NCBI RefSeq assembly: GCF_003288815.1
Contig: NZ_NHYM01000001.1
Coordinates: 186,001 to 250,000, forward strand
Reading direction: 5' to 3'
DNA: 64,000 nt
DNA from: Helicobacter sp. 16-1353
GTDB taxonomy: Bacteria > Campylobacterota > Campylobacteria > Campylobacterales > Helicobacteraceae
Shown: positions 1 to 64,000 of the stretch, piece after piece
Layout of the letters: every line of letters begins with the position of its first letter
How positions within the stretch are numbered: the stretch's first letter is position 1
Program-made: the position numbers and the translations under genes
Notes under the pieces: generated by a model
Seen by the model: the letters and a program-made list of their open reading frames with translations, nothing else
Databases searched by the model: none
Told to the model about the DNA's origin: nothing

Positions 1-38
1 AACACTACTTTCCAAGGCAGAATCCATAAGGAGAAAAT
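1..38 (+). other. Upstream gene end and rpsF leader
   Basis: This short stretch precedes rpsF. An AAGGAG ribosome-binding site lies at 28-33, five bases before the ATG at 39. One frame stays open from base 1 and stops at a TGA overlapping the rpsF start (ATGA at 39-42). It could be the last residues of an upstream gene; in Helicobacter holA often sits here. Too little is visible to assign it. Confidence 0.3.
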
Positions 39-494
39 ATGAGATATTACGAGACTATGTTTATTCTAAAACCTACTCTCACACAAGAAGAAATTGACGC
101 AAAAATTGAATTCTTCAAAAACATTCTACTAAATAATAACGCCACTATCGATGGTTGTATTAATATGGGTATGAGAAATCTAGCCTATGAAATTAAGAAA
201 AATAAACGCGGATATTATTTTGTTATTTATTTTAAATCTCCTGCTACGCTTATAAAAGAGCTAGAGAGAAATTATAGAATAACAGAAGATATATTACGAT
301 TTATTGTTATTAATTATAAAAATAAAAGAGAGCAGAAAACTTGGCAAACGCTAGTAGATAGAGCAAATGGCAAGGTCGAGCCTAAAAAAGAAAAGCCGAA
401 GTTAAAGACAAAAATAGATGATGAAAACAAAGATTCTAGTATAGATTCGAATAATCCAGAATCCAATAGTGAAGAATCTACCATAAAAGAATAG
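39..494 (+). CDS. rpsF: 30S ribosomal protein S6
   Basis: S6 is a protein of the 30S platform that binds together with S18. Residues 1-95 match the S6 fold, starting [12 protein letters not shown] and containing the GYYFVIYF strand. The protein is 151 aa, longer than the usual 100-140, because of a charged tail from about residue 110. Its last 25 residues are Ser/Asp/Glu-rich and are encoded by four GATTC/GAATC pentamers within about 50 bp. The ATG follows AAGGAG with good spacing. It is the first gene of an apparent rpsF-ssb-rpsR operon; the order is characteristic and the call is secure. Confidence 0.97.
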
Positions 495-497
495 ATT

Positions 498-947
498 ATG
501 TTTAATAAGATAATAATAATTGGAAATCTCACAAGAGATGTAGAGCTTAGGTATCTACCAAGTGGCAGTGCATTAGCCACCATCGGGCTTGCATCAAATA
601 GAAAATATAAAAAGCAAGATGGAACCCAAGTAGATGAAGTATGTTTTGTAGATGTTAAGCTTTTTGGGAGAACAGCAGAAGTTGCCAATCAATACTTAAA
701 AAAAGGTTCACAAGTGCTAATAGAAGGTAGGCTTACGCTAGAGAGTTGGCAGGATTCAAGTGGTGCTAAAAAATCCAAACACACCATAACAGCAGAATCT
801 ATGCAAATGCTAGGCAAATCTCAAAGTAGTGATGTAACTAGTGATTCTATGGATAATTCCAGCGGTGATTATAATTCTAATAAAAACTATAATCAAAACA
901 ATAACACACAGCACATTGAAATAAGTGATGATGAAATACCATTTTAA
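498..947 (+). CDS. ssb: Single-stranded DNA-binding protein
   Basis: SSB coats single-stranded DNA in replication, repair and recombination, and recruits partners through its C-terminal tip. The OB fold covers about residues 1-105 ([19 protein letters not shown], then [17 protein letters not shown]). A Ser/Asn-rich linker follows, and the protein ends in the acidic tip DDEIPF, the standard partner-binding peptide. It starts three bases after the rpsF stop without a strong Shine-Dalgarno sequence, which suggests translational coupling. Length (149 aa) is normal. Confidence 0.97.
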
Positions 948-955
948 GGAGAAAA

Positions 956-1216
956 ATGATGGAAAAAAAGAGATATTCAAAAAGATATTGTAGATACACA
1001 GAGGCAAAGATTGATTTTATAGATTATAAAGATATTGAAATGCTTAAATATTCCCTATCTGAAAGATATAAGATTATGCCAAGACGACTAACAGGCAACA
1101 CCAAAAAATGGCAGGAAAGGGTCGAAGTGGCAATTAAACGCGCTAGACATATGGCATTAATACCATATATAATCGATACTAAAAATGTAGTTGAAAACCC
1201 TTTTAAAATCAACTAA
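956..1216 (+). CDS. rpsR: 30S ribosomal protein S18
   Basis: S18 partners S6 on the 30S platform. The 86-aa protein has the basic N-terminus and the central [15 protein letters not shown] and [14 protein letters not shown] segments typical of S18. An AAGGAG site overlaps the ssb stop codon and sits just before the ATG at 956; a second ATG at 959 is also possible. It is the last gene of the rpsF-ssb-rpsR operon and is followed by two hairpins. Confidence 0.97.
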
Positions 1217-1223
1217 GCTTTAT

Positions 1224-1245
1224 ATAGGATTCCCTAGAATCCTAT
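1224..1245. terminator. Hairpin, first of a duplicated pair
   Basis: A perfect inverted repeat has 9-bp arms (ATAGGATTC / GAATCCTAT) and a 4-base loop, just after rpsR. It is probably a terminator between convergent genes, although no strong T run follows. It is nearly identical to the hairpin at 1291-1312. Confidence 0.6.
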
Positions 1246-1290
1246 ATTACAACCCCAAACTTCGTTCATTTTTGTTTATATTTTAGCTTT

Positions 1291-1312
1291 ATAGGATTCT
1301 TTGGAATCCTAT
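1291..1312. terminator. Hairpin, second of a duplicated pair
   Basis: The same 9-bp arms as at 1224-1245 recur with a different 4-base loop. It ends one base before the stop codon of the convergent CDF transporter gene. Flanks are shared too (AGCTTTATA before, TACAACC after), so a unit of about 40 bp is duplicated. Confidence 0.6.
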
Positions 1313-1313
1313 G

Positions 1314-2294
1314 CTACAACCACTTTGGATTTCCTGTAAAGCTCACTACAAGCCAAATCTTATAACTAGGAATATTTAGTGAATATTCTATTTTTTCACG
1401 AATACAATCAAAATCCTTAATACTAGAAATCTTACTATCTTTAGAATCCTTAATTAAAATATTTACTTCTATCATATAGAATCTACCGCTTTTAGCAATA
1501 TGTGTATCATAATCGCCAAATTGATATTCATTTGATAGATTCTCCATAATTTGCGTTATTTTTTCGTCCATATCATTAGGAGCTACCATAATTAAATCTT
1601 TAAAATTTGCTATTGCAATTCTTAATGGAGATATAGTTAATAATGCCGATAAAACCAACAACAAAGCTGGGTCTATTAATCTTGACATCATAGAATCTTG
1701 ATTCCTATCAAATATAAATACAAATCCAAATGCAATAATCGCCCCAAGATAAAGGACACAATCAATCTTCCATTCTATATTATCAACTTTTATTAAATCA
1801 GATTCTAGAATCTTGGAATAAAATCTAGTGATTATAAACATCGCTAAGCAAATAAAAAATGCGATTATGCTATAAACTACCGCACCACCCAAATCGACCT
1901 CATATCCACCTTTTACAATCCCTCTAATAGCATTTACAAACGCATAAACACATACAATTAAAAGGATTAATGATTTAAAAAGATTAACCATTGGTTCGAA
2001 TCTAACATAACCATATTGAAAAATATCATTGTCATCTTTGTATATATATCGTGAAGTAACCACACTCAAATACCCAAGACCAACGCTCACAAGTGCCACA
2101 AAAGCATCAAAAATAATGGCTTGAGTTTTGGTTACGATTCCAAATAAGATTCCAAGTATGGCTAAGGCTAGTGCCATATACATCGATAATTTCAATATAA
2201 ATTGCTCTTTTTGGCTCTGCGATTTTTGATTTTTATTGATTTCTATGGCGTATTGGCGAACTTTTTTTCTAAAATTACTTGTTTCCATTCTCAT
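1314..2294 (-). CDS. Cation diffusion facilitator family transporter
   Basis: This is a predicted inner-membrane divalent-metal/H+ antiporter of the CDF family (326 aa). About six hydrophobic segments occupy residues 30-235, followed by a cytoplasmic domain with the CDF C-terminal fold. CDF landmarks include AIIFDAFVALVSVGLGYLS and GYVRFEPMVNLF. The usual His residues of the metal site are not evident: the second half-site reads EWKIDCVLYLG, with Asp kept but Lys where His is common. The metal is therefore unclear. The start overlaps the end of miaA by 20 bp, and an internal Met at residue 3 is an alternative start. Confidence 0.85.
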   Translation of the reverse strand: MRMETSNFRKKVRQYAIEINKNQKSQSQKEQFILKLSMYMALALAILGILFGIVTKTQAIIFDAFVALVSVGLGYLSVVTSRYIYKDDNDIFQYGYVRFEPMVNLFKSLILLIVCVYAFVNAIRGIVKGGYEVDLGGAVVYSIIAFFICLAMFIITRFYSKILESDLIKVDNIEWKIDCVLYLGAIIAFGFVFIFDRNQDSMMSRLIDPALLLVLSALLTISPLRIAIANFKDLIMVAPNDMDEKITQIMENLSNEYQFGDYDTHIAKSGRFYMIEVNILIKDSKDSKISSIKDFDCIREKIEYSLNIPSYKIWLVVSFTGNPKWL

Positions 2295-3162
2295 CTCTTT
2301 TATATAAATCTGTGAGCATTGTATTCAAATCATCAAATGTGGCGCGTTGGACTTGGCTAAATTGTGTTTTATTAAATGTTGTTTGCCTTTTAGCTAAAGC
2401 AATGGTATTTTTTATTATAAGCTCTCTTGCCCTTTCTTGCGAGATTTCGCCATTTAAAAAAGATATTATTTCTTTTATTCCTATAGCTTTTAAACTTTGA
2501 GAATTAGGATAATTATCCATCAAATATCTAACCTCATCAATCAAGCCATTTTTAAACATCAAATCTGTTCGTATAACTATATCGTTAATCAAACTATCTT
2601 TTGGTTTTATGAGTTCAAAAATATTGATTTTAAAAGGTAGTTTTTGTCGTTTATTTATGGCAAAAAAATCACTTGGTGTTTGATTGGTTAATAAAAAAAT
2701 TTCTAGGGCTTTTTGGATTCTATATTTGTCATTTGGGTTTATCTTAGAGGCATAAATGGGGTCTATTTTATTCAAAAACTTATAAGATTCTGCCTTATTC
2801 TGTAATGCATCTAATAAATAAGATTCTACAAATGCTGTTGTTTTAGGGATAAAAGATAGACCTTCAACAATCGATTTTAGATAAAAGCTACTTCCGCCAA
2901 CGATAAGAATATTTGGCTTTGCGACCTTTTGCAGTAAATCAAAAAATATCTTTGCATTACATCTCTCATCTGGGTTTAATAAATCTATACCATAATGCTT
3001 TACTTGGCTTAATTCAGCCTTACTTGGCTTTGCCGAGGCAATATCAATATATCTATAAACGCTTAAGCTATCTATTGAAAAAATATCAAGTTTAAATTTT
3101 GTTGCTAAATAAAAGGCAAGTGAGCTTTTGCCACTTGCGGTTGCTCCTATAATTGCATTCAA
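2275..3162 (-). CDS. miaA: tRNA dimethylallyltransferase
   Basis: MiaA transfers a dimethylallyl group to N6 of A37 in tRNAs that read U-starting codons. The P-loop GATASGKSS is at residues 6-14, and the DSLSVYRYIDIASAKP segment matches the family's DSxxxY site. Length (295 aa) is normal. Downstream proC and fliW lie on the same strand, so a multi-gene operon with the CDF gene is likely. Confidence 0.95.
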   Translation of the reverse strand: MNAIIGATASGKSSLAFYLATKFKLDIFSIDSLSVYRYIDIASAKPSKAELSQVKHYGIDLLNPDERCNAKIFFDLLQKVAKPNILIVGGSSFYLKSIVEGLSFIPKTTAFVESYLLDALQNKAESYKFLNKIDPIYASKINPNDKYRIQKALEIFLLTNQTPSDFFAINKRQKLPFKINIFELIKPKDSLINDIVIRTDLMFKNGLIDEVRYLMDNYPNSQSLKAIGIKEIISFLNGEISQERARELIIKNTIALAKRQTTFNKTQFSQVQRATFDDLNTMLTDLYKRDENGNK

Positions 3163-3170
3163 AATATATT

Positions 3171-3929
3171 TTAAAGCATATTATTTGCTTTAATATTTGC
3201 ACTATGGACAGCATCCATTAATATGCCTCTAATAGCTCTTGCTTCTAAGATTTGTATGGCTTCGGCAGTTGTTCCACCCGGGCTTGTAGTATCAAGCTTT
3301 ATTTCATTTGGGTCTTTTATAGCAAGTAGTTTAGAGAATCCATTAAAAAGACCTTTTACAAGCTGTTTAGAAGTATCCAAACTCAATCCCTCTCTAACCC
3401 CAGCATCAATCAATGCTTCTGCTATTATTCCAAGATATGCAGGACCACTTCCAGATAATGCCCCAGCACTATTTATCAAAACTTCTTTATCCACAAAAAC
3501 ACTCATTCCAAGTGTATCAAAAATCTCTTTTGCTAATTTTTTAGATTCTTCATCTTGTGCATATATTGCACTAACTCCAGCCCCAAGCAATGATGCAATA
3601 TTTGGCATAACTCTACAATAAGAAGTAGAATCTATAACATTTTTTAATTGTGCTATGCTAATCCCAGCCATAAGGCTAAATACGCTATGTGCTTTATCTT
3701 TATACTTGAAAGATTCCAATGCATATGGTTTAATTGCCATAATAATTATTTTATCTTTTACATTAAATTGTGATTCTATGTGAGATATTGAGGTATTTTT
3801 AAGAGAATTTTCCTTTATAAAATCCTGTATTTTATACTCATCTCTACCTGCAATCTCAAGCTCAAATTTACCATTCAAACCACAGGCAATAGCTTTTGCC
3901 ATTTTCCCATACCCAATTATCGTAATCAT
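3171..3929 (-). CDS. proC: Pyrroline-5-carboxylate reductase
   Basis: ProC performs the last step of proline synthesis, NAD(P)H-dependent reduction of pyrroline-5-carboxylate. The Rossmann motif IGYGKMAKAIA is at the N-terminus. The signature SGSGPAYLGIIAEAL, followed by GVREGLSLDTSKQLVKG and SPGGTTAEAI, is clear. The protein is 252 aa. The ATG directly abuts the fliW stop codon, and its GGGAGAA ribosome-binding site lies inside the fliW end, so translation is probably coupled. Confidence 0.95.
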   Translation of the reverse strand: MITIIGYGKMAKAIACGLNGKFELEIAGRDEYKIQDFIKENSLKNTSISHIESQFNVKDKIIIMAIKPYALESFKYKDKAHSVFSLMAGISIAQLKNVIDSTSYCRVMPNIASLLGAGVSAIYAQDEESKKLAKEIFDTLGMSVFVDKEVLINSAGALSGSGPAYLGIIAEALIDAGVREGLSLDTSKQLVKGLFNGFSKLLAIKDPNEIKLDTTSPGGTTAEAIQILEARAIRGILMDAVHSANIKANNML

Positions 3930-4334
3930 TTATTCTCCCTTAGAATCTTCTTTTATAAACCGCGATATTGGTTCTGATATATTATATTGTGGATATTTCA
4001 TTACATCTAAAACAACTTGTGCCATAGTTTGATTATCAAAATTAAATACAAGTGGGGCTAAGAAATTTATCGTAGAATCTTGAATTTCCTTATAAACCAC
4101 CATAATATTTGCAATTAATATATTACTTTTCGTATCATCGACTTCTAACAAAACTTGTATTGCAGTTGGTATCTCAAAACTATATTCACGAAGTGCAAAA
4201 GGATTGACAAGCGTAAAAGCCGGAGAATCTCCATTCGCATTAGTTAGTTTCATAAAAATATCATCTATTTTTTCTAATTTCATTTTACTAACATTCTCAA
4301 ACCCGAGTATTGGCGACTTTACTTCAAATTCCAT
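3930..4334 (-). CDS. fliW: Flagellar assembly factor FliW
   Basis: FliW binds flagellin and antagonises the regulator CsrA, linking flagellin synthesis to export. The 134-aa length and the core segments (FEVKSPILGFE, FTLVNPFALREYSFEIP, NFLAPLVFNF) fit the family. The fliW-proC order also occurs in Campylobacter. In Helicobacter there may be two FliW paralogues; only one is present here. Confidence 0.85.
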   Translation of the reverse strand: MEFEVKSPILGFENVSKMKLEKIDDIFMKLTNANGDSPAFTLVNPFALREYSFEIPTAIQVLLEVDDTKSNILIANIMVVYKEIQDSTINFLAPLVFNFDNQTMAQVVLDVMKYPQYNISEPISRFIKEDSKGE

Positions 4335-4402
4335 CTTAAAAATTTCCTCTTTATTTTAGATTGTAATATTTTACTTTAAATATTTTTTAATAATCATAAA
4401 AC

Positions 4403-5908
4403 TTATATAGCCCTATATGATAATGCTTCCAATAAATGCTCTTTTTTAATATCAACACTTTTAGATAAATCCGCTATAGTTCTACTAAGTTTGATGATTT
4501 TCTGTCTTCCGCGATTGCTTAAACCATATCTTTGGGTGGCTAGATTTAAGAAATTTATATTATCGTTATCCAATATACAAAATTTATCGATTTCACTATC
4601 ATTTAGTTTTCCATTTGGTTTAGTTTGGAAACGATTTTTTTGCATAATAAATGCATCTAAAACTTGTTGAAATAATTCTTTGGAACTTATTCTTTCATTA
4701 CTATGCGTTTCTTCCATCTTTATAAAAATATCAATACGGTCGCGAAATGGCTCAGAGATTGTATTTTTATATTGTTTAATATCATTATCCCTACATCTAC
4801 ACTCTTTAGTTGTGCTATAGAGATTCCCACAAGGACAAGGATTCATCGCACCTATAAATAAAATTGATGAGGGATAGGTAAATTTAACGCTAACTCTTGA
4901 TATGCTAAGCTCATTATTTTCTAGTGGTTCGCGTAAAGATTCTAGTATGCTTTTATTAAAATTGGGTAATTCATCAAAAAATAAAATCCCATTATGACTT
5001 AAACTTATCTCGCCCGGTCGTGCCTCATTTTGTAAAACTGAGCCTAGTATAGACGCCTTAGAGCTACTTTGATGTGGATTCCTAAAAGGGCGATTTGGGG
5101 AATAAATGCTTTCTTTATTATTTAATGCCTCAATTTTTACACACTCGCACATCTCCTCAAAACTCACGGGCGGGAGAATATATCGCATTCGTTTTGCAAT
5201 CATACTCTTACCACAACCCGGACTGCCCTCAAATATTATATTATGCATTCCTGTAGCCGCGATTAATGCCGCTCTTTTGGCTATAACCTGACCTTTAATA
5301 TCATAAAAATCCTCTTTAAAATTATCATCATAATAATATTTTGTATCATTTACTTTTATATGTTTAAAACTAAAATCATATTGTTTTGCTTTATTTTGTG
5401 GATTTTTAAGAACTTCTATTGATTCAAGTAGATTTGAAGCATAATAAATATTTAGATTAGGGATATTTGAGTAGAGATTCTCACCTTCTTTTGGAAGTAA
5501 AACATTACTATTTGGATAGGTTTGAGATATTTCCAATAAAAGTGAATAGATAATATGGGAATCTTTTATAATGCCATCAAGCCCTAATTCACCAAATGCA
5601 AACCAATTTGATAAATCAATATCTTGCTTTTGTAATGCAATTAAAAGTGCTATGGGTAAGTCGAAATGGCTACCATTTTTCTGCATATCTGAGGGGGAGA
5701 GATTTATTGTAATCTTAAAGTTTAGGCTTTCAAAATTATTATTTGCTAATGCACCGCTAATCCTCTGCTTAGCCTCTTGTATGGAATTTCCTGCTAATCC
5801 TGTGATAGTAAAGGTAGGCAAACCTCTTTGAAATGTAGCCTCAACTTGGACTATTTTTGCACCTATCCCAAATCTCGTTGCACAAAGAAGTTTTTTAACC
5901 ATAGCCAA
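4403..5908 (-). CDS. comM: YifB/ComM-family AAA+ ATPase
   Basis: This 501-aa protein has a Lon-protease-like N-terminal fold (about residues 1-180), a Mg-chelatase-like AAA+ core, and a C-terminal helical domain. Walker A is GSPGCGKS at about residue 227; ILFFDELPNF is the Walker B region; GAMNPCPCGNLYSTTKECRCRD carries the family's four-Cys cluster in pieces. In other bacteria ComM is a hexameric helicase that aids branch migration in natural transformation. The second Met (residue 3) could be the start. Confidence 0.9.
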   Translation of the reverse strand: MAMVKKLLCATRFGIGAKIVQVEATFQRGLPTFTITGLAGNSIQEAKQRISGALANNNFESLNFKITINLSPSDMQKNGSHFDLPIALLIALQKQDIDLSNWFAFGELGLDGIIKDSHIIYSLLLEISQTYPNSNVLLPKEGENLYSNIPNLNIYYASNLLESIEVLKNPQNKAKQYDFSFKHIKVNDTKYYYDDNFKEDFYDIKGQVIAKRAALIAATGMHNIIFEGSPGCGKSMIAKRMRYILPPVSFEEMCECVKIEALNNKESIYSPNRPFRNPHQSSSKASILGSVLQNEARPGEISLSHNGILFFDELPNFNKSILESLREPLENNELSISRVSVKFTYPSSILFIGAMNPCPCGNLYSTTKECRCRDNDIKQYKNTISEPFRDRIDIFIKMEETHSNERISSKELFQQVLDAFIMQKNRFQTKPNGKLNDSEIDKFCILDNDNINFLNLATQRYGLSNRGRQKIIKLSRTIADLSKSVDIKKEHLLEALSYRAI

Positions 5909-5975
5909 TCATTTATTAATTAATATTTTTATACATAACATCTACTAAAACCTTTAATTTATAGAAGTAGGTAAT

Positions 5976-6488
5976 CTATGAAGCTTTAAAATTTTTTCTA
6001 TACTCTTTTTCAAATTTCTTTTTCTTTAAAATAGAGAGTTTATCGATAAATAGGATTCCATTCAAATGGTCTATTTCGTGCTGCAAAGCAACTGCTAAAT
6101 AATCTCTCGCTTCAATAATCTCACTCTTGCCTTCTTTATTTTGGAATCTTAGCTTTATATAGCTTGCCCTACGAACATATTCATAAAAATTTGGGATGCT
6201 CAAACAACCCTCTTGAAATAGTATTTCGCCACTAGATTCTAGAATCTCTGGATTTATCACTTCAAGTAAATCCTCTTTATACTGAATCTTATCTTCACGC
6301 GGTATATTTACAATTAGGATTCTTTGTGTTTTCCCTATTTGAATACCTGCTAAGCCAACCCCGCCTTTATCCATCATAGTATCATACATATTATCCAATG
6401 TTTCTTTTAAGCCACTTCCAAACTCTACCACTTCTTGCGAGATTTCTCTTAGTTTTTTATCTGGGTATATTACAATATTTTCAATCAT
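5976..6488 (-). CDS. def: Peptide deformylase
   Basis: Deformylase removes the formyl group from the N-terminal Met of new proteins. All three family motifs are present: GVGLAGIQIG (about 43-52), EGCLSIP with the metal ligand C95, and QHEIDHL with H137, catalytic E138 and H141. Length (170 aa) is normal. Its start overlaps the stop of the upstream GGDEF-like gene by four bases (ATGA), and clpP-tig follow upstream on the same strand, so one operon is likely. Confidence 0.97.
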   Translation of the reverse strand: MIENIVIYPDKKLREISQEVVEFGSGLKETLDNMYDTMMDKGGVGLAGIQIGKTQRILIVNIPREDKIQYKEDLLEVINPEILESSGEILFQEGCLSIPNFYEYVRRASYIKLRFQNKEGKSEIIEARDYLAVALQHEIDHLNGILFIDKLSILKKKKFEKEYRKNFKAS

Positions 6489-7537
6489 TCAACATCCTCC
6501 TTGTAAATTACATACTCCACTTTCGTTTTCTGTGCCAAACGCAACGCACTAATAGCGTAATTTAAAGCATTTTCTGCACTCCTTGTTGGAGTGATTTTTG
6601 CGATGCCGATATTCAAATCAAGATTGATTTCATTATTTCCAATAAAAATATTTGTATTTTTAAGCAATTCAACAAGTCTTTCACTCGCTTTTTTAGAACT
6701 AAAGATATTAGAGTGTTTTAGTAGCATTCCAAAGATTCCATTACCGATATAGCCTATCATATCGCTTCTTCTTGAGGTTTTAAGTAGGAGTTTTGCTACT
6801 GTTTTCATAATAATTATTGCCATTTGGTCGTTATTTAGGTATTGAGTAACACTATAGGGCAAAGTCATCATAAGAATAGTAGAAGTATGCTGAAATTTTT
6901 GCACTGCTAATGCCTCTTCTTGGACTAATTGTATAAAATACCTTTTATTATAAACATCAAATTTGGAATCATACATTGTATTTATATTAATATTTTCAAG
7001 AACCTTATTACATTGCTGATATAAGAGCTTAAGTTGTCCTATTTGCTTATCTATAATCTCTTGAATCTGCTTTGTTTCTTGTAAAAATTTCATATTATCT
7101 GTGGAATGAGTGAGTAGCTTATGTTGAGTTTCGCTCATAAATATAAAGTTTTTATATATCGAAGAAGTGCATTTTAAAAGGTCTTTTGTTTTCACAAAAG
7201 CTAAATGAATATTCTTTTCAATGATAATATTTCTATCATCGTTTTTTGTATCAGCCTCCATTAAATCATAAATCTTTTTTTGAAAGTCCAAATCACAATT
7301 ATTTAACATTTGTTCAAAAAATGTTTGATAGTTTGATGGGAGTGGAGGTATATTTTTATTGATTAATTCTTTTAAAACCTCATTTGAAAAAGAATCCAAA
7401 CTACCTTGTTGCATAGAATCCTCGTTTGTATCACTTGGATTTTCATCTATATTTAGATTATCTAAATCAATATCTTTTTCATTTAGTTCTTCTAAAGATT
7501 CTATGTTGTTTGATTCATTTTTTTGCAATCTTATCAA
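6485..7537 (-). CDS. Degenerate GGDEF-domain protein
   Basis: The 350-aa protein has an acidic N-terminus (1-50), a helical middle region, and a C-terminal domain from about 185 resembling diguanylate cyclases. FDVYNKRYFIQLVQEE matches the DxLTxLxNRRxF start of GGDEF domains. The signature loop reads IGNGIFGML instead of GGDEF, so c-di-GMP synthesis is unlikely and a sensory or scaffold role is more likely. No membrane segment is seen. It sits between clpP and def, with ATGA overlap to def. The function is unknown. Confidence 0.7.
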   Translation of the reverse strand: MIRLQKNESNNIESLEELNEKDIDLDNLNIDENPSDTNEDSMQQGSLDSFSNEVLKELINKNIPPLPSNYQTFFEQMLNNCDLDFQKKIYDLMEADTKNDDRNIIIEKNIHLAFVKTKDLLKCTSSIYKNFIFMSETQHKLLTHSTDNMKFLQETKQIQEIIDKQIGQLKLLYQQCNKVLENININTMYDSKFDVYNKRYFIQLVQEEALAVQKFQHTSTILMMTLPYSVTQYLNNDQMAIIIMKTVAKLLLKTSRRSDMIGYIGNGIFGMLLKHSNIFSSKKASERLVELLKNTNIFIGNNEINLDLNIGIAKITPTRSAENALNYAISALRLAQKTKVEYVIYKEDVE

Positions 7538-7549
7538 AATTTATCTCCA

Positions 7550-8137
7550 TCATTTTAGACTCTTATCTAAAATACCATCTATTAAACCATAAACTTTTGC
7601 TTCATTTGCACTCATAAAAAAATCTCTATCCGTATCAACTGATATTTTTTTAATGCTTTGAGATGTGTTTTTTGCCATTATCTCATTTAATCGCTTTTTG
7701 ATATAGAGAATCTCTTTTGCTTGAATCTCAATATCACTCGCTTGTCCCTTTGCTCCGCCTAATGGCTGGTGAATCATAACCCTTGCATTTGGAAGTGCAT
7801 ATCTCTTCCCCTTTGTGCCACTGCTTAAGAGAAACGCTCCCATAGACGCCGCTTGTCCTATGCAAATAGTCGAAATATCCGGCTTAATATAATTCATCGT
7901 ATCATATATACTCAATCCACTCGTAACCACGCCACCGGGGGAATTTATATAAATATAAATATCTTTTTGCGGGTCTTCTGCCTCTAAAAATAGCAATTGT
8001 GCGATGATAGATGAAGCCACATTATCATCAATCTCACCGCTCAAAATCACCACTCTATCTTTTAAAAGTCGCGAATAAATATCATAACTTCGCTCACCTC
8101 TACTTGTTTTCTCTATAACATAAGGAATATAATTCAA
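7550..8137 (-). CDS. clpP: ATP-dependent Clp protease proteolytic subunit
   Basis: ClpP forms the barrel protease that works with ClpA/ClpX chaperones. The active-site serine is S98 in [10 protein letters not shown] and the histidine is H123 in MIHQPLGG; the aspartate lies near 172. [16 protein letters not shown] is also characteristic. Length (195 aa) is normal. It follows tig directly (adjacent stop and start), the common tig-clpP arrangement. Confidence 0.97.
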
Positions 8138-9514
8138 TTAATCCTCCGCTTTTGGTTTTTTAGCTTTTGCTACTTCTTTATCTTTCTCTTTTTTTACTTG
8201 TGATTCTTTTGGATTATCATCTTTTTTGATTGTGGATTCTAAAAGATTGTTTAATACCTTATTTTCTAAAATCGTCATTTTAAGTGCTGGAATCATATTA
8301 TTTTTTTCATAGGTATCTAACACTTCTTTTGGATTAGCACCCATCATCATTGCTTCATAATAAAGCACTTGATAGACTTCATTATCACTAACAGAAAGAT
8401 TATTTTTCTTAGCTAATTGGTCGACGATAAAGGTTAGCTTCACACTTTTTTGTGCCTCTTCTCTAAAAGATTCCCGTTTTTGCTTAGCTTTAGATATATC
8501 ATTTTGTAGTTCTTTTAATTCTTCTGGTTTTATATTTTGCAAACTATTTCTAAATATCACATCAATTTCTTGTTCTACAATGCTATCAGGTAAATCGAAA
8601 TTAATATTATCCAATAGATTATCAACTAATTTTGGTTTTAATCCATTTAGAATCTTATTTTTAGATTCATTCTCTAATTGCATTTTAGTATATGTTTTTA
8701 AGCTTTCTAATGTCGCATTGCTATCACTTGGAAGCATTTTCTTAGCAAAATCATCATCGATTTTACTCTCGATTCTACATTGAATCTTATTTAATGTTAC
8801 ATTGAATCTAGCATCTTTTCCTGCTAAATGTGGGGAATTATAATTCTCTGGAAAAGTAACTTTTATATCTCTATTCTCACCTTTTTTCATTCCAAGTAAT
8901 TGTTCTTCAAATCCTTCTATAAAACTTTTAGAGCCTATTTCTAAATCATAATTATCTGCTTTTCCGCCTTCAAAAGCTTTGTCATCTAAGAATCCTTCGA
9001 AATTAATATTTGCAATATCTTTTATCTCTAATTCTCTTTCTTCTTTAATCTCGCTCAAATCCCCGCTTGATTTTGCTAACTCCTTAATCCTATCATCTAC
9101 CATTTTAGAAGTAATTTCTTCGAGTTTCACCTCTGGAACTAATTGCTTATAATCGTCAATCTCAAATTTAGGAAATATTCCAATCTTTGCCTCGACTTCT
9201 ATACCTTTATCTGTTTTCTCATATTTTGTTATGATAGGATTCCCGATAACTTGATTTGCCTCGATATTCAACTCTTTTAGAGAATCTAGTATTAATTCAT
9301 TTAATGCCTCATTTTGGCTATCTTGCTCTATTCTATCCTTAAATCTACTCTCAACTACATTTAAAGGCACTTTACCTTTTCTAAATCCATCAACTTTAAT
9401 ATTTTTACTTATATTTTGTGCAATTTTTACTTTTTTCTGTTGTATTTTGTCATTTTGTAACACTTCTTCTAGTAAAATATTTGCATTATCTATTAATTTT
9501 ACACTCATTTTCAT
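8138..9514 (-). CDS. tig: Trigger factor
   Basis: Trigger factor is the ribosome-bound chaperone and prolyl isomerase. The ribosome-binding signature GFRKGKVP is at about residue 59-66. An FKBP-like domain follows (DIANINFEGFLDDKAFEGG), then the helical chaperone domain. The C-terminus is Lys-rich (KEKDKEVAKAKKPKAED). The 458-aa length is normal. It heads the tig-clpP-GGDEF-like-def cluster and is divergent from fliI. Confidence 0.96.
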   Translation of the reverse strand: MKMSVKLIDNANILLEEVLQNDKIQQKKVKIAQNISKNIKVDGFRKGKVPLNVVESRFKDRIEQDSQNEALNELILDSLKELNIEANQVIGNPIITKYEKTDKGIEVEAKIGIFPKFEIDDYKQLVPEVKLEEITSKMVDDRIKELAKSSGDLSEIKEERELEIKDIANINFEGFLDDKAFEGGKADNYDLEIGSKSFIEGFEEQLLGMKKGENRDIKVTFPENYNSPHLAGKDARFNVTLNKIQCRIESKIDDDFAKKMLPSDSNATLESLKTYTKMQLENESKNKILNGLKPKLVDNLLDNINFDLPDSIVEQEIDVIFRNSLQNIKPEELKELQNDISKAKQKRESFREEAQKSVKLTFIVDQLAKKNNLSVSDNEVYQVLYYEAMMMGANPKEVLDTYEKNNMIPALKMTILENKVLNNLLESTIKKDDNPKESQVKKEKDKEVAKAKKPKAED

Positions 9515-9605
9515 TTTCCTTACATATTAAAAAGGCTTATTAAGTTTAAGTATGTATTTTAACAAAAAAACATACAATTCCATAATAATATTTTAGGGTT
9601 TATAG

Positions 9606-10907
9606 ATGTCTTTAGAAAAATTACGATTAAAATTAGAACGAAAAATCGAATTATCACCACATTTTGGTGAAATAACACAAATTTATGCAAACACCATTAA
9701 AGCAAATGGATTAAAAACTTCCATTGGAGATATTGTAAGCATAAAGGGTATTGATAACGATATTTCAGGCATAGTAAGTGCAATTGAGAGAGATTATTTT
9801 TCTATTATTCCATTTACCTCAACACAAGGATATAAAGTAGGTGATAAGGTTTTTATAAGCCAAAAAGGTTTAAAAATTGGCGTTGGAAATGGACTTCTTG
9901 GGAGAATTGTAGACCCCTTGGCAAATCCAATTGATAATCTAGGGGAAATACAAAAAGATTCTACTATTTCCATATTAAACACCCCCATAAAAGCGATGAA
10001 TCGTGGGCTAATCGATGAGGTTTTTAGCGTTGGAGTGAAAAGTGTAGATGGACTTTTGACCTGTGGCAAAGGACAAAAAATGGGGATTTTTGCTGGAAGT
10101 GGCGTGGGAAAATCTACACTAATAGGAATGATTGTTCGAGGCTCTAGTGCTGAGATAAAGGTTATTGCCTTAATTGGGGAACGAGGGCGGGAGGTGCCTG
10201 AATTTATCGCCAAAAATCTTGGAAATGATTTAAAAAATACGATTATAGTCGTTGCTACGAGCGATGATTCTCCATTGATGCGAAAATACGGGGCATTTAG
10301 TGCGATGTCAATTGCAGAATATTTTAAAAATCAAGGTAAAGATGTGCTTTTTATTATGGATTCTGTAACTAGATTTGCAATGGCACAAAGAGAAATTGGG
10401 CTTTCTCTAGGTGAGCCACCCACTTCAAAAGGCTATCCACCATCTGTTTTAAGCCTTTTGCCAAAATTAATGGAAAGAGCCGGAAAAGAGGAAAACAAAG
10501 GCTCAATTACGGCATTTTTTACCATCTTAGTTGAGGGCGATGATTTAAGCGACCCTATAGCCGACCAAAGTCGTAGCATACTCGATGGACATATCGTGCT
10601 AAGTCGTGAATTAAGCGAGTTTGGAATCTACCCACCAATCAATATCCTTGCATCATCATCAAGGGTTATGAACGATATAATAGACAAAAAACATAGAGAA
10701 AATGTCATAAAATTTAGAAAAATATATTCACTTTTAAAAGAAAATGAAGTCTTAATCCGCATTGGCTCATATCAAAAAGGAAGCGATAAAGAGCTAGATT
10801 ACGCATTAAGCAAAAAAGAAAAATTAGAGGCATTTTTGCAGCAGGATTCTACCACTATGCTAGATTTTAAGGAAATTTATACAAAATTAGATGAAATTTT
10901 CAAATAA
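9606..10907 (+). CDS. fliI: Flagellum-specific ATPase FliI
   Basis: FliI is the F1-beta-like ATPase of the flagellar type III export apparatus. Walker A (GSGVGKST) is at about 160; IGERGREVPEF and the Walker B region VLFIMDSVTRFAMAQREIGL follow. The family signature PPSVLSLLPKLMERAG is present. Length (433 aa) is normal. It stands alone here, divergent from tig with 91 bp between starts. Confidence 0.96.
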   Translation: MSLEKLRLKLERKIELSPHFGEITQIYANTIKANGLKTSIGDIVSIKGIDNDISGIVSAIERDYFSIIPFTSTQGYKVGDKVFISQKGLKIGVGNGLLGRIVDPLANPIDNLGEIQKDSTISILNTPIKAMNRGLIDEVFSVGVKSVDGLLTCGKGQKMGIFAGSGVGKSTLIGMIVRGSSAEIKVIALIGERGREVPEFIAKNLGNDLKNTIIVVATSDDSPLMRKYGAFSAMSIAEYFKNQGKDVLFIMDSVTRFAMAQREIGLSLGEPPTSKGYPPSVLSLLPKLMERAGKEENKGSITAFFTILVEGDDLSDPIADQSRSILDGHIVLSRELSEFGIYPPINILASSSRVMNDIIDKKHRENVIKFRKIYSLLKENEVLIRIGSYQKGSDKELDYALSKKEKLEAFLQQDSTTMLDFKEIYTKLDEIFK

Positions 10908-10946
10908 AGGATATATTTTTATATCTCATTTTTTAAAAATTTAATA

Positions 10947-10952
10947 TATAAT
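10947..10952 (+). promoter_or_regulatory. Likely nifS -10 element
   Basis: A TATAAT hexamer lies about 65 bases upstream of the nifS start in AT-rich DNA. No convincing -35 box is visible, which is common in this lineage. Weak but plausible. Confidence 0.4.
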
Positions 10953-10983
10953 GCAATGCTAAATAATAATTTTTATTAATTAA

Positions 10984-12177
<1,194 letters not shown>

Positions 12178-12180
12178 TTT

Positions 12181-12239
12181 AATAAAAGGCTTGACTTTTT
12201 GGGGATTTGGGGACAATTAATTTAAGGTAAGCCTTTATT
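12181..12239 (+). terminator. Probable nifS terminator
   Basis: A long-range inverted repeat pairs AATAAAAGGCTT (12181-12192) with AAGCCTTTATT (12229-12239), one base bulged, just after the nifS stop codon. The loop of about 36 bases is long for a classical terminator, so this could be another RNA structure. Confidence 0.35.
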
Positions 12240-12282
12240 AAAGCCACTTTTTCATAAAAACGCTATTTTTTATTTTTAAAGT

Positions 12283-12480
12283 GATTTGTTTAGTAAAGGG
12301 GAGACAAGTGGGCTTGAATGATGATTTGCCAGAGGCAAAAGCGAAGTTCGCTCTCAAAACCATGCAATTACCCCAAAGCGGAGATTCTTGTAAAATTGGC
12401 TTTAGCCAATTTCCTGTTAACCCCCGATGACACTTCTTGCGGTGTCCGTGCTAACGCACGGAAATTAAGAAGTTTATTAA
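12283..12480 (+). repeat. Dispersed hairpin repeat, copy 1
   Basis: This segment matches, in inverted orientation, the region around 41670-41830. The shared core reads TTTAGTAAA, then G/A-rich DNA, ACAAG, GGGCTTGAATGATGA, TTTGCCA and a hairpin. Further along both copies carry the CTAACGCACGG motif followed by TTAAGAA or CTAAGAA. Coordinates are approximate, and the middle sections diverge. Confidence 0.7.
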
Positions 12481-12811
12481 AAATCGCATAGCGGTTTTTT
12501 GAAAATGGGATTATTCCCTTGTGAAATTAAAAAGATATAATTAAAAAAATAAATTATGGTTTATCGCCACTTTTTGAATTTTTAAGATTCTAGATTAGCG
12601 AATAACCAAGCGAGATTCCACTAAAAACTTCTCGTTTTTTCTGCGTAGCAGAAAACAAGGCTTTAGCCGAAGTTTCCTCGTTAATAAACGAAGCTTTAGG
12701 GGTTTCGAAAACAAGCGATAGCGAAGTTTCCTGTAAAGGGCAACGCCTTTCGTCGTAAAACGGGGCTTTGCTTCGTTGCGAAGTAAAAATTAAAATAAAA
12801 GGACATAAACA

Positions 12812-13792
12812 ATGGGAAAAGATACTTTAATCGGCGGTTCCCTATGGGACGCCTACTCAAAAAAAGTCCAAGAGCGAATGGATAATCCAACTCATCTTGG
12901 CGTGATAACTCAAGAGACAGCGGACGCCAAAAACGCCAAGCTAATCATCGCAGATTACGGCGCGGAAGCTTGTGGCGATGCTGTGCGGCTTTACTGGCTA
13001 ATCGATGAAAACGACACGATAATCGACGCGAAATTTAAAAGTTTTGGCTGTGGGACGGCGATTGCAAGTAGTGATATGATGGTGGAACTCTGTCTTGGGA
13101 AAAAGGTGCAAGACGCCGTCAAAATCACCAATTTAGATGTGGAATTCGCCCTTAGGGACGACCCAGACACCCCAGCGGTTCCGGGGCAGAAAATGCACTG
13201 CTCGGTTATGGCTTACGATGTGATTAAAAAAGCCGCTGGAATGTATCTGGGAAAAAATCCAGAGGATTTTGAAGATGAAATTATCGTGTGCGAGTGTGCT
13301 AGAGTGAGCCTTGGGACGATAAAAGAAGTCATTCGCTTAAATGACTTAAAAACAGTCGAAGATATTACAAACTACACCAAAGCAGGGGCATTTTGTAAAA
13401 GCTGTATAAAGCCCGGGGGACACGAGGAAAGAGAGTATTACTTAGAGGATATTTTGCGTGATACGAGGGCGGAAATGGAAAGTGAAAAGCTAAAGGATAA
13501 TGTTATAAAATCATCGCTTGGTGAGCTTAGCTTTAAAGATATGACTACCGTGCAAAAGGTCAAAGCGATTGATAAAATCATCGATGATAATGTCCGCCCA
13601 ATGCTAATAATGGACGGCGGAAATATGGAAATCATCGATATTAAGGAGACAAGCGATGGGTATATCGATGTGTATATCCGCTATTTGGGGGCTTGTAGTG
13701 GCTGTGCGAGTGGATATAGCGGGACACTCTTTGCCATAGAATCCATTCTGCAAGAGCAATTATTTGACAAGATTCGAGTATTACCTATATAA
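12812..13792 (+). CDS. nifU: Fe-S cluster scaffold NifU
   Basis: NifU is the scaffold on which Fe-S clusters are built from NifS-derived sulfur. The three-part architecture is complete: an IscU-like N-domain with C54, C80 and C130; a BFD-like [2Fe-2S] middle domain with C160, C162, C195 and C198; and a C-terminal Nfu domain with C295-x-x-C298 (GACSGCASG). The 326-aa length fits epsilonproteobacterial NifU. It probably has its own promoter given the distance from nifS. Confidence 0.96.
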   Translation: MGKDTLIGGSLWDAYSKKVQERMDNPTHLGVITQETADAKNAKLIIADYGAEACGDAVRLYWLIDENDTIIDAKFKSFGCGTAIASSDMMVELCLGKKVQDAVKITNLDVEFALRDDPDTPAVPGQKMHCSVMAYDVIKKAAGMYLGKNPEDFEDEIIVCECARVSLGTIKEVIRLNDLKTVEDITNYTKAGAFCKSCIKPGGHEEREYYLEDILRDTRAEMESEKLKDNVIKSSLGELSFKDMTTVQKVKAIDKIIDDNVRPMLIMDGGNMEIIDIKETSDGYIDVYIRYLGACSGCASGYSGTLFAIESILQEQLFDKIRVLPI

Positions 13793-13867
13793 AACTAGAA
13801 AATAGTAGAGGTGGGATTCTACTTAATAAAAAATATTAATAGAGATTCTCAAGAATTAAAATTTAAA

Positions 13868-13884
13868 GGGAAGTTTGACTTCCC
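13868..13884. terminator. Hairpin between nifU and yceI-like gene
   Basis: Perfect 7-bp arms GGGAAGT / ACTTCCC enclose the loop TTG, located between the convergent nifU and YceI-like genes. A bidirectional terminator is likely. Confidence 0.55.
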
Positions 13885-13894
13885 CATTTATGCC

Positions 13895-14476
13895 TTATAT
13901 CTCATTCCACAAAGTCTTAAGGATAATACTTAAGGAATCGCTAACTATTGCACTTCCTTGTATTTCAAAATCCCTAATATCTATTTTTGCCTCCAAATCA
14001 AGCGACAATTTACCATCTTTCTCACCTATTACGCCTGTAAATGGAACTTCCTGTGTCTTTCCATGCAGTGTTAAATCACATAAAATATGAACTTTACCAT
14101 CTGTTACCTCTATTTTTTTACTTTGCAAAAATCCTTTTGGATATTTCGCTTCATCTAGAAAATCTGCCTCTAATAGATGAGCATCTCGCTCTTCATCATC
14201 ACTAAAAACCGACTTGATGATAATCTCGCCATCTAGTGAAGCTATACTTCCATCGCTATTTAGAGCTAGATTCCCACTAAAGGTTTTAAAATACCCCTCT
14301 ACACCAACAAATGCAAATTTATGAGATTTAAAGCCAATATATGAGCTATTATCAACTACATATCGTTTTATCCCATTATTGCTTACTTTTAGGGAATTAT
14401 CACTAGTTGGAATCTCTATATTGTTACTTCCAAATACCGCACTTACAAAATATAAACAAATTAATATTTTCTTCAT
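13895..14476 (-). CDS. YceI-family periplasmic protein
   Basis: YceI proteins are lipocalin-like periplasmic proteins that bind isoprenoid-type lipids. A signal peptide covers about residues 1-16 (MKKILICLYFVSAVFG). The core pattern VDNSSYIGFKSHKFAFVGVEGYF, DGEIIIKSVFSDDEERDAHL and LTLHGKTQEVPF matches the family. Length (193 aa) is normal. The start overlaps the MarR gene stop by four bases, so the two are co-transcribed. Confidence 0.85.
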   Translation of the reverse strand: MKKILICLYFVSAVFGSNNIEIPTSDNSLKVSNNGIKRYVVDNSSYIGFKSHKFAFVGVEGYFKTFSGNLALNSDGSIASLDGEIIIKSVFSDDEERDAHLLEADFLDEAKYPKGFLQSKKIEVTDGKVHILCDLTLHGKTQEVPFTGVIGEKDGKLSLDLEAKIDIRDFEIQGSAIVSDSLSIILKTLWNEI

Positions 14477-14925
14477 TCCATTATTTTTAATTTACTCGAT
14501 TGCGATAAGCCGACAAATACTTTATATAAAATATTTTGTAAGGTCGCCATTTCATCTTCGCTTATATGTGGCAAAAGCATATCAGCATGTGTTTCTAGCA
14601 TTATTTGAAATGTTTCTTGGGCGATTTTTTCCCCTTCTTCAGTTAGCAATATTAGATTCTCTTTACGATTTTTAGGATTTCTTTTACGATACAAATATCC
14701 TTTTTGCTCCATATCATCGATTATAACTCGTATATGGTTTTTATCCACTTGGATAAAAGATGAAAGCTTAATTTGCGAATTTTCAGACTCACTACAAATC
14801 CACAAAACTCCAGCATGTGGATATGTAATGCCATAATGCTGAATTCGTTTGTTAAACTCCTTTGATACACATTCCCTAAGCCCAGTAGCCAAGAATCCAA
14901 TACATTGATAAATACTAACATTCAT
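14473..14925 (-). CDS. MarR-family transcriptional regulator
   Basis: A winged-helix regulator of about 150 aa. The DNA-binding core includes KLSSFIQVDKNHIRVIIDDM (recognition region), GYLYRKRNPKNRKENLILLTEEG (wing) and helical dimerisation segments. I prefer the ATG at 14925; the open frame extends six codons further upstream to a TTG at 14943. It overlaps the YceI-like gene by ATGA and diverges from a small flavoprotein gene, so autoregulation and control of both neighbours is a reasonable inference. Confidence 0.85.
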   Translation of the reverse strand: MNVSIYQCIGFLATGLRECVSKEFNKRIQHYGITYPHAGVLWICSESENSQIKLSSFIQVDKNHIRVIIDDMEQKGYLYRKRNPKNRKENLILLTEEGEKIAQETFQIMLETHADMLLPHISEDEMATLQNILYKVFVGLSQSSKLKIME

Positions 14926-15040
14926 AATACATTTCCAACACAATAAACTTTTTAGATGAAATTATATATTCTTTGTCGACTTTTTGCCATAAAGTAAATC
15001 TTATCTCCTTTATATAGTATTTTATAATTATTATAATTTT

Positions 15041-15066
15041 TAATGATAATAATTATAAATGATAAT
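15041..15066. promoter_or_regulatory. Fur-box-like site in divergent promoter
   Basis: Overlapping GATAAT-type hexamers (TAATGATAATAATTATAAAT, then GATAAT) resemble the Fur consensus built of GATAAT repeats. They lie in the 240-bp region between the divergent MarR and flavoprotein genes. AT-rich context makes chance matches possible. Confidence 0.4.
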
Positions 15067-15167
15067 ATAGCAATATTTAACAACTATTGTCAAGAGAATT
15101 TTTAGCTTTAAATAACAATAAAATAAGCTAAAATATTATTTCAAAACTTATATTTAAAGGAAAAAAC

Positions 15168-15764
15168 ATGAAAAAAAGAATTACAATTATCGGTGGAAGT
15201 ATCGCAGGATTAACCTCTGCGTTGATTTTAGCATCGGCTAAAAATAATGAATTAGATTTTGAGATAAATATCATAGATGAGGGTAAAGCAGATTTGAATG
15301 CTGTGGCAATCTATAATGTGCCACTATTCCCAAAAGGGATAATCGGCAAAGACATCATCGCAAAGACAAAAGAGCAAGTAGATTCTCTATTGAAAGTAAA
15401 ATATATAAATGGCAAAATCAATGAGATTAGCGGGGACAAGGGAGCTTTAAAAGCGATTGGAGAAAATATCAATCTAGAATCCGACTACATTATCCTAGCT
15501 ACAGGAGCGAGTGCGTTTGATATTAAAGGCTTGGGTAATATCGTAAAAGAGCATAATTTAATGAATAAGCCAAATAAAATCCGCCTAGAATACAAAGGCA
15601 GACAGGAAGTCAAAAGCGGAATCTATGTCGCTGGAATCGCATCTGGAGTTACTTCTATGGTAACTGCTGCAATGGGAAGTGCAAGTGAGGCAGCTTGTGC
15701 GATACTTAGCGATATAAAAGGCGAAATAGTTGTAGCCCACGATACACCAACTTCAAGGAAATAA
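15168..15764 (+). CDS. Small FAD-dependent oxidoreductase
   Basis: A 198-aa flavoprotein of the pyridine nucleotide-disulfide reductase superfamily. The FAD-binding motif IIGGSIAGLTSALIL is at 8-22, DYIILATGAS at about 109-118, and the second FAD motif SGIYVAGIASGVTSMVTAAM near 145-165. There is no separate NAD(P) domain and no CxxC redox pair, so it is a minimal FAD domain. The ATG follows AAAGGAA. It faces the MarR gene across a shared control region; substrate unknown. Confidence 0.75.
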   Translation: MKKRITIIGGSIAGLTSALILASAKNNELDFEINIIDEGKADLNAVAIYNVPLFPKGIIGKDIIAKTKEQVDSLLKVKYINGKINEISGDKGALKAIGENINLESDYIILATGASAFDIKGLGNIVKEHNLMNKPNKIRLEYKGRQEVKSGIYVAGIASGVTSMVTAAMGSASEAACAILSDIKGEIVVAHDTPTSRK

Positions 15765-15775
15765 TCACCTAATAT

Positions 15776-15800
15776 CTTAAGAGAGATAATCTCTCTTAAG
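15776..15800 (+). terminator. Strong hairpin after flavoprotein gene
   Basis: Perfect 11-bp arms (CTTAAGAGAGA / TCTCTCTTAAG) enclose loop TAA, twelve bases past the flavoprotein stop codon and followed by a T-rich stretch. A good intrinsic terminator. Confidence 0.7.
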
Positions 15801-15926
15801 CTTACTTTTCTAACCTTTTACCCCAATTACCCCAATCTTTGCTTTAGGATATTAAACATTATAAATTGAGATTCTCTTGATAATATTTGAATACAATACG
15901 CAAATTTTTAATATTAGGAGATTGAT

Positions 15927-18161
15927 GTGAATTATCATTTAGATAGAATTGATTATGGAAAGGAGATTCAAGGATTTAGAGAAGAAAGCCTTATAAGATT
16001 CTCAAACTCAAATGCTTCTTATGATTTAGATTCCACAAGATTCCTAAAACCAATGAAATTTTTTCTCATAGTTTTATTAATCACACCTTTTGTATTTAAC
16101 CCACTTCGTTCTAGAGCTAGAGATATTACAGCAAATGATACAAGAATACAAAATGCTGAAAATGAAGTAAATGTAAAAACATCTACAATTAAAAATCTAA
16201 CTAACGAATCTACAATTACCAATCTAAAAGTTAATGAAAACGGAAAAGTAGAATATCTAGATAATTACGGAACAATCAACAATCTAACAAATGATAGAGA
16301 TGGAACAATAGAGCAACTAGATAATAATGAGAAAAGCAAAATTACTAATCTAACAAATAATAAAAAAGCACAAATCCATTACATAGATAATTACAAGGAA
16401 GGCACAATCACCAATCTAAAAAATAATGGAACGATACAATATCTAGATAATTACGGAACAATAAATAACCTAACAAATAATGGAACAATAGAATATCTAG
16501 ATAATTATAACGGGGGAGTAATCGATATTCTAAATAATTATGGAAAAATCAACAGCCTAAAAAATTCTACCACAATCACGAATCTAAACAACACAGGCGA
16601 AATTAGGCTACATAATATAAATAACGATAACGACATCAGCGATATTAAGAAAATTTACGCTCATATTAATAATATAACAGAAAATGCAACGATAAATATC
16701 TCAGCCTACCATTTAGTTATCGATAAAAAAGCTAGTGATTTTAATAGTTTTAGCGGATATAATGCCGAAAGTTATGACTTATCACATCTAGTCATACAAG
16801 ACACTTCAAGCAATAAAAAAGGTGTGAAATTAAAAGACACTAACTCTAAGATTCTTCTAACTTTAGGAAAAAGCTTTGAATTAAATACGAAATATTCTTT
16901 GGCTAAATTAATAACTAATACAGATGGGAATCAATATAAATTAACTTATGAAAATAATGGCGATATAAACTTAAATACATTATTTTCACATTTGAAGATA
17001 GTAGATTCTACTGCTTTGGGATATGATGCCTCATTTTTAACCTTAGTGTTAGATGGGGAATCTTTTAGGGTGAATATTCTTAGCTCAACTAACCAAATGA
17101 TAACAAACTCCATTCAAAACACTAAAAATAAGGCAAATGTAACAAATATCAATAATATAGCATTAAATCTTAAATCAAATGTATTTAAGAATCTAGGCGG
17201 AAGTGGATTAGCTCTAAGCAAAAGAGATGAAATATTACAAGAATTAGAATCTTTGAAAATCGCCAAAATAAGGCAATCTCTAGCAAAATCCAGCGAATCT
17301 AATTTTAAAGAAAATGATAGATTCTATTACAATAATACACAAGATTCCATTATCTTAGATTCTAATTTGAATTCTAATGATTCGCATAATTATCATACTT
17401 TCTTTACCCCATTTATAACGCATAGTATTTTAGATGGTGATATTAGTGGGTTAAGCTATGGCTTTGTAGGTGGATTTAATGCAAAATTAGCAGATTCTCA
17501 CACTTTAGGAACTCATATTGGATTTAATTACGGCTCTATGAATGGAAATAAATCAACCAATAATATAGATATAAATAATCTAAATATTTTATTGGGCTTA
17601 CACTATAAATTAGATTTAGTTTATGGTATGTATGTAAAAGCTTTAGTTGATTTTATCTATATTAATAATGATGGAAAATATTCATTTGACTTAGGATTAT
17701 ACAAGGTAAATTCTAACTCATATGGTTATAATGCAAATATAGCTTTTGGTAAGGATTTTAGTCTTAAAAATGCTGGAATCTTGGGAATAGAAATTGGCTT
17801 TAATCCACTTGGGATTAAAACTAATGACACGCAAATCGGCACTCACAAATATATTGGAGATTTTACTAATCTACTCTATGGTGATTTAGGACTAAACTAT
17901 AATATTAGATTTAAAAATGGGTTTGGATTAGATTCAATGCTTGGTGTAAAATATCTATTTAATAATCCACAAGGCAAAATGGCATTATTAAATACAATTA
18001 TAAATTATGATATTGGAGTAGATAAGCTCATCAGCTACATTGGATTTGGGGTGAATTATAGTGTAAATTCTAGCATTACTTTAGGTTTAAATTATCTAGG
18101 AAATTTTGGTGATAGAACAATTACAAATAGTGGATTTTTAAATATCAAAATTGGATGGTAA
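15927..18161 (+). CDS. Autotransporter-like outer-membrane protein
   Basis: The 744-aa protein has an extended N-terminus with a hydrophobic segment at about 46-60, compatible with a long signal peptide. A repeat region (about 75-230) is built on motifs such as GTIEYLDNYGTINNLTNN. From about residue 485 the sequence resembles an autotransporter beta-barrel and ends in aromatic W (NIKIGW), as in outer-membrane proteins. The start is GTG at 15927, six bases after AGGAG; the earlier ATG runs straight into a stop. The barrel presumably displays the Asn-rich passenger at the surface. Ligand unknown. Confidence 0.8.
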   Translation: MNYHLDRIDYGKEIQGFREESLIRFSNSNASYDLDSTRFLKPMKFFLIVLLITPFVFNPLRSRARDITANDTRIQNAENEVNVKTSTIKNLTNESTITNLKVNENGKVEYLDNYGTINNLTNDRDGTIEQLDNNEKSKITNLTNNKKAQIHYIDNYKEGTITNLKNNGTIQYLDNYGTINNLTNNGTIEYLDNYNGGVIDILNNYGKINSLKNSTTITNLNNTGEIRLHNINNDNDISDIKKIYAHINNITENATINISAYHLVIDKKASDFNSFSGYNAESYDLSHLVIQDTSSNKKGVKLKDTNSKILLTLGKSFELNTKYSLAKLITNTDGNQYKLTYENNGDINLNTLFSHLKIVDSTALGYDASFLTLVLDGESFRVNILSSTNQMITNSIQNTKNKANVTNINNIALNLKSNVFKNLGGSGLALSKRDEILQELESLKIAKIRQSLAKSSESNFKENDRFYYNNTQDSIILDSNLNSNDSHNYHTFFTPFITHSILDGDISGLSYGFVGGFNAKLADSHTLGTHIGFNYGSMNGNKSTNNIDINNLNILLGLHYKLDLVYGMYVKALVDFIYINNDGKYSFDLGLYKVNSNSYGYNANIAFGKDFSLKNAGILGIEIGFNPLGIKTNDTQIGTHKYIGDFTNLLYGDLGLNYNIRFKNGFGLDSMLGVKYLFNNPQGKMALLNTIINYDIGVDKLISYIGFGVNYSVNSSITLGLNYLGNFGDRTITNSGFLNIKIGW
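16190..16620 (+). repeat. Tandem Asn-rich repeat in autotransporter passenger
   Basis: Imperfect repeats of about 20 codons alternate two half-units, one encoding (N/G)TIxYLDNY and one encoding GTINNLTNN. Similarity is visible at DNA level (TATCTAGATAATTACGGAAC recurs). Such repeats can gain or lose units by recombination. Confidence 0.75.
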
Positions 18162-18206
18162 TACAAGTATTCAAAAATTTCATTAATATCTTTTAATCTT
18201 AGAAAA

Positions 18207-18746
18207 TTATTTTATGTTATTAAATGCTTCTTTATTTTTTAGATATTCTTCTAGCTGGAATCCTTTTCTTGTCATCATCAAGCTTTGTTCGTGAAATATA
18301 AGAAGTGTTATAGAGATTCCCACAGCGATAGCAAAAGCAACTGAAATAGTTGTCATAAGATTATTTGTTATTTCTATTAGTAATTTATATTGTTTTTCTA
18401 AATCATTTTCACTTGCAAATGATGTAATAGATAATATAGTTCTATATGCATACATTCCGGGTATCATAGGAAGTAACGCTGGAAATGTTATTATCTCCAT
18501 CGGGCATCGCACCTTTTTTGCAAATATAAGCCCTATTAATCCAATAGTGAATGCTGATATAAAGGTCGCACTAGCAAGACCAAATACATCAAATTGCAAT
18601 AAATAGAATCTACCGCCGTGAGCTATAGCAGCAAGTAATGCAGATAAAAATAATGTTTTTATCGGCGGATTACAAGCAAAGGCAAATCCAAGTCCAGCCA
18701 CTGCAGCAAAACAACCATCAATAATCGCAGAAAATACAATATCCAT
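18207..18746 (-). CDS. ThrE-family exporter small subunit (YjjB-like)
   Basis: A 179-aa membrane protein with about five hydrophobic segments resembling the second half (ThrE_2) of threonine/serine exporters. FPALLPMIPGMYAYRTI is the conserved loop. It forms a pair with the adjacent larger subunit: the larger subunit's stop overlaps this start at base 18746. Export of amino acids or small dicarboxylates is inferred from the family. Confidence 0.8.
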   Translation of the reverse strand: MDIVFSAIIDGCFAAVAGLGFAFACNPPIKTLFLSALLAAIAHGGRFYLLQFDVFGLASATFISAFTIGLIGLIFAKKVRCPMEIITFPALLPMIPGMYAYRTILSITSFASENDLEKQYKLLIEITNNLMTTISVAFAIAVGISITLLIFHEQSLMMTRKGFQLEEYLKNKEAFNNIK

Positions 18747-19522
18747 TAATATTCCATTCTCATTCCTGTAATATTAAGCGTAATATATAATCCAATGGCA
18801 ATACAGGAAATTAATATTAATGTGCTTATTGCACGAGATAATCCTATAAGTGAATGCCCGTCCAATACATCTATAACAGAATTGATTAAATACACTCCCG
18901 GAATTAAAAATAACACACTTGTTCCAATAGCCACATCTGGCGTTTTCGTCGATACGATTATCGTTCCCATATGTGCAGACATAGAAGCCACAAAAGAGCA
19001 AACAACAAATATAAATCTAATATCCGCATTTAGCAATAACAATATTTTTCTAAGATTAAAGCCGATAAAAGTAGCGACAAAAACTATCGGCATAGAGATA
19101 AAATCCCCTCCAAAGAGTCGGCAAAAAGCAGCATTAGCAAAACATACTAATAATAGCGTGCTTATGTAACTATAATGATTGGTATGTATGATTTTTTCAT
19201 ATAATTTTTTTAGTTGTTTAAATGTTATTTTTTCATCATATGCATGCCAACTAAGTGCACTTAAACGCGAAATTACATTGAAATTTATACCTCTTTCGGT
19301 GTATTTTCTTACATAAGTTCTACTAATGGAGTAATTATTTGGTGCTAAAACACTAATGCTAATATTTTTTGAAAAAATAGATATATGCACTTCATAGCCA
19401 AATGCTTCGCCGATTCTAGTAACGCATTTTTCCACTCTTGATGTATATGTGCCAATAGAAAGCATACTAATAGAATATTCCATTAAAAATTCTATAAGTT
19501 CTTGAATCTCAGCAGTTTTCAT
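18746..19522 (-). CDS. ThrE-family exporter large subunit (YjjP-like)
   Basis: A 258-aa protein with a cytoplasmic N-terminal domain (about 1-115) and roughly five membrane segments after it, matching the DUF1212 half of the ThrE exporters. GGDFISMPIVFVATFIGF and LFLIPGVYLINSVIDVLDG are conserved-looking loops. Together with the following small gene it reconstitutes a split two-gene exporter. Confidence 0.8.
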   Translation of the reverse strand: MKTAEIQELIEFLMEYSISMLSIGTYTSRVEKCVTRIGEAFGYEVHISIFSKNISISVLAPNNYSISRTYVRKYTERGINFNVISRLSALSWHAYDEKITFKQLKKLYEKIIHTNHYSYISTLLLVCFANAAFCRLFGGDFISMPIVFVATFIGFNLRKILLLLNADIRFIFVVCSFVASMSAHMGTIIVSTKTPDVAIGTSVLFLIPGVYLINSVIDVLDGHSLIGLSRAISTLILISCIAIGLYITLNITGMRMEY

Positions 19523-19550
19523 CTATAACCTTATTAGATAGATTCCATAA

Positions 19551-20015
19551 TTATTGATATTTTCTCAAATATTCTAGAATCTTTTTTGCGTGTCCGCTTG
19601 ATTTTACATTATAAAATGCTTCTAGAATCTTGCCATCTTTTATAATAAAAGTAGAGCGGAGAATCCCCATATATTTTCTTCCATACATACTTTTTTCTGT
19701 CCAAACACCATATGCATTTGCGATATTTTTATCACTATCACTTAGCAAAATATGTTTTAGATTCTCTTTACCAATAAATTTTTGATGAGATTCTACGCTA
19801 TCTGGGCTAATGCCTATTACAACGCTATTTAATTTATTAAATTCATCTAAAAGTTCACTAAACTCATTTGCTTCAATCGTGCAACCCTTTGTCATATCTT
19901 TTGGATAAAAATATAAAACTATAAATTTACCCTTAAAATCCTTACTTGATACATTTATCCCATCTTGATTTTTAGCATTAAAATCCGGTGCTTTTTGTCC
20001 CGCCTCAAGTTTCAT
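19551..20015 (-). CDS. bcp: Bcp-type peroxiredoxin
   Basis: A 154-aa thiol peroxidase of the BCP/PrxQ family that reduces hydroperoxides. The N-terminus LEAGQKAPDF and YFYPKDMTKGCTIEANEF are typical, with peroxidatic C45. The resolving Cys usually found five residues later (C50) is Asn, so this is a one-Cys form, and an external thiol must resolve it. A ribosome-binding sequence AAGGAA lies before the ATG. Confidence 0.93.
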   Translation of the reverse strand: MKLEAGQKAPDFNAKNQDGINVSSKDFKGKFIVLYFYPKDMTKGCTIEANEFSELLDEFNKLNSVVIGISPDSVESHQKFIGKENLKHILLSDSDKNIANAYGVWTEKSMYGRKYMGILRSTFIIKDGKILEAFYNVKSSGHAKKILEYLRKYQ

Positions 20016-20228
20016 ATTAATTTCCTTTAGTGTTATTATAAATATATTAGTTAAAAAAATTATTTTGGAATTCTATCTTAAAAATCTAGCTTTAGATATG
20101 TATGTTTGTTACGAATGTTACTAAATTGCAATTATTTTATATTATTTTGACATAAGGCATTACAATATTCTACATTTTATTTTAAAATTTATCGCTATCT
20201 AAAATTAAATCAAAAAGGAGAGGGCGCG
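20016..20228 (+). promoter_or_regulatory. lctP upstream region
   Basis: This 213-bp spacer between divergent bcp and lctP holds a consensus-like TTGACA at 20147-20152. The best -10 partner at ordinary range is TACATT at 20172-20177 (19-base spacer). AAGGAGAG at 20216-20223 is the ribosome-binding site. The promoter call is tentative. Confidence 0.35.
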
Positions 20229-21872
20229 ATGTTTATACAGAACTATGACCCGCTGAATAATGTTTGGCTTAGTGCGTTGGTCGCATTTTTACCTATTTTA
20301 TTATTTTTTCTTTCACTTGTTGTGTTTAAGATGAAAGGACACACGGCAGGACTTGTTACAGTTATACTAGCAGCTATTGTTGCAGTTGTAGCATATCAAA
20401 TGCCTGTTTCTATGGTTCTTGGAAGCTTTTTGTATGGTTTTTTATATGGAATGTGGCCTATTGCGTGGATTATAGTCGCTGCAATATTCTTGTATAAATT
20501 AAGTGTTAAATCTGGTTATTTTGATATTTTACGAGAATCTATCATCGCCATTACGCCAGACCAACGACTTCAAGTCATTTTGATTGGATTTTGTTTTGGG
20601 GCATTCTTAGAGGGTGCGATTGGATTCGGTGGTCCTGTGGCAATCACCGCTGCATTGCTTGTGGGTATGGGTTTAAGACCACTTTATGCAGCTGGGCTTT
20701 GTATGATTGCAAATACGGCTCCTGTGGCATTTGGTGCAGTTGGAATCCCAATTATCGCGATGGCAGGAGTTGTTGGGGTTGATAGCCTTGAGATTTCATC
20801 AATGGCAGGACGAATGCTACCTCCGCTCTCACTTTTTATTCCATTTTTCTTAGTATTTTTGATGGACGGATTCAAAGGCATTAAAGAAACTTACCCAGCA
20901 CTTTTGGTAACAGGACTTAGCTTTGCATTAGTTCAATTTATCACAAGTAATTATATGGGACCTGAGCTTCCAGATATTGCTTCTGCTGTAGTTTCCATTG
21001 CGGCATTAAGTGTGTTTTTAAAGTTTTGGAAACCTAAGCATATATTCAAATTTGACGAAGAAATAGGCGGAAAGGCAACATTGGAAGTAAAAAAATACTC
21101 CTTTGGACAAATAGCCTTAGCGTGGAGTCCTTTTATCGTATTGATTATTATGATAGTTATTTGGACACAAGGATGGTTTAAGGCTCTATTTGGTGGAGAT
21201 GGAATCCTAGCAAGCACAGTTATCAATATACCAATTTCTGTAATCAATGGTAATATTATGCAAGTAGCTCCAGTCGTTGCCGAAGATACACCGATAAAAG
21301 TCGTTTTCTCGTGGAATCTAATAAATACCGTTGGAACAGCGATATTTGTTACAGCGATAATTAGCATGTTTATGCTAAAGGTTAAGGTTGGCGATGCGGT
21401 AAAAACATTTGGCGAAACACTAAATGAGATGAAATTCGCAATCCTTACAATTGGGCTAGTGCTATCCTTTGCCTTTATCTCAAACTATAGCGGAATCTCA
21501 GCAGCTCTAGCTTTAGCTCTAGCTTCTACAGGCGATGCTTTCACATTCTTCTCGCCTATTGTGGGTTGGATTGGCGTATTCCTAACAGGAAGCGACACAA
21601 GCTCGAATCTACTTTTCGGCACATTACAACAAGTAACAGCTCGTCAGCTTGGCATTCCAGAAGTGCTATTCCTAGCGGCAAACTCAGTTGGTGGCGTTGT
21701 AGGGAAAATGATAAGCCCACAAAGTATCGCTATCGCTTGTGCGGCGGTTGGACTAGTGGGACGAGAATCCGAATTATTTAGATTTACGGTTAAATATTCC
21801 ATTATATTTGTTATTGTGATTGGGCTATTTACTTCGTTTATAGCTTTTGTAATACCTTGGTTAATACCATAA
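20229..21872 (+). CDS. lctP: L-lactate permease
   Basis: LctP imports lactate with protons. The 547-aa protein has a dozen or more hydrophobic segments. The first is preceded by NYDPLNNVWLSALVAFLPIL, and the family loops FLEGAIGFGGPVAITAALL and FLTGSDTSSNLLFG are present. Length is normal. The lldEFG-type lactate oxidation genes often found near lctP are not in this window. A strong hairpin follows. Confidence 0.95.
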   Translation: MFIQNYDPLNNVWLSALVAFLPILLFFLSLVVFKMKGHTAGLVTVILAAIVAVVAYQMPVSMVLGSFLYGFLYGMWPIAWIIVAAIFLYKLSVKSGYFDILRESIIAITPDQRLQVILIGFCFGAFLEGAIGFGGPVAITAALLVGMGLRPLYAAGLCMIANTAPVAFGAVGIPIIAMAGVVGVDSLEISSMAGRMLPPLSLFIPFFLVFLMDGFKGIKETYPALLVTGLSFALVQFITSNYMGPELPDIASAVVSIAALSVFLKFWKPKHIFKFDEEIGGKATLEVKKYSFGQIALAWSPFIVLIIMIVIWTQGWFKALFGGDGILASTVINIPISVINGNIMQVAPVVAEDTPIKVVFSWNLINTVGTAIFVTAIISMFMLKVKVGDAVKTFGETLNEMKFAILTIGLVLSFAFISNYSGISAALALALASTGDAFTFFSPIVGWIGVFLTGSDTSSNLLFGTLQQVTARQLGIPEVLFLAANSVGGVVGKMISPQSIAIACAAVGLVGRESELFRFTVKYSIIFVIVIGLFTSFIAFVIPWLIP

Positions 21873-21897
21873 TAGATTTTTGGTTATCACTTTATAG

Positions 21898-21916
21898 CAA
21901 GGGGATTTTCCCCTTG
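21898..21916. terminator. lctP terminator
   Basis: Perfect 8-bp arms CAAGGGGA / TCCCCTTG with loop TTT lie 26 bases after the lctP stop, between the convergent lctP and fucosyltransferase genes. Confidence 0.65.
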
Positions 21917-21967
21917 ACTCTACATCTTGCAAACGATAAATATTCACTTAAATCCTAAGCTAAAAAT

Positions 21968-23365
21968 TTAGAGAGTGGCTTTTGGATGGGACTTTAAATC
22001 TTTTAGTTTATTCTTACTTTCACCCTTATTTAGAATCCTATGGAAAAAATAATAAATTATTAGAGCAATTCGCCAAATATGCGTTTTTAAGCTCCTCTTA
22101 TATGGCTTTAGGAAAATCTCTTTTTTGGGCGTTTCTTTGTGAGTTTTATAATCTTTTAGTATTTCTTTCCCCATAGATTCTAGCATTGAATAATCCTCTA
22201 AAACCCGCCTTCTAGCCTCCAAAATCGCCCCAAAATGCTCTTCATAAAAGTTGGATTCTAAGAGATTTTCTAGCCTCTTTATGGAATCTTCCACATTATA
22301 AATATCGATTTTTATAAACGAATTTTTTGGAAAATACCGCTCGATGTTCCCCGCCCCAAAGTAAATCGGCATCGCATAGCCAAGATAAGCGTCCATAATC
22401 TTTTCGCTGAAATAGTCGCTCTGGGCGTTGTTTTCGATAGCAATTGTGTATTTATAGGGCAGAATCCCGTCCTTTTTCTCCGCTAACTCATTTGGCGTTT
22501 TATTGCCATAAAAGTCGATTTTATCCCCAAGGTGGCTATTTTGAAGGGCTTTGACAAACTTCATTCTATCTAAATGCCCCGCAAACGCCTTTTTATCAAA
22601 ACTCGCAATGCAAGAAATCTCCTTAATCTTGCGTGGAATGGGGAGATTGCAAAGCTCGTTATATGGCATATTTGGAGCGAATAGAAAATACATCATCGGC
22701 GGATATTTGATGAAAATGGTGTTATGGAATTTTGCTTTACGGGGCGAATCTACTTCGTGTGAATGGGGATTTGAAGCGACTTGAATTGTAAGTTGGTTTG
22801 GATTTGTCGCAGGTGAGTTTAAAAAAGGCGAGTTTGAGTGCTGGAATCTTGTATTATCTAGCTGCTGCCCCCCCCCATTTTGGCTATTTCCGCCGTATTT
22901 AAGCACATTAGAATCTAACGCAAAATCCGCAGAATCTAAACTCGAATCTAGTGCGGAATCTAAATCTAACACAGAATCCAACGCAGTTTTAAACTCCACT
23001 TTTTCCAAGCAAGGAGCCTTAAAAAGCCCCTCGTTAAATGCAAATACAACATCGCAATGCGCGTAAGTCTCTGGCTTTATCGCCCACTCGTTTTTAAATG
23101 GTATGCCATACTGCTTAGATTCCTTTATATACGGCTCTTGCTGGAGTGCGAAAACTCGCCTAGCCCTTACCTTATGGGGTTTTATGGTCTTATTTATGAT
23201 TAGCACATAGTCGCAGTCAATGGGCTTTTCATCAAACCCGCGGAATTCAAAACTTAACTCTTCCCCACTTGGAGCGATAAACTTGCTATCGCCATTTTTT
23301 GAGAGATTTTTAATTTGACTTTTAAAGCCCTCCCTATAATCGCTTAAAATACACACTTTTATCAT
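21968..23365 (-). CDS. GT10 alpha-1,3-fucosyltransferase-like, phase variable (ON)
   Basis: A 465-aa glycosyltransferase whose C-terminal half matches family GT10. IAIENNAQSDYFSEKIMDAYLGYAMPIYFGAG (in pieces: AIENNAQSDYFSEKIMDAYL, PIYFGAG) is the GDP-fucose-binding signature, followed by FIKIDIYN. Such enzymes build Lewis-type antigens on Helicobacter LPS. Residues 129-153 form an Asp-Ser-rich insert (LDSALDSSLDSADFALDSN). A G9 tract (C9 on the plus strand at 22868-22876) encodes Gly164-166 and keeps the frame open, so the gene is on as sequenced. It diverges from a second phase-variable glycosyltransferase, 54 bp apart. Confidence 0.85.
   Translation of the reverse strand: MIKVCILSDYREGFKSQIKNLSKNGDSKFIAPSGEELSFEFRGFDEKPIDCDYVLIINKTIKPHKVRARRVFALQQEPYIKESKQYGIPFKNEWAIKPETYAHCDVVFAFNEGLFKAPCLEKVEFKTALDSVLDLDSALDSSLDSADFALDSNVLKYGGNSQNGGGQQLDNTRFQHSNSPFLNSPATNPNQLTIQVASNPHSHEVDSPRKAKFHNTIFIKYPPMMYFLFAPNMPYNELCNLPIPRKIKEISCIASFDKKAFAGHLDRMKFVKALQNSHLGDKIDFYGNKTPNELAEKKDGILPYKYTIAIENNAQSDYFSEKIMDAYLGYAMPIYFGAGNIERYFPKNSFIKIDIYNVEDSIKRLENLLESNFYEEHFGAILEARRRVLEDYSMLESMGKEILKDYKTHKETPKKEIFLKPYKRSLKTHIWRIALIIYYFFHRILNKGESKNKLKDLKSHPKATL
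22868..22876 (-). repeat. Poly-G tract (G9) in fucosyltransferase gene
   Basis: Nine consecutive C on the plus strand (G on the coding strand) lie inside the open frame, codons 164-166. Length change by one base would truncate the protein before the GT10 domain. Confidence 0.9.
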
Positions 23366-23419
23366 CTCACATACTCCTAGATTCTTTGCTATAATTCGCC
23401 TAAAAGAAAGGCTTTTGAA

Positions 23420-25095
23420 GTGAAAATTTCAGTTACAATCATAGCAAAAAACGCCCAAAAACACTTAAGCGAGTGTTTGCAAAGTTTAAGCGAGTTTGAT
23501 GAGATAATCTTGCTAGATAATGAGTCTAGCGATGAGACGAGAGAAATCGCTAAAAGCTACCCAAATGTGCGGATTTTTAGCACGGAGTTTATCGGCTTTG
23601 GGGCGATGAAAAATCTAGCGATTAGCTATGCTAAAAATGAGTGGATTTTCTCCATTGATAGCGATGAAATCGCCGAGCCGGACTTGCTAGAAGAGATAAA
23701 AAATCTAAAATTTAAGCAAAATGAAATCTATGCGATTTCTCGCAAAAATCTCTATAAAAATGAGTGGATAAAGGCGTGTGGCTGGTATCCGGACTATGTC
23801 AATCGTATTTTTAATAAAAATTTTACGAAATTTAATGATAACGAGGTGCATGAGAGCGTAACAATCCCTAAAAACGCCAAGATTCTAAGGCTAGATTCCC
23901 ATATCAAGCACTATGCCTATGGCTCAATCTCCCAGCTCTCGCATAAAATGGAATTCTACAGCACACTTTGGGCGAGAAATAACGCTCACAAAAGTGCCAC
24001 GCCATTAAAGGCGATTGTTCGCTCTATGTGGTCGTTTGTGCGGAATTATCTTTTCAAAAAGGGGTTTTTATACGGCTACAAGGGCTTTATCATAAGCTTT
24101 TTTAATGCAAGTGGTGTGCTGGTCAAATATATGAAACTCTATGAGCTAAAAACGCGTGAAAACTCCGTCTCGCTCATCATTACGACCTATAATCAAAAGG
24201 AATCTTTAAGGGCGGTTTTGGATTCCACACTGCGACTAAATAAAATGCCAAGTGAGATTCTAATCGCCGATGACGGGAGCAAGGCTGATACGAGGGAGCT
24301 AGTGGAATCTTACAAGGCGAAATTCCACATTCCGCTAATTCACATCTGGCACGAAGATAGGGGCTTTCGGCTCTCACACATTCGCAATTTGGCGATAGAT
24401 TCCGCAAATGGCGAGTATATCATTATCATCGATGGCGATATGATTTTAGAGCCAAACTTTGTAAGCGACCACTTGGAAAAGGCTAAGAAAGGCGTTTTCT
24501 TGCAAGGAAGTAGAGTGATACTAGATGAAAAAGTGAGTAAGGAAATCTTGGCTTTAACTTCGCAAAATGGCGGGAATGGCTTAAGAGAAAATGGCGGAAA
24601 TAACGCAGATAATGGGGGGGGGAGCAAGTAGGTAGAATTCAAATAGATAGAATCCAAAAGGATACAAATCAAGTTGCTAGAATTGAAGTCGCTAAAATTT
24701 TGGCTAAACAAAGTTCGCTTAAGGCGAAACGATGCAAGATTCTATCTACGATTATCTACAAAACTTCCAAAATAAATGCGAAATTTTTTGACAAAAAGGA
24801 CTTTATAAAGGGCGTTAGGGGCTGCAATATGAGCTTTTTTAAAGAGGATTGCAAACATATCAATGGCTTTAATGAGGATTTTCAAAGCTGGGGGCGGGAG
24901 GACAGCGAGTTTGTAGCGAGATTTTTGTTTAATGGCGGGGAGTTTCAGCGACTGAAATTTGCCGGGATTGCCTACCACATTTATCACAAGGAAAATAACA
25001 AGGATTGCTTGGAATCTAATCATCAAATTTATTTGGATACGATTAAAAATCGCCTAAAAACTTGCCAAAATGGGATTGTGAAAAACTACAGATAA
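23420..25095 (+). CDS. Two-domain GT2 glycosyltransferase, phase variable (OFF)
   Basis: The GTG start at 23420 opens a 403-aa frame that stops just after a G9 tract (24614-24622). Residues 1-250 resemble WaaE-type glycosyltransferases (VTIIAKNAQKHLSECLQSL, WIFSIDSDE). A second GT2 domain starts near 253 (SLIITTYNQKESLRAVLDS, IADDGS, IIDGDM). The missing C-terminal part is encoded downstream in another frame to 25095, with CNMSFFKEDC, GREDSEF and YHIYHKEN. With G10 the frames join without a stop and give 558 aa. So this is an intact gene in the off phase. It probably modifies LOS or capsule. Confidence 0.85.
24614..24622 (+). repeat. Poly-G tract (G9) in GT2 gene
   Basis: Nine G residues encode Gly399-401 and are followed two codons later by TAG. 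G10 (or G7) restores the downstream frame. Confidence 0.9.
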
Positions 25096-25152
25096 TCTCT
25101 TAGATTTTTTTATTTTCCATGATTTTTATCTCGCTTTGAGTGATTTTTGCTT

Positions 25153-25191
25153 GATGATATTTTTTTTAAACACCTAGCTAAAAATATCATC
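25153..25191. other. 12-bp inverted repeat
   Basis: GATGATATTTTT (25153-25164) and AAAAATATCATC (25180-25191) pair perfectly around a 15-base loop, downstream of the GT2 gene. It may act as a terminator. The rest of the 25096-25337 spacer holds an AAAGGC/GCCTTT micro-hairpin (about 25246-25261) and the leader of the next gene. Confidence 0.5.
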
Positions 25192-25337
25192 GTCATCTTG
25201 TATATCTTGCATTCTTGCGTGGTGATTTTCGATTAGCTTTAATAAAGGCAGTTGCCTTTAAAATTTTAAAGGTGCGTTAGTTTGCAATATGCTAGAATAT
25301 TACAATATTTTATTTTTTTAAATTTAGCAAGGAAACA

Positions 25338-25763
25338 ATGGAAAATATTAAAATTGGTTCACACTTAGAAGTTGACCGCAAAAAATTTTACGACTTGATA
25401 GATTACACTCATCACGGAATTTATATTGGGAACAACCAAGTAATTCACTATTCAGGCAATAAAATTGTCGAGCAAGATACATTAGAAAACTTTTTAAATG
25501 GCAACAATTATAGAATAATCGAACATTCAAACAGACTGGATACAAACTCAATACTTAAAAACGCTACAAGCAAATTAGGCGAATCAAAATACGATTTTTT
25601 GCAAAACAATTGCGAACACTTTGCGGTATGGTGTGCCACTGGCAAACATATTAGCAAACAAGTAAACATGGCAAAGCAAGTTGCCGTGCCTTTTATATTG
25701 GTTTTTGCAGTAGCAAGTGCGGTGTATTTTTGGCGAAAAAACAAAAACGATATTAAAGAGTAG
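25338..25763 (+). CDS. LRAT/NlpC-P60-fold protein with C-terminal membrane anchor
   Basis: A 141-aa protein with the LRAT-domain pattern. YTHHGIYIGNNQVIHYSG (His, about 24-41) is followed by the Cys motif NNCEHFAVWCATGKHIS (about 91-107), and a hydrophobic helix at about 115-131 is followed by a Lys-rich end. LRAT-like proteins are thiol acyltransferases or hydrolases acting on lipids; the same layout occurs in animal PLAAT enzymes and in some phage and bacterial proteins. The ATG follows AAGGAAAC. It lacks the GAWTC clusters of neighbouring accessory genes and may be acquired. Role unknown. Confidence 0.7.
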   Translation: MENIKIGSHLEVDRKKFYDLIDYTHHGIYIGNNQVIHYSGNKIVEQDTLENFLNGNNYRIIEHSNRLDTNSILKNATSKLGESKYDFLQNNCEHFAVWCATGKHISKQVNMAKQVAVPFILVFAVASAVYFWRKNKNDIKE

Positions 25764-25779
25764 CCCTAAACTATATATT

Positions 25780-28700
25780 TTAGTTGATGACAAAGTCCGT
25801 CTCTTGCTTATCTAAACCATAAAGCGAACAGACCAAAAAATCTATTTTAGATTCTAGCTCTTTTGTGGATTCTCCGGAATCTTGGGCTTTTGCCTCTAAA
25901 ATTTTATCCACTAAATCTATGATTTTATCGGCTAGTTTTTTGTTAGATTCTGTGATTTGTGGGATTGGGATTCTCTCCAAATATGGAATATCATATCTCA
26001 CATAGCCACCCGCCAAATGCGTTGAACCGAAATAATGTTTATACCAAAAATCAGCAAGTTTGGAATTTAAGATTCCTAGTATATATTTTGGATTCACCGC
26101 AAAATCTACAATCAGCGTTGATTTGCCTACAAAAAATTTATTTGTGTCAAAAGTAGCTTGAATATTTTTTGTCATTCTTGCTATTACAATTTTTTCTTTA
26201 TTGAAACATTTTTTTATTTCGTTTGAATAAATTTCAATTGGTATGTATTCTTTTTGCCAAACAATCGCATATCTTTTTATGTCTGCTGTTTGTATGATTG
26301 GTGCATAAAGTTTTTTTGATTTTTTGTCTAGGGATTCAAAATCAATAGATTTTATTTTCATTTTGCCATATCCACTTTTTGAAGTTCCCCATTTTAGCGT
26401 CCCCAAATCCGCCAAAGTGTCGCATTTAACTTTTAGGAAATTGATTTGATTTTTTTGTATATTGATAGATAATTTATCGTTATTTTCATAACTTTTTATA
26501 TTGTGTGAATATGCAAATCTATCTTGTTGCCACAAATTTATTCTAATAGAATCTTGTTTTTTTGATTTTTTTAAAGCCCAAACCATAGGATAAGTAGAAG
26601 CTGAATCAAAAACCTTGATATAAGAACAATCGGCGATAAAATCAATATGCCCCTTATCCAACAATAATTTTCGTGTCCCATATGCGAAATCTGCCTGTAA
26701 CATAGCTATTGGGTTAATAAAACTTATCGTGGCATTGTGTGTGGTAACTTCGATTCCCTTTTCTACGAAATAACAAAATATATTTGGTCGCTTAGATTCC
26801 ACATTGACTGCGTAGTTTTTAGTTCCCTTTATTGTCTCAAAAGAAATTTGGCGATAATCAATATACGGCGGATTGCCGATGATTAAATCAAATCCTTTGA
26901 AATCGCCATTTTTATCCAAAACTTCCGGGAACTCAAATCGCCACTCAAAAGTATCTGCATTTTTGATATTTTCTAACGCATCATAATCTCTAAATATGGA
27001 ATCTAGTAGATTCTGCCCTTTTATATCTATGCTCTCGGGTTCTAGTTTATACAAAGTGGGCTGAAATTTATAGTTATTTTTCCTAGCGATTTTTATCATC
27101 TCCATTCCAAAGGGCGTTTCTAAATCAAAGCATAAATCGCCATAAGTCTCCACGAAACTTTTTAGATTCTGCGTTAGATTGCTTTTTATAGGGCTATTTT
27201 CAAGCAAGTAATTTTTAAAAATCTCTTTTAGATTGTTGATATTTTGCGTGATTGTCCGCTTATTCCCCAGTGCATTTTTGTATAAATCCACTTGGGCTTT
27301 ATACTCTCTAATCGCCTCTTGTAAATTCCTAGCAAAGCCAAGTCTTATGCCAACATTGCCAGTCAGGCTAGAATCTAGCGAGAAATTGCTAATTAGGCTA
27401 TTTCCGCATTTGATATTTATATCAATGTTTGGGAGCGTTTCAAGGTGCTTTTGGGCGATATCTGTGTAAAAGCTGTATTTTAGTAGCTCAATCCAAAGGC
27501 GGAGCTTGGTGATTTCACATGAATTAGGATTGATATCCACGCCAAAAAGGCAGGATTCTATAAGCTTACGCTTTTGGTAGAAAAGTGCCTTTTGGATTTT
27601 GTGAGATTCTATATTTTCGTGCGCTGGGTGCGTGTAATGGTGGATTTCATTATTTGAATCGTATATGACGATTTCATCATTTTTTAGCTCTAGGCGGATA
27701 TCTTTTAGCTTTTTGCCATTTTCATCGCATAGGATTCCAAGCTCAAATTTTAATAAAATGAGCTGATTTAGCGCGGAAACTAGAAAGTGCCCACTCCCCA
27801 CAGCTGGGTCGCAAATACGAATAGAATCTATAATGTCATTTGCTTTTTTAATGTCGGTGATTTGGTTGTAGAGATTTTGAAGTGCTTGTTTTTGGGTGGT
27901 TTGGGTGCTTTGGGAATTTGCCGAATCTGCGGAATCTTGTGGCGTTTGGGAATCCGCCGGATTTTTAGAATCTGGTGCGTTTTGGGAATGCACTGAATCT
28001 AGATTCGCCAAATCTTGCGATATATCGGCGATTTTAAAGCCATTTTCGCGGAATTTTTCAAGGGCGATTTTGCGGATAGATTCCTCGCACATGTAATTTG
28101 TAATAAAGCTAGGCGTATAAAAGCTGCCGTCCTTATAGCCATTTAGCTTTTCAAAGACAAGCCCGAGAATTGCGGAGTTTATGAGCTTATCAAAGTTTAT
28201 TTTCGTGTGATTTTCAATATCTTTTGGCGTGGTGGTGAAATCATAAGCGTTTAGGAATGCAAAAAGATATTCTAAAAGTGGAAGTTTTGGGGCTTTGCTG
28301 GACTTTAAAAGCGTCTTTGCAAGGGGCGTTTTATATAAAATTGAGCTTGGGTAAATCGCTAAGGCATTAGAATCAAGTAGCTTTATTTCCCTGCCCTCTA
28401 ATTCAAGTGCGGTTTTTTCAAAAAGGCTGGAATTTAAATAGGGGATTTGGCGTAGGATTTTAGGGAGATTTAAATCCGCTCTATCAGCCTCTTTTTTAGC
28501 CAAAATCTCAAAAAATAGCGTGTTTAGAGTGGCGAAATTAGGAATAGATTCTAAATCTAAAAATGACTTGTCAATGTGCTTAAAGCTAAGTAGCATGGAC
28601 TCTAAAAGACGCAAGAATAAAATGCGATTATTCCAAGTGGTGAGGAGCGCGAAAATGACTTCAAAATCAGCTTTCCTATCAAGCTTAAAAATGCGTGAAA

Positions 28701-29721
28701 TGCTATCACTAAGGGCGTTTGACGTATCGCTTAGGACAATTTTAATAATGCCATTTACGCTAATTTCCTTTAAGCCTAAAATGTAAAGTAGCTCGTTATA
28801 AAAGCCTTGATTTAGGGTGTTGGCGTCAAGCTGGGATTTACGCTTTAAAAGGCAAAATGGGCTTAGGGCTTGGTATAAAAGCGATAGATTTGCTTGAGCG
28901 GTGGAGTCTCCGGTGGAATCTGTTTTTGAATCTTGGGTGATTTGCTTCGCGGAATCGTGTGCGGATTTTGTGGAATCTTTTGAATCTTTGGCGATTGATT
29001 TAGCGATAGAATCTAAATTGATATAGCAATAATCTATCTCTAAATCTGCGGTTTTTAGGTAATTTTCTAAGCTGGAATAAAATTTTTTCGTGCTGGTGTC
29101 GCTTCCGTCTTTTAAGTCGCAGTTTTTATAAAACTTTAAGATTTGCTTATCTTTGGCGAAATTTTCCTCATATTGCTTGGAATCTATGATGTAAAATTCT
29201 CGTGCGGTGGCGAGAATAATGTGCTTTATATTGTTATTATTTTTAGCTTTGCTTTCACGCAAATAATAAAGAATGGATTCATAAAATGCCTTAGATTCTA
29301 GGGAGTTGGGAGCGGAATCTGTTTTTAAATCTAGGGCGGAATCTGTGCTGGAATCCGTCTTAAAATCTTTAAAATCCAGCTTTAAGGTTTGGGCGGAATC
29401 TGGCTCAAAATCTTTATTTTGGCTTGGGAACTCCGCCTTATTACTTAGTGATTTTATCTCAAAAATGACCGCTGGGTGCAAATCATAAGAATCCTCATAA
29501 ATCGCCAAATCAATTCTATCTTTTGTATTTAGCTCATAGCCATAAAAATCGCCTAAGAATTTCAAAATCTCGTTCTTTTGATACTCCTCGCTATCTTGGA
29601 GAATGGATTTTTCTAAAAACTCACTAAATGCATTTTGGAATCGCTCCAAAGTCCGCTTGCTAGGTGTGATGATATTATATGGCTCTAAAAACTCGCTCAA
29701 ATTGATAGGGATAAAGTGCAT
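25780..29721 (-). CDS. Type IIG restriction-modification enzyme
   Basis: A single 1313-aa chain with nuclease, N6-adenine methyltransferase and specificity regions. A PD-(D/E)xK-like site lies at D71 with E88-x-K90 (HPAVIFEIKS). Methyltransferase motif I is DPAVGSGHFLVSALNQL and motif IV IIGNPPYIDYR. The C-terminus (about 1080-1290) looks like a target-recognition domain (LAGGYVRYDIPYLERIPIP). Several Asp-Ser-rich inserts, near residues 105-140, 245-275 and 575-615, are encoded by GAATC/GATTC arrays. There is no separate S or R gene, which fits type IIG. The recognition site cannot be read from sequence. Confidence 0.85.
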   Translation of the reverse strand: MHFIPINLSEFLEPYNIITPSKRTLERFQNAFSEFLEKSILQDSEEYQKNEILKFLGDFYGYELNTKDRIDLAIYEDSYDLHPAVIFEIKSLSNKAEFPSQNKDFEPDSAQTLKLDFKDFKTDSSTDSALDLKTDSAPNSLESKAFYESILYYLRESKAKNNNNIKHIILATAREFYIIDSKQYEENFAKDKQILKFYKNCDLKDGSDTSTKKFYSSLENYLKTADLEIDYCYINLDSIAKSIAKDSKDSTKSAHDSAKQITQDSKTDSTGDSTAQANLSLLYQALSPFCLLKRKSQLDANTLNQGFYNELLYILGLKEISVNGIIKIVLSDTSNALSDSISRIFKLDRKADFEVIFALLTTWNNRILFLRLLESMLLSFKHIDKSFLDLESIPNFATLNTLFFEILAKKEADRADLNLPKILRQIPYLNSSLFEKTALELEGREIKLLDSNALAIYPSSILYKTPLAKTLLKSSKAPKLPLLEYLFAFLNAYDFTTTPKDIENHTKINFDKLINSAILGLVFEKLNGYKDGSFYTPSFITNYMCEESIRKIALEKFRENGFKIADISQDLANLDSVHSQNAPDSKNPADSQTPQDSADSANSQSTQTTQKQALQNLYNQITDIKKANDIIDSIRICDPAVGSGHFLVSALNQLILLKFELGILCDENGKKLKDIRLELKNDEIVIYDSNNEIHHYTHPAHENIESHKIQKALFYQKRKLIESCLFGVDINPNSCEITKLRLWIELLKYSFYTDIAQKHLETLPNIDINIKCGNSLISNFSLDSSLTGNVGIRLGFARNLQEAIREYKAQVDLYKNALGNKRTITQNINNLKEIFKNYLLENSPIKSNLTQNLKSFVETYGDLCFDLETPFGMEMIKIARKNNYKFQPTLYKLEPESIDIKGQNLLDSIFRDYDALENIKNADTFEWRFEFPEVLDKNGDFKGFDLIIGNPPYIDYRQISFETIKGTKNYAVNVESKRPNIFCYFVEKGIEVTTHNATISFINPIAMLQADFAYGTRKLLLDKGHIDFIADCSYIKVFDSASTYPMVWALKKSKKQDSIRINLWQQDRFAYSHNIKSYENNDKLSINIQKNQINFLKVKCDTLADLGTLKWGTSKSGYGKMKIKSIDFESLDKKSKKLYAPIIQTADIKRYAIVWQKEYIPIEIYSNEIKKCFNKEKIVIARMTKNIQATFDTNKFFVGKSTLIVDFAVNPKYILGILNSKLADFWYKHYFGSTHLAGGYVRYDIPYLERIPIPQITESNKKLADKIIDLVDKILEAKAQDSGESTKELESKIDFLVCSLYGLDKQETDFVIN

Positions 29722-29778
29722 AAATGTCCTTTTGGCTTCATATTCAATTTTAAAATGATAGCCAAAATACCAAAATCT

Positions 29779-30702
29779 CTATAAATATCCCTCGCAGACT
29801 TTTTGGCAGTAATCCCAAAGTGCTTTTTGGGCTTTTGGGGAGATATATTTGTCCTTGATAATTTTCTCCTTGCAATCGCCATAAAACTTGCCTGTAACGC
29901 CCTCTACCTCGCTACTTGTCGCCATATAAATGCTTGTAGCTGCGGCTTTTTCCATAGACCACATCATCGGCTTCCAAAGTATGGTGATTATTTTCATTAG
30001 AATTCCTTTGCCACTTTCTCGCTGCAATCCGCTCTCCACCGAGCCCGGCTCAACTGTATTTATGGTGATATTAGTGATATTTTGTGCTTTCAAATATTCC
30101 ACAAACTCACGCATAATCCACCAAACATACAATTTCGACAAGCCATAGGACTTAAAAAGCGAATAATTATGCTTTAGCTCGATATCCTCCAAAGGTGGCT
30201 TTCCGCCCATTTTGTAAGATTCCGATGATACCGTTACAACTCGGGCATTCTTGCTTTTTTGAAGTAGTGGCAATAATAAATGTGTCAATAGAAATGGTGC
30301 TAGGGTATTGATAGCAAAGGTCTTTTCATGCCCCTCAATGCTCTCCTCTCTCTTGTTGCCAAACTGACCGCCAGCATTATTTATCAAAACATCTAAATAA
30401 TCGCATTTTTGCTTGACTTTATCGACGAATGGCGGAATCTCAGCCTTTAAGCTCAAGTCAGCACATAGATATTCCACATCTTTATTGCCACTCTTGCTTA
30501 TTATTTCCTCTCTTGCTTGTTTTGTTTTCTCCACATCTCGCCCATGAATGATGACTTTATGCCCTATTTTGGCTAGGCTTATGGCGGTTTCCTTGCCTAT
30601 GCCGGAATTCGCCCCAGTTATTAATATGATTTTTTTGTCTAGCTTTTTATTCTGTGTGGCGATTTGGCTTGGCGATAGTTTTGCATTTAGTTTGTTTTCC
30701 AT
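29779..30702 (-). CDS. Short-chain dehydrogenase/reductase
   Basis: A 307-aa classical SDR of the retinol-dehydrogenase-like type. The cofactor site is TGANSGIGKETA (about 29-40), then NNAGG near 107 and the catalytic YGLSK. HGRD after the second strand suggests NADP preference. Its promoter contains an operator-like palindrome, and a TetR-family gene lies just upstream on the same strand. Substrate unknown. Confidence 0.88.
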   Translation of the reverse strand: MENKLNAKLSPSQIATQNKKLDKKIILITGANSGIGKETAISLAKIGHKVIIHGRDVEKTKQAREEIISKSGNKDVEYLCADLSLKAEIPPFVDKVKQKCDYLDVLINNAGGQFGNKREESIEGHEKTFAINTLAPFLLTHLLLPLLQKSKNARVVTVSSESYKMGGKPPLEDIELKHNYSLFKSYGLSKLYVWWIMREFVEYLKAQNITNITINTVEPGSVESGLQRESGKGILMKIITILWKPMMWSMEKAAATSIYMATSSEVEGVTGKFYGDCKEKIIKDKYISPKAQKALWDYCQKVCEGYL

Positions 30703-30731
30703 ATGTGCTCCTTTGTTTTATAATATAACGA

Positions 30732-30764
30732 AGTATAGCATATATTAACCAAATCGGTCAATAT
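30732..30764 (-). promoter_or_regulatory. SDR promoter with overlapping TetR-type operator
   Basis: On the minus strand TTGACC (30756-30761) and TATACT (30732-30737) are spaced by 18 bases, a good sigma-70 promoter. The palindrome ATATTAACC / GGTCAATAT (30742-30750 and 30756-30764, 8 of 9 pairs) covers the -35 box. A repressor bound there would block RNA polymerase; the adjacent TetR protein is the obvious candidate. Confidence 0.6.
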
Positions 30765-30891
30765 ATTTGGGAAACAACAATCTTTAGATTTATAGCGGAT
30801 TTATAGCTCCTTGAGAGCGAATTTGGCAGATTCTTGCAGATTGGCAAATTTAGAGCGGATTCTTACGAGCTACACGAATAATTACAACAAC

Positions 30892-31485
30892 TTATAGATA
30901 CTCATCTTTATAAACCATTTTTTGCAATATTGTTAGCTTGGCTTTAATATTTTCATAGATTTCATCAATCGTTTTTGCCTCTATATCGCTACTAATTATC
31001 CCTTGAAAAATCAAAGTAGCGATTTGTATAACCTCATCTTTTGCGATATTATCTCGCAGTTTTTCCCACTTGACTTTCGCCAAAACTTTCCTTGTGCTTT
31101 TTTCATCATTTTTGGCTTGAAGTGCCGATATAATGGGCGATTTGGCTTTGAATTGGTCGTTGATAAAATAATGTATATAAGGATATTTCTTACTCAATGC
31201 CACTTGGGCTTCCATATAATTAAATAGGCTTTGGAATAAGTCGCTTTCCAGCGGAATCTCAGCCTTAAAAAGCTCATTTGCCACAAAATCATTAATGTAA
31301 ATATACATATTTTCTTTTGTCTCAAAATAGTAAAATAGCGATGCTTTGGAGATTCTCGCTTCTTTTGCTATGTCATTTACCGATGTTTTTGTGTATCCGT
31401 ATAATCCAAAGCATTTTATTAACGCCTTTACTACCCTATCTTTTTTCTCGTCGCTTAAATGCTCGAATGTATCTAGCTTTCTCAA
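30892..31485 (-). CDS. TetR/AcrR-family transcriptional regulator
   Basis: A 197-aa repressor with an N-terminal helix-turn-helix (about 18-63: ALIKCFGLYGYTKTSVNDIA, then ISKASLFYYFETKENMY) and a divergent ligand-binding domain. It precedes the SDR gene, whose promoter has a fitting palindrome, so it probably controls that gene. The ligand is unknown. Confidence 0.85.
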   Translation of the reverse strand: MRKLDTFEHLSDEKKDRVVKALIKCFGLYGYTKTSVNDIAKEARISKASLFYYFETKENMYIYINDFVANELFKAEIPLESDLFQSLFNYMEAQVALSKKYPYIHYFINDQFKAKSPIISALQAKNDEKSTRKVLAKVKWEKLRDNIAKDEVIQIATLIFQGIISSDIEAKTIDEIYENIKAKLTILQKMVYKDEYL

Positions 31486-31573
31486 TTGCTATTTCCTATT
31501 TTGTGGCTATTTTGGAGAGATTCTTACTTAAAAATACCCAAAATAAAATCTCAATCCGCCTCTTAGCTCGTGT

Positions 31574-32968
31574 TTAGCTCGTGTATTGCGAGTTAATCTC
31601 TACATATTTATAGCCCAAATCGCAACCATAAGCGGTGTATGAAAATGCGTCGTTTTCATCGAAGTCGCTTGAAGTTGGGCTTAGAGTTGAATTAGATTCT
31701 GCGACGAATTCTGCGTTAGATTCTAGCCCGGATTCCGTGCTAGATTCCGCTATGCCTAAATCGCAAACCACCCTAAAGCTATCTTTTTGCATAGTTTTTT
31801 CTGCACTTTTTATCGCCTCAAAATTGATTTTTTCGCAATCATATAGCAAGTTTTCGCCGATAAAAATCTTTAGTTTTTTTGGGTCGCTACTCACGCCACA
31901 AGCCCCAATCGTAGATGCGATTCGCCCCCAATTTGGGTCGCCTCCAAAAATCGCTGTTTTGACTAAAAGCGAGTTTGATAGGGCTTTTGCGGCACTTACT
32001 GCCTCACTTTTATTTTTGGCGTTTTTTACCTCAAATGCCACGACCTTCGTGGCTCCCTCGCCGTCGCTCACCATATCGATTGCAAGTTTTTTCATCGCCA
32101 TTTTTAGGGCAGTTTTGAAGGCGACTTTGTCGTAAGCCCGTGATTTGCGAGTGGTGAATAAAAATACGCTGTCATTCGTGCTGGTGTCGCCATCTACGCT
32201 TATGGCGTTAAATGTCTCGCTTAGGCACTCACGCAAAATCTCTTCCATATCGCCCTCTGGGATATTCGCGTCCGTGGCGATAAAGCAAAGCATAGTCGCC
32301 ATTTCAGGGGCTATCATACCCGCGCCCTTTGCCATCGCCCCAATGTGGAATGTGGAATCTGGGCTGGAATCTAAGCTAGAATCCACGCCAGAATCCGCCC
32401 CATATTCCCCATTTTCGCCAAACTCGCCGGATTTTATGGATTTTATAGATTCGCTAGATTCCCCATTTTCGCCCACCAAATCCACTCTAAACGCCACTTC
32501 CTTGCTAAATCTATCCGTAGTCCTTATGGCGTCCGCCGCATTTGTGCCATTTTTCGCCCCTAAATCAAACTTTTTAAAACAATCAATTATTTTTTCCTTC
32601 GGCAGATACTGCCCGATTACGCCTGTGCTAGACATTATTGGATTTTGGACTTGCGAGAACTTCGCCTTTAAATTCTCCAAAACCTCGCAGACATCATTTA
32701 GCCCTTTGTCGCCTGTCATCGCATTTGCGTTTTTTGTATTTATCAAAAAAAAGTTGGATTTCTTGCCCTTTATATGTTGGAGAAAGTGCCTAATCGGGGC
32801 AGCTTGAAAGGTATTTTTGGTAAAAACTGCACTAATATCACAAGGGCAATCCATATGGATAAACGCCACATCAAGGGCATGTCCGCCCTTTAGCCCAGCA
32901 CTCACACCATCGCAAAATACCCCATTTACCGCACTAATCCCACCATTTACGCTAATAATATCAAACAT
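31574..32968 (-). CDS. argJ: Bifunctional glutamate N-acetyltransferase / ornithine acetyltransferase
   Basis: ArgJ recycles the acetyl group in arginine synthesis and cleaves itself before a Thr that becomes the nucleophile. The cleavage site [14 protein letters not shown] is present, with T225. Two inserts are unusual. Residues 166-205 ([16 protein letters not shown] and flanks) lie just before the cleavage-site strand, and a second insert at about 405-440 ([20 protein letters not shown]) precedes the conserved end [20 protein letters not shown]. Both are encoded by GATTC/GAATC clusters. These make the protein 464 aa rather than about 400. The start overlaps the kch stop by eight bases. Confidence 0.93.
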
Positions 32969-34085
32969 ATTTTAATTCCTCTGGTTTTTCACGCTTCATA
33001 ATAATTCTTTTTGTCTGCCTTATATGGCTAGAGCTACCTATGAGCAATAATTTGCATTCACTAGTGATTAAAACATCGCCTGTAGGCATAGATATATATT
33101 TACCATCTTTTTGTTCAATGCCGATAACATGGGCTTTTGTAACCTCTCGTAAATGTGCTTCTTTGAGCTTTTTAAACACAAGCCAACTATATTTAGGGAC
33201 GATGACCTCTTCTAGGCTAAGTGAATTTTCTTTTTTATTCATAAAATGCTCTATGATATTCTCGCTTCCCGGCTGTAATATTATCGAGCTAATCCTTTGG
33301 GCTGCGAGATTTGTAGGTGATATTATATAATCTGCACCTATCTTTTTTAATCTATTGATTTCTTCATTACTACTTGCAATAGACATAATATTATAAGGGT
33401 ATCTTTTAAGCTCATTTTGATAAAGCCTCATTGATACAATCAATGCAATATTATCTGTAATATTTTTTGAAAAAATAACAATACCTTTGGCAGACGATAG
33501 ATGTGCTTTTAGAATCGCATTTATTGAATGTGGATTGTCATTAATATAATATGGATATTTATATTTTAATGCCTCTTTTTCAAAATCCTTATTTGGGTCA
33601 ATTACTACAAATGGTATTTGTGCCTCTAAAAAGTTTTTTGAAAGCTCTATAGAAAATTCATTATGATAGAAAATAACATAATGATTTTTAAGTCTTGCTA
33701 TCTTATTAATCATTTTTATCTCCTTTATTATGGATATTAGATTCCCGCCCATAATGACATTTACAACAACCGCAACACAAAATGTAATTGTAGCTGCACC
33801 CATAAGCATTAAAATAGTGGTGAATATAATTGTAATGGGGCTAAATTGATGTTCTCTTAAAGCACCAAATCCGGTATTTGTAAAAGTATATGAGGCTTGG
33901 AAAAAAGCCTCGATAAGAGTGTAATCCTCTAATGCTAAATATCCAAGTGTTCCTATGATTAAAAATATTTGAACTACAACGAGTGGGAATCTAAAACGAG
34001 ATAATTCATTTAATAACTCTGGAGTTAAGTCAATATCAGGTTTCTTGCTTTTATCAAAGTTTAGAAACCAAAACCCCTTAGCCAT
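32961..34085 (-). CDS. kch: Potassium channel protein (Kch-type)
   Basis: A 374-aa protein with membrane segments at about 32-50 and 82-110 flanking a pore loop, then an RCK-type cytoplasmic domain ([20 protein letters not shown]) and a C-terminal TrkA-C-like part. The filter reads TNTGFG (69-74) where most K+ channels have TVGYG, as in the divergent Helicobacter channel. It sits next to rpmB, the same neighbourhood as in H. pylori. Needed for K+ homeostasis in that species. Confidence 0.88.
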
Positions 34086-34103
34086 TGGAAGTTAAAATTA
34101 AAT

Positions 34104-34298
34104 CTAAGAGCTTTTTTTCATCGTCCTAAGCGTAGAAGCAGCAACTTTGAGCTTTACTCTACTTCCGTCTTCTAGCTTAATTCTTACCGTTCTTAGGTTT
34201 GGATAGAGTCGATTTTTGGTTTTATTATTTGCGTGGCTTACATTATTCCCTACCATTGGGGATTTACCACTAAAAAAACATCTCTTTGCCATATTCAA
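34104..34298 (-). CDS. rpmB: 50S ribosomal protein L28
   Basis: A 64-aa ribosomal protein with the family start [26 protein letters not shown] (in pieces: [22 protein letters not shown]) and the [13 protein letters not shown] segment. I would start at Met3 (MAKRC) because that is the family's usual first residue. It precedes kch on the same strand. Confidence 0.95.
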
Positions 34299-34353
34299 TC
34301 CTTAATTTTTTAAAATAAATCTATAATTTTATTTATTTTTTTAAAATTTTAGC

Positions 34354-35316
34354 TTAAAGCGCCAATCTTCTATTAATTTCTGTAACAATACTAAAGCCGT
34401 TATTTAACGCTGAAGCGATACTTCCGCCACTTCTAAAAAGTAAATCACCCGCTACAAAAAGATTTTTTACTGAGCTTTCACACGCACTATTTACAATAGG
34501 CACCCCCGCAGAATCTAGCTCTAAATTGCATTTTTTAAGGAAATCCACCGGAGCCACGCCACCAATTGCATAGACGATTTTATCAAAAACCTCGCTACTT
34601 CCATCAGTAAAATTCACCTTTGGCTTGCCATTTTCACTCTCTAAACTCACAATATCAATGCCAAATTTCGTTTTTAGTTTCCCAGAATTTATGCTATTTT
34701 CAAGCATTTCTTTATTGGTTTGATTGATTCTTGCAAACTCAGTTCGGCGGTAGTTTAGCTTTGTGTCATTTTTCTCTGCGATAAAGTAGGCATACTCCAC
34801 AGCGGAGTTTCCACCGCCTACGATTAGCACCTTTTCGTTTTGATTGATTGAGTTTGCGTTGAAAAATACCCGATTTTTAATCTCTGGGGGAATGGGATAT
34901 GAGGGCTTATTTGGCACACCCATTTTGCCGATAGAAATCACCGCATATTTTGCTTTTATCTCGTCATTACCAGCCGTTCTAACACAGAAAATATCGCCCT
35001 CTTTAGTGATACTCTCAACCTCTGTGTTAAATCTCGCATCGATATTTGTAGTCGCTAGAATCTTATCAAACAAATCCAATGTGCTTTCTTTCGTGCCGTC
35101 CATAAAGTAGATATTGCCCTCTAGGTCGATTTTCTTGCCTTTATAATCCTTATCAACTCGTTTATTATCCTTGTAAAATTTCCTAATTGTAGTAGAGTGG
35201 TTTTCGCCTTTTTCAAGCAAAATAACATCATTAATTCCAAGCATTACGCTCTCAACTGCAGATGCAATCCCGCCCGGACCACCACCAATTATTGCGATAT
35301 TGTATATTTTACTCAT
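34354..35316 (-). CDS. TrxR-like FAD/NAD(P) oxidoreductase
   Basis: A 320-aa flavoprotein with the thioredoxin-reductase fold: FAD motif IIGGGPGGIASAVE (9-22), NAD(P) motif LIVGGGNSAVEYAYF and the C-terminal FAD site LFVAGDLLFRSGGSIASALNNG. It lacks the CxxC redox pair of true TrxB, so it resembles TrxB2/YpdA-type or ferredoxin-NADP reductase-like members. CcoS lies directly upstream with a two-base gap, so they are co-expressed. Confidence 0.85.
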   Translation of the reverse strand: MSKIYNIAIIGGGPGGIASAVESVMLGINDVILLEKGENHSTTIRKFYKDNKRVDKDYKGKKIDLEGNIYFMDGTKESTLDLFDKILATTNIDARFNTEVESITKEGDIFCVRTAGNDEIKAKYAVISIGKMGVPNKPSYPIPPEIKNRVFFNANSINQNEKVLIVGGGNSAVEYAYFIAEKNDTKLNYRRTEFARINQTNKEMLENSINSGKLKTKFGIDIVSLESENGKPKVNFTDGSSEVFDKIVYAIGGVAPVDFLKKCNLELDSAGVPIVNSACESSVKNLFVAGDLLFRSGGSIASALNNGFSIVTEINRRLAL

Positions 35317-35318
35317 TA

Positions 35319-35510
35319 TTACTCCTTAGTTTTTAAATCGTTTTTATAAGCATCATTTAGCTCATCGACACCGTCCATTAACAGACCTTGCGTAAATTTC
35401 TTTTCATCATCAAACTGCCCGCTCCTAAGTCCCCAAAGAAATGCAATAAGCCCAAGCAGACCTATCAACAAGGACACACCAAGCATAATGGCAATCATTC
35501 CGTTTGTCAT
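35319..35510 (-). CDS. ccoS: Cytochrome cbb3 oxidase assembly protein CcoS
   Basis: A 63-aa single-span protein. The signature LIGLLGLIAFLWGLRSGQFD is diagnostic of CcoS, which helps insert cofactors into the cbb3 terminal oxidase. The oxidase genes are not in the window. The TrxR-like gene follows immediately. Confidence 0.88.
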   Translation of the reverse strand: MTNGMIAIMLGVSLLIGLLGLIAFLWGLRSGQFDDEKKFTQGLLMDGVDELNDAYKNDLKTKE

Positions 35511-35626
35511 TTTTTACCTTTAAATTTTGCTTAAAATACTTAAAATAATTGAAAATAATAAAATTTTTTACGGAATTATACAAAATATTTGCGGATTCTT
35601 TGGAGAATTTCTAAAATTATGCAAAT

Positions 35627-36088
35627 CTAAATAAATCCTAAAAAGCCACTTAAAAACCCAATCTCCGTAAAAAAAGTAAGTAATTCATTTAAGTATGAAA
35701 TAATCGCTAAATATTTAATTTTCCAAAATGTAGTAATCACATTAAAAATATAGCTTGTATCGCCAAATAATGCCCTACTAATAAGCATCGCAATAATCAC
35801 ATACACAAAAACCCCTACAATCCCAGCAATAGCAGTTACAAAGTAGATTTTATTGGTGTCTTGCTCTGCTTTTTTCTTTTGTTGGGAATAGCCCATAATC
35901 ATTCCAGCAATGATACAAATCAAAGGCAGTGCCACCGCAAAAGCCCATTTTACGCCTGTGCCTAATACTGACCTAGCATTTGTATCTGCACCGCTTATAA
36001 TTGTTTGTGCTTCGTTAAACTCATTTGCCCCAAATCCAAAACTCGCAAAAATGCCTAGCATAAGTGCTATTTTTAAGAATACTTTCAT
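35627..36088 (-). CDS. Membrane protein with signal peptide, VirB2-like layout
   Basis: I start this gene at the ATG at 36088, which has AGGAGAA in front; the open frame extends to 36112. A signal peptide (MKVFLKIALMLGIFASFGFG) precedes a mature part with hydrophobic segments near 45-63 and 85-105 and a hydrophobic C-terminus. A short secreted protein with paired membrane helices recalls VirB2/TrbC pilins, but no other type IV secretion genes are nearby. Function unknown. Confidence 0.6.
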   Translation of the reverse strand: MKVFLKIALMLGIFASFGFGANEFNEAQTIISGADTNARSVLGTGVKWAFAVALPLICIIAGMIMGYSQQKKKAEQDTNKIYFVTAIAGIVGVFVYVIIAMLISRALFGDTSYIFNVITTFWKIKYLAIISYLNELLTFFTEIGFLSGFLGFI

Positions 36089-36176
36089 TGTAATTCTCCT
36101 TTTTCTATTCAATATTTTAAAAAACAGAAAAAGTTTATAAGAAAATCAAAATTGAATTATTAAAGTTTGCTTAAGA

Positions 36177-36192
36177 TGTGTCATTTGACACA
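36177..36192. promoter_or_regulatory. Perfect palindrome upstream of membrane protein gene
   Basis: TGTGTCA-TT-TGACACA is a perfect 7+2+7 palindrome about 90 bp upstream of the membrane-protein start. It has the form of a dimeric regulator's operator. No regulator gene is adjacent. Confidence 0.4.
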
Positions 36193-36356
36193 AAGAAGTT
36201 AAAAGAGTTTGCAAGAAAGAGCATGTTTACGTGGTTTTGTAGGGTTTGTGGATTCTATGGAATCTTTTGTGAAAGTGGATTCTGTGGAATCTACGCTGGA
36301 ATCTTGTGTGAGTTTCTGCTCTAAGAAATGAAGCATTTGCTTTGAATGTTTCCCAT

Positions 36357-36635
36357 TTAATAGCCCTTAAATAAATCTTGATGACGCCCTATGTGGAAAA
36401 GCTCTAAAAATTTGTCATCTCGCTTATAAATAATAACTAAATCGCCCTTAATATGGCACTCCCTAAAGTCTTTAAACTCGCCTAAAAGCTTATGGTCTTT
36501 TAGTTTAGAATCTAAAATCTCACAAGTTTGGAGTTGGAAAACTACTTCGTCAATCGCCTCACAATCCCAACCTTGCTTTTGAACTGATTTAAAATCTTTT
36601 TTAAATGTATTTTTGATTTTAAGTGTTAGATTCAT
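36357..36635 (-). CDS. YafQ/RelE-family toxin
   Basis: A toxin of a type II system, a ribosome-dependent mRNA endonuclease by family. The core KNTFKKDFKSVQKQGWD, LLGEFKDFRECHIKGDLVIIY and LFHIGRHQDLF match YafQ, including the conserved C-terminal His and Arg. I prefer the internal ATG at 36635 (92 aa), which overlaps the antitoxin by 17 bp; the open frame extends to 36671. Similar to the HP0894/HP0895 type of pair in H. pylori. Confidence 0.85.
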   Translation of the reverse strand: MNLTLKIKNTFKKDFKSVQKQGWDCEAIDEVVFQLQTCEILDSKLKDHKLLGEFKDFRECHIKGDLVIIYKRDDKFLELFHIGRHQDLFKGY

Positions 36636-36879
36636 TATCCATTTCTTTTCTAAACTCTGCAAAATTATCATAAGTGCCTATAGTCTCAGCATTTCTCAAT
36701 CTCTCTGCGATGTCATCTTTTAAAATTAAGTTTAAACTCTCTGCGATTTTTTGACGTTCTTGTAAAATTGAAAGCAATTTTTTTTTCTTTGATTCAATCT
36801 CGTTTTCTAGCTTATTCGCTTCGTCAAACAATTTGTTATATCGGTTTTGTAGCTTTTTTTCTGTGGCTATTTGTTGCAT
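36619..36879 (-). CDS. Antitoxin of YafQ-type pair
   Basis: An 86-aa mainly helical, charged protein upstream of the toxin and overlapping it. The N-terminal half is coiled-coil-like (YNKLFDEANKLENEIESKKK); the C-terminal part (GTYDNFAEFRKEMDNES) would wrap the toxin. It lacks an obvious ribbon-helix-helix, so DNA binding is uncertain. Identity rests on position and pairing. Confidence 0.7.
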   Translation of the reverse strand: MQQIATEKKLQNRYNKLFDEANKLENEIESKKKKLLSILQERQKIAESLNLILKDDIAERLRNAETIGTYDNFAEFRKEMDNESNT

Positions 36880-37183
36880 TATTTCTCCTTTTTCGCTAGA
36901 GTAAATCTGTCAAAATTATATCAAAATAAGTAAATTATATTTATTATCTACATTGTATTTACTCTTGATTTTTTCTTTGTATAGCAGGATTCTAGTGCCT
37001 ATTAGTGAATATGCCACAGATTCTCCTTATTTAAAACAACAATGAGTGATATTTAATAGTTTTATTCCTCCCATAAATCTATCTTAGGTTTTATTGTAAA
37101 AACATATCAAAAAGATTATAATTCGAGTTTATACTTTTTTTCAAATGCTTTTTAAAAATAACTTGCAAAGAATACAAAGAGAT
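36880..37183. other. Spacer with phase-variable gene promoter
   Basis: No gene is seen in this 304-bp spacer between the divergent antitoxin and polymerase genes. It carries an AGGAG-type leader for the antitoxin at its left end and, at 37061-37125, a block repeated at 45882-45946 that contains a consensus promoter. Confidence 0.7.
37061..37125 (+). repeat. Shared promoter block, copy A
   Basis: About 65 bp match the block at 45882-45946 with few differences. The identical core includes CATAAATCTATCTT and GGTTTTATTGTAAAAA. Inside are TTGTAA (37094-37099) and TATAAT (37117-37122) with a 17-base spacer, an ideal sigma-70 promoter. It drives the phase-variable polymerase gene starting at 37184. 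Confidence 0.85.
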
Positions 37184-38763
37184 ATGATGAGGGAAAACAA
37201 TGAAATATGGGGCTGGGAGTTCATTAAACACACCAAAAATTTTAGCAAACTTAGTAAAAAATATATTCGTAAAAATGTTTATGGGGGGGGGCAGAATCTA
37301 GTCTAGAATCTCCAAAATACACTCTAGAATCTAGAGCAAAATCTGTCCTAGAATCTCTAAAATGTAAAGCAAAATCCACTCTAAATCTAGCCCACCAAAA
37401 GGCACAAGATTCTAAGCAAGATTCTAGATTCTATAGCAAAATAAAGAGTTGGATTCCAGCCACTTTATTAAATCTATCAAATCTCTTAAATCCCCGCCAC
37501 TCAAATAAATCTCACAATCCAAATTCCCCCACGCCACGCCAAAAAGTAGCTCCAAACCATATCCTTTATCCACTATTTTTGCTTCCACTTATCCTAACGC
37601 CATTTTCGCCATTTTATGCCTATATCACTTGCGTTTTTGTTATGATTGGGCTATCTAAATTTATCACAAAAGAATTTAGGATTTTGCTTGGGCTAACGCT
37701 AGTTTTTAATATCGCAGTTATCTATGCAAGTAAGTTAAGTTTCCATGTTGGGCTAGATTTCGATGATGATTTTACTAGATATTATCAAAACTACCTTGAT
37801 ATTTATGATGGAATCAGCGGGGCAATGTTTTATTTTGGTGGTGAATTTGAAATCGGGCTTGGAGTGTTTTATAAGATTCTATCCATATTGTTCCCTAAAC
37901 TCCTCCCAAGTAGTGTGCTACTTTTTACCGCTTTAAGCGTTTGTCTATTATTTTATATCTGGCTTGAAGTGTATATTTTAAAGTATTTCAAGGCATACCA
38001 GAGAGCCGCATTAGTTGCATTTTGTATGTTCTTAGATATTTTTATGGAAACTATCGGGCTGACTAGGCAGTGTTTTAGCACCATATTTTTATTATATGCA
38101 TTTTCTAGCAAGGATTGGCGTGGTAGAGTGGGATTTTTAGCTATTGCTATGATTTTTCACATAAGTGCGATATTTATATTTACGACGTTTTATGTTATTA
38201 AATACTTTCCAAAAGTTAGCCTATTTTTATTACTTTGTTTCACGCTATTTTTTATGCAAGATTCCGCGAGTGTGAATGCTACAATTAATGGCATAGCATT
38301 ATTTCTAAAAGGATTTTTACCAGATAAAGCCATCACATACTTTACATATTATATAAATGACGCAGGATTTACGCCCTATTATTTCGTGTATATGCCAATT
38401 ATGAAGTTTATCTTAAGCCTATGTGTGCTTTTCTCTATCTTTATGTTATGCCCAAAAGATAAGATTCTAAAGCATTTTAAGATGTATATTCTAATTTGCT
38501 TTTTTATATATTTTACACATATTCTGCCGTCTCGCTCGGTTTTCTTGCTTACTAATATGCTATTTTATTTCGTGGTTTTTGTGAGCTTTAGGCGTTTTTT
38601 TAATCTCACGCTATTCTTTTTCTTCCCATATTTTATATTTAGAATGTATAAATGGCTCATATCGCCTGATGTAGCCACAGATTACACTTCTACTCATCTC
38701 TTTTTCTGGTATCCAGAGAGTGGCATTTATCCATTTTACTATCTATTTCAAGGAGTTTTATAA
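37184..38763 (+). CDS. EpsG/Wzy-like polysaccharide polymerase, phase variable (OFF)
   Basis: The ATG at 37184 opens a frame that ends in TAG soon after a G9 tract (37283-37291). With G10 the frame continues without a stop to 38763, giving 526 aa. The N-terminal 33 residues (IWGWEFIKHTKNFSKLSKKY) are basic. A 60-residue linker after the tract contains ESSLES-type repeats from GAATC clusters. From about residue 130 follow some ten hydrophobic segments resembling EpsG/O-antigen polymerase proteins, with LDFDDDFTRYYQNYLDIYDG as the loop. A TTG at 37579 might give a shorter product even when off. It overlaps the Wzz-like gene by one base (TAATG). Confidence 0.8.
37283..37291 (+). repeat. Poly-G tract (G9) in polymerase gene
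   Basis: Nine G residues encode Gly34-36. In the present length the frame closes at TAG five codons later; G10 or G7 opens it. Confidence 0.9.
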
Positions 38764-39473
38764 TGAAAAAATATCTTAAAAATTATGATGAATTAAGCAT
38801 TTTATTTGTCCTAAAAAAGCGACTAAAGCTATTTATAATAAGCTTAGTGATTTGCCTTATTTGTGGAAGTATGCTAACCAAGCAACAAATAGAGAGTATA
38901 AATAACACAATCGCGACAAATGAAGCAAATCGAAACAAAGAGCTAAATCTCCCAACATCACTAATAAAAGTGCAAAAAAGTATCCCGGATAATGTCATTA
39001 GAGATATGTTTGCAAGGGCGATTAAAGATAGTGAGATTAGCGATTATAAGCTATATGTGAATAATCCGGGCTATTATATCTATGTGATTTTTTATGAAGA
39101 TGAAATAGATATAGATGAATTTATAAATAAAATGCGTGAAAATCCAGTGGCAAAATCTATGCTAAGCGACACGACGAGCTTTATCACACATTTGGGGAAT
39201 CTGGATGCAACTCTTACATTTTTAGATAAGCGTCCTGTAAATAAGCACTATATCTATCTAGATAAAAATCGCCAATCCCAAGCAGAATATGCAACTATCG
39301 CATCTAGTGATGTTTTTCGAATGCACACAAGCCTAAACTCCAATAAAATCTGGCTTTTTATGATAATAACCTCGATTATGATAGCTTTATTTATCACCTT
39401 TGGCGTAGAGAGCTTAGCAAATCTAAATGCAAGATTAAGAGAGAAAAAGCATCTAGATTCTATTTTAAAATAA
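38763..39473 (+). CDS. Wzz-like chain-length regulator
   Basis: A 236-aa protein with one membrane helix near the N-terminus (about 22-40), a large probably periplasmic middle, and a second helix near 197-215. That topology matches polysaccharide co-polymerases (Wzz). Sequence motifs of the family are weak, so identity rests on topology and on its tight overlap with the EpsG/Wzy-like gene. Such proteins set the length of LPS or capsule chains. Confidence 0.65.
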   Translation: MKKYLKNYDELSILFVLKKRLKLFIISLVICLICGSMLTKQQIESINNTIATNEANRNKELNLPTSLIKVQKSIPDNVIRDMFARAIKDSEISDYKLYVNNPGYYIYVIFYEDEIDIDEFINKMRENPVAKSMLSDTTSFITHLGNLDATLTFLDKRPVNKHYIYLDKNRQSQAEYATIASSDVFRMHTSLNSNKIWLFMIITSIMIALFITFGVESLANLNARLREKKHLDSILK

Positions 39474-39567
39474 GCTAAAAAATCTAAATATCGCCAGATT
39501 TTAAAGATAGGGCAGAAAAAGTGGATTCTATAAGATTCTTTTATCTTTGATTGGATTCTAGGGCTTT

Positions 39568-40505
39568 TTAATCACCCATAAAAATTGCTCCATTTAGGAT
39601 ATTTTTAATCGTATGGAGTGAAATAAAAAATATCATTAAGATTAAAATTATAAACGCGCCGATTGCAAGAGTGGCGAAAAATGTGCTATTTGTGATGTTA
39701 TATGCTTTGAAAAATGCGATACTTGCGGCTGCTGTGGGGAAGGTAAAAGCCCACCACGACAAGAAAAACTTCAATTTCAAAAAATTCCTATACATAAAAA
39801 TAACCAAAAAGCTAAAAAATATGCTTAAGTTTAAAAGACTTAGGGCGAGTGCATCAAGGCTATTTGTGAGTCTAAAATAGTCCAAGAATCCCACTGCCGG
39901 CGGGGCTATCATAATGAATAATGTCGGCATAAATTTCGCTGGCATTTGGTCGTGGAACAAAATCCTATAAAAAATTATGCTAAATAAAACCACCCAAAAA
40001 ACATGCCGATTGCAAAATAATACCAAAGCCAAAAATCGACGCTTTTCGCGGCGATGACTACGATGAGATTACCCACTATGGGGATAAACCACGCTGGATT
40101 TGAGTGCTTTATCTCTAAATTATTATTTATCCAAAATGCGATTACATGAAAGCTAAAATATGTCTGCAAAACTACGCCAAGATAGAAGCAAACGCCATAA
40201 ATTAGGGCGTTCCCGCTTTGGAATAGATTCGCCAAGATAAGGAGCGAAATGGGGATAGTGGCAAAGAAATTGACCTTGATTGGGTGGGAAAACTCCTCTT
40301 TTACCTTGCTAAAATATTTGATTGTTTTTGCTAAATAAAGTGCCAAAATCAGCACGAAAACCGCCAAGATAAAGCCCCGCAAGATTATAAAGCCAAGCTC
40401 ACCAAAGCCCATTAACTCGCTAAATCGTCCATATGCTATGCCAAGTCCGCCAAGCCCCATAACTACGGCAAAAAACATTATGGGGAAATTTGCCAATTTA
40501 CTCAA
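39568..40505 (-). pseudogene. TDT/SLAC1-family transporter, frameshifted
   Basis: Two overlapping frames together make one tellurite-resistance/dicarboxylate transporter of 312 aa with about ten membrane helices. The N-terminal frame (40505 down to 39975) ends shortly after AIGMFFG, while the other frame (from 40032) reads HVFWVVLFSIIFYRILFH. The break is at a T6 tract on the minus strand (A6 at 39996-40001). T7 would give GMFFWVVLFSI, the expected family sequence. It is either a one-base deletion, low-rate slippage, or a sequencing error. Confidence 0.8.
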
Positions 40506-40589
40506 TTTTTGCTCCTTTTTTTGTGAATTATTAATCTTTTTTTGCCCTTATTTGGGGGCTAAAATGCTAAAATCTAAATCTTTTTTAAA

Positions 40590-40830
40590 CTAGATTCTAT
40601 CAATTTGGCTTAAAATTCCACTTTTCGTGGAATCTGCTGGGGAATCCGCCATAGAATCTTACGCGGAATCTTTTGTAGAATCTGCTGAATCTATTTTTTG
40701 GAATCGCTAGAATCTCGCCTAAATTCTCGCACGGAATCTACTGAATCCTGTTTGCTAGAATCCGCCAAATCTTGCCTAGAATCTAGCACGGATTCAACCG
40801 AATCTGCTTTATTAGATTCCGCCAAATTTC
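40590..40830. repeat. GAWTC array at 3' end of cytochrome b gene
   Basis: I count 16 copies of GAATC or GATTC in 240 bp by hand, nearly all as GAATC on the plus strand. The array runs from intergenic DNA into the last 45 codons of the cytochrome b gene and makes its Asp-Ser-rich tail. Confidence 0.85.
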
Positions 40831-41488
40831 CCCCAAAATCCCCCTTTCTCGCCTCTTTTACGCATTCTTCCCACAAGCAGTGTCGCTCTAGGGCATACTC
40901 CGCTTCCACTTTTCCGCCAAACATCGCGGGGAGCAACTTGCGATTTGCCTTTGGGATAAACGCCAAAAGGTGGAGAATAACCAGCACGATAATCAAAATC
41001 GTCCCTAGATTATGCAGTTGTGCCGCCCAAAAATACAGCCCATTTGGGATATCAAAACCCAAAAGATTTTTATATGTCTTAACCAGCCCAGTTACAATTA
41101 GTAACAGCAAAGTCAAGCCAATCGCAAGATATGCCAACCTCTGCTCCGGGAGATATTTCCCTGAGGGAGGCTCTTTGGAGCCTGTTATCATCGCCTTTAT
41201 CACAAGGTAGCTATTTTTGATATCGCCTTTTTTGGGAAATATGTCAAATTCGCCCCGTAAAATGTGGTAGGCGAGGTGAAAGAACGCAAAAAATACCAGC
41301 AAAAACGCAAAAATATAATGCACGCTCAACCCCACGAAATACTCTCCGCTCCACTCAAGTAGCTTGTCGATGTTGTATCGCTTTGCCAGTGGGAGCTGGA
41401 ACATACCGCTTACGACCAATCCGCCCACACTTAGGGCGACGCCCCAGTGGATTATTCGATTTTGAATGCTTTGTCGAGTTATTTTCAT
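40691..41488 (-). CDS. Formate dehydrogenase-type cytochrome b subunit
   Basis: A 265-aa membrane cytochrome b like FdoI/FdnI. It has four hydrophobic helices (about 16-33, 56-75, 117-137 and 160-180) with His residues suited to two hemes (IIHWG, VHYIF, FFHLAYH, AAQLHNLG). It passes electrons from a periplasmic Fe-S partner to quinone. The last 45 residues are an Asp-Ser-rich tail (DSVESVLDSRQDLADSSKQD) absent from the family. The Fe-S protein gene upstream on the same strand is a plausible partner; no molybdenum catalytic subunit is nearby. Confidence 0.82.
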   Translation of the reverse strand: MKITRQSIQNRIIHWGVALSVGGLVVSGMFQLPLAKRYNIDKLLEWSGEYFVGLSVHYIFAFLLVFFAFFHLAYHILRGEFDIFPKKGDIKNSYLVIKAMITGSKEPPSGKYLPEQRLAYLAIGLTLLLLIVTGLVKTYKNLLGFDIPNGLYFWAAQLHNLGTILIIVLVILHLLAFIPKANRKLLPAMFGGKVEAEYALERHCLWEECVKEARKGDFGGNLAESNKADSVESVLDSRQDLADSSKQDSVDSVREFRRDSSDSKK

Positions 41489-41669
41489 TTTTTTCCTTTA
41501 TTTGTAAAGTGTAATGCTCTCAAAATATAAGCGATAAGTAAAATTAAGGCGAAGCCCTCCAGTATTTTTAAGCCTTAAGTTTTAAGCGAATCTGTTTTTT
41601 ATTAATTTGGATAATTTTTATTTTGTCCCACTCACCACCCTTTTATGTGTGAGGCTGACGCCTCACACG

Positions 41670-41830
41670 AGATTTGTAAAAATTGCTAAAGCAATTTTTC
41701 ATAAATTTCTTAGTCTCCGTGCGTTAGCATTGGGGGGATAAGGGGAGCGATTTCGCCTTTGCCACGAAGTGGCAAATTCATCATTCAAGCCCCCTTGTCC
41801 CCCCCCCCCTTTTTTTTTACTAAACAAGAC
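41670..41830 (-). repeat. Dispersed hairpin repeat, copy 2
   Basis: Read on the minus strand this matches 12283-12480: TTTAGTAAA, a homopolymer stretch, GACAAG, GGGCTTGAATGATGA, TTTGCCA with a hairpin, then CTAACGCACGG. The stretch that is short in copy 1 is expanded here to A9G11. Boundaries are approximate. Confidence 0.7.
41799..41818. repeat. C11-T9 homopolymer tract
   Basis: Eleven C followed by nine T, in non-coding DNA inside copy 2 of the dispersed repeat. Such tracts are slippage-prone. Confidence 0.85.
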
Positions 41831-42161
41831 GCTTAAAAACGAAAAGCAGGGGTTCTATGGAAAAATGATTTTATAAAGGCGTTGCCTTTTAAATCTAGAT
41901 TCACTTAAAACTTAAGTGTTTTTATTCGCTGGAAAGCTTCGCCCTCGAATCTATATTACCGCCTAGCGCCCCTATTTTGTGAACTATTAAACCCAAGTTT
42001 TAATAATTAGTTTTTAATGCCTACCGCCCTTTTTACAAGCCATTTCATCACAAATTCTTTAGCCAATTTTAAGCCCAAATCCCACGCCATTTTTAAACCC
42101 CACTAGAATCTAGATTCCCCCAAATCCCTTTATTTCCCCCTTTTTGCCCCCTCCTTTTTCT

Positions 42162-43106
42162 TTATCGCCGCAAAGCTCGCTCCAAGCACGCCGCAAATGG
42201 GGCGATTGTAACAGCAAGGGCAAGATTTGCTGACTTCTCCAGTGGATTCCGCACCTTTTCCATATGTGGACGCCCCATTTTGGGCTTGTTGTTATATTTT
42301 TCTAAAATCGCCTTGTTTATATCCTCAAATTTTATGCTACTAATATACACGCTCACCGTCCTACCATTCTCTTCGAGTCTGTAAATATGGCGTTTGTCGT
42401 GCTTGATTCGCTCTAAAATCTCGCTTTCCTTGCCAAATTTTATGGCATTTTTGGGGCATTTGACCTCACAAACTGGCTTCTCCCCTCGCTCCAGCAAGTC
42501 CTTACGCATATCGCATTCATACATCACACCGCCACCAGCGAGTTTTGGGGCGGTTTTAAGGTAGATTCCAACTCCGGCTTGACGCTGCGGAATCTCCCAC
42601 GGACACGCATCTCTACACTTCGCCCCACCAAAGCAAAAGTCCTTATCTATATCCACTGCCCCCTCCTTACTTTTGCTTATCACGCCAAAGGGGTAGAGCT
42701 TTTGGCAAGGTGGATTGTCGCAGTGCATACATCGCCTAGGCACGAAAACCTCCCTATTAGCGACCTTCACGCTCTCCACATAAGTCCAATTATAGGGCGT
42801 TAGGCGAGTTATATCCTCCTTATTTTTGGAGTAATCCTCGTGCTTAGTTTGCGGGAAATAGTCCATTATAGGGTGCGTTGGCTGGGGGAAATTAGCCTTA
42901 TTTTTCTCCTTACACGCACTCACGCACAAGGGAGTTTCAAGCCCCTTGCAACCATCGCATAAATCAAGGTCTATGATACTCATAATTTTCGTGGAATCTG
43001 CATTTGGCGAATCTAGATTCCGCGAATCTACACTCGCTAAATCCTCAGCGACCGCACTACTAGCGAATCCAACTGCGCTAAATTTGATAAAATTTCGTCT
43101 ATTCAT
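42162..43106 (-). CDS. Tat-exported 4Fe-4S electron-transfer protein
   Basis: I start at the ATG at 43106, which yields a Tat signal MNRRNFIKFSAVGF; the open frame extends upstream to 43247 without support. The mature protein (about 315 aa in total) carries four Cys clusters: CDGCKGLETPLCVSAC, CMHCDNPPCQKLYP, CFGGAKCRDACPW and a lone CEVKC. It resembles the beta subunits of DMSO reductase/formate dehydrogenase complexes that wire the enzyme to a cytochrome b. An Asp-Ser-rich patch (SVDSRNLDSPNADS) follows the signal. The cytochrome b gene lies 673 bp downstream. Confidence 0.85.
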   Translation of the reverse strand: MNRRNFIKFSAVGFASSAVAEDLASVDSRNLDSPNADSTKIMSIIDLDLCDGCKGLETPLCVSACKEKNKANFPQPTHPIMDYFPQTKHEDYSKNKEDITRLTPYNWTYVESVKVANREVFVPRRCMHCDNPPCQKLYPFGVISKSKEGAVDIDKDFCFGGAKCRDACPWEIPQRQAGVGIYLKTAPKLAGGGVMYECDMRKDLLERGEKPVCEVKCPKNAIKFGKESEILERIKHDKRHIYRLEENGRTVSVYISSIKFEDINKAILEKYNNKPKMGRPHMEKVRNPLEKSANLALAVTIAPFAACLERALRR

Positions 43107-43118
43107 ATATTTTTTGCC

Positions 43119-43156
43119 TTTAGAAATTTTTAGAAATTGGAAAATTTTTAGAAATT
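43119..43156. promoter_or_regulatory. Three direct repeats in divergent promoter
   Basis: TTTAGAAATT occurs at 43119, 43129 and 43147, two in tandem and one 18 bp further. They sit between the divergent Fe-S protein and Crp-family genes and may bind a regulator. The first overlaps the Fe-S gene's AAAGG ribosome-binding site. Confidence 0.5.
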
Positions 43157-43206
43157 GTATGTAGAATCCAACTTTATTTTCTGTAACTAAATCACAAAGG
43201 ATTTTT

Positions 43207-43854
43207 TTGAAAAGCGAGTTAAAAGACGAGATTGGGGCGATTATCAAGGCTAGATTTTCTCACTTTGATTTGGAAAAAAGCGACTTGGAGTTGCTCTCCC
43301 AAAGTGCCATCTACAGCGAGTTTGAAGCGAAGCAAAATCTTTATCAAAGCAAAAAATCTTGCTATGGATTTGTCATAATCATTGATGGCGTCCTTCGAGC
43401 CTACACGCTCTCCCCCAATGCCAAGGAAATCACCATTTTCACACTAAAAAGGGGCGATGAGTGCATTATATGCTCGACTTGCACGGCAGATTCCTTGCAA
43501 ATGGAGATTAATTTAGAGGTGCGGGAGTGCCTAAAAATCTGCTCCATTCCTCCTGAAGTTTTCTCCAAAATGCGTGAGAAATACCCCAAACTGGCAAATT
43601 ACACGCTAGAACTCCTCTCAAAAAGATTCGCCCAAAGCATAAATATAATGCAACAAGCCCTATTCCTCCCACTAACGGAGCGAATCGAGGAGTTTTTAAG
43701 AGATAATGCAAAGAATAATATCGTAGCCTTTACGCATGAAGAAATCGCAAATAATCTAGGCTCCTCACGCGAGGCGATTTCGCGAATCCTAAAAGAAATG
43801 GAAAAAGCTGGGAAAATCACTATTTCACGCAGCAAAATCACTATTAAAGATTAA
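43207..43854 (+). CDS. Crp/Fnr-family transcriptional regulator
   Basis: A 215-aa regulator with an N-terminal cyclic-nucleotide-like beta barrel (about 30-120) and a C-terminal winged helix (FTHEEIANNLGSSREAISRI near 175-194). Five Cys lie in the sensor half (CYG, CIICSTC, CLKIC), so redox or metal sensing is possible. The start is TTG at 43207, preceded by AAAGG. It diverges from the Fe-S gene and precedes sqr, so it probably controls respiratory or sulfur genes. Confidence 0.88.
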   Translation: MKSELKDEIGAIIKARFSHFDLEKSDLELLSQSAIYSEFEAKQNLYQSKKSCYGFVIIIDGVLRAYTLSPNAKEITIFTLKRGDECIICSTCTADSLQMEINLEVRECLKICSIPPEVFSKMREKYPKLANYTLELLSKRFAQSINIMQQALFLPLTERIEEFLRDNAKNNIVAFTHEEIANNLGSSREAISRILKEMEKAGKITISRSKITIKD

Positions 43855-43860
43855 TTTTTT

Positions 43861-43990
43861 GTGCTTAGATTCCGCATAGATTTTGCTTAGATTCCCAATA
43901 AATCCAGCTAGATTCCGCTTTAGATTCCGTGCAAAATCTCATTTAGATTCCCACATAAATCCCGCTAAATTCCACCTTAACGCCCCATAA
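43861..43990. repeat. Intergenic AGATTCC array
   Basis: Five AGATTCC heptamers lie within about 85 bp (near 43867, 43888, 43910, 43922 and 43944), interleaved with degenerate copies such as AAATCCC, between the Crp-family gene and sqr. Confidence 0.8.
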
Positions 43991-44001
43991 AAACCCCCAA
44001 A

Positions 44002-44016
44002 TGTAACATTATCACA
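44002..44016. promoter_or_regulatory. Crp-like half-site pair before sqr
   Basis: TGTAA-CATTA-TCACA lies 55 bp upstream of the sqr start. It resembles the TGTGA/TCACA type of site bound by Crp-family proteins, with one mismatch and a five-base centre. The regulator gene is directly upstream. Confidence 0.35.
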
Positions 44017-44070
44017 GATAAGATTCCGCCTTTTAACCTAAGATGTCCTTTTTATTTTAAAGGAGGCACA

Positions 44071-45432
44071 ATGAAAAGGCGAAATGCCATAAAATTACTT
44101 GGGGCTGGAGCGAGTTTGCTACTGGCAAATGGGACTTTAGGCAATGAAAATCCGGCAAATCTGGCGAATGAAAACGCTACAAATAAAACGCCAGAAAGCA
44201 TAGAAAACAGCAAAGCAAATATCGCCATAATGGGAGCCGGACTAGGGGGAATCTCACTTGCCGCAAAACTCAAAAGAGACTTGCCAAATGCGAGTATTAG
44301 CCTATTTGACGCCGATGAGACATTCTACTATCAGCCGGGATTTACGCTAATTGGCATTGGAATCTATGATAAAAACGATGTAATTTTTGAGAAGGCGAAA
44401 TATATCCCGGAGGGCGTAAAATGGGTGCACTCCAATGTGGCAAAAATCCTGCCAGAGGAAAATGCCCTAGTGATAGAAAATGGCGAAAAAGTCGCATATG
44501 ACTATCTTGTAATCGCCTCCGGCGTGGAGTATGAGTTTGGCTCTATTGAGGGGCTAAGTGCGAGTATGGTAGAAGATTCCAGCTCAAATATCAGCTCGAT
44601 TTACACGCTAAAAGGGGCGCTTAAAACGAATGAGCTAATGAGTGATTTTGCTAAAAACGGCGGTAAAGCGATATTTTACGACCAAAAAACGGCGATGAAA
44701 TGCAGTGGTGCGAATAAAAAAATGCTCTCAATGACCGAGGATAGATTAAGGAGGGCTGGGAATAGGCAAAAAGGCGAGGTTGCCCTATACTGCGGAGGTG
44801 GGAAGCTCTTTGGCAATCCAGTGTATGCAGCAAGTATGGGAGCGATTTTTACCAAGCGAGACATAGCATTTAACTTACGGCACGAGCTAATAAAAATCGA
44901 TGGCAATACCGCTATTTTCAAGCACTGGACGCCCTATAAAAAGAATGGCGAAACTCATAAAATTGAGGATTTTATCGAGGTGAAGTTCGACTTTTTGCAC
45001 CTGTCGCCAAAACAAATTGGGAGTAAAATCATAAAAGAAGCCGGGCTAAGTAGCGGGGAGCAGGGCTTTTTGGCGGTGGAAAAAGAGAGATTGGTAAGCA
45101 TAAAGTTTAAAAATATATTTGGCATAGGCGATATTTGCGACTTCCCAGCTGGGAAAACTGGGGCAAGTATAAGGAAAATGTATCCGCTTTTAAGCCAAAA
45201 TATTATCCGCTCAATCCGTGGCGAGGAGCTACTCAAGGGCTTTGATGGCTATACGGCGTGTCCGTTTGTAACCAAATACGGCAAGGCGATAATGGTCGAG
45301 TTTAACTGGGAGGGGACAGCTAGCTCTCTGCCGTGCTTTGGGGAGGTGCGAGAGAGCTATCTTAGCTGGTTAATCAAGCTTTATGGCTTTAAGCCTATGG
45401 TGATGAATGGAATGCTAAAAGGGCTGGTGTAG
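44071..45432 (+). CDS. sqr: Sulfide:quinone oxidoreductase-like flavoprotein
   Basis: A 453-aa flavoprotein of the SQR family, which oxidises sulfide and passes electrons to quinone. A Tat-type start (MKRRNAIKLLGAGASLLLAN) suggests periplasmic placement. FAD motif IMGAGLGGISLAAKL is at 53-67. Cysteines of the family pattern are C211 (MKCSGANKK), C356 (GDICDFPAGKTG) and C397 (GYTACPFVTKYGK). AGGAGG precedes the ATG. A small DUF2892-like membrane protein gene follows, a pairing also seen with sulfur-metabolism genes. Confidence 0.85.
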   Translation: MKRRNAIKLLGAGASLLLANGTLGNENPANLANENATNKTPESIENSKANIAIMGAGLGGISLAAKLKRDLPNASISLFDADETFYYQPGFTLIGIGIYDKNDVIFEKAKYIPEGVKWVHSNVAKILPEENALVIENGEKVAYDYLVIASGVEYEFGSIEGLSASMVEDSSSNISSIYTLKGALKTNELMSDFAKNGGKAIFYDQKTAMKCSGANKKMLSMTEDRLRRAGNRQKGEVALYCGGGKLFGNPVYAASMGAIFTKRDIAFNLRHELIKIDGNTAIFKHWTPYKKNGETHKIEDFIEVKFDFLHLSPKQIGSKIIKEAGLSSGEQGFLAVEKERLVSIKFKNIFGIGDICDFPAGKTGASIRKMYPLLSQNIIRSIRGEELLKGFDGYTACPFVTKYGKAIMVEFNWEGTASSLPCFGEVRESYLSWLIKLYGFKPMVMNGMLKGLV

Positions 45433-45558
45433 GGCTTTTGCACTTGGTGATTTTGTGTCGGCGGATTTTACCGGCTATTTTACCGGCGGATTTGCCACAG
45501 AATTTGCCGACGGATTTGCCACAAGTGCAACAAAACAATCTAATTTAAAGGAGCAAAA
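45433..45558. repeat. Short imperfect repeats after sqr
   Basis: The spacer contains repeated GCGGATTT(TACC/GCC) units: GCGGATTTTACCGGC, GGCGGATTTGCCACA and GACGGATTTGCCACA. The ribosome-binding site of the next gene (AAAGGAG at 45547-45553) ends it. Confidence 0.5.
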
Positions 45559-45726
45559 ATGAGTATTTTGGATAAAACGATTCGTTTATTGGTGGCGGGA
45601 ATTATCTTTTTTATATGCGGATTTATCTGCCAAAGCTGGTGGTGGCTAATAGGCTTAGTCCCGCTACTCACGGCAATTTATGGCTGCCCGATGTATAAAA
45701 TATATGGATTTATAAGAAAAAAGTAA
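45559..45726 (+). CDS. Small DUF2892-type membrane protein
   Basis: A 55-aa protein starting MSILDKTIRLLVAGIIFF with two membrane helices and the C-terminal YGCPMYKIYGF. This matches the DUF2892 (YgaP-like) inner-membrane family, including the conserved CP dipeptide. AAAGGAG lies six bases before the ATG. It is co-oriented with sqr, 126 bp downstream, so a role with sulfide oxidation is likely but unproven. Confidence 0.8.
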   Translation: MSILDKTIRLLVAGIIFFICGFICQSWWWLIGLVPLLTAIYGCPMYKIYGFIRKK

Positions 45727-45739
45727 TTTATGAGAATCT

Positions 45740-45830
45740 AAGCTGGAATCTGCCATAGAATCCTAAAGTTAGAATCCCACGCTAGAATCTATGTGGAATC
45801 TAGTGGGAATCCGCAAGATTCTCCGCAATA
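45740..45830. repeat. Intergenic GAATC array
   Basis: Seven GAATC/GATTC pentamers in about 90 bp, mostly as RGAATCY on the plus strand, between the DUF2892 gene and the next promoter block. Confidence 0.75.
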
Positions 45831-45881
45831 TCGTAAAAATTTATTTTTAAAGATTCCACTTAATTTCAGTCTAATGCCACT

Positions 45882-45946
45882 TTATTTATTTTCATAAATC
45901 TATCTTGGGTTTTATTGTAAAAATATATCAAAAAAATTATAATTTA
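45882..45946 (+). repeat. Shared promoter block, copy B
   Basis: Near-identical to 37061-37125. TTGTAA (45915-45920) and TATAAT (45938-45943) are separated by 17 bases. It lies 51 bp upstream of the PIN-ankyrin ATG, much as copy A lies upstream of the polymerase gene. Confidence 0.85.
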
Positions 45947-45993
45947 ACTTTCAATATTAAACTATTTACAAAAAAACACAAAGGGTAAAAAAT

Positions 45994-47248
45994 ATGGAAT
46001 TCAATGAAGCAATAAACGGGGGGGGGATTTTTTAGAGCCTTAAATAATTACGCAAAAAAAGACAAGAAATCTCCTACTTTAATAGCAATACCTGATACTT
46101 CCGCACTACTTAAAAATATACGACTCTTATATAGCTTATTAGAGGATTATGATTTTGTGCTAATCCCAACAACGGTAATGAGGGAATTGACACACATAAA
46201 AGATAGGAAAAAATCTCATAATTCCACTTCCGCCGATAGACAAAATGCAAAAATGGCATGGGAAGTTCTAGTTACTTTAAATGATTGCATACTCACATAT
46301 TCTACAAAAGTTTATAAAATTGATAATGAAAAATACAAGATTCCAGATAGCACACAAAAAGGGGCAAATAATATAAAAAACGACCATAAGCTTATGGCAT
46401 TAGCGGATGATATTTCACGGAAAAATCTTGGTAAAGTTCATATCGTGCATAATGATGTGGATTTTGCCGTGTATAGTGGAGTGGCTATAACAATTGCGGA
46501 GTATTTTGCAAAGCGAAATAAAATAGCAGATTACACAGATATAGATAAGCTAGATAAGGAATTTAATAATTTAGAAAGTCTTAGAGAAATAATCAAGCGA
46601 GTAGATATAAATGCGTATTTAGAAAATGGAGCGACGCTATTAATAAATACCATAAAGTGCAATATGCCCGAACAAATCAAAGCTAGAGGCGGAGTTAGAA
46701 TACCAGATAGAAAAGTGATAGAGAAAATAAAATTTCTCTTAGACAATGGGGCAGATTTAAACAAAAACGACAATGGATACCATTGCTTACCACCATTATC
46801 ACATAGCATACAATTAAGAGAATCCTATGGCTTTGATATTTTTAAATTGCTAATAGAGCGGGATTGCGATATAAATAAGGCTTCAAGGGACGATAGCAAT
46901 CCAAAGAAAATAGGAGGCTTAAACGAGGGAAATACGCCACTTATGATAGCTTGTTTCCACTCTAAAAAGAAATTTATTCATATGCTTTGTGAGCGAGATG
47001 AGATTTCTATAAATCAGCAAGATAATAATGGCTTTACCGCTTTAATAAAATGTGCTCTCAAAAGATACGAGACAATAAAGCAAAATAAGCCCCACGAGCT
47101 AAATGACGAGCTATACGAATATATACGCGCCCAGCCTAAAGTAGATATATCTATTAGAGACAGGAATAACCACACAGCACAAGATTGGATAAAAAGAGGT
47201 GATTTCTTAAAGCAAGGGAAAAGCTATAAGGAAAATGAAAAATGGTAG
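45994..47248 (+). CDS. PIN-nuclease/ankyrin-repeat protein, phase variable (OFF)
   Basis: The ATG at 45994 (with AAGGG before it) starts a frame that reaches a G9 tract at codon 9 and stops at TAG three codons later. With G8 the frame stays open to 47248 and gives 417 aa. The N-terminal domain is a PIN nuclease: D34 (IPDTSALLKN), E64 (IPTTVMREL), D130 (NDHKLMALADD) and D154 (HNDVDF) are the four acidic residues expected. From about 195 ankyrin-type repeats follow (KFLLDNGADLNKND, GNTPLMIACFHSKKKF, NNGFTALIKCAL). It probably cuts RNA under control of the ankyrin part. It overlaps the radical SAM gene by seven bases. Confidence 0.85.
46018..46026 (+). repeat. Poly-G tract (G9) in PIN-ankyrin gene
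   Basis: Nine G at codons 9-11. G8 or G11 opens the long frame; the present G9 does not. Translation could only restart downstream (for example GTG at 46157) without the first catalytic Asp. Confidence 0.9.
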
Positions 47249-48120
47249 AGCGAATATGTATATCAATTAATAATATCTGCAATCTCAAATGTCGCTATTG
47301 CCATTTCCTAGAAAAGAACTCAGTGGAAAATACAAAAAAACTGGGCTATAAGCCGATGGATATTTTTAAGATTTTAGATAATGTAAAGCAATATGTAGGG
47401 CATTATAAACACATTTTTAAGATTGGATTTATCGGTAATGGTGAGCCATTATTAAATATCAATGATATAAAAAAATACTTGCTTTATATTAAGGATTATG
47501 AAAATATCCGCACTTATACTATTACAAATGGGACGATTGACTTAAAAGATAGCGATTGGGCTTTTTTAGAAAACCACAATATGAATGTCGGCTTTTCGCT
47601 TGATGGCTATAAGGAATTACACAATCTATATCGATGTGGCTCATTTGATAGAGTGATGAAAAATATCCAAAAATATAAGAATCTAACTAGGCGATACCCC
47701 ACGCTAAATGCCACCATAGGGGCAGAATCCTTAGAGAATAAAGAAAAAATTATAAGCTTTTTCGCTCATTTTGATACTAAAATCACATTCTCGCGAATGA
47801 TTGGCAAATATGGAATCTCCCTAGAACAATATAGGGAATTTATGGAGTTCGCACAAAAGCGACTAAGCGTAAGGAATGGCGGATTTGACTGCACGATGTA
47901 TGGTGGCTTATGTGGAGTAGGAGTGAATAATTATTTTTTCAGCAATGGCAAGGTGTATTTATGTGGGAATTGTATAGATTTGCCACATATCAAAAACAGC
48001 GACACTGGCTTTTTTGAACTAGAAAAAATTGCTTTAAAATTTAACAGAAGCAAATGCTACAAAGAAATTTTAGAAAATCAAAGCATTTGTAAAAATTATC
48101 AAAAGGTAGGAATCCTATGA
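47242..48120 (+). CDS. SPASM-type radical SAM enzyme
   Basis: A 292-aa radical SAM protein with the cluster motif CNLKCRYC (C13, C17, C20) and the GNGEP motif near 76-80. The C-terminal Cys group (CTMYGGLCGVG, YLCGNC, then CYKE and CKN) fits a SPASM or twitch domain holding extra Fe-S clusters. SPASM enzymes mature peptides or modify proteins and small molecules; the substrate here is unknown. The ATG overlaps the PIN-ankyrin stop (ATGGTAG) and the stop overlaps the next start (ATGA), so translation is coupled throughout. Confidence 0.88.
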   Translation: MVERICISINNICNLKCRYCHFLEKNSVENTKKLGYKPMDIFKILDNVKQYVGHYKHIFKIGFIGNGEPLLNINDIKKYLLYIKDYENIRTYTITNGTIDLKDSDWAFLENHNMNVGFSLDGYKELHNLYRCGSFDRVMKNIQKYKNLTRRYPTLNATIGAESLENKEKIISFFAHFDTKITFSRMIGKYGISLEQYREFMEFAQKRLSVRNGGFDCTMYGGLCGVGVNNYFFSNGKVYLCGNCIDLPHIKNSDTGFFELEKIALKFNRSKCYKEILENQSICKNYQKVGIL

Positions 48121-49250
48121 GAATTGCACTATATGGACTTCCCACCGCTGGGAAAACTTTTATTTTAGATGAGATTAGGCGAGGGGCTTTGCAGATTTTA
48201 GAGAATCTGCAAAATCAAGGCAAGATTTCACAAGAGATTCCACATTTAGAGGTTTTGCAAGGAAGCTATTTATTAAAGCAACTAGCTCCAAATTTTGAAT
48301 CCCTAAGCGAACAAGAACGCAATCAAATACGAATAAAACTAGCCCAAAATCTTACTAAAAAAGATGATTTTATAATCGATGGGCATTATGCCTTTGGAGA
48401 GCAAGTCGTTTTTACAAAAGCAGATGGTGCTTTGTATGATGTATTTTTGTATTTATATATTTCCCCAGAGATTCTAAAAGAGCGAATAGGGCAGTCAAGT
48501 AAAAATCAGCGATATTTAAAATACGACATTAAATCGTGGCAAGATATGGAGATTGAGGGATTGCGGACATATTGTCACAAAAACAATAAAGATTTTTATG
48601 TGCTAGATAATCCAGCACAAGGCTATTTTAGTGATATTAGCGTGGTGCTAGAATTTATAAATAAGATTCTAAACGGATTTAGTTGCTACAAGTTTGCCAA
48701 AAAATGTGCGGATATTATTTTACAAAAATCCACAAGTGATACAATCTCTTTATTTGATGGCGATAAAACTTTGATACTTGAAGATTCAAATGAGATTCTA
48801 GGCTGTAAAACGCAAGTTTTTAATGGTGATTTTTATAGCGGATTTCAATCGTGGAGACATCACTGCGAGTTGACAAAATTTATAAAAAATCTTAATAGAC
48901 GGAATCTTGGAGAATTAATCTCTAAGAATCTATCATTTAATCGCAAGGTTTTAGATGGCATTAGCAAGGATTCTTTTATATTGACCTCCGGAGTTTGCGA
49001 GATTTGGGAGCAAATATCTAAACAAATCAATATGCCATTTTTTGGCGGAATGCAAATGTGTGCGGACACAAAATTTTTTATCGCCAAAATACTTAGAGAA
49101 AATGGCAAAAATGTCATAGCTTACGGCGATGGAGCGAATGATTATTTTATGCTAAAAGAATCTAATAGGGGGCATATTGTCTTGCGAAAAAGTGGAAATA
49201 TGAGCCGTTCGCTTAAAAATATAGATTTAGAGGGGCTACATTTTGTTTGA
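48117..49250 (+). CDS. Fused P-loop kinase and HAD phosphatase
   Basis: A 377-aa two-domain protein. Residues 1-190 are an adenylate-kinase/thymidylate-kinase-like P-loop domain: Walker A GLPTAGKT (7-14), FIIDGHYAFGE as the Walker B-like segment, LYISPEILKERI as lid region. Residues from about 205 form a HAD phosphatase: LFDGDKTL (DxDxT), ILTSG, a Lys in TKFFIAKIL, and AYGDGANDYFML. The pairing of a kinase with a phosphatase suggests processing of a nucleotide-like molecule. It overlaps both neighbours. Confidence 0.85.
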   Translation: MRIALYGLPTAGKTFILDEIRRGALQILENLQNQGKISQEIPHLEVLQGSYLLKQLAPNFESLSEQERNQIRIKLAQNLTKKDDFIIDGHYAFGEQVVFTKADGALYDVFLYLYISPEILKERIGQSSKNQRYLKYDIKSWQDMEIEGLRTYCHKNNKDFYVLDNPAQGYFSDISVVLEFINKILNGFSCYKFAKKCADIILQKSTSDTISLFDGDKTLILEDSNEILGCKTQVFNGDFYSGFQSWRHHCELTKFIKNLNRRNLGELISKNLSFNRKVLDGISKDSFILTSGVCEIWEQISKQINMPFFGGMQMCADTKFFIAKILRENGKNVIAYGDGANDYFMLKESNRGHIVLRKSGNMSRSLKNIDLEGLHFV

Positions 49251-49776
49251 GATTAAAAAAACAAAAAGAATAAATCGCTTGATTGACATCACAAAATCTG
49301 ATTCAATGGTCGTGGGAGCAAAACTAGCCCTAGCACATATGCAATTAGGCTATTTGCTTGGGAGGCAAATGAGCGGATTTAAGCCGAGTGAAACCACTAT
49401 AATTGCGATATTGCGAGGTGGGATATTTTTCGCTGAGGGGATTTATTTTAAGCTAAATTGCAGATTTGAGATTTGCGACCCTAAAAGCGATGATTTGATT
49501 ATCCCAGCGACAAAAAATATAATTTTAGTAGATTCTGTGATTAACACTGGGAAAACGATAGAAAGGATTTATCAAAAAATACATATGGAAAATAGGCAAA
49601 AAAATATCTATGTGGCAAGTTGCGTGGTAAATAAAAAAGCCCTAGAAAATATCACATTTAAGGAGAATCTATACACCATTCGAGTATCAAATAACTCTTT
49701 TGTAGGCAGCAATATCACTAAACAAAATGGCGACATTGGACCAGATACCACAATGAGATTATTTAATGAATTTTAA
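49243..49776 (+). CDS. Phosphoribosyltransferase
   Basis: A 177-aa type I phosphoribosyltransferase, closest in look to uracil phosphoribosyltransferases. The PRPP-binding loop is IILVDSVINTGKT (about 95-107), where the usual second acidic residue is Ser, and IAILRGGIFFAEGIYF is the PPi-loop region. TTG at 49243 is the start and overlaps the upstream stop by eight bases. It ends the four-gene operon and would attach a base to PRPP or release it. Confidence 0.85.
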   Translation: MFEIKKTKRINRLIDITKSDSMVVGAKLALAHMQLGYLLGRQMSGFKPSETTIIAILRGGIFFAEGIYFKLNCRFEICDPKSDDLIIPATKNIILVDSVINTGKTIERIYQKIHMENRQKNIYVASCVVNKKALENITFKENLYTIRVSNNSFVGSNITKQNGDIGPDTTMRLFNEF

Positions 49777-49935
49777 GATATGCGGAGTTTTGATGGTTTT
49801 AGATTTGAGATTTGCCAAAATTCCATATCAAATTTTATTGAAATTGATTAGAAAAAATCCTTTTTGCTTGGGTTGAAGCCTAATTAAATATTTGCTTTTA
49901 AGTCCAAAAATTTAAAAATCATTTAAGGAGAGATT
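49777..49935. other. Spacer after the four-gene operon
   Basis: 159 bp without a gene. No clear terminator is visible. AAGGAG at 49925-49930 is the ribosome-binding site of the PHP gene. Confidence 0.5.
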
Positions 49936-50757
49936 ATGAAAGATTTACATATACACACAAAATATTCCGACGGCGAGTTTGACGAAAATGAGATTCTTGA
50001 AAAAATCATAAGTGCAGGGATTACAGAATTTGCAATTTGCGACCATGATACGATTGAGGGCTCAATGAAAGTTTGTGAAAAAATCAAACAACTTAATCTT
50101 GACATTATTTTTCATTCGGGTATTGAAATTACAAGCAGAATCAATGATATTTTTGATGGAATTAGCGTTCATTTGCTGGTTAGAGATTTTCAATTTGACG
50201 ATAAAGTTATATTAGATGCCATCTCTATTATGAAACGCAACCGATTAAAAAACCTTGATTTAATGCTGGAAGGTGTTAAGAAAGATTATAATGTTGAAAT
50301 TCCCAAGCAAAGAATTGAAGAAGTTTTAAAAGAAACAAATTCAATAGGTGAGCCACATGTTTATAAATTGCTATGTGAAATTAAAAATATTGATGAAACT
50401 TACTTTTATGATAAGACTATAAAAAATTTAAAAACAGAACATCTTAAAATTGACGCTGCTTGGCTACTTGAAAATTTTAAAGGACATCAAGGTTACATCA
50501 CCCTTGCTCACCCAATAAAGATAATGAAAGACTACAATTTTTCTTATGCTGATATTGAAAAAATTGTAGAACATTTACATGGTTATGGTCTTAAAGGTTT
50601 GGAGGTTGAATATAGTAAACACACAAAAAAAGATATTGCCGAATTCTCAAAAATCGCAGATAAATTTAATTTAATCAAAACCCCCGGTAGCGATTTTCAC
50701 GGACCAAATGTAAAACCAAATAGATTTTTGGGCGTTTGTCAAAAACAAGATTCTTAG
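49936..50757 (+). CDS. PHP-domain phosphoesterase
   Basis: A 273-aa metal-dependent phosphoesterase of the PHP family. Metal-binding motifs are DLHIHTKYSDG (3-13), FAICDHDTIEG (about 33-43), GIEIT and the C-terminal GSDFHG. It resembles YciV/RnmV-like 3',5'-nucleoside bisphosphate phosphatases, which also trim RNA ends. Its DNA lacks GAATC/GATTC clusters, unlike the nearby accessory DNA, so it may have been acquired. Whether it belongs to the upstream operon is unclear. Confidence 0.85.
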   Translation: MKDLHIHTKYSDGEFDENEILEKIISAGITEFAICDHDTIEGSMKVCEKIKQLNLDIIFHSGIEITSRINDIFDGISVHLLVRDFQFDDKVILDAISIMKRNRLKNLDLMLEGVKKDYNVEIPKQRIEEVLKETNSIGEPHVYKLLCEIKNIDETYFYDKTIKNLKTEHLKIDAAWLLENFKGHQGYITLAHPIKIMKDYNFSYADIEKIVEHLHGYGLKGLEVEYSKHTKKDIAEFSKIADKFNLIKTPGSDFHGPNVKPNRFLGVCQKQDS

Positions 50758-51004
50758 CTTAAACTAAAATAAAATTAGGCTCAACCCAAGCAAAGAGGAA
50801 TTTTGAAAATCGATTTCAAAATCGCCCTATAAAGATTCTTGCTTTTTATTTTAGCGTTACGCCTAAAATAACATTCTTTTAGGGGAATCTTGCAGTAGAG
50901 ATTCTGCCATAAATTCGCCAGATTAAATAGATTCCGCTAGATTCCACGCTAGATTAGCGAGATTCCGCCCCATATTTAATGGGAGAATCCGCCCTAAATC
51001 CGCC
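50758..51004. other. Spacer with hairpin and GATTC cluster
   Basis: No gene. It contains a hairpin TTTTGAAA/TTTCAAAA (about 50802-50823), a second TTTTAG/CTAAAA palindrome (about 50850-50871), and a cluster of seven or more GATTC/GAATC sites from 50830 on, between the convergent PHP and alaS genes. Confidence 0.5.
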
Positions 51005-53575
51005 CTAAAATTTTGATAGTGCAAATTCCCTTGCTATTTTTAAGCCCTCATCGATTTTATCTGCGAATTTCCCTCCAGCCGTGGCGAAGTCATCTCTCCC
51101 GCCTCCGCCTCCGCCTACGATTTTACAAACTTCTTTTATCCACTCATTTGCCTTAAGGGCTGGAATTCCTTGCACGCCGCAAGAAATGCTGATTTTCCCC
51201 TCGCTATTTTTAACTAGTAGCACTGCGATTTTTTCGTTCTCTTTCTTCATCTCATCGATGGCAGATTTGATATTAATGCTCGAATCTACCATAGCCACGA
51301 TTAGCCTGACCCCATTTATCATCTCAAAACTTAGGCTTTTTACACCCCTACCCTCGTCGGTTCGGTTTTTTAGCTCTTTTAGCTTGGCGAGATTGTCTTT
51401 TAGCTTTTGGATTCCACTTAGTAAATTATTGGTTTTTAGGCTCTGCAAGGCGGTTTGGACTAAGTTTAGATTATCTTTTGTGTAGGCGTATCCAGCCATT
51501 CCGCACACGGCTTCGATTCTCCTTACGCCGCTTGAGATTCCAGATTCTTTTGTGATGTAAAAGTTCCCAATATGGGCGGTGTTTTCGACATGGATTCCGC
51601 CACATAGCTCCACGCTCACGCCTCCAAAGCTAATCATTCTAACGACTTTCCCATATTTCTCGCCAAAAAGTGCCATCGCCCCACGAGAAAGTGCCTCATC
51701 TAGCGGGACAAACTCGATTGTAGCTGGGATTGCAGAGCTAATTACGCGATTAATATCAAGCTCGATTTTCTCCAACTCATCTTTGGTAATCGCCTTTGGG
51801 TGAGTGATGTCAAACCTTAGGCGATTAGATTCCACCAAGCTTCCAGCTTGAGTGATATGAGTGCCTAGAATCTTTCGCAAACTAGCGTGTAGTAGGTGCG
51901 TTGCACTATGATGCTTGGCAATCTCAAAGCGTTTTTTATCCACGACTATATCTACGACATCGCCGACTTTTAGGGGATTTTTCGTGCTAACCTCGCTGAT
52001 ATTTAGCCCAAAATATTTTTTGGTGTAGATTATATCTGCCATTTTTTTATCATCGATGAAAACCTCGCCACTATCGCCAATTGGACCGCCTCCCTCAGGG
52101 TAGAGTGGCGTAGAATCCAAGAAAATATATCCATCGCCATCAAGCCGTTCAACTCGCTTATAATGAATGTCTAGCAAGGCTAGAATCTTGCTTTTTGAAG
52201 TGGAATTTTCATAGCCGATAAATTTATTTTCCCCAAACTCCTCTAAAATCCCAGCGAAATCCCCCTCCAACGCCTCATCTCCACTGCCTTTCCACGCACT
52301 TTTTGCCCTTGCTTTTTGTGCTTTCATACATATCTCAAAGCCCTCCAAATCAATTGGAATATTCTCCGCTCTAAGCATATCTTGGGTCAAATCAAGTGGG
52401 AATCCATATGTATCATAAAGCTTGAATGCCACTTCACCGCTAAATACGCCCTTTGTGGCATTTAACTCTTTTTTAAACATATCCATTCCAGATTCAATAG
52501 TTAGGAAGAATCGCTCCTCCTCCGCCTTGCACTGGGTTTGGATATAGTCCTTTTTCTCGCCTAAATATTTATAGTGATACGCTAGATTCTCGCACACAAC
52601 GCCAACTAGCTTGTAGAGAAAAGCTTCCCTTAAGCCTAGCAAATACCCGTGCCGCACGGCTCTACGCAAGATTCTCCGCAATACATAGCCTCGCCCCTCT
52701 TTGTCGAAATTCACGCCTTGAGCGAGTAGAAACGCAATGCTTCTAGCGTGGTCGGCAATAACTCTATGAGACGCCACAAACTCGCCACTATAGGGCTTCT
52801 CGCTAATTTTCACGCACTCATTTATAATTGGCATAAAAAGGCTCGTATCAAAATTATTGATTTTCCCCTCGAGCAACGCAGTTACACGCTCCAGTCCCAT
52901 TCCAGTATCGATACTTGGCTTTGGGAGCGGATTTAGATTGCCCTCTTTGTCCCGCTCATACTGCATAAAAACTAGATTCCAAATCTCTAGGAATCTATCC
53001 CCATCGCCCCCGAAATAATCCTCGCTAGAGCTAAAATGCTCCGCTCCTTGGTCGATGTAAATCTCACTGCAAGGTCCGCAAGGTCCCACATCGCCCATTT
53101 GCCAGAAATTATCCTTGTCGCCGAATTTTTTAATATGGGATTCTGGGAGATATTTTTGCCAGATTTTATACGCCTCATCATCGCTGATATGCACACTTGC
53201 GTAGATTTTATCCACATCAAAATTAAGCTCTTTTGTGATGAACTCCCACGCAAAGCTAATGGCATCTTCCTTGAAATAATCGCCAAATGAAAAGTTCCCC
53301 AACATCTCAAAAAGCGTATGGTGGCGGGCGGTGTAGCCGACATTTTCCAAGTCATTATGCTTGCCTCCTGCACGGATACATAGCTGGGAGCTGGTGGCTC
53401 GCTTTTCACTTGGGGTTGGAATCTTGCCCGTGAAAATATCCTTAAACTGCACCATTCCAGCGTTTGTGAAAAGCAGTGAAGCGTCATTTGGGACAAGCGG
53501 CATACTCTCATAGATTATATGCCCCTTGTTTTCGAAGAATCTTAGGAATTTATCTCGTATATCTACTTTTTGCAT
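51005..53575 (-). CDS. alaS: Alanyl-tRNA synthetase
   Basis: AlaRS charges tRNA-Ala and edits mischarged Ser and Gly. The catalytic domain begins about residue 3 (RDKFLRFFENKGH) with GKHNDLENVGYTARHHTLFE (motif 2 area) and FEMLGNFSFGDYF. The editing domain has HHSATHLLHASLRK and CGGIHVENT, and the C-terminal DHHA1-type region ends GGGGGGRDDFATAGG. Length (856 aa) is normal. Confidence 0.97.
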   Translation of the reverse strand: MQKVDIRDKFLRFFENKGHIIYESMPLVPNDASLLFTNAGMVQFKDIFTGKIPTPSEKRATSSQLCIRAGGKHNDLENVGYTARHHTLFEMLGNFSFGDYFKEDAISFAWEFITKELNFDVDKIYASVHISDDEAYKIWQKYLPESHIKKFGDKDNFWQMGDVGPCGPCSEIYIDQGAEHFSSSEDYFGGDGDRFLEIWNLVFMQYERDKEGNLNPLPKPSIDTGMGLERVTALLEGKINNFDTSLFMPIINECVKISEKPYSGEFVASHRVIADHARSIAFLLAQGVNFDKEGRGYVLRRILRRAVRHGYLLGLREAFLYKLVGVVCENLAYHYKYLGEKKDYIQTQCKAEEERFFLTIESGMDMFKKELNATKGVFSGEVAFKLYDTYGFPLDLTQDMLRAENIPIDLEGFEICMKAQKARAKSAWKGSGDEALEGDFAGILEEFGENKFIGYENSTSKSKILALLDIHYKRVERLDGDGYIFLDSTPLYPEGGGPIGDSGEVFIDDKKMADIIYTKKYFGLNISEVSTKNPLKVGDVVDIVVDKKRFEIAKHHSATHLLHASLRKILGTHITQAGSLVESNRLRFDITHPKAITKDELEKIELDINRVISSAIPATIEFVPLDEALSRGAMALFGEKYGKVVRMISFGGVSVELCGGIHVENTAHIGNFYITKESGISSGVRRIEAVCGMAGYAYTKDNLNLVQTALQSLKTNNLLSGIQKLKDNLAKLKELKNRTDEGRGVKSLSFEMINGVRLIVAMVDSSINIKSAIDEMKKENEKIAVLLVKNSEGKISISCGVQGIPALKANEWIKEVCKIVGGGGGGRDDFATAGGKFADKIDEGLKIAREFALSKF

Positions 53576-53665
53576 TTGAAATCTCTTTTCGCCTCTTTGT
53601 GGATTTAAAAGCGGATTCTACACAAAAAGTGATTAAAATAATTAATATTTGATAGTTGATAAATC

Positions 53666-55231
53666 CTAATTATTTACTATATTTAGATTATTTATCAATA
53701 ATTGTGCATTGGAAGTCATTCTATCGCGTTGGATAAAAAAGGTAATATCCACTAATTTATCTAAAAAATCATTTGTATTATTAAATAAGATTCCGCTAAT
53801 AGAATCCCCATTTTGGGAGAATCTTAATATTTGATGTTCTTTATTTTTGCCGATTTTTTGCACAGATTCCACTTTTAGATTAGAGCTACAAAATTCTATT
53901 TGTTCATTAGCCATTCCGTATGGCTCATAAGATTCCAAAAGCTGGAGTAAATCTAAATCTATACTACCTAAATCTATTTCTATGCTTGTATTGTCCTCTA
54001 TAGTAGAATCTATTATGCAGTTTTTGTCTAATTTTTGCATAAATAATTCAAGATTTTTAGATTCTAGGCTTAATCCCACAGCACCGCTATGTCCTCCAAA
54101 GCATAATAAATAATCTTTGCAAAATTGCACTGACGCGATTAGATTTACTCCATTTCTCGAGCGTCCAGAACCTTTTAAAATCCCATTTTGTAGACTAAGA
54201 CAAAATGAGCTAATATTGAATTCATCGGCTAATCTTGAAGCTACGATTCCTAGCACACCTTCATGCCAATCTTTCCCAAATGCAATTAAGATGTTTTCAC
54301 CTTTTTTGATATTATTTTTTGCTTTTAGGAAAATATCATTTTGTATATTTTTTCTCTCATTATTGATATTTATTAGATTCTCAAATATCTCATTAGCTTT
54401 ATTTTCATCTTTTTGTCTAAAAAAATCCAATGCAAGATTAGCATCTCTTAATCGCCCTACACTATTTAAAATAGGGGCGATAACAAAACCAATATTTTGC
54501 GAATTTATATTGTAACGATTTCTAATAACCTTAAATGCTGCTATATTAGAATGCTTTATTTCTTTTAATCCTAGTTTAAAGATGGCTCGATTTATCGAAA
54601 CTAAGGGCATCATATCAGCGATTATTGCTAATGCTAGAAAACAACTTAATTTTGATAGATTCACATTTGCATTTAGCTCTTTTTTGATTCCAGCACAAAG
54701 ATACCAAGCGATTAATGCCCCGCAAATCTCTTTTTGTAAAAAATTACAAGCTTTTTGATTTGGATTGATTATAAGGGCATTGGGCAACACCTCATCATTA
54801 TCGACAATAAGTGGCTTATGGTGGTCTGTGATAATGAGAATCTTATCCATTTCTTTACAAAGATTTGCGACTTCAAACGCACTAATTCCATTATCAACAG
54901 TTATGAAAATATCCGCATCAATCTCTTTTATGATATTTGTATTTATCCCGTAGCCGTCATTAAAACGATTTGGAATCTTAATAGTGAAATTATCAAAACC
55001 AATCTCTTTAAAAAAATATTCCATTATACACGAAGCTGAGATTCCATCGACATCGTAATCGCCCACAACTGCGATTTTTTTATTATCGACAATGCCATCT
55101 TTTATAATCTTGCTTGCTTCTTTTAGTCCAAATAATGTTTCAGGTTGCGGGATATTTGAGAGATTAATAGTGTCAAGATTCCTTTCTTTAAATATATTAA
55201 AGATTATTTCAAAAATATTAATCTCTTGCAT
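53666..55231 (-). CDS. recJ: Single-stranded-DNA exonuclease RecJ
   Basis: RecJ is a 5'-3' exonuclease in recombination and mismatch repair. The DHH-family motifs are [22 protein letters not shown] and IITDHHKP, then [13 protein letters not shown] start at the ATG at 55231 (521 aa); the open frame extends to 55327 inside pyrG but has no support. The start overlaps the pyrG end by 14 bp. pyrG-recJ adjacency also occurs in H. pylori. Confidence 0.94.
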
Positions 55232-56852
55232 TTTTAGTAATTTTTGTTTGCTTGATGAACTCCAAAATAATTGGATTTGGATTTTGCAGCTTAGAGGTAA
55301 ATTCCGGGTGGAATTGAACGCCCACAAACCAAGTGTGATTTTCTAGCTCGATGGTTTCAATTAGTCCATTAGATTCCCCGCTAATTATCATTCCATTTTG
55401 CTCTAGAATCTCCCTATATGCGATGTTTGCCTCATATCTGTGGCGATGTCGCTCTTTTATCGTGGATTTATTATAAGCTTTAAATATCTTTGTATTACTT
55501 TTAAGATTGCAAGGGTATTCGCCTAGTCGCATAGTGCCACCCATCGGGGAATTATGCGTCCTAAACTGCTTTTTGCCCTGTTGGTCGATGAAATCCTCTA
55601 TTAGATAAATCACTGGCGTTGGCGTATTTTTATCGAACTCTATGCTATTTGCCGCCTCCATATTTAGGACATTTCGGCAGAATTCAATTATGGCAAGCTG
55701 CATTCCAAGGCAGATTCCAAGGAATGGGATATTATGCACTCTAGCGTATTTTATCGCTAGAATCTTGCCACTAATCCCCCGTTCACCGAAGCCCCCGGGA
55801 ATAAGGATAGAATCTACATCGCTTAACTCACTATCAATATTGCTAGAATCCAAGTTCGAGCTATCAATCCACTTAATATCAATTCGCGTATCTGTGTGTG
55901 CTCCAGCGTGTGTAAGTGCCTCAATTAGCGATTTATAAGATTCTTTTAAATCCAAATATTTTCCTACAAAGGCGATTTTCACGCTATCATTTGGGGAGAT
56001 TATCCGCTTAACTAGCAAATCCCACTCCGCCATTTTTGGAATTATTGGTTTTTCAAGGTTAAAATATCTCGCAATCGGGGTTAAAATATCCTCCCTAAGC
56101 AAGTTTATCGGCACTTTATAGATACTCACCTCATCTTCTACAACAATCACGCAATCATCATCAACATCACAGCTTAAGGATAATTTCTGCTTTAATTCTT
56201 TTGATAGTGGCTTTTCGCACCTAGCTAGGATAATCTGCGGATTTATCCCAATTCGCCTAAGCTCTTGAACAGAGTGCTGAGTGGGCTTTGTCTTTAGCTC
56301 TCCTGCGGCTTTTATAAGCGGGATTAGCGTAACATGAATGCTAATCACCATTCCACTCCCTAGCTCGTGCTTTAGCTGTCGCATCGCCTCTAAATAGGGC
56401 ATTCCCTCGATGTCGCCCACGGTTCCGCCAAGCTCCACGATTAGAAAATCGCTATTTTTCCCAGCCTCTTTGATTCGCTCTTTTATCTCATCTACAATGT
56501 GTGGGACAATCTGTATGGTTTTCCCAAGATAAAATCCACTCCGCTCTTTTTCAATGACGGAGAGATAAATCTGTCCCGTTGTGAAATTATGCTTAGAAGA
56601 TAGATTCATATCTAAAAATCGCTCATAATGCCCCAAATCTAGGTCGGTTTCTGCACCATCATATGTTACAAAAACCTCGCCGTGCTCTAATGGACTCATC
56701 GTCCCGGGGTCTACATTTATATAGGGGTCGATTTTAAGGATTGAAACCTTGTGATTTGCGTGTTTGATTAAAGTGGCTATTGAAGAAGATGAAATTCCCT
56801 TGCCAAGGGAGCTTAGCACTCCCCCGGTTACAAAAATATATTTTGTCTGCAT
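55218..56852 (-). CDS. pyrG: CTP synthase
   Basis: PyrG makes CTP from UTP with glutamine. The N-terminal synthetase domain has [15 protein letters not shown] (10-24) and [15 protein letters not shown]; the C-terminal glutamine amidotransferase has the nucleophile in [11 protein letters not shown] and the His-Glu pair in GVQFHPEF. Length (544 aa) is normal. The stop overlaps recJ, and a DUF465 gene abuts the start. Confidence 0.97.
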
Positions 56853-57080
56853 TTATTGTTTTTTTGATTTCCTATACTCTAGAACGATTGCATAAGCCTC
56901 ATCTTTTAATCTTAATTTCTCTTTTTTCATTCTATCAAGCTCAAATTCATCGATATAATTTCTACCTGATTCTGCTTCCATTATTTTCTCGTCTAATTCA
57001 TTATGTTTTTCAAATATCTTTGCAAAATGGGCATCACTTGTTTTTAAAGCCGTTATTTCTTCTCTGTATTCGTGTAGCAT
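56853..57080 (-). CDS. YdcH-like DUF465 protein
   Basis: A 75-aa helical hairpin protein with the family pattern HFAKIFEKHNELDEKI and KKEKLRLKDEAY. Function is unknown. Its stop codon lies directly against the pyrG start, so the two are translated together. AGGAGG precedes the start. Confidence 0.8.
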   Translation of the reverse strand: MLHEYREEITALKTSDAHFAKIFEKHNELDEKIMEAESGRNYIDEFELDRMKKEKLRLKDEAYAIVLEYRKSKKQ

Positions 57081-57161
57081 TGTAAGACCTCCTAAGTAAA
57101 ATTTTTATAATTATACTTTAAAATTTTTATGAAATATTTAAAATCTAAATCAAAATATTAT

Positions 57162-59102
57162 CTAAAATAATCTTGCAACAACTTTGCCCTCTATCCTTAG
57201 ATTTTCAATATTGCTTGATATTATTTTTACATTAAGAATACTAAACTTTTTATAGCTTTTATCCAAAAAGATTCTTGCATTTGTGCCTAGAATCTTTGCT
57301 TTACATTCATATTTAGAATCACAATCCATAACAACACATTTCAATACCAAGCCGATTCTCTTAGCAAAATATCTTGCAAATTTTCTATCATTAAATTCAT
57401 ATTCGATTTTTGAGATTTCCTTTTCTAAGACATTCATTCTTGCACAAACTGCTTCCAAATGGGTTAATAAAAAAGCAAGTTTTTTACTATTTTGATTAAT
57501 TATTTCCTTTAGGATTCTATGTGTAAATAAATCGCTATATCGCCTAATTGGCGAAGTGAAATGCGTATAATAATCAAATCCAAGTGCAAAATGTCCTAGA
57601 TTTAAGGGCGAATATGTCGCTTTAGGCATATATGAAATAATAGCTTTATCAACAAATTGTGCTAGATTTGCGATAGATTCTCCACTATTGCTAACATTTT
57701 TTTGTAGATTTAGAATGCTTTTATGTGGTGTTTTTGCTTTCTTTGCATTTAGAAAATATAAATCACTAAAAAGACTATTTAGATTCTCATCGCTTATTTG
57801 TTTATGTGTGCGAAAGATTCCCACATTTGTAGAATCTAGCATCATTTTCGCACTCTGTTTATTTGCTAAAAGCATACATTCTTCAACCATTTTGTGAGAT
57901 TTTAGCTCTGTTTTTTGAGAGATATTACAAATCTCAAAATCATCATCTAAATCCAACTTTATCTCTTCATTTATAAAATCAAATCCATTTTTAAGTCGAT
58001 GATTTCTAATTTTTGAAGTTATGCTAAAAAGTGAAACGAGCATATTATTGCTATTATTTTCATCTAATATATATTCTACTTCATCATATGTAAGATTCTT
58101 GGCAACCTTTATAATGCCTTCAAAAAGTTCACTTTGTGTAATTTGAAAGGTTTTTTTATTAATTTTTAGTTTCCAAATAAAAGCTAAGCGACACTCTTTT
58201 TCTCTCAGCGAACATAGATTTTGACTTAAGATTGGCGGAAGCATTGGGACTACAATATTTGGGAAATACATACTAAATCCGCGATTAAAAGCTTCTTTAT
58301 CAATGATAGAATTAGTAGAAACATAGTAGCTCACATCGGCGATTGCCACATATATATAATGCTTATCAAAATATATTGCATCATCAAAATCTTTCGCATC
58401 ATTTGGGTCGATAGTTACAAAAGGCAAATGCGTCAAATCCACTCTTTTTGGATAATATTTTGGCTCAATTACACCATCAAAACTATTACAAAAATCTAGG
58501 ATTTCATTATTAAATTCATTATTTTTATTATAGGATTTAAGTGCGATTTGCAAGTCATATTTGGCTTCATTCATAGTTCCTATAACATTTAAAATCATCT
58601 TATTGGTTAAATCAATCTCAAAAAGACAATTTGGCGGTAGGGATTTTAATGATTTTTGTGAAACCTTAATATCTATTTGTTTATTTGTTTTTAGATTAAA
58701 AATCTTATATGCATTTTTGTGTAGTTTTAGAATGCCAATTGCTTTTAATACTTCTCTTTGTAGGATTTCTACTAGCTTTACTCTTAATCTTCTTGCTTTA
58801 GAATCCACTCTAGAATCTGCTTTAGCGATAATTAAGTCATTATGTAAGATTCTGCTATTTATTATTACTTTAGGGTCTTTTGGAAGTGGATTTAGTGTTT
58901 TTAGGAAATATACCTTACCTTTATTATTTTCTACTATATCAACATATCCTATAAAAAATCCACTCTTTAGCTTAATAATATTTTTAGTGGAATCTTTTAT
59001 ATAATCTAGTGCATTTAGTGATTTAAGCTTATTGTAAATATCGCTTTTATTTTTTGGAATCTCTTTTACGCCATAAATTAAACTTAATAAAAATTTTTCC
59101 AA
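57162..59102 (-). CDS. rnr: Ribonuclease R
   Basis: A 3'-5' exoribonuclease of the RNase II/R family (646 aa, the short form found in Helicobacter). The RNB catalytic core has FVTIDPNDAKDFDDAIYFDK with its Asp cluster, YFPNIVVPMLPPILSQNLCSL and the later HFTSPIRRYSDLFTHRIL. Classical N-terminal cold-shock domains are not obvious. It sits downstream of an HDOD gene with a two-base gap. Confidence 0.95.
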   Translation of the reverse strand: MEKFLLSLIYGVKEIPKNKSDIYNKLKSLNALDYIKDSTKNIIKLKSGFFIGYVDIVENNKGKVYFLKTLNPLPKDPKVIINSRILHNDLIIAKADSRVDSKARRLRVKLVEILQREVLKAIGILKLHKNAYKIFNLKTNKQIDIKVSQKSLKSLPPNCLFEIDLTNKMILNVIGTMNEAKYDLQIALKSYNKNNEFNNEILDFCNSFDGVIEPKYYPKRVDLTHLPFVTIDPNDAKDFDDAIYFDKHYIYVAIADVSYYVSTNSIIDKEAFNRGFSMYFPNIVVPMLPPILSQNLCSLREKECRLAFIWKLKINKKTFQITQSELFEGIIKVAKNLTYDEVEYILDENNSNNMLVSLFSITSKIRNHRLKNGFDFINEEIKLDLDDDFEICNISQKTELKSHKMVEECMLLANKQSAKMMLDSTNVGIFRTHKQISDENLNSLFSDLYFLNAKKAKTPHKSILNLQKNVSNSGESIANLAQFVDKAIISYMPKATYSPLNLGHFALGFDYYTHFTSPIRRYSDLFTHRILKEIINQNSKKLAFLLTHLEAVCARMNVLEKEISKIEYEFNDRKFARYFAKRIGLVLKCVVMDCDSKYECKAKILGTNARIFLDKSYKKFSILNVKIISSNIENLRIEGKVVARLF

Positions 59103-59104
59103 AC

Positions 59105-59959
59105 CTAGATTCGCACTTCACTATAAACTTCTATACGATTTTCTACAAATTTATCAAAATAATCAAAATCTACATTCATTAAATTATTTTTCATAAATTT
59201 CTTTGTATTATCAATCTGTTGTGGTGTGTATTTATGATAGAAATTTATACATTTTAAAGCAGCTTTAAGTGGATTTGTAAGATTCCGCTTTTTAATATTA
59301 TTACCTGATATTGCAATATTTTTAATAGCATTAATCAAATCAACTTCAAAATTCCAATGCTCAAAAAGCATAGCCGTTACTTCTACCGCACTAATTCCCA
59401 TAAATTCTTTTTCTATAGTCATTAATTCATAGCAATTTTGTATCTCATTCATAAATTCAATCATTTCATTTTGATTTAAGGCTTTATTAATCTCATTTGA
59501 GAGAATCAAACTTCCAGCATTCATCAAAAATGATGCGGGGAAAATTATCTCTTTTACGCTATTTTCCTCGTTTTTAAAGATTTCCATTACAAATTTATTA
59601 TGCTCTCTACAAGTATCTAAATATTGATTTATATTTATATTATACGGGCTTAAGTCAAATTTCAAACTATTTCTAAACATCAAAGAAATAACAAAACCTT
59701 TTATTGTCCCCATTCCAAATAAAGAAACGGCTTGTTTAACACTTACAATCTCCCTTGTGAATCCATAAATTGGCGAATTTGCAGTTCTTAAAATATCAAT
59801 AGTTGCACCTTGGTCTTTTTCTATGATTTTGACTAAATCAGCAATACTTGAATTTGGGTCTTGGCAGGTTTTGCAAACTTCACTAACAACATTTGATAAT
59901 GCTGGAAAAGACGAAATACTCTTTATTGTTTGATTATAAATATCTTTCATAATATCCAC
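59105..59959 (-). CDS. HDOD-domain signalling protein
   Basis: A 284-aa HDOD (HD-related output domain) protein. SSFPALSNVVSEVCKTCQDP is the family start; ILRTANSPIYGFTREIVSVK and AVSLFGMGTIKGFVISLMF follow. The HD metal residues are missing, as in all HDOD proteins, so it is a signalling scaffold rather than an enzyme. Met4 is an alternative start. It precedes rnr. Confidence 0.85.
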   Translation of the reverse strand: MDIMKDIYNQTIKSISSFPALSNVVSEVCKTCQDPNSSIADLVKIIEKDQGATIDILRTANSPIYGFTREIVSVKQAVSLFGMGTIKGFVISLMFRNSLKFDLSPYNININQYLDTCREHNKFVMEIFKNEENSVKEIIFPASFLMNAGSLILSNEINKALNQNEMIEFMNEIQNCYELMTIEKEFMGISAVEVTAMLFEHWNFEVDLINAIKNIAISGNNIKKRNLTNPLKAALKCINFYHKYTPQQIDNTKKFMKNNLMNVDFDYFDKFVENRIEVYSEVRI

Positions 59960-60120
59960 CTATAAATTTTAGCCCTAATTTACTTCTATAACATTTTATA
60001 ATGGCATAATTGTAGCCAAATTAGATTTAATTATCTTTGTTGCTAGAACAATCCACACTTAAACGCCAATGTAATCAATATATAGCTTTATATTTATAGT
60101 CTTATTTAAGTAAAATAAAT

Positions 60121-60126
60121 TATAAT
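60121..60126 (+). promoter_or_regulatory. Probable ilvC -10 element
   Basis: TATAAT lies 33 bases upstream of the ilvC ATG within AT-rich DNA. AAAGGAT is the ribosome-binding site. No clear -35. Confidence 0.5.
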
Positions 60127-60155
60127 CCACAAACTTAATTTTATAAAAAGGATAA

Positions 60156-61181
<1,026 letters not shown>

Positions 61182-61541
61182 GCTTGGATTTATTATCCCC
61201 TTTGATGTAAGGTTTATTTTGACTTATTTTACAACAAGGGGATAAATGCATTTGAGCCTAAAATATAAATTTTAAATTAAATCTTTATCACTTTTTTAAT
61301 TTAATCATTGAGATTCCATCGTTGCTATTAGTTAAAAATCCAAAATATTAATCTTTTATGTGCCTATAGATTTTAAAATTATTTAAGATTCTAGAAAGAT
61401 TACTCTCAAATCTTATATTATTTAATGCATAAATTTACCCCTACCTTTAAACAATTATTAAAAAAACATTGTTTATAATCCATTAATTATATTATTTAAT
61501 ATTTAATAATATGTGTTTATGTTAATAAAAGGGGATAAGGT
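61182..61541. other. 360-bp spacer, ilvC to pilin-like gene
   Basis: Besides the terminator it holds AT-rich DNA without a gene, TATAAT at 61474-61479 as a likely -10 for the pilin-like gene, and a purine-rich ribosome-binding site (AAAAGGGGATAAGG) next to the ATG. Confidence 0.6.
61194..61246 (+). terminator. ilvC terminator
   Basis: TTATCCCCTT (from 61194) pairs with AAGGGGATAA (ending 61246), with further weaker pairing inside, twelve bases after the ilvC stop. Confidence 0.55.
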
Positions 61542-62066
61542 ATGGAAAGAAATGCTTTCTCTATGATGGAATTAGTTTTTGTTATTGTTATTTTAGCGGT
61601 TGTAGCGGCGGTGGCTGTGCCTAGATTCGTCGCTACAAGGACAGATTCAAGAGTGGCGAAATATAAAAGCGACATTGCCACAGTGTTAAAATCTGTCCCT
61701 GCTAGAATAGTCGCTGAAAATATTGATGCTACACAATCTGCACCTCAAGGATTTAGCTCATGGAATGAATGGATAATCGATACTGCTGGACTTGATAGAG
61801 GCAGATGGGCGGAAGCACACTCAAGCGATGCAAGAGGGATTATGCCTATGATTCGCATAAACGACCACACTTATGGATATTGCGGAGCTCATCAAGCACA
61901 TTCTTCAGTTCTAGCGATACATCTCAATGGTGATTTGATTTTTAATCCTGATAATCTTAAAAAAGGCAATGGTGCGGAGCTACTCTGTCAAACATTAATG
62001 AATTCTTATCCTAGTGGCTCAAATAGGACGATTCCGCTGGTTAGCACAAAATCCGTGCGGTTTTAA
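61542..62066 (+). CDS. Type II/IV pilin-like protein
   Basis: A 174-aa prepilin. The N-terminus MERNAFSMMELVFVIVILAV fits class III leader rules: cleavage before F6 gives a mature FSMME with Glu at position 5, then a hydrophobic helix. Two Cys (CGAH and LLCQT) could form the C-terminal disulfide. In Campylobacterales such pseudopilins support natural transformation. No other pilus genes are adjacent, and the substrate of this system is not visible. Confidence 0.8.
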   Translation: MERNAFSMMELVFVIVILAVVAAVAVPRFVATRTDSRVAKYKSDIATVLKSVPARIVAENIDATQSAPQGFSSWNEWIIDTAGLDRGRWAEAHSSDARGIMPMIRINDHTYGYCGAHQAHSSVLAIHLNGDLIFNPDNLKKGNGAELLCQTLMNSYPSGSNRTIPLVSTKSVRF

Positions 62067-62269
62067 GCATCACTTAATTTTAAAGCTTATTTTTAGGGCT
62101 TAATCAATCCCCTTTTACAAGTCCACCTTTAAGCTCTATCCCCAAAATCCTAAAAATCCACAATATTTCTTATAGAATAGCTTCATTTAAAAATTTAAGA
62201 TTCTTTATTTATTTGCCGAAATTTGCTATATTACGCAAAAAATTAAAAGCTAAATTTAAGGTGATTTAA

Positions 62270-63073
62270 GTGGGAATGGTAATAACGATAACTTCCGGCA
62301 AAGGTGGCGTAGGCAAATCAACTGCAACGGGGAATCTCTCTGTAGGACTTGCAAATCGTGGTAAAAAAGTCGTGGCAATCGACTTTGATATAGGTCTGCG
62401 GAATCTTGATATGATTTTGGGGCTTGAAAATCGCATAGTTTATGATGTAGTCGATGTGATGGAGGGCAAATGCAATCTAAATCAAGCCCTAATAAACGAC
62501 AAGCGAAGTAAGAATCTCTACTTCCTCCCAGCCTCGCAAAATAAAGATAAAAATATCTTGGATAAGGACAAAGTCAAGGTTTTAATCGAGGAGCTAAAAA
62601 AGATTTTTGATTTTATTATTATAGATTCCCCAGCTGGGATTGAGAGCGGATTTGAACATGCTATTTTTTGGGCAGATAGGGCGTTTATAGTCGTTACGCC
62701 TGAGGTTAGTAGTGTGCGGGACGCCGATAGAGTGATTGGCATAATCGATGCAAAAAGCGATAAGGCAAAAGAGGGCAAGGAAGTCCAAAAGGCATTAATC
62801 ATCAATCGCATTAAGCCAGATTTGGTTAAAAAAGGCGAGATGATGAGTAGCGATGATGTGCTTAGCATTCTTGGGATTCCGCTACTTGGGCTAATCCCAG
62901 AAGATGAGAAAATCATCACCGCCACAAATAGTGGCGAACCAGTCATTTATAACAAATCCACAAAAAGTGCCAAAGCTTACGAGCGGATAAGTGATAGAAT
63001 CTTGGGGAAAGAAGTGGCATTTGAGATTGAAAGCGATGGATTCCTAGAAAATCTAAAAAGGTTGTTTAAATGA
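62270..63073 (+). CDS. minD: Septum-site determining protein MinD
   Basis: MinD is the membrane-cycling ATPase that keeps the division septum off the cell poles. The deviant Walker A is [10 protein letters not shown] (about 9-18), followed by [18 protein letters not shown] and [12 protein letters not shown]. The last residues (LENLKRLFK) are the membrane-binding helix. GTG at 62270 is preferred because AAGGTGA sits at the right distance; ATG at 62276 is an alternative. It overlaps minE by four bases. Confidence 0.96.
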
Positions 63074-63309
63074 GTTTCTTAGATTATTTTAAACCGAAAA
63101 ATTCCGCTAAAAGTGCCAAAGATAGGCTGACTTTAGTCCTCGCACACGAGCGAAGTGCCAATATCCCGTATATCGATGAGATGAAAAATGAGATTATTGC
63201 AGTGATTAGAAAATACACAAAAAGCGATAAAATTAATTTCAAAACCGACGGCAATCAAGACATAAATATGCTAGAAATAGAAATCACATTAAATGAAAAA
63301 GTTACATAA
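63070..63309 (+). CDS. minE: Cell division topological factor MinE
   Basis: MinE drives MinD off the membrane. The 79-aa protein has the N-terminal membrane and MinD-binding segment ([20 protein letters not shown]) and the dimerising C-terminal part. It overlaps minD by ATGA and the next gene by 17 bp. Confidence 0.92.
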
Positions 63310-64000
63310 CTTTATGATTCTCTCTTTAATATTAGCCATTTTTTCAATTTTAGTTGATTTAGGCACCACTAGAGATGTTCCTACTCCAAAAGCTGATAAT
63401 ATACTTCATCTCTCAAATAATACAAATAAAATCAAAGAAATTGATAGAGAAATAGAATATTTAGAAGAGCAAAATGACAAAGTAAGCACCTATACTAAGC
63501 AATATAAAAAGCGAGTTGATTACGATAAAAATCCAACCTCATCGGAAATACAAGACTATAAAGATAATATAATTGAGGAAGTGGTTACAGAAAAAAAGCC
63601 TAAATACAATAAGATTCTTAAGGATTCTAAGCCAAAAATTGTAATTATCATTGATGATATTGCAAATAAAAAACAATTAGAAGAAATAAAAAAAATAGAC
63701 CTAAAGCTAACTCCTTCCATTTTTCCAATATCAAAAAATGATAAAGATATGCTAAAAATGGTAAATGAATTAGATTTTTTTATGATACATTTGCCATTAG
63801 AAGCAAAAAAATATACTGATGAATTAGACACAATAAAAGTAAATGACCCTGATATAAAAATACAAACAAAGATTGAAAATATTAAGAAAACAACACCAAC
63901 AATAAAATATATCAATAATCACACAGGAAGTAAATTTACTGCCAATAAAGATGAAATGGAAAGGCTTTTAAATATTTTAGATAGTCATAATATTATATTT
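63293..64000 (+). CDS. YibQ-like divergent polysaccharide deacetylase (partial)
   Basis: An open frame starts at the ATG at 63293 inside the end of minE and runs past the window edge (236 codons seen, no stop). A membrane anchor or signal (FMILSLILAIFSILVDLG) is followed by a charged linker and, from about residue 118, the YibQ fold: KIVIIIDDIAN, SIFPISKND, FFMIHLPLEAKK and INNHTGSKFTANKDEMERLL. A similar gene lies between ilvC and dprA in C. jejuni. Function is uncertain. Confidence 0.8.
   Translation, partial: MKKLHNFMILSLILAIFSILVDLGTTRDVPTPKADNILHLSNNTNKIKEIDREIEYLEEQNDKVSTYTKQYKKRVDYDKNPTSSEIQDYKDNIIEEVVTEKKPKYNKILKDSKPKIVIIIDDIANKKQLEEIKKIDLKLTPSIFPISKNDKDMLKMVNELDFFMIHLPLEAKKYTDELDTIKVNDPDIKIQTKIENIKKTTPTIKYINNHTGSKFTANKDEMERLLNILDSHNIIF

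Follow-up and report, generated by a model that had tools for sequence, protein, structure and literature searches.

The genome of Helicobacter sp. 16-1353 is densely populated by a seven-base word, RGAWTCY, whose GAATC or GATTC core is the actual source of the pentamer clusters in the 64,000-nucleotide stretch analysed here (the window). Both the abundance and the clustering of the word exceed chance, and across genomes it is found mostly where a T2SS/T4P-like platform protein is present. Two families, Neisseriaceae and Pasteurellaceae, have well-characterised uptake words, and Campylobacter has a methyl-marked one. Comparison of genome sequences suggests that RGAWTCY is probably the word recognised by a system for DNA uptake (natural transformation) in the non-gastric Helicobacteraceae. 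We know of no report of an uptake word packed this densely elsewhere, and no earlier report of RGAWTCY was found in the open-licence PMC literature.

Identity, abundance and strand balance

The window contains 433 GAATC/GATTC pentamers; base composition predicts 134 and a third-order model 262. Relative to a first-order model, AGAATCT is enriched 10.6-fold, GGAATCT 11.0-fold and AGAATCC 5.6-fold, and AGACTCT/AGAGTCT stand at 0.26 times the expected number. The enrichment takes the form of a sharp 7-mer in both coding and non-coding DNA; the RGAWTCY set is self-complementary, its flanks carry weak information only, and there is no 9-12 bp core with conserved flanks. With proteins and codon usage held fixed by codon shuffling, 1,981 words were observed against 525 expected (an excess of 3.8-3.9-fold), and RGASTCY was depleted (16 observed, 130 expected). 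This depletion indicates that the word is not a GANTC signal, and a GANTC-type methylation target, one of the explanations first offered, is contradicted as stated, since the central base must be A or T. The word shares its GA.TC frame with the GANTC/CcrM system, but differs in its specified flanks and its depletion of C/G centres; H. pylori has GANTC methyltransferases (PMC3936762).

The 1.907-Mb genome, labelled G000 among the genomes compared (the others being G0xx and G1xx), holds 9,733 RGAATCY, or 5.10/kb, divided between 4,876 forward and 4,857 reverse copies. There is no strand switch along the stretches of contig C11, GATTC remaining slightly ahead throughout as the GC skew changes sign; a replichore-polar strand bias of the KOPS/Chi kind is absent. 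The word is thus genome-wide and, as described below, family-wide, and the original claim of an excess was an understatement. A sample of 459 kb (24% of the genome: C11 1-180000, the window, and stretches of C1-C4 and C6-C10) was analysed in detail; its contigs were chosen for listed cluster matches, and its density (2,458 words in 458,825 bp, 5.36/kb) is near the genome value.

Arrays and their placement

The clusters first noted in the window proved exact (16 pentamers in 40590-40830, 5 in 43861-43950 and 7 in 45740-45830), and the maxima are 16 pentamers per 240 bp and 8 per 90 bp. Forty second-order simulations gave at most 6 and 4, respectively, and 40 fourth-order simulations, which reproduced the total (mean 429), stayed at or below 9 and 5. 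Pentamers had also been described in both orientations, between genes and in frame, and arrays of each kind are present (strand is given for genes and ORFs):

15927-18161 (+): ORF containing an in-frame array of 5 at 17295..17383
21968-23365 (-): ORF containing an in-frame array of 5 at 22911..22978
25780..29721 (-): 1,313-residue ORF in which three in-frame arrays (27923-28006, 28916-29013, 29276-29355) encode DS-rich stretches
36251..36303: intergenic array, 5 pentamers, mixed orientation
40630..40819: array of 15 GAATC/GATTC, 13 of them oriented one way and 2 the other, which starts in non-coding DNA and extends into the cytochrome b561-type gene at its 3' end
40678-40840: diverged tandem unit of 57 bp, 2.9 copies, 76% matches, overlapping the preceding array
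40691..41488 (-): cytochrome b561-type gene, PF01292 at residues 6-192 of 265; probably formate dehydrogenase gamma-like
43868..43950: intergenic array, 5 GATTC all oriented alike, in the gap that separates a Crp-family gene (43207-43854) from an oxidoreductase gene (44071-45432)
45734..45821: intergenic array of 8 (7 GAATC, 1 GATTC), 3' of the oxidoreductase gene
50885..50989: intergenic array, 6 pentamers, mixed orientation, adjoining a PHP-domain gene (49936-50757)

The 40630..40819 array encodes a DS/ES-rich C-terminal tail of the cytochrome b561-type protein. Orthologues of this protein turned up in 4 of 19 further genomes, and their alignments extend no further than residues 214-229. The 1,313-residue ORF contains 31 words, compared with 10.5 by codon shuffle. 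The contention that foreign-looking genes lack the clusters did not hold: the gene at 49936 contains 2 words against an expected 0.7, and that at 25338 has none, with a codon-shuffle expectation of 0.0, which renders the contrast uninformative. No foreign island was identified in the 459-kb sample, the poorest windows of which contain core genes.

Throughout this sample the word crowds permissive DNA, namely convergent gaps, protein tails and linkers. Genes were called with our own ORF and codon-score script, such that some "intergenic" DNA may represent missed or dead genes; on these calls, the density is 8.15/kb between genes and 4.93/kb in coding DNA. Convergent gaps reach 15.25/kb, compared with 6.97 in tandem and 6.82 in divergent gaps, and a gene end is closer than a gene start for 311 of 464 intergenic words. 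The spacing of same-orientation intergenic pairs within 30 bp favours multiples of three (57, against 29 and 26 in the other two classes), which fits the presence of missed or dead genes among these gaps. In unmerged 1-kb bins the variance/mean ratio is 2.16. Merging within 60 bp lowers it to 0.65-0.68, but we claim no even spacing, because the 60-bp dead time alone is estimated to give about 0.66. Dense clusters are rare across genomes, more than 50 triplets being found in 4 of 121.

The word also enters essential proteins. The valyl-tRNA synthetase (ValRS) of G000 contains three in-frame insertions rich in the word, of about 80, 45 and 19 residues, that are missing from most orthologues. Of 30 genomes, 6 carry word-bearing in-frame insertions in this enzyme, and no word-poor genome is among the 6. 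What the insertions share is the 7-mer; they otherwise differ, with no common element, and some diverged array families recur between loci. Rickettsia RPE are palindromic repeats inserted into proteins; the likeness lies in DNA repeats entering proteins in frame, and the difference in the lack here of a common element beyond the 7-mer.

Distribution in the family and the uptake machinery

Family f1 appears to correspond to Helicobacteraceae, its genera other than g2 to non-gastric members, and family f11 to Campylobacteraceae. Genus g2 probably includes H. pylori, as IS605 and its flanking DNA in one member (G016) match H. pylori plasmid and phage records at 95-99%. By counts per Mb derived from tabulated counts with rounded genome sizes, RGAATCY exceeds 1,000/Mb in 76 of 87 non-g2 genomes, compared with 0 of 34 in g2 and 1 of 269 outside the family. 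The platform protein T2SSF (PF00482) occurs in 86 of 87 non-g2 genomes and 0 of 34 in g2, and G000 carries the competence machinery T2SSE, T2SSF, secretin and DprA. The g2 contrast may reflect a single evolutionary loss. The uptake machine is not sufficient for the word, as genus g11 (7 genomes) has T2SSF, with no enrichment in two sampled genomes and low RGAATCY counts in the family-wide tabulation.

Relatives in f11 are enriched for RAATTY/AAATTT instead of RGAWTCY, and in genome G120 GAATC is preferred in a different flanking context (CGATTC, 128 against 41). An unsupervised search of codon-shuffled k-mers in 20-80 kb samples gave no clear alternative word in g11, G082, G117 or G092. The H. 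cinaedi plasmid pHci1 carries the word at 4.64/kb, an observation that runs against an uptake reading: the Neisseria DUS is described as absent from recently acquired genes (PMC2397512).

Uptake, drive and alternative origins

Among the explanations first proposed, a lineage-specific DNA-uptake word has the best support: RGAWTCY is family-restricted, strand-balanced and permissively placed, and it is missing from the genus of H. pylori, which also lacks the uptake-type platform protein. Cells would favour DNA carrying the word, either at uptake or by protecting and recombining it; alleles gaining the word by mutation or insertion would be over-represented among imported fragments and would then spread (transformation or molecular drive).

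Methylated RAATTY is the published uptake signal of Campylobacter jejuni (CtsM). Both systems belong to the same order and share a short self-complementary word with R and Y flanks, a T2SS/T4P-like machine and, in the f11 relatives, genome-wide enrichment; they differ in the GAWTC core, the 7-mer and the much denser clusters found here, and PF02086 is not universal among our word-rich genomes. Like DUS (Neisseriaceae) and USS (Pasteurellaceae), RGAWTCY is a family-specific word over-represented on both strands, in permissive places and at gene ends, with dialects. Those words have a density of about 1/kb and span 9-12 bp, whereas RGAWTCY is a 7-mer with little flanking information, occurs at about 5-7/kb in arrays and in-frame insertions, and is found on a plasmid. 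Permissive placement of DUS and USS is reported in PMC2397512 and PMC3630211.

An unlikely alternative is that selection maintains RGAWTCY because a DNA-binding protein inside the cell, or an orphan methyltransferase, acts on it (a nucleoid protein, chromosome organiser or epigenetic regulator). A sharp, self-complementary set is what dimeric proteins and methyltransferases prefer, and the balanced strands agree with such a site. However, the words concentrate at gene ends and in convergent gaps rather than upstream of genes, pHci1 is equally dense, and long insertions into essential enzymes are not readily explained. The chromosome-organising word of the initial annotation is weakened in particular by the strand balance and the plasmid. 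Nor does either of two candidate enzyme families track the word. PF02086, presumably the class of CtsM, has no match in 14 of the 121 genomes, and several of these 14 are rich in the word. A beta-class enzyme of 215 aa, encoded just beyond the window, adjoins dprA and ruvX in G000; among 30 loci with flanks of about 1.5 kb, only 1 has dprA/ruvX nearby, and the enzyme is absent or only distantly matched in word-rich G042, G050, G089 and G114. No universal methyltransferase tracking the word was found among these two families; PF01555 was looked at in 10 genomes.

Less probable still is a bias of mutation or repair (short-patch repair or gene conversion favouring RGAWTCY) with no uptake preference. 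Such a non-selective process would act alike in genes, gaps and plasmids, as observed, but no neighbouring word is uniquely depleted as its donor, and a point-wise process has no means of inserting tens of codons. We consider it very improbable that local tandem duplication, in the manner of a spreading micro- or minisatellite, is the main origin of the clusters. Duplication does contribute, as attested by the 57-bp unit, by the prevalence of same-orientation neighbours within genes and by the diverged array families shared between some loci. The pure form first suggested fails, since spacers vary, spacer-by-spacer identity is generally absent and head-to-tail copies of one unit amount to the minor tandem at 40678-40840; intergenic neighbours within 20 bp are of mixed orientation (82 same, 64 opposite), and 1,391 of the 2,458 words stand alone, no other word lying within 30 bp; isolated words in genes number 1,092, compared with 382.5 after shuffling. 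Finally, selection for Asp/Glu-Ser-rich disordered tails, with the word as by-product, would account for the two commonest of six coding classes (GATTC in frame 0, DS, 654; GAATC in frame 0, ES, 427) and is scarcely credible, as the excess persists with protein fixed, density is higher between genes, and 899 words fall in the remaining four frame/orientation classes.

Under the uptake reading, if words per fragment count, drive would fill unconstrained DNA (convergent gaps, tails and inter-domain linkers) with arrays, and would even favour in-frame insertions into essential enzymes. We tentatively suggest that recognition could be additive, uptake rising with the number of RGAWTCY per fragment, and that drive could therefore have moved towards saturation in G000, G042, G050 and G052, with arrays and ValRS-type insertions. 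A selfish seven-base word would then reshape a genome at both the DNA and the protein level, and the gastric helicobacters would have escaped it by losing the reading machine.

H. pylori is described as indifferent to the source of DNA (PMC10046745). If the uptake reading is true, a Helicobacteraceae word absent from the H. pylori genus would help to explain this indifference, which the relatives of H. pylori need not share, and knowledge of the word would aid genetics in enterohepatic species. RGAWTCY would also offer an extreme example from nature of a drive that acts on DNA and writes itself into essential proteins, in which the long-standing question of drive versus selection for uptake sequences would become directly testable.

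A clustered word in genes and between them

The initial annotation described three clusters of the pentamer GAATC/GATTC in the window, and all three were recounted as stated. Their claimed departure from chance also held, the richest 240-bp stretch containing 16 pentamers against a maximum of 9 in 40 simulated windows that kept fourth-order composition, total count included. A 459-kb sample (24%) of the Helicobacter sp. 16-1353 genome shows that the pentamer forms the centre of a more sharply defined word, RGAWTCY. Relative to a first-order model, AGAATCT occurs at 10.6x, GGAATCT at 11.0x and AGAATCC at 5.6x, C or G at the centre is reduced to 0.26x, and most single-base variants of AGAATCT lie at about 1x or lower, with CGAATCT (3.5), AAAATCT (1.76), ATAATCT (1.73) and TGAATCT (1.65) as the main exceptions. 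Across all 32 contigs of the genome (1.907 Mb), RGAATCY occurs 4,876 times in forward and 4,857 times in reverse orientation, and its reversed control pattern 1,167 times.

Word density in the sample is 8.15/kb in intergenic and 4.93/kb in coding DNA, and is highest in convergent gaps (15.25/kb; tandem 6.97, divergent 6.82); 311 of 464 intergenic words lie closer to a gene end than to a gene start. Sixty-five clusters contain at least five pentamers. Their orientation is mixed between genes, and within genes neighbours of the same orientation are mostly spaced by multiples of three. Several in-protein clusters, among the few cluster-bearing proteins checked for domains, encode low-complexity DS/ES stretches beyond the matched domains, as in the tail of a cytochrome b561-type protein of the window (PF01292 match ending at 192 of 265) and in glutamate synthase, both in its linker and in its tail.

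When synonymous codons were shuffled within each gene, preserving protein and codon usage, 525 words were expected and 1,981 observed; six control patterns gave ratios of 0.13 to 1.09. All six frame and orientation combinations are used, DS and ES most commonly. Among the 288 genes encoding 200 aa or more, 280 contain the word (195 expected), and isolated words in this set number 1,092 against 382.5 expected. Thus, neither protein selection nor arrays alone can explain the word.

In valyl-tRNA synthetase, residues 222-308 stand where the Thermus enzyme has about four. Among 30 genomes, flagging insertions of at least 12 residues missing from at least 80% of genomes, word-bearing insertions were found in six (G000, the source genome, and G036, G040, G042, G049 and G050) at several positions, with G036 and G040 having theirs in common. 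The sole other flagged insertion, at the G283 N-terminus, lacks the word, and none of the seven genomes of this set counted as word-poor (G016, G006, G012, G223, G283, G104, G109) has a word-bearing one. Words therefore arise by insertion as well as substitution.

Other sequence features of the genome

GATC is nearly missing from the sample (12 observed, 2,709 expected, first-order model), and GTAC (4/975), GGCC (32/1,843) and ACGT (30/1,000) are scarce, which looks like restriction avoidance; GATC is almost gone from G042 too (10 versus 471). In the sample, eight-G runs, resembling phase-variable tracts, are about 20-fold above expectation (97 versus 4.8). Two genes were also recorded:

46157-47248 of the window: ORF in which ankyrin repeats come after a weak match to a PIN domain, located upstream of a radical-SAM gene
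contig C11, 253652-254296 (3649-4296 in locus record L094): 215-aa beta-class DNA methyltransferase (PF01555), about 3.7 kb past the window, adjoining dprA and ruvX

Relatives of this methyltransferase (56-77% identity) occur in many genomes outside g2, the H. pylori genus, and at 52% on Campylobacter plasmids.

Distribution of the word and the T2SS/T4P-like platform

Among 121 genomes of the family, taken as Helicobacteraceae, the 34 of g2, which includes H. pylori, carry between 153 and 431 RGAATCY on each strand. A density of 1,000 per Mb over both strands is exceeded by 76 of the remaining 87; the 11 that fall short comprise the seven genomes of genus g11, G082, G091, G092 and G117. Beyond the family, one genome in 269 (G121) exceeds that density. 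Dense clusters (three GAATC separated by short gaps) number 293 in G000, 188 in G042, 99 in G050, 55 in G052 and at most 27 elsewhere; the four richest genomes belong to three genera, suggesting that runaway occurred more than once. On the H. cinaedi plasmid pHci1 (23,054 bp) there are 107 words, with 97 against 32.6 expected in the 25 of its 34 coding genes that were counted; an H. pylori plasmid has one in 12,887 bp. A sample of G120 (genus g13) shows enriched GAATC in a different flanking context, which may be a dialect of the word: CGATTC occurs 128 times, against 41 after codon shuffling.

C. jejuni takes up DNA by a T2SS/T4P-like system, according to PMC10046745. PF00482, the inner-membrane platform of such systems, was matched in 86 of the 121 genomes: in no g2 genome and in every other except G043 (67% complete), with 20 of the 35 absences named and the rest obtained by subtraction. 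In G000, GspE-like and GspF-like genes adjoin a secretin gene, and DprA is encoded just beyond the window. This contrast in the platform between g2 and the other genomes is suggestive, not proof, since it may reflect a single loss in g2 and since g11 possesses the platform yet lacks the word.

A putative uptake word and its Campylobacter counterpart

We consider RGAWTCY to be, somewhat probably, a putative uptake word spread by transformation drive. A chromosomal binding function that keeps the word is an unlikely alternative, and biased repair that makes it is less likely still; insertions into essential enzymes do not follow easily from either one. None of the methyltransferase candidates examined (PF02086, the 215-aa enzyme, and PF01555 in 10 genomes) was seen to track the word. 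DUS/USS elements have a long core with flanks, which RGAWTCY does not; on present evidence we liken it to them in predicted working and do not claim class membership.

After codon shuffling, RAATTY is enriched in G223 (1.36x) and G283 (2.8x), and stands at 0.66-1.04x, without enrichment, in Helicobacteraceae samples; the values for RGAWTCY are 0.53x in G223 and 0 in G283. Genome-wide, AAATTT exceeds TTTAAA 1.5-3.6-fold in genera g23, g46, g53 and g66 of f11, taken as Campylobacteraceae; the ratio is about 0.7-1.15 in its genus g36. The excess is mostly missing elsewhere, exceptions including several genomes with few sites; G164, G201 and G224 (f14, g38), alone in their group, show a 7-11-fold excess. 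Among f11/g23 genomes, TAAATTT reaches about 10x the first-order model in G283 (106 versus 10). It may be an uptake word on the Campylobacter side, at a higher density than C. jejuni-like genomes show.

PMC10046745 further states that C. jejuni import is restricted to RAATTY-methylated DNA, and that H. pylori does not discriminate among DNA sources. Since g2 is without the word, the non-discriminating genus is the one that lacks it.

Follow-up and report, generated by a model that had tools for sequence, protein, structure and literature searches.

A rare, mobile gene cassette joining a PIN-ankyrin protein to radical SAM, kinase-HAD and phosphoribosyltransferase enzymes in Helicobacter, Clostridia and phages

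The ankyrins of RNase L bind a nucleotide signal, and T4 polynucleotide kinase-phosphatase (T4 Pnkp) consists of a kinase followed by a HAD domain, the same domain order as in the kinase-HAD protein described below. In the Ter stress and anti-phage network, nucleobase phosphoribosyltransferases (PRTases) and HAD phosphoesterases make up the signal-making part (PMC7824862). The initial annotation of the present locus knew of no described system with the set of PIN-ankyrin, radical SAM, kinase-HAD and PRTase genes, and none was found. In particular, no library family matches the cassette and no PADLOC model names such a system. The openly licensed literature contained no paper combining PIN domain, ankyrin, radical SAM and phosphoribosyltransferase, a description in a subscription journal being possible, nor any paper on a prophage anti-phage system with radical SAM and phosphoribosyltransferase or on phage defence by ankyrin and PIN domain.

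The window analysed is a stretch of 64,000 nucleotides of Helicobacter sp. 16-1353. The coordinates, domains and overlaps given by the initial annotation proved to be right (Table 1). Specifically, the radical SAM gene starts at an ATG (47242) within the PIN-ankyrin gene, whose stop codon occupies 47246-47248, giving an overlap of 7 bp; it overlaps the kinase-HAD gene (ATG 48117) by 4 bp, which in turn overlaps the PRTase gene (TTG 49243) by 8 bp. That the four genes form one unit, as had been proposed from these end-to-start overlaps, is supported. The RNA family scan matched no family in the region, and promoters and terminators predicted at this locus were no better than those in shuffles.

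Table 1. Features of the cassette in the window (positions in the 64,000-nucleotide stretch)
Feature	Position	Strand	Remarks
PIN-ankyrin gene	45994..47248	+	G8 product about 417 aa; OFF by frameshift in the assembly, where the tract is G9
G9 homopolymer, candidate phase switch	46018..46026	+	frame restored by G8
PIN domain with D24, E54, D120, D144	46088..46462	+	residue numbering starts at 46025
Ankyrin-repeat part	46592..47245	+	motif NEGNTPLMIAC...ISINQQDNNGFTALIK, strong conservation across loci
Radical SAM enzyme	47242..48120	+	CxxxCxxC = C13/C17/C20; further invariant cysteines C217, C224, C241, C272
Kinase-HAD fusion	48117..49250	+	P-loop part about 48117-48671; HAD part about 48729-49247
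UPRTase-like phosphoribosyltransferase	49243..49776	+	VDSVINTGKT loop; C-terminal GPDTTMRLFN

A family-wide radical SAM search was the source of the relatives, all of which a single-sequence kinase-HAD query had missed. In all, 18 further loci were found (four from Helicobacter, nine from Clostridia and five on viral contigs), and the gene order is identical in all 19 loci wherever the contig allows, across two bacterial phyla and phages. Because the same order recurs in 18 further loci, the gene set goes far beyond chance. Moreover, every confirmed match in the viral and genome-contig scans has the partner genes adjoining or reaches the contig end; a prevalence of genes lying apart, which the initial annotation had named as contrary to its proposal, was seen in none of these scans. 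Plasmid and phage-record searches with the kinase-HAD protein gave no full-length match. Radical SAM matches on plasmids were mostly sulfatase or RiPP maturases, and the two such neighbourhoods examined were of RiPP type, without the partner genes.

Carriers of the cassette are enterohepatic Helicobacter, Lachnospiraceae and phages. Its place on phage contigs is either between the terminase and portal genes or between the integrase and the lysis genes, with portal, terminase, holin, endolysin and integrase genes as neighbours. A five-gene form includes a NERD nuclease. Defence genes are found nearby at some loci, by a neighbour count made without a control, and a number of the copies on chromosomes lack evident defence genes beside them. 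In one locus only, an RNA-ligase-like gene (L034:882-1442, a Pfam match below cut-off) stands upstream. This distribution reaches beyond the Campylobacterales considered at the outset: the cassette is mobile, occurs in Lachnospiraceae and phages besides Helicobacter, and has homologues with a DNA-binding domain. It is well supported as a real gene system, rare, mobile and previously unnamed, that circulates among gut bacteria and their phages.

The PIN-ankyrin protein matches PIN_4 (7e-11) and Ank_2 (2.5e-12) in Pfam and shares 51% identity with its homologue in L034. All four acidic residues reported for the window protein are there, and among 20 homologues D24 is kept in 18, E54 in 19, D120 in 17 and D144 in 20, the pattern predicted for a PIN ribonuclease. 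The clostridial and phage proteins have an N-terminal helix-turn-helix (HTH) domain of the Cro/CI type; the Helicobacter copies are without it. Operator-like arrays, built of GTTGC or TGTGCR, are present in ten operons; their spacing is conserved, near 20/30/20/32 bp, and their sequence type tracks the HTH type.

In the Helicobacter copy of the window, the reading frame of this protein depends on the length of a poly-G tract, a candidate phase switch, as had been claimed: G8 reads through and G9, the form in this assembly, is off. The G9 frame from ATG 45994 ends at TAG 46033-46035, so that the assembly represents the OFF form; with G8 the frame is open to 47248, giving MEFNEAINGGGFFRALNNYAKKDKKSPTLIAIPDTSALL... 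Five sites in the window have runs of at least eight G (12 matches, overlapping ones included, versus 0.44 expected from shuffles), which indicates that poly-G switches are habitual in this genome. In place of the HTH, three Helicobacter copies have simple-sequence tracts (G9, T13 and T14). Other loci have lost the PIN function differently: D24H is found in L076 and L080, L080 combining an HTH copy bearing D24H with a second PIN-ankyrin in which D24 and E54 are intact, and in L076 the second PIN-ankyrin is deleted. Time and again, then, the active PIN has been inactivated or has become separate from the copy bearing the HTH (L080, L076 and the G9 tract here).

These features recall an addiction or maintenance module, in which a PIN-ankyrin toxin would be silenced by the product of the enzymes and prophages or islands would thereby be retained. 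Operator arrays suggestive of autoregulation, overlapping genes, mobile carriage and repeated inactivation of the PIN part are all consistent with it. Against it, the enzyme genes are retained in L076, in which no intact PIN copy is seen, and in the window, in which the PIN gene is off, which argues that the enzymes are not simply an antidote, and there is no conserved antitoxin-like small gene. Specifically, no adjacent small gene for a VapB-like antitoxin lies inside the operons, and the small flanking ORFs are unconserved. An addiction module is unlikely.

The three enzymes behave as a set. Identity-distance correlations are 0.95 between radical SAM and kinase-HAD, 0.93 between kinase-HAD and PRTase and 0.88 between radical SAM and PRTase, and lower (0.42-0.54) between PIN-ankyrin and the enzyme genes. 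The enzyme genes thus co-evolve tightly, the PIN-ankyrin having apparently been swapped between enzyme backgrounds, for example in L084. In L030, L077 and L078 kinase-HAD and PRTase are fused in one polypeptide, so that these activities probably share a pathway.

The initial annotation had described the first enzyme as SPASM-like. The radical SAM part of that description stands (Radical_SAM, 4e-15); a full SPASM domain does not, since four rather than seven C-terminal cysteines are conserved. The seven-cysteine C-terminus of SPASM peptide maturases is absent, only C217, C224, C241 and C272 being invariant there. The protein is anSME-like, with these four extra cysteines; anSME is its best fold match, anSME and SPASM folds outscore viperin folds, and it lies nearer to peptide-modifying enzymes (anSME, ChlB) than to nucleotide-modifying ones. 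The enzyme could modify the PIN-ankyrin protein, with the other enzymes tuning the modification. The genes of the operon overlap, and among small ORFs up to 700 bp from the operons none is conserved across the host groups as a precursor peptide would be. Of the proteins that the operon encodes, the PIN-ankyrin is thus left as the most probable substrate. Top fold and sequence matches to peptidyl-modifying enzymes speak for such a role, yet it leaves the UPRTase and the NMP-kinase/HAD without explanation, the conserved C-terminal cysteines are only four and the supposed substrate seems to be swapped between enzyme backgrounds; we regard it as decidedly unlikely.

A weak similarity of the radical SAM enzyme to PADLOC pVip, the prokaryotic viperins (1.4e-12 in the window, 2e-15 in L082), with viperin folds among its matches, points elsewhere: the enzymes might produce a modified pyrimidine nucleotide which is itself toxic to phage polymerases, as the ddhCTP of viperin is, with the PIN-ankyrin as regulator and second-line effector. 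Kinases accompany some pVips, to go by the PADLOC model name, and nucleotide synthesis suits the UPRTase and NMP-kinase folds. However, membership of the viperins was rejected on score (NF038283, 39.9 bits, the cut-off being 180), the anSME and SPASM folds are better matches, and a chain terminator needs neither a HAD phosphatase nor an RNase. A directly antiviral nucleotide is thus unlikely.

Both domains of the claimed kinase-HAD fusion were recognised, in Pfam as AAA_17 (7e-7) and a weak HAD. The N-terminal domain is adenylate/thymidylate-kinase-like, with an NMP-kinase fold whose best matches are archaeal-type adenylate kinases, and the C-terminal domain is phosphoserine-phosphatase-like (DxDxT, K319, GDxxxD). 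An RNA damage and repair device, in which the PIN would cut RNA and the kinase-HAD would heal the ends, could draw on the T4 Pnkp domain order and on the ligase-like gene of L034. Nevertheless, that gene, itself below cut-off, is confined to one locus, the HAD is of the phosphoserine-phosphatase type and no PNK stands among the best 50 fold matches; a polynucleotide kinase was ruled out on fold, and repair is highly improbable. The last gene is a phosphoribosyltransferase, as annotated, here refined to UPRTase-like (Pfam UPRTase 3.6e-9; PF14681 36.9 against a cut-off of 27). It has the UPRTase fold with the PRPP loop (profile match 1vst, 1.6e-15) and a base-binding loop altered to GPDTxxRLF. 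A retron type III-A effector was also considered and rejected, the PADLOC PRTase_III-A match spanning only about 52-61 residues round the PRPP loop; no reverse transcriptase occurs inside any operon read. The UPRTase and NMP-kinase folds agree with the nucleotide chemistry originally suggested for the enzymes, whose exact chemistry we infer.

Taken as a whole, the best explanation, to which we give a probability of about 0.4, is a mobile conflict system in which the enzymes make or clear a nucleotide gating the PIN-ankyrin RNase. A conflict role is moderately supported: the defence function originally proposed gains from phage carriage in accessory positions, from defence neighbours at some loci and from the repeated loss of the PIN (G9 off, D24H in L076 and L080, the deletion in L076), and the cassette is probably a defence or self-sacrifice device. 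Against this reading stand the lack of a PADLOC model, the closeness of the radical SAM enzyme to peptide-modifying enzymes, the chromosomal copies without evident defence genes beside them and the three of 20 PIN-ankyrin proteins in which D120 is not kept. In the Clostridia and phage form, the HTH-PIN-ankyrin would sit on the operator array upstream of the operon and keep expression low, thereby repressing its own synthesis, and would double as a PIN RNase whose ankyrin surface serves as a sensor. UPRTase-like enzyme, NMP-kinase/HAD and radical SAM would act in a single pathway, which either produces or removes a modified nucleotide, probably of pyrimidine type. Infection by a competing phage would change this nucleotide and the ankyrin part would read the change, whereupon the operon would be freed, RNA cleavage unleashed and the cell stopped. 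In the Helicobacter copy, which misses the HTH, the poly-G tract may toggle the RNase across the population. A bolder version, tentative and rather unlikely, is a new phage-encoded immunity class in which a previously unknown modified nucleotide made by this pathway directly gates a DNA-binding PIN-ankyrin RNase, so that a single protein would repress transcription, sense a metabolite and cleave RNA. Should the conflict role prove right, bacterial immunity would gain a new nucleotide chemistry and a protein that unites repressor, sensor and RNase. The cassette is a defined set of four genes, or five where the NERD nuclease is included, and its enzyme pathway looks intact. Both the G8/G9 switch found in nature and the copies carried by phages open it to direct tests.

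Among known systems, VapC/PIN toxins and PhoH2-type PIN proteins share the PIN RNase fold and its acidic residues, but the PIN of the cassette is of the PIN_4 family, ankyrin-fused and usually joined to an HTH, without a VapB-like antitoxin gene or a helicase. Compared with anSME/SPASM enzymes, its radical SAM protein has a shorter C-terminus with four conserved cysteines, and no sulfatase or RiPP precursor is seen nearby. The Ter network resembles the cassette in that PRTase and HAD are proposed to make a nucleoside-type signal and in its carriage by phages and plasmids, but is described without radical SAM, NMP kinase or PIN-ankyrin (PMC7824862). Furthermore, the PRTase of the cassette is UPRTase-type and not the PRTase_2 of Ter (PF15609, 21.9 bits against a cut-off of 28.8), and TerB, TerC and TerD did not appear among the neighbours in a general scan. 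With pVip the cassette shares a radical SAM enzyme in a nucleotide context, kinases being found with some pVips, but its enzyme belongs to another subfamily, with extra conserved C-terminal cysteines and with UPRTase, HAD and RNase partners. Finally, RNase L likewise joins ankyrin repeats to an RNase and the ankyrin parts match, a similarity of generic kind, whereas its nuclease is a kinase-like KEN domain and that of the cassette is a PIN.

The four genes of the cassette, coding for a PIN-ankyrin protein, a radical SAM enzyme (rSAM), a kinase-HAD protein and a UPRTase-like phosphoribosyltransferase (PRTase), form a real set whose order is kept in Helicobacter, Clostridia and viral loci. The initial annotation had proposed such a unit, as opposed to genes occurring mostly separately, and the neighbourhood search bears this out: within the sensitivity of these searches none was seen apart, and no relative found with a single gene lacked its partners. 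In particular, an rSAM protein search across the family found four Helicobacter relatives, including H. cinaedi and H. muridarum, with PIN-ankyrin, rSAM, kinase-HAD and PRTase in identical order, the kinase-HAD gene being frameshifted in one of them, a MAG (L024). An rSAM-alignment scan of 84,980 species' contigs added six further Clostridia loci, and a search of 299 Lachnospiraceae genomes yielded five full-length kinase-HAD matches, of which three were new loci; in the Clostridia locus L031 the contig starts within the cassette. Moreover, five complete cassettes lie on viral contigs, and viral scans run independently with kinase-HAD and PIN-ankyrin recovered these contigs and one more, which ends inside the PIN-ankyrin gene. 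The cassette is rare, being present in 1 of 398 genomes sampled from the Clostridia phylum (the centre genome), 1 of 299 from the window's order (the window's genome) and 5 of 121 of its family.

The window copy resembles Clostridia copies more than those of the H. cinaedi group, with identities of 52-65% versus 33-36% for rSAM, 42-52% versus 25% for kinase-HAD and 57-62% (unfused copies) versus 31-37% for PRTase, while its PIN-ankyrin shares 51% identity with the protein of Lachnospiraceae locus L034 and 25-30% with the other Helicobacter copies. Its probable source is therefore the Clostridia/phage pool, in an acquisition separate from those of the remaining Helicobacter copies. The alaS-recJ-pyrG-rnr block was found in three congeners and alaS alone in a fourth stretch, and the cassette is absent from all 16-kb stretches surrounding alaS in the congeners examined. 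The PHP-domain phosphatase gene just 3' of the window cassette (top model 3',5'-nucleoside bisphosphate phosphatase, score under cut-off) was seen neither adjoining the cassette in other loci nor adjoining alaS in congeners, and may be a passenger or local add-on.

Coordinates of cassette features and neighbouring genes
Feature	Locus	Position	Strand	Remark
Four-gene cassette	window	45994-49776	+	overlaps 7, 4, 8 bp
G9 run in PIN-ankyrin	window	46018-46026	+	within coding region
TAG stop in G9 frame	window	46033-46035		frame from ATG 45994
Open frame with G8	window	45994-47248		PIN domain, then ankyrin repeats
First in-frame start after G9	window	46157		GTG
PHP phosphatase	window	49936-50757	+	
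Poly-G/poly-C tract	window	22868-22876		
Poly-G/poly-C tract	window	24614-24622		
Poly-G/poly-C tract	window	37283-37291		
Poly-G/poly-C tract	window	41799-41809		
T14	L022	1024-1037		roughly 40 bp 5' of PIN-ankyrin start
T13	L025	13505-13517		roughly 40 bp 5' of PIN-ankyrin start
Tandem HTH-PIN-ankyrin genes	L032	4397-7011		
NERD nuclease	L033	4171-5289		Pfam
NERD nuclease	L077	5584-6660		Pfam
NERD nuclease	L080	9507-10679		Pfam
NERD nuclease	L081	4998-5978		similarity
NERD nuclease	L083	10101-11165		similarity
NERD nuclease	L084	7767-8849		similarity
DdmE/DdmD-like proteins	L077	13070-15954		adjoining
RNA-ligase-like gene	L034	882-1442		directly 5' of cassette
RelA/SpoT-domain protein	L078	2838-3836		a few kb 5' of cassette

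The overlapping arrangement and the slippery switch noted at first both hold, the PIN-ankyrin frame being open with G8 and closed by a stop with G9, so that the assembly represents its OFF state. As no in-frame ATG, GTG or TTG occurs from the tract up to a GTG beyond the first catalytic Asp, this state should yield no working PIN domain. Further tracts of 9-11 bases in the window are likely contingency loci and suggest that the genome employs poly-G switches.

Other copies have lost PIN residues. D24 is replaced by His in the HTH-bearing copies of L080 and L076; L080 holds a second PIN-ankyrin without HTH and with D24 and E54 intact, of which L076 keeps only both ends, in one frame. Together with the switched-off window gene, such recurrent losses would be the behaviour expected of a costly effector; an addiction module is an alternative reading of the set. 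In L080, the separation of DNA-binding and nuclease-competent copies suggests that regulator and RNase roles are separable. L032 carries two HTH-PIN-ankyrin genes in tandem, the second with E54 changed to D.

Clostridia and phage PIN-ankyrin proteins carry an N-terminal Cro/CI-type HTH (Pfam HTH_3, 4e-15 in L034 and 7e-15 in L082). Three to six GTTGC sites, spaced mostly near 20/30/20 bp and followed about 32 bp on by an inverted site, precede seven operons (L030, L032, L033, L077, L078, L081, L084), and TGTGCR sites, mostly 20/33 bp apart and followed by an inverted one 26 bp on, recur 5' of L034, L035 and L083, against an expectation of fewer than one per region. The case that separates the two readings is L084, in which the kinase-HAD is closest to those of L034/L035, yet the HTH-PIN-ankyrin shares 84% identity with the L078 protein and the array belongs to the GTTGC type. 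Array type thus tracks the HTH, not the enzyme background, which points to autoregulation by HTH-PIN-ankyrin. L082 has a single GTTGC site upstream; L080 and L076, both with a different HTH, lack such an array. Helicobacter copies have neither HTH nor array; they carry instead the G9 coding tract (window) or, in two relatives, T tracts that are possible transcriptional switches.

As for the enzymes, the rSAM retains CxxxCxxC plus four additional cysteines in all 19 loci, and its model (pLDDT 76) best matches anSME, followed by other SPASM enzymes, BlsE, MoaA and viperin; protein modification is accordingly among the activities considered. The kinase-HAD model (pLDDT 85, pTM 0.88) combines an adenylate-kinase-like domain with a HAD domain related to phosphoserine phosphatase, while the PRTase has an altered C-terminal loop, GPDTxxRLF, which we take to be the base-binding loop of UPRTases. 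Kinase, HAD and PRTase are a single protein in L030, L077 and L078. The three enzyme genes co-evolve closely and PIN-ankyrin less so, a gap to which its harder alignment may add. This coupling and the fusions fit a module making or clearing one nucleotide-type compound, with an exchangeable sensor-effector PIN-ankyrin. We favour, at about 40%, the putative reading of a phage-spread conflict cassette in which that compound gates a PIN-ankyrin RNase; alternatively, the nucleotide might be directly antiviral, or the set might serve RNA repair.

Phage carriage is seen in L082, where the cassette lies between terminase and portal genes on the strand opposite to both, and in L080 and L084, where holin/endolysin genes lie on one side of it and a serine-recombinase integrase on the other (PHROGs). 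Both positions are usual sites for genes serving the lysogen, not replication. A NERD-domain nuclease gene, possibly a fifth component, follows the cassette in six loci (three assigned by Pfam, three by sequence similarity). Defence-type genes lie near some chromosomal cassettes: within about 7 kb, the cassette is accompanied in L025 by a type I-like methyltransferase and a DUF3800 gene, in L023 by a BsaWI-like restriction pair, in L022 by a GmrSD-like protein and in L077 by proteins with weak matches to DdmD/DdmE, possibly a divergent DdmDE-like pair; this list is supportive only. An RNA-ligase-like gene (RLIG1 match under cut-off) and a RelA/SpoT-domain gene also occur upstream of L034 and L078, respectively.

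Viperin membership of the rSAM was ruled out by score. The kinase-HAD is covered by no PADLOC model, and the other parts match PADLOC models at domain level only. The nearest published idea found is the Ter network, whose nucleobase PRTases and HAD phosphoesterases have been suggested to produce an alarm signal of nucleoside type (PMC7824862); the cassette differs from it in PRTase type. No openly licensed paper naming the set was found, subscription literature lying outside the search. In the light of these differences, and relative to the openly licensed literature, the cassette is rated categorically new as a gene system.

What the first reader, a model, noticed from the sequence alone, without database searches (positions are those of the whole stretch)
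45994..46166. G9 tract at codon 9 switches the PIN-ankyrin gene off; G8 restores 417 aa
In the given sequence ATG-led translation stops at TAG after MEFNEAINGGGIF. Reading with one G fewer joins the ATG and ribosome-binding site to an open frame that carries the first catalytic Asp (IPDTSALL), which any internal start would lose. This shows the gene is intact and switchable, not decayed.
Basis: seen in the sequence. Interest (0 to 1): 0.8.

Follow-up and report, generated by a model that had tools for sequence, protein, structure and literature searches.

The report
Poly-G switch on a PIN-ankyrin gene
A run of nine Gs near the start of a Helicobacter-family gene for a predicted RNA-cutting enzyme puts the gene out of frame, most likely as a random on/off switch of a well-known kind, but here it controls the first gene of a mobile four-gene set that I found no description of.

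Summary
The ATG at 45994 runs through a G9 tract (46018-46026) into TAG 46033. The only long frame behind the tract (46016-47248) carries an intact PIN nuclease plus ankyrin repeats; its first usual start, GTG 46157, lies past the first catalytic Asp, and it has no further stop. Chance is excluded: 48 G/C runs of 9 or more in 450 kb of this genome, about 0.1 expected. That is the signature of a Helicobacteraceae phase-variation repertoire; a published (G)9 gene in H. canadensis varies G8-G10 in reads. Switching itself is inferred: no reads or second isolate were available.

New points: (1) The gene heads an overlapping operon (PIN-ankyrin, radical SAM, nucleotide-kinase/HAD, phosphoribosyltransferase) on a low-GC island, with relatives in Lachnospiraceae, four viral contigs and four other Helicobacter genomes. 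(2) No relative has the poly-G, but two Helicobacter copies carry T13-T14 runs 42 nt before the start, so switching may have arisen twice. (3) In the G9 register, poly-G, three bases, TTTTAG reproduces the prfB +1 frameshift layout and would enter the PIN frame, so "off" may be leaky. Overall: a new member of a known kind of switch, on an undescribed operon.

The parts
45980..45985 (+). ribosome-binding site AAAGGG, 8 nt before the ATG
   Evidence: sequence
45994..46035 (+). short ATG-led frame MEFNEAINGGGIF, ended by TAG 46033-46035
46013..46015 (+). TAA that closes the PIN frame directly before the tract
46018..46026 (+). G9 tract, the putative phase-variation tract
   Evidence: excess
46018..46036 (+). 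prfB-like layout: G-run, ATT, TTT, TAG, A (possible +1 frameshift site)
   Evidence: motif description in PMC12421855
46016..47248 (+). open frame of the PIN-ankyrin protein (P0001 from 46025)
46088..46462 (+). PIN_4 domain; first catalytic Asp codon 46094-46096
46829..47080 (+). ankyrin repeats (Ank_2 best stretch; repeats extend to both sides in the model)
47242..48120 (+). radical SAM protein, overlaps the PIN-ankyrin stop
48117..49250 (+). P-loop nucleotide-kinase-like plus HAD phosphatase protein
49243..49776 (+). phosphoribosyltransferase
49936..50757 (+). PHP-domain protein on the same low-GC island; not part of the conserved four-gene set

Best explanation
The G9 tract is a translational phase-variation (contingency) tract. 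Slipped-strand mispairing during replication would add or remove Gs at high frequency. In one of three registers the ribosome passes from the ATG into the PIN-ankyrin frame; in the other two it stops within five codons after the tract. The sequenced isolate is in a non-productive register. The controlled protein is a predicted PIN ribonuclease with ankyrin repeats, the first gene of a horizontally acquired operon whose genes overlap one another, so the switch may also lower translation of the radical SAM, kinase-HAD and PRTase genes. The operon is most likely a phage- or mobile-element-borne defence or conflict module. Shown: frames, intact gene, operon, island, genome-wide tract excess. Inferred: slippage, polarity, defence role.
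For: Exactly one register connects ATG and PIN frame. G/C runs of 9 or more exceed chance several-hundred-fold, few of 7-8; 122 in the genome and 93, 25, 12 and 59 in the four congeners. Of 48 runs in 450 kb, 40 read G on the sense strand; 32 precede an open frame of 100 or more codons, 19 joined to an upstream start and 13 not, a mixed on/off set. Of 10 of those 32 frames scanned, 8 gave Pfam hits: autotransporter, TonB receptor, EpsG-like, three methyltransferases, glycosyltransferase, PEP-utilising enzyme. H. canadensis: 29 coding regions with such tracts, all varying in reads, a (G)9 one from G8 to G10 (PMC2823697). Gene intact: Pfam, 55% identity to L045, codon positions, fold model. Operon recurs.
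Against: No length variation was observed: one assembly, no reads. None of the 10 start regions of relatives inspected has a poly-G, so the tract is lineage-specific and its conservation is untested. G9 is at the short end of the tracts that H. canadensis lists. Defence is inferred from company, not tested: PADLOC hits are weak and partial.
Confidence: 0.75

Rival explanations
1. Sequencing or assembly error: the true tract has another length and the gene is simply expressed.
For: Draft assembly in 32 contigs; homopolymers are error-prone; no reads are held.
Against: 13 of the 32 tracts with a long frame behind them are out of register in the sample; length miscalls at phase-variable tracts would themselves reflect mixed templates.
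Confidence: 0.1
2. Programmed +1 ribosomal frameshifting of the prfB type: poly-G acts as internal Shine-Dalgarno-like stretch, three nucleotides later tRNA-Phe slips on TTTT at the TAG and enters the PIN frame. May also coexist with phase variation as a leak of the nine-G register.
For: Layout and spacing equal the prfB motif (consensus near AGGGGG, slippery run three nucleotides downstream; poly-T variants read by tRNA-Phe exist in 21 genomes; PMC12421855, passages). A +1 shift enters exactly the PIN frame. It is the only one of 48 tracts with TTT-TAG at that offset.
Against: Stop is TAG followed by A, not TGA C. The genome's own prfB is in one frame. No relative conserves the site. Seen after the fact; a T-run before a stop is not rare in AT-rich DNA.
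Confidence: 0.08
3. Pseudogene: the frameshift is fixed and the gene is on the way to loss after transfer from another lineage.
For: Foreign low-GC island, no read evidence, PIN-ankyrin and PHP genes not found in the congeners.
Against: Not one stop in 406 codons, catalytic residues kept, no excess of changes at codon positions 1 and 2 against the operon neighbours.
Confidence: 0.07

Closest known systems
Translational poly-G phase variation in Helicobacter and Campylobacter (e.g. the 16 translational candidates of H. canadensis, PMC2823697)
   Same: poly-G near the 5' end of a gene, one productive register of three, comparable tract length, genome-wide set of such tracts
   Different: the target is a nuclease-ankyrin gene of a mobile operon; 'ankyrin', 'PIN domain' and 'nuclease' do not occur in the main text of PMC2823697 or of PMC6321876
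sabA of H. pylori (PMC2715451)
   Same: promoter poly-T of 13-19, like T14 and T13 upstream of the PIN-ankyrin genes L046 and L049
   Different: sabA combines promoter poly-T with a coding CT repeat in one gene; here poly-G and poly-T occur in different species' copies
prfB programmed +1 frameshift (PMC12421855)
   Same: G-rich stretch, 3 nt, pyrimidine slippery sequence, stop, +1 entry into the long frame
   Different: TAG A instead of TGA C; unrelated gene; not conserved in relatives; untested
RNase L (ankyrin sensor plus ribonuclease)
   Same: architecture: ankyrin repeats joined to an RNase; top Foldseek rows
   Different: catalytic domain is PIN; in VIA-align other ankyrin proteins score as high, so the match is generic
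Prokaryotic viperins (pVip)
   Same: radical SAM gene beside a nucleotide-kinase-like gene; weak PADLOC hit, E 1.4e-12
   Different: closer by sequence to sulfatase-maturating and peptide-modifying radical SAM enzymes

Membership tests
Translational phase-variable (simple-sequence contingency) gene | homopolymer in the 5' coding region whose length decides the reading frame | tested here: met
Translational phase-variable (simple-sequence contingency) gene | tract longer than chance, in a genome with a set of such tracts | tested here: met
Translational phase-variable (simple-sequence contingency) gene | tract length varies within a population or between isolates | not testable with these tools
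   no reads; no second genome of the species found; inspected relatives lack the tract
Translational phase-variable (simple-sequence contingency) gene | expression follows tract length | not testable with these tools
   needs bench work
PIN-domain nuclease | PIN domain with the conserved acidic residues | tested here: met
   Pfam PIN_4 over cut-off; Asp24 in 12 of 13 rows that reach that column (first copy in L075 has His; counted by eye), Glu54 nearly invariant, Asp144 invariant in 14 rows; model
PIN-domain nuclease | metal-dependent RNA cleavage | not testable with these tools
   needs purified protein
Anti-phage defence system | match to a known system's proteins | tested here: inconclusive
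   only weak, partial PADLOC hits
Anti-phage defence system | protects against phage | not testable with these tools
   needs plaque assays
prfB-type programmed +1 frameshift site | SD-like G-rich stretch three nucleotides before a slippery pyrimidine run and stop | tested here: met
   sequence against the description in PMC12421855
prfB-type programmed +1 frameshift site | TGA stop followed by C | tested here: not met
   stop is TAG A

The most novel reading that the evidence does not exclude
The tract is a double device. Its length is a random switch, and in the nine-G register the same run also serves as the internal Shine-Dalgarno-like part of a prfB-like +1 frameshift site, so the cell moves between full and translationally throttled expression of a PIN ribonuclease. 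That ribonuclease would be the effector of an undescribed phage-borne defence module in which the ankyrin repeats sense a product or partner of the radical SAM, kinase-HAD and PRTase enzymes. Related Helicobacter lineages would have put the same operon under stochastic control independently, by promoter poly-T tracts.
Probability: 0.1. Interest if true: 0.75.

Novelty: new member of a known kind. Interest (0 to 1): 0.5.

Why it matters
Phase variation in this family mostly concerns surface structures and restriction-modification (my recollection). A randomly switched ribonuclease at the head of a mobile operon would mean bet-hedging over an intracellular, possibly costly, conflict system: some cells armed, others not. 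The recurrence of a homopolymer run at the same gene in three species, by two different means, would make the cost of such systems testable from tract lengths in reads. The four-gene operon itself was not found described in my literature searches and deserves a defence assay.

Tried and rejected
Internal start: rejected, the first ATG/GTG/TTG in frame is GTG 46157, behind the first Asp.

Chance G9: rejected.

RNase L kinship from the Foldseek top rows: rejected as a family claim, since Notch, DARPin and other ankyrin chains score as high or higher in VIA-align. PIN proteins did not appear among the rows shown by either search because ankyrin fills the list; that is inconclusive, not negative.

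Polynucleotide kinase-phosphatase idea for the kinase-HAD protein: not supported; the best matches shown are adenylate kinases and SerB-like HAD phosphatases.

Type IV effector reading from NCBIfam AnkG/AnkI (P0001) and AnkG/AnkH (relatives) hits: rejected, bits are far under the cut-offs and lie in the repeats.

Ankyrin-profile search of 398 genomes of the order: 183 genomes matched, but the listed matches outside this genome lie mainly in the ankyrin part of the profile, so it was uninformative for PIN-ankyrin; the radical SAM profile was used instead.

tRNA at the island: no tRNA in the window. Promoter scan: a TTGTAA-17-TATAAT site at 45915-45943, but the number of sites in the region is that of shuffles. 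Phage and plasmid records for the kinase-HAD protein: no match.

Full report
What is there. The window lies in a draft genome of 1.91 Mb in 32 contigs; the named records of its relatives with this operon outside the Firmicutes are Helicobacter, so I call it Helicobacteraceae. At 45994 an ATG with AAAGGG eight bases before it opens a frame that reads MEFNEAIN, crosses nine Gs at 46018-46026 and ends at TAG 46033. Directly behind the tract another frame is open for 406 codons to TAG 47246. That frame is closed by TAA 46013 just before the tract, and the third frame stops four codons after the tract, so only one register in three links the ATG to it. The first usual start codon inside it is GTG 46157.

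The gene is intact. P0001 (tract to stop) matches PIN_4 and ankyrin models over their cut-offs. The first Asp (residue 24), Glu54 and Asp144 are kept across relatives: 12 of 13 rows that reach the column have Asp24, the first copy in L075 having His. It is 55% identical over 361 aligned residues to the Lachnospiraceae copy L045, whose contig begins inside the gene and so tells nothing of its N-terminus. Differences at codon positions 1, 2, 3 are 0.36, 0.24 and 0.53, like its three operon neighbours. An AlphaFold2 model (14 sequences, mean pLDDT 84.6, pTM 0.63) has a strand followed by a helix at the first Asp, as I recall for PIN domains.

The tract is not chance. The window has five G/C runs of nine or more, about 0.02 expected, and none of seven or eight. 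A sample of 449,955 bases (window plus 20 stretches, about a quarter of the genome) has 48 such runs, about 0.1 expected, with one run of seven and five of eight. Genome-wide there are 122, and 93, 25, 12 and 59 in four congeners, the 25 from a 56% complete genome. Of the 48, 40 read G on the strand of the longest frame. For 32 an open frame of at least 100 codons follows, 19 joined to an upstream start and 13 not; the criterion is rough, and a few of the 19 rest on a start only 2-9 codons upstream. Ten of those 32 frames were scanned; eight gave Pfam hits (autotransporter, TonB receptor, EpsG-like below its cut-off, three methyltransferases, a glycosyltransferase, a PEP-utilising enzyme) and two gave none. 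In H. canadensis (PMC2823697; I read the abstract, sections 5 and 7, and passages), 29 coding regions with homopolymer tracts all vary in reads, including a (G)9 tract with a G8-G10 range.

The neighbourhood. The PIN-ankyrin, radical SAM, kinase-HAD and PRTase genes overlap by 7, 4 and 8 bases (coordinates) and lie, with a PHP-domain gene, on a stretch of about 0.30-0.35 GC between flanks of about 0.39-0.46. The PHP gene was not found in the four congeners, nor the FAD gene upstream of the island. With the radical SAM profile, 5 of 121 family genomes including this one carry the radical SAM gene, and in the four others the PIN-ankyrin gene lies before it (G464 I take to be the L048 record, as the locus coordinates fit). 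Named records: H. cinaedi, H. muridarum and two Helicobacter metagenome bins at 32-36% identity, but three Lachnospiraceae or Clostridiales records at 58-60%, so this copy is closer to the Firmicutes line, as expected after horizontal transfer. Four of five viral-contig matches have the whole set (the fifth, L079, is a 34% partial match that I did not examine). In L075 and L077 the set follows a lysin-like and a holin-like gene, and L076 and L078 have recombinase-like genes nearby; these four labels are my reading of the translations, from no family search. PIN-ankyrin copies of that group carry an N-terminal extension: Pfam HTH matches in four of four scanned, two of them over a cut-off, the others by alignment. 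The window gene has only a short tail with the tract in its place.

A possible second origin of switching. Of the 10 start regions of relatives inspected, none has a poly-G. The only T run of nine or more in L046 (8.9 kb) and in L049 (H. muridarum, 12.8 kb) lies 42 nt before the PIN-ankyrin ATG, T14 and T13. H. cinaedi has T8 at 37 nt, and L048 none. H. muridarum has 8 T runs of 12 or more in its genome, the L046 genome 68. In sabA of H. pylori a promoter poly-T of 13-19 varies (PMC2715451, passages). This was noticed after the fact and is a lead.

A caution on 'off'. In the nine-G register the message reads G-run, ATT, TTT, TAG, A. The prfB motif is a G-rich SD-like stretch, three nucleotides, a slippery pyrimidine run and a stop, with +1 slippage; poly-T variants read by tRNA-Phe exist (PMC12421855, passages). 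The +1 frame here is the PIN frame. Against it: the stop is TAG A, this genome's prfB has no such site, and no relative conserves it. Of 48 tracts only this one has the layout. I hold it as a rival or a second layer.

Function. The kinase-HAD model (pLDDT 85.3) matches adenylate kinases and SerB-like phosphatases. The radical SAM protein is nearest to sulfatase-maturating and peptide-modifying enzymes with only a weak viperin hit. The PRTase has a Pribosyltran match over the cut-off. PIN with ankyrin plus such enzymes on phage-like elements suggests a conflict or defence module; no known system was matched. Literature searches with combinations of PIN domain, ankyrin, radical SAM, phosphoribosyltransferase and defence terms returned nothing on such an operon (I saw the listings and, for PMC3710099, passages). 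The library lacks most subscription papers.

Verdict. Phase variation of a known kind is well supported but unproved, and it acts on an operon that I found no description of.

Noticed in passing
window 37283-37291 and 37294-38760: Another G9 tract before a 489-codon EpsG-like frame that has no start codon upstream in frame; likely a second out-of-register phase-variable gene.
   Followed up: partly
window 24614-24622: G9 tract near the 3' end of ORF 23420-24631, followed by a 156-codon frame in another register: possible C-terminal switching as described for H. canadensis.
   Followed up: partly
window 22868-22876 and 41799-41809: C9 inside ORF 21968-23365 (minus strand, in frame) and C11 in a stretch without a long frame.
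   Followed up: partly
L046, 42 nt before the ATG at 1080, and L049, 42 nt before the ATG at 5004: T14 and T13 runs upstream of the PIN-ankyrin start in two Helicobacter genomes; possible promoter phase variation.
   Followed up: partly
L044:3360-5994 and L075:2480-4983: Tandem PIN-ankyrin genes before the radical SAM gene; the first copy in L075 has His in place of the first catalytic Asp.
   Followed up: no
L075:7507-8679, L076:4998-5978, L077:7651-8733, L078:8101-9165, L043:8534-9619, L044:9080-10129: A similar protein follows the operon in these Firmicutes or viral-contig loci; the L078 copy matches the NERD domain (the only copy scanned). Not seen next to the window operon.
   Followed up: partly
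L048:2127-3946: In one Helicobacter bin the kinase is separate and the HAD part is fused to the PRTase instead.
   Followed up: no
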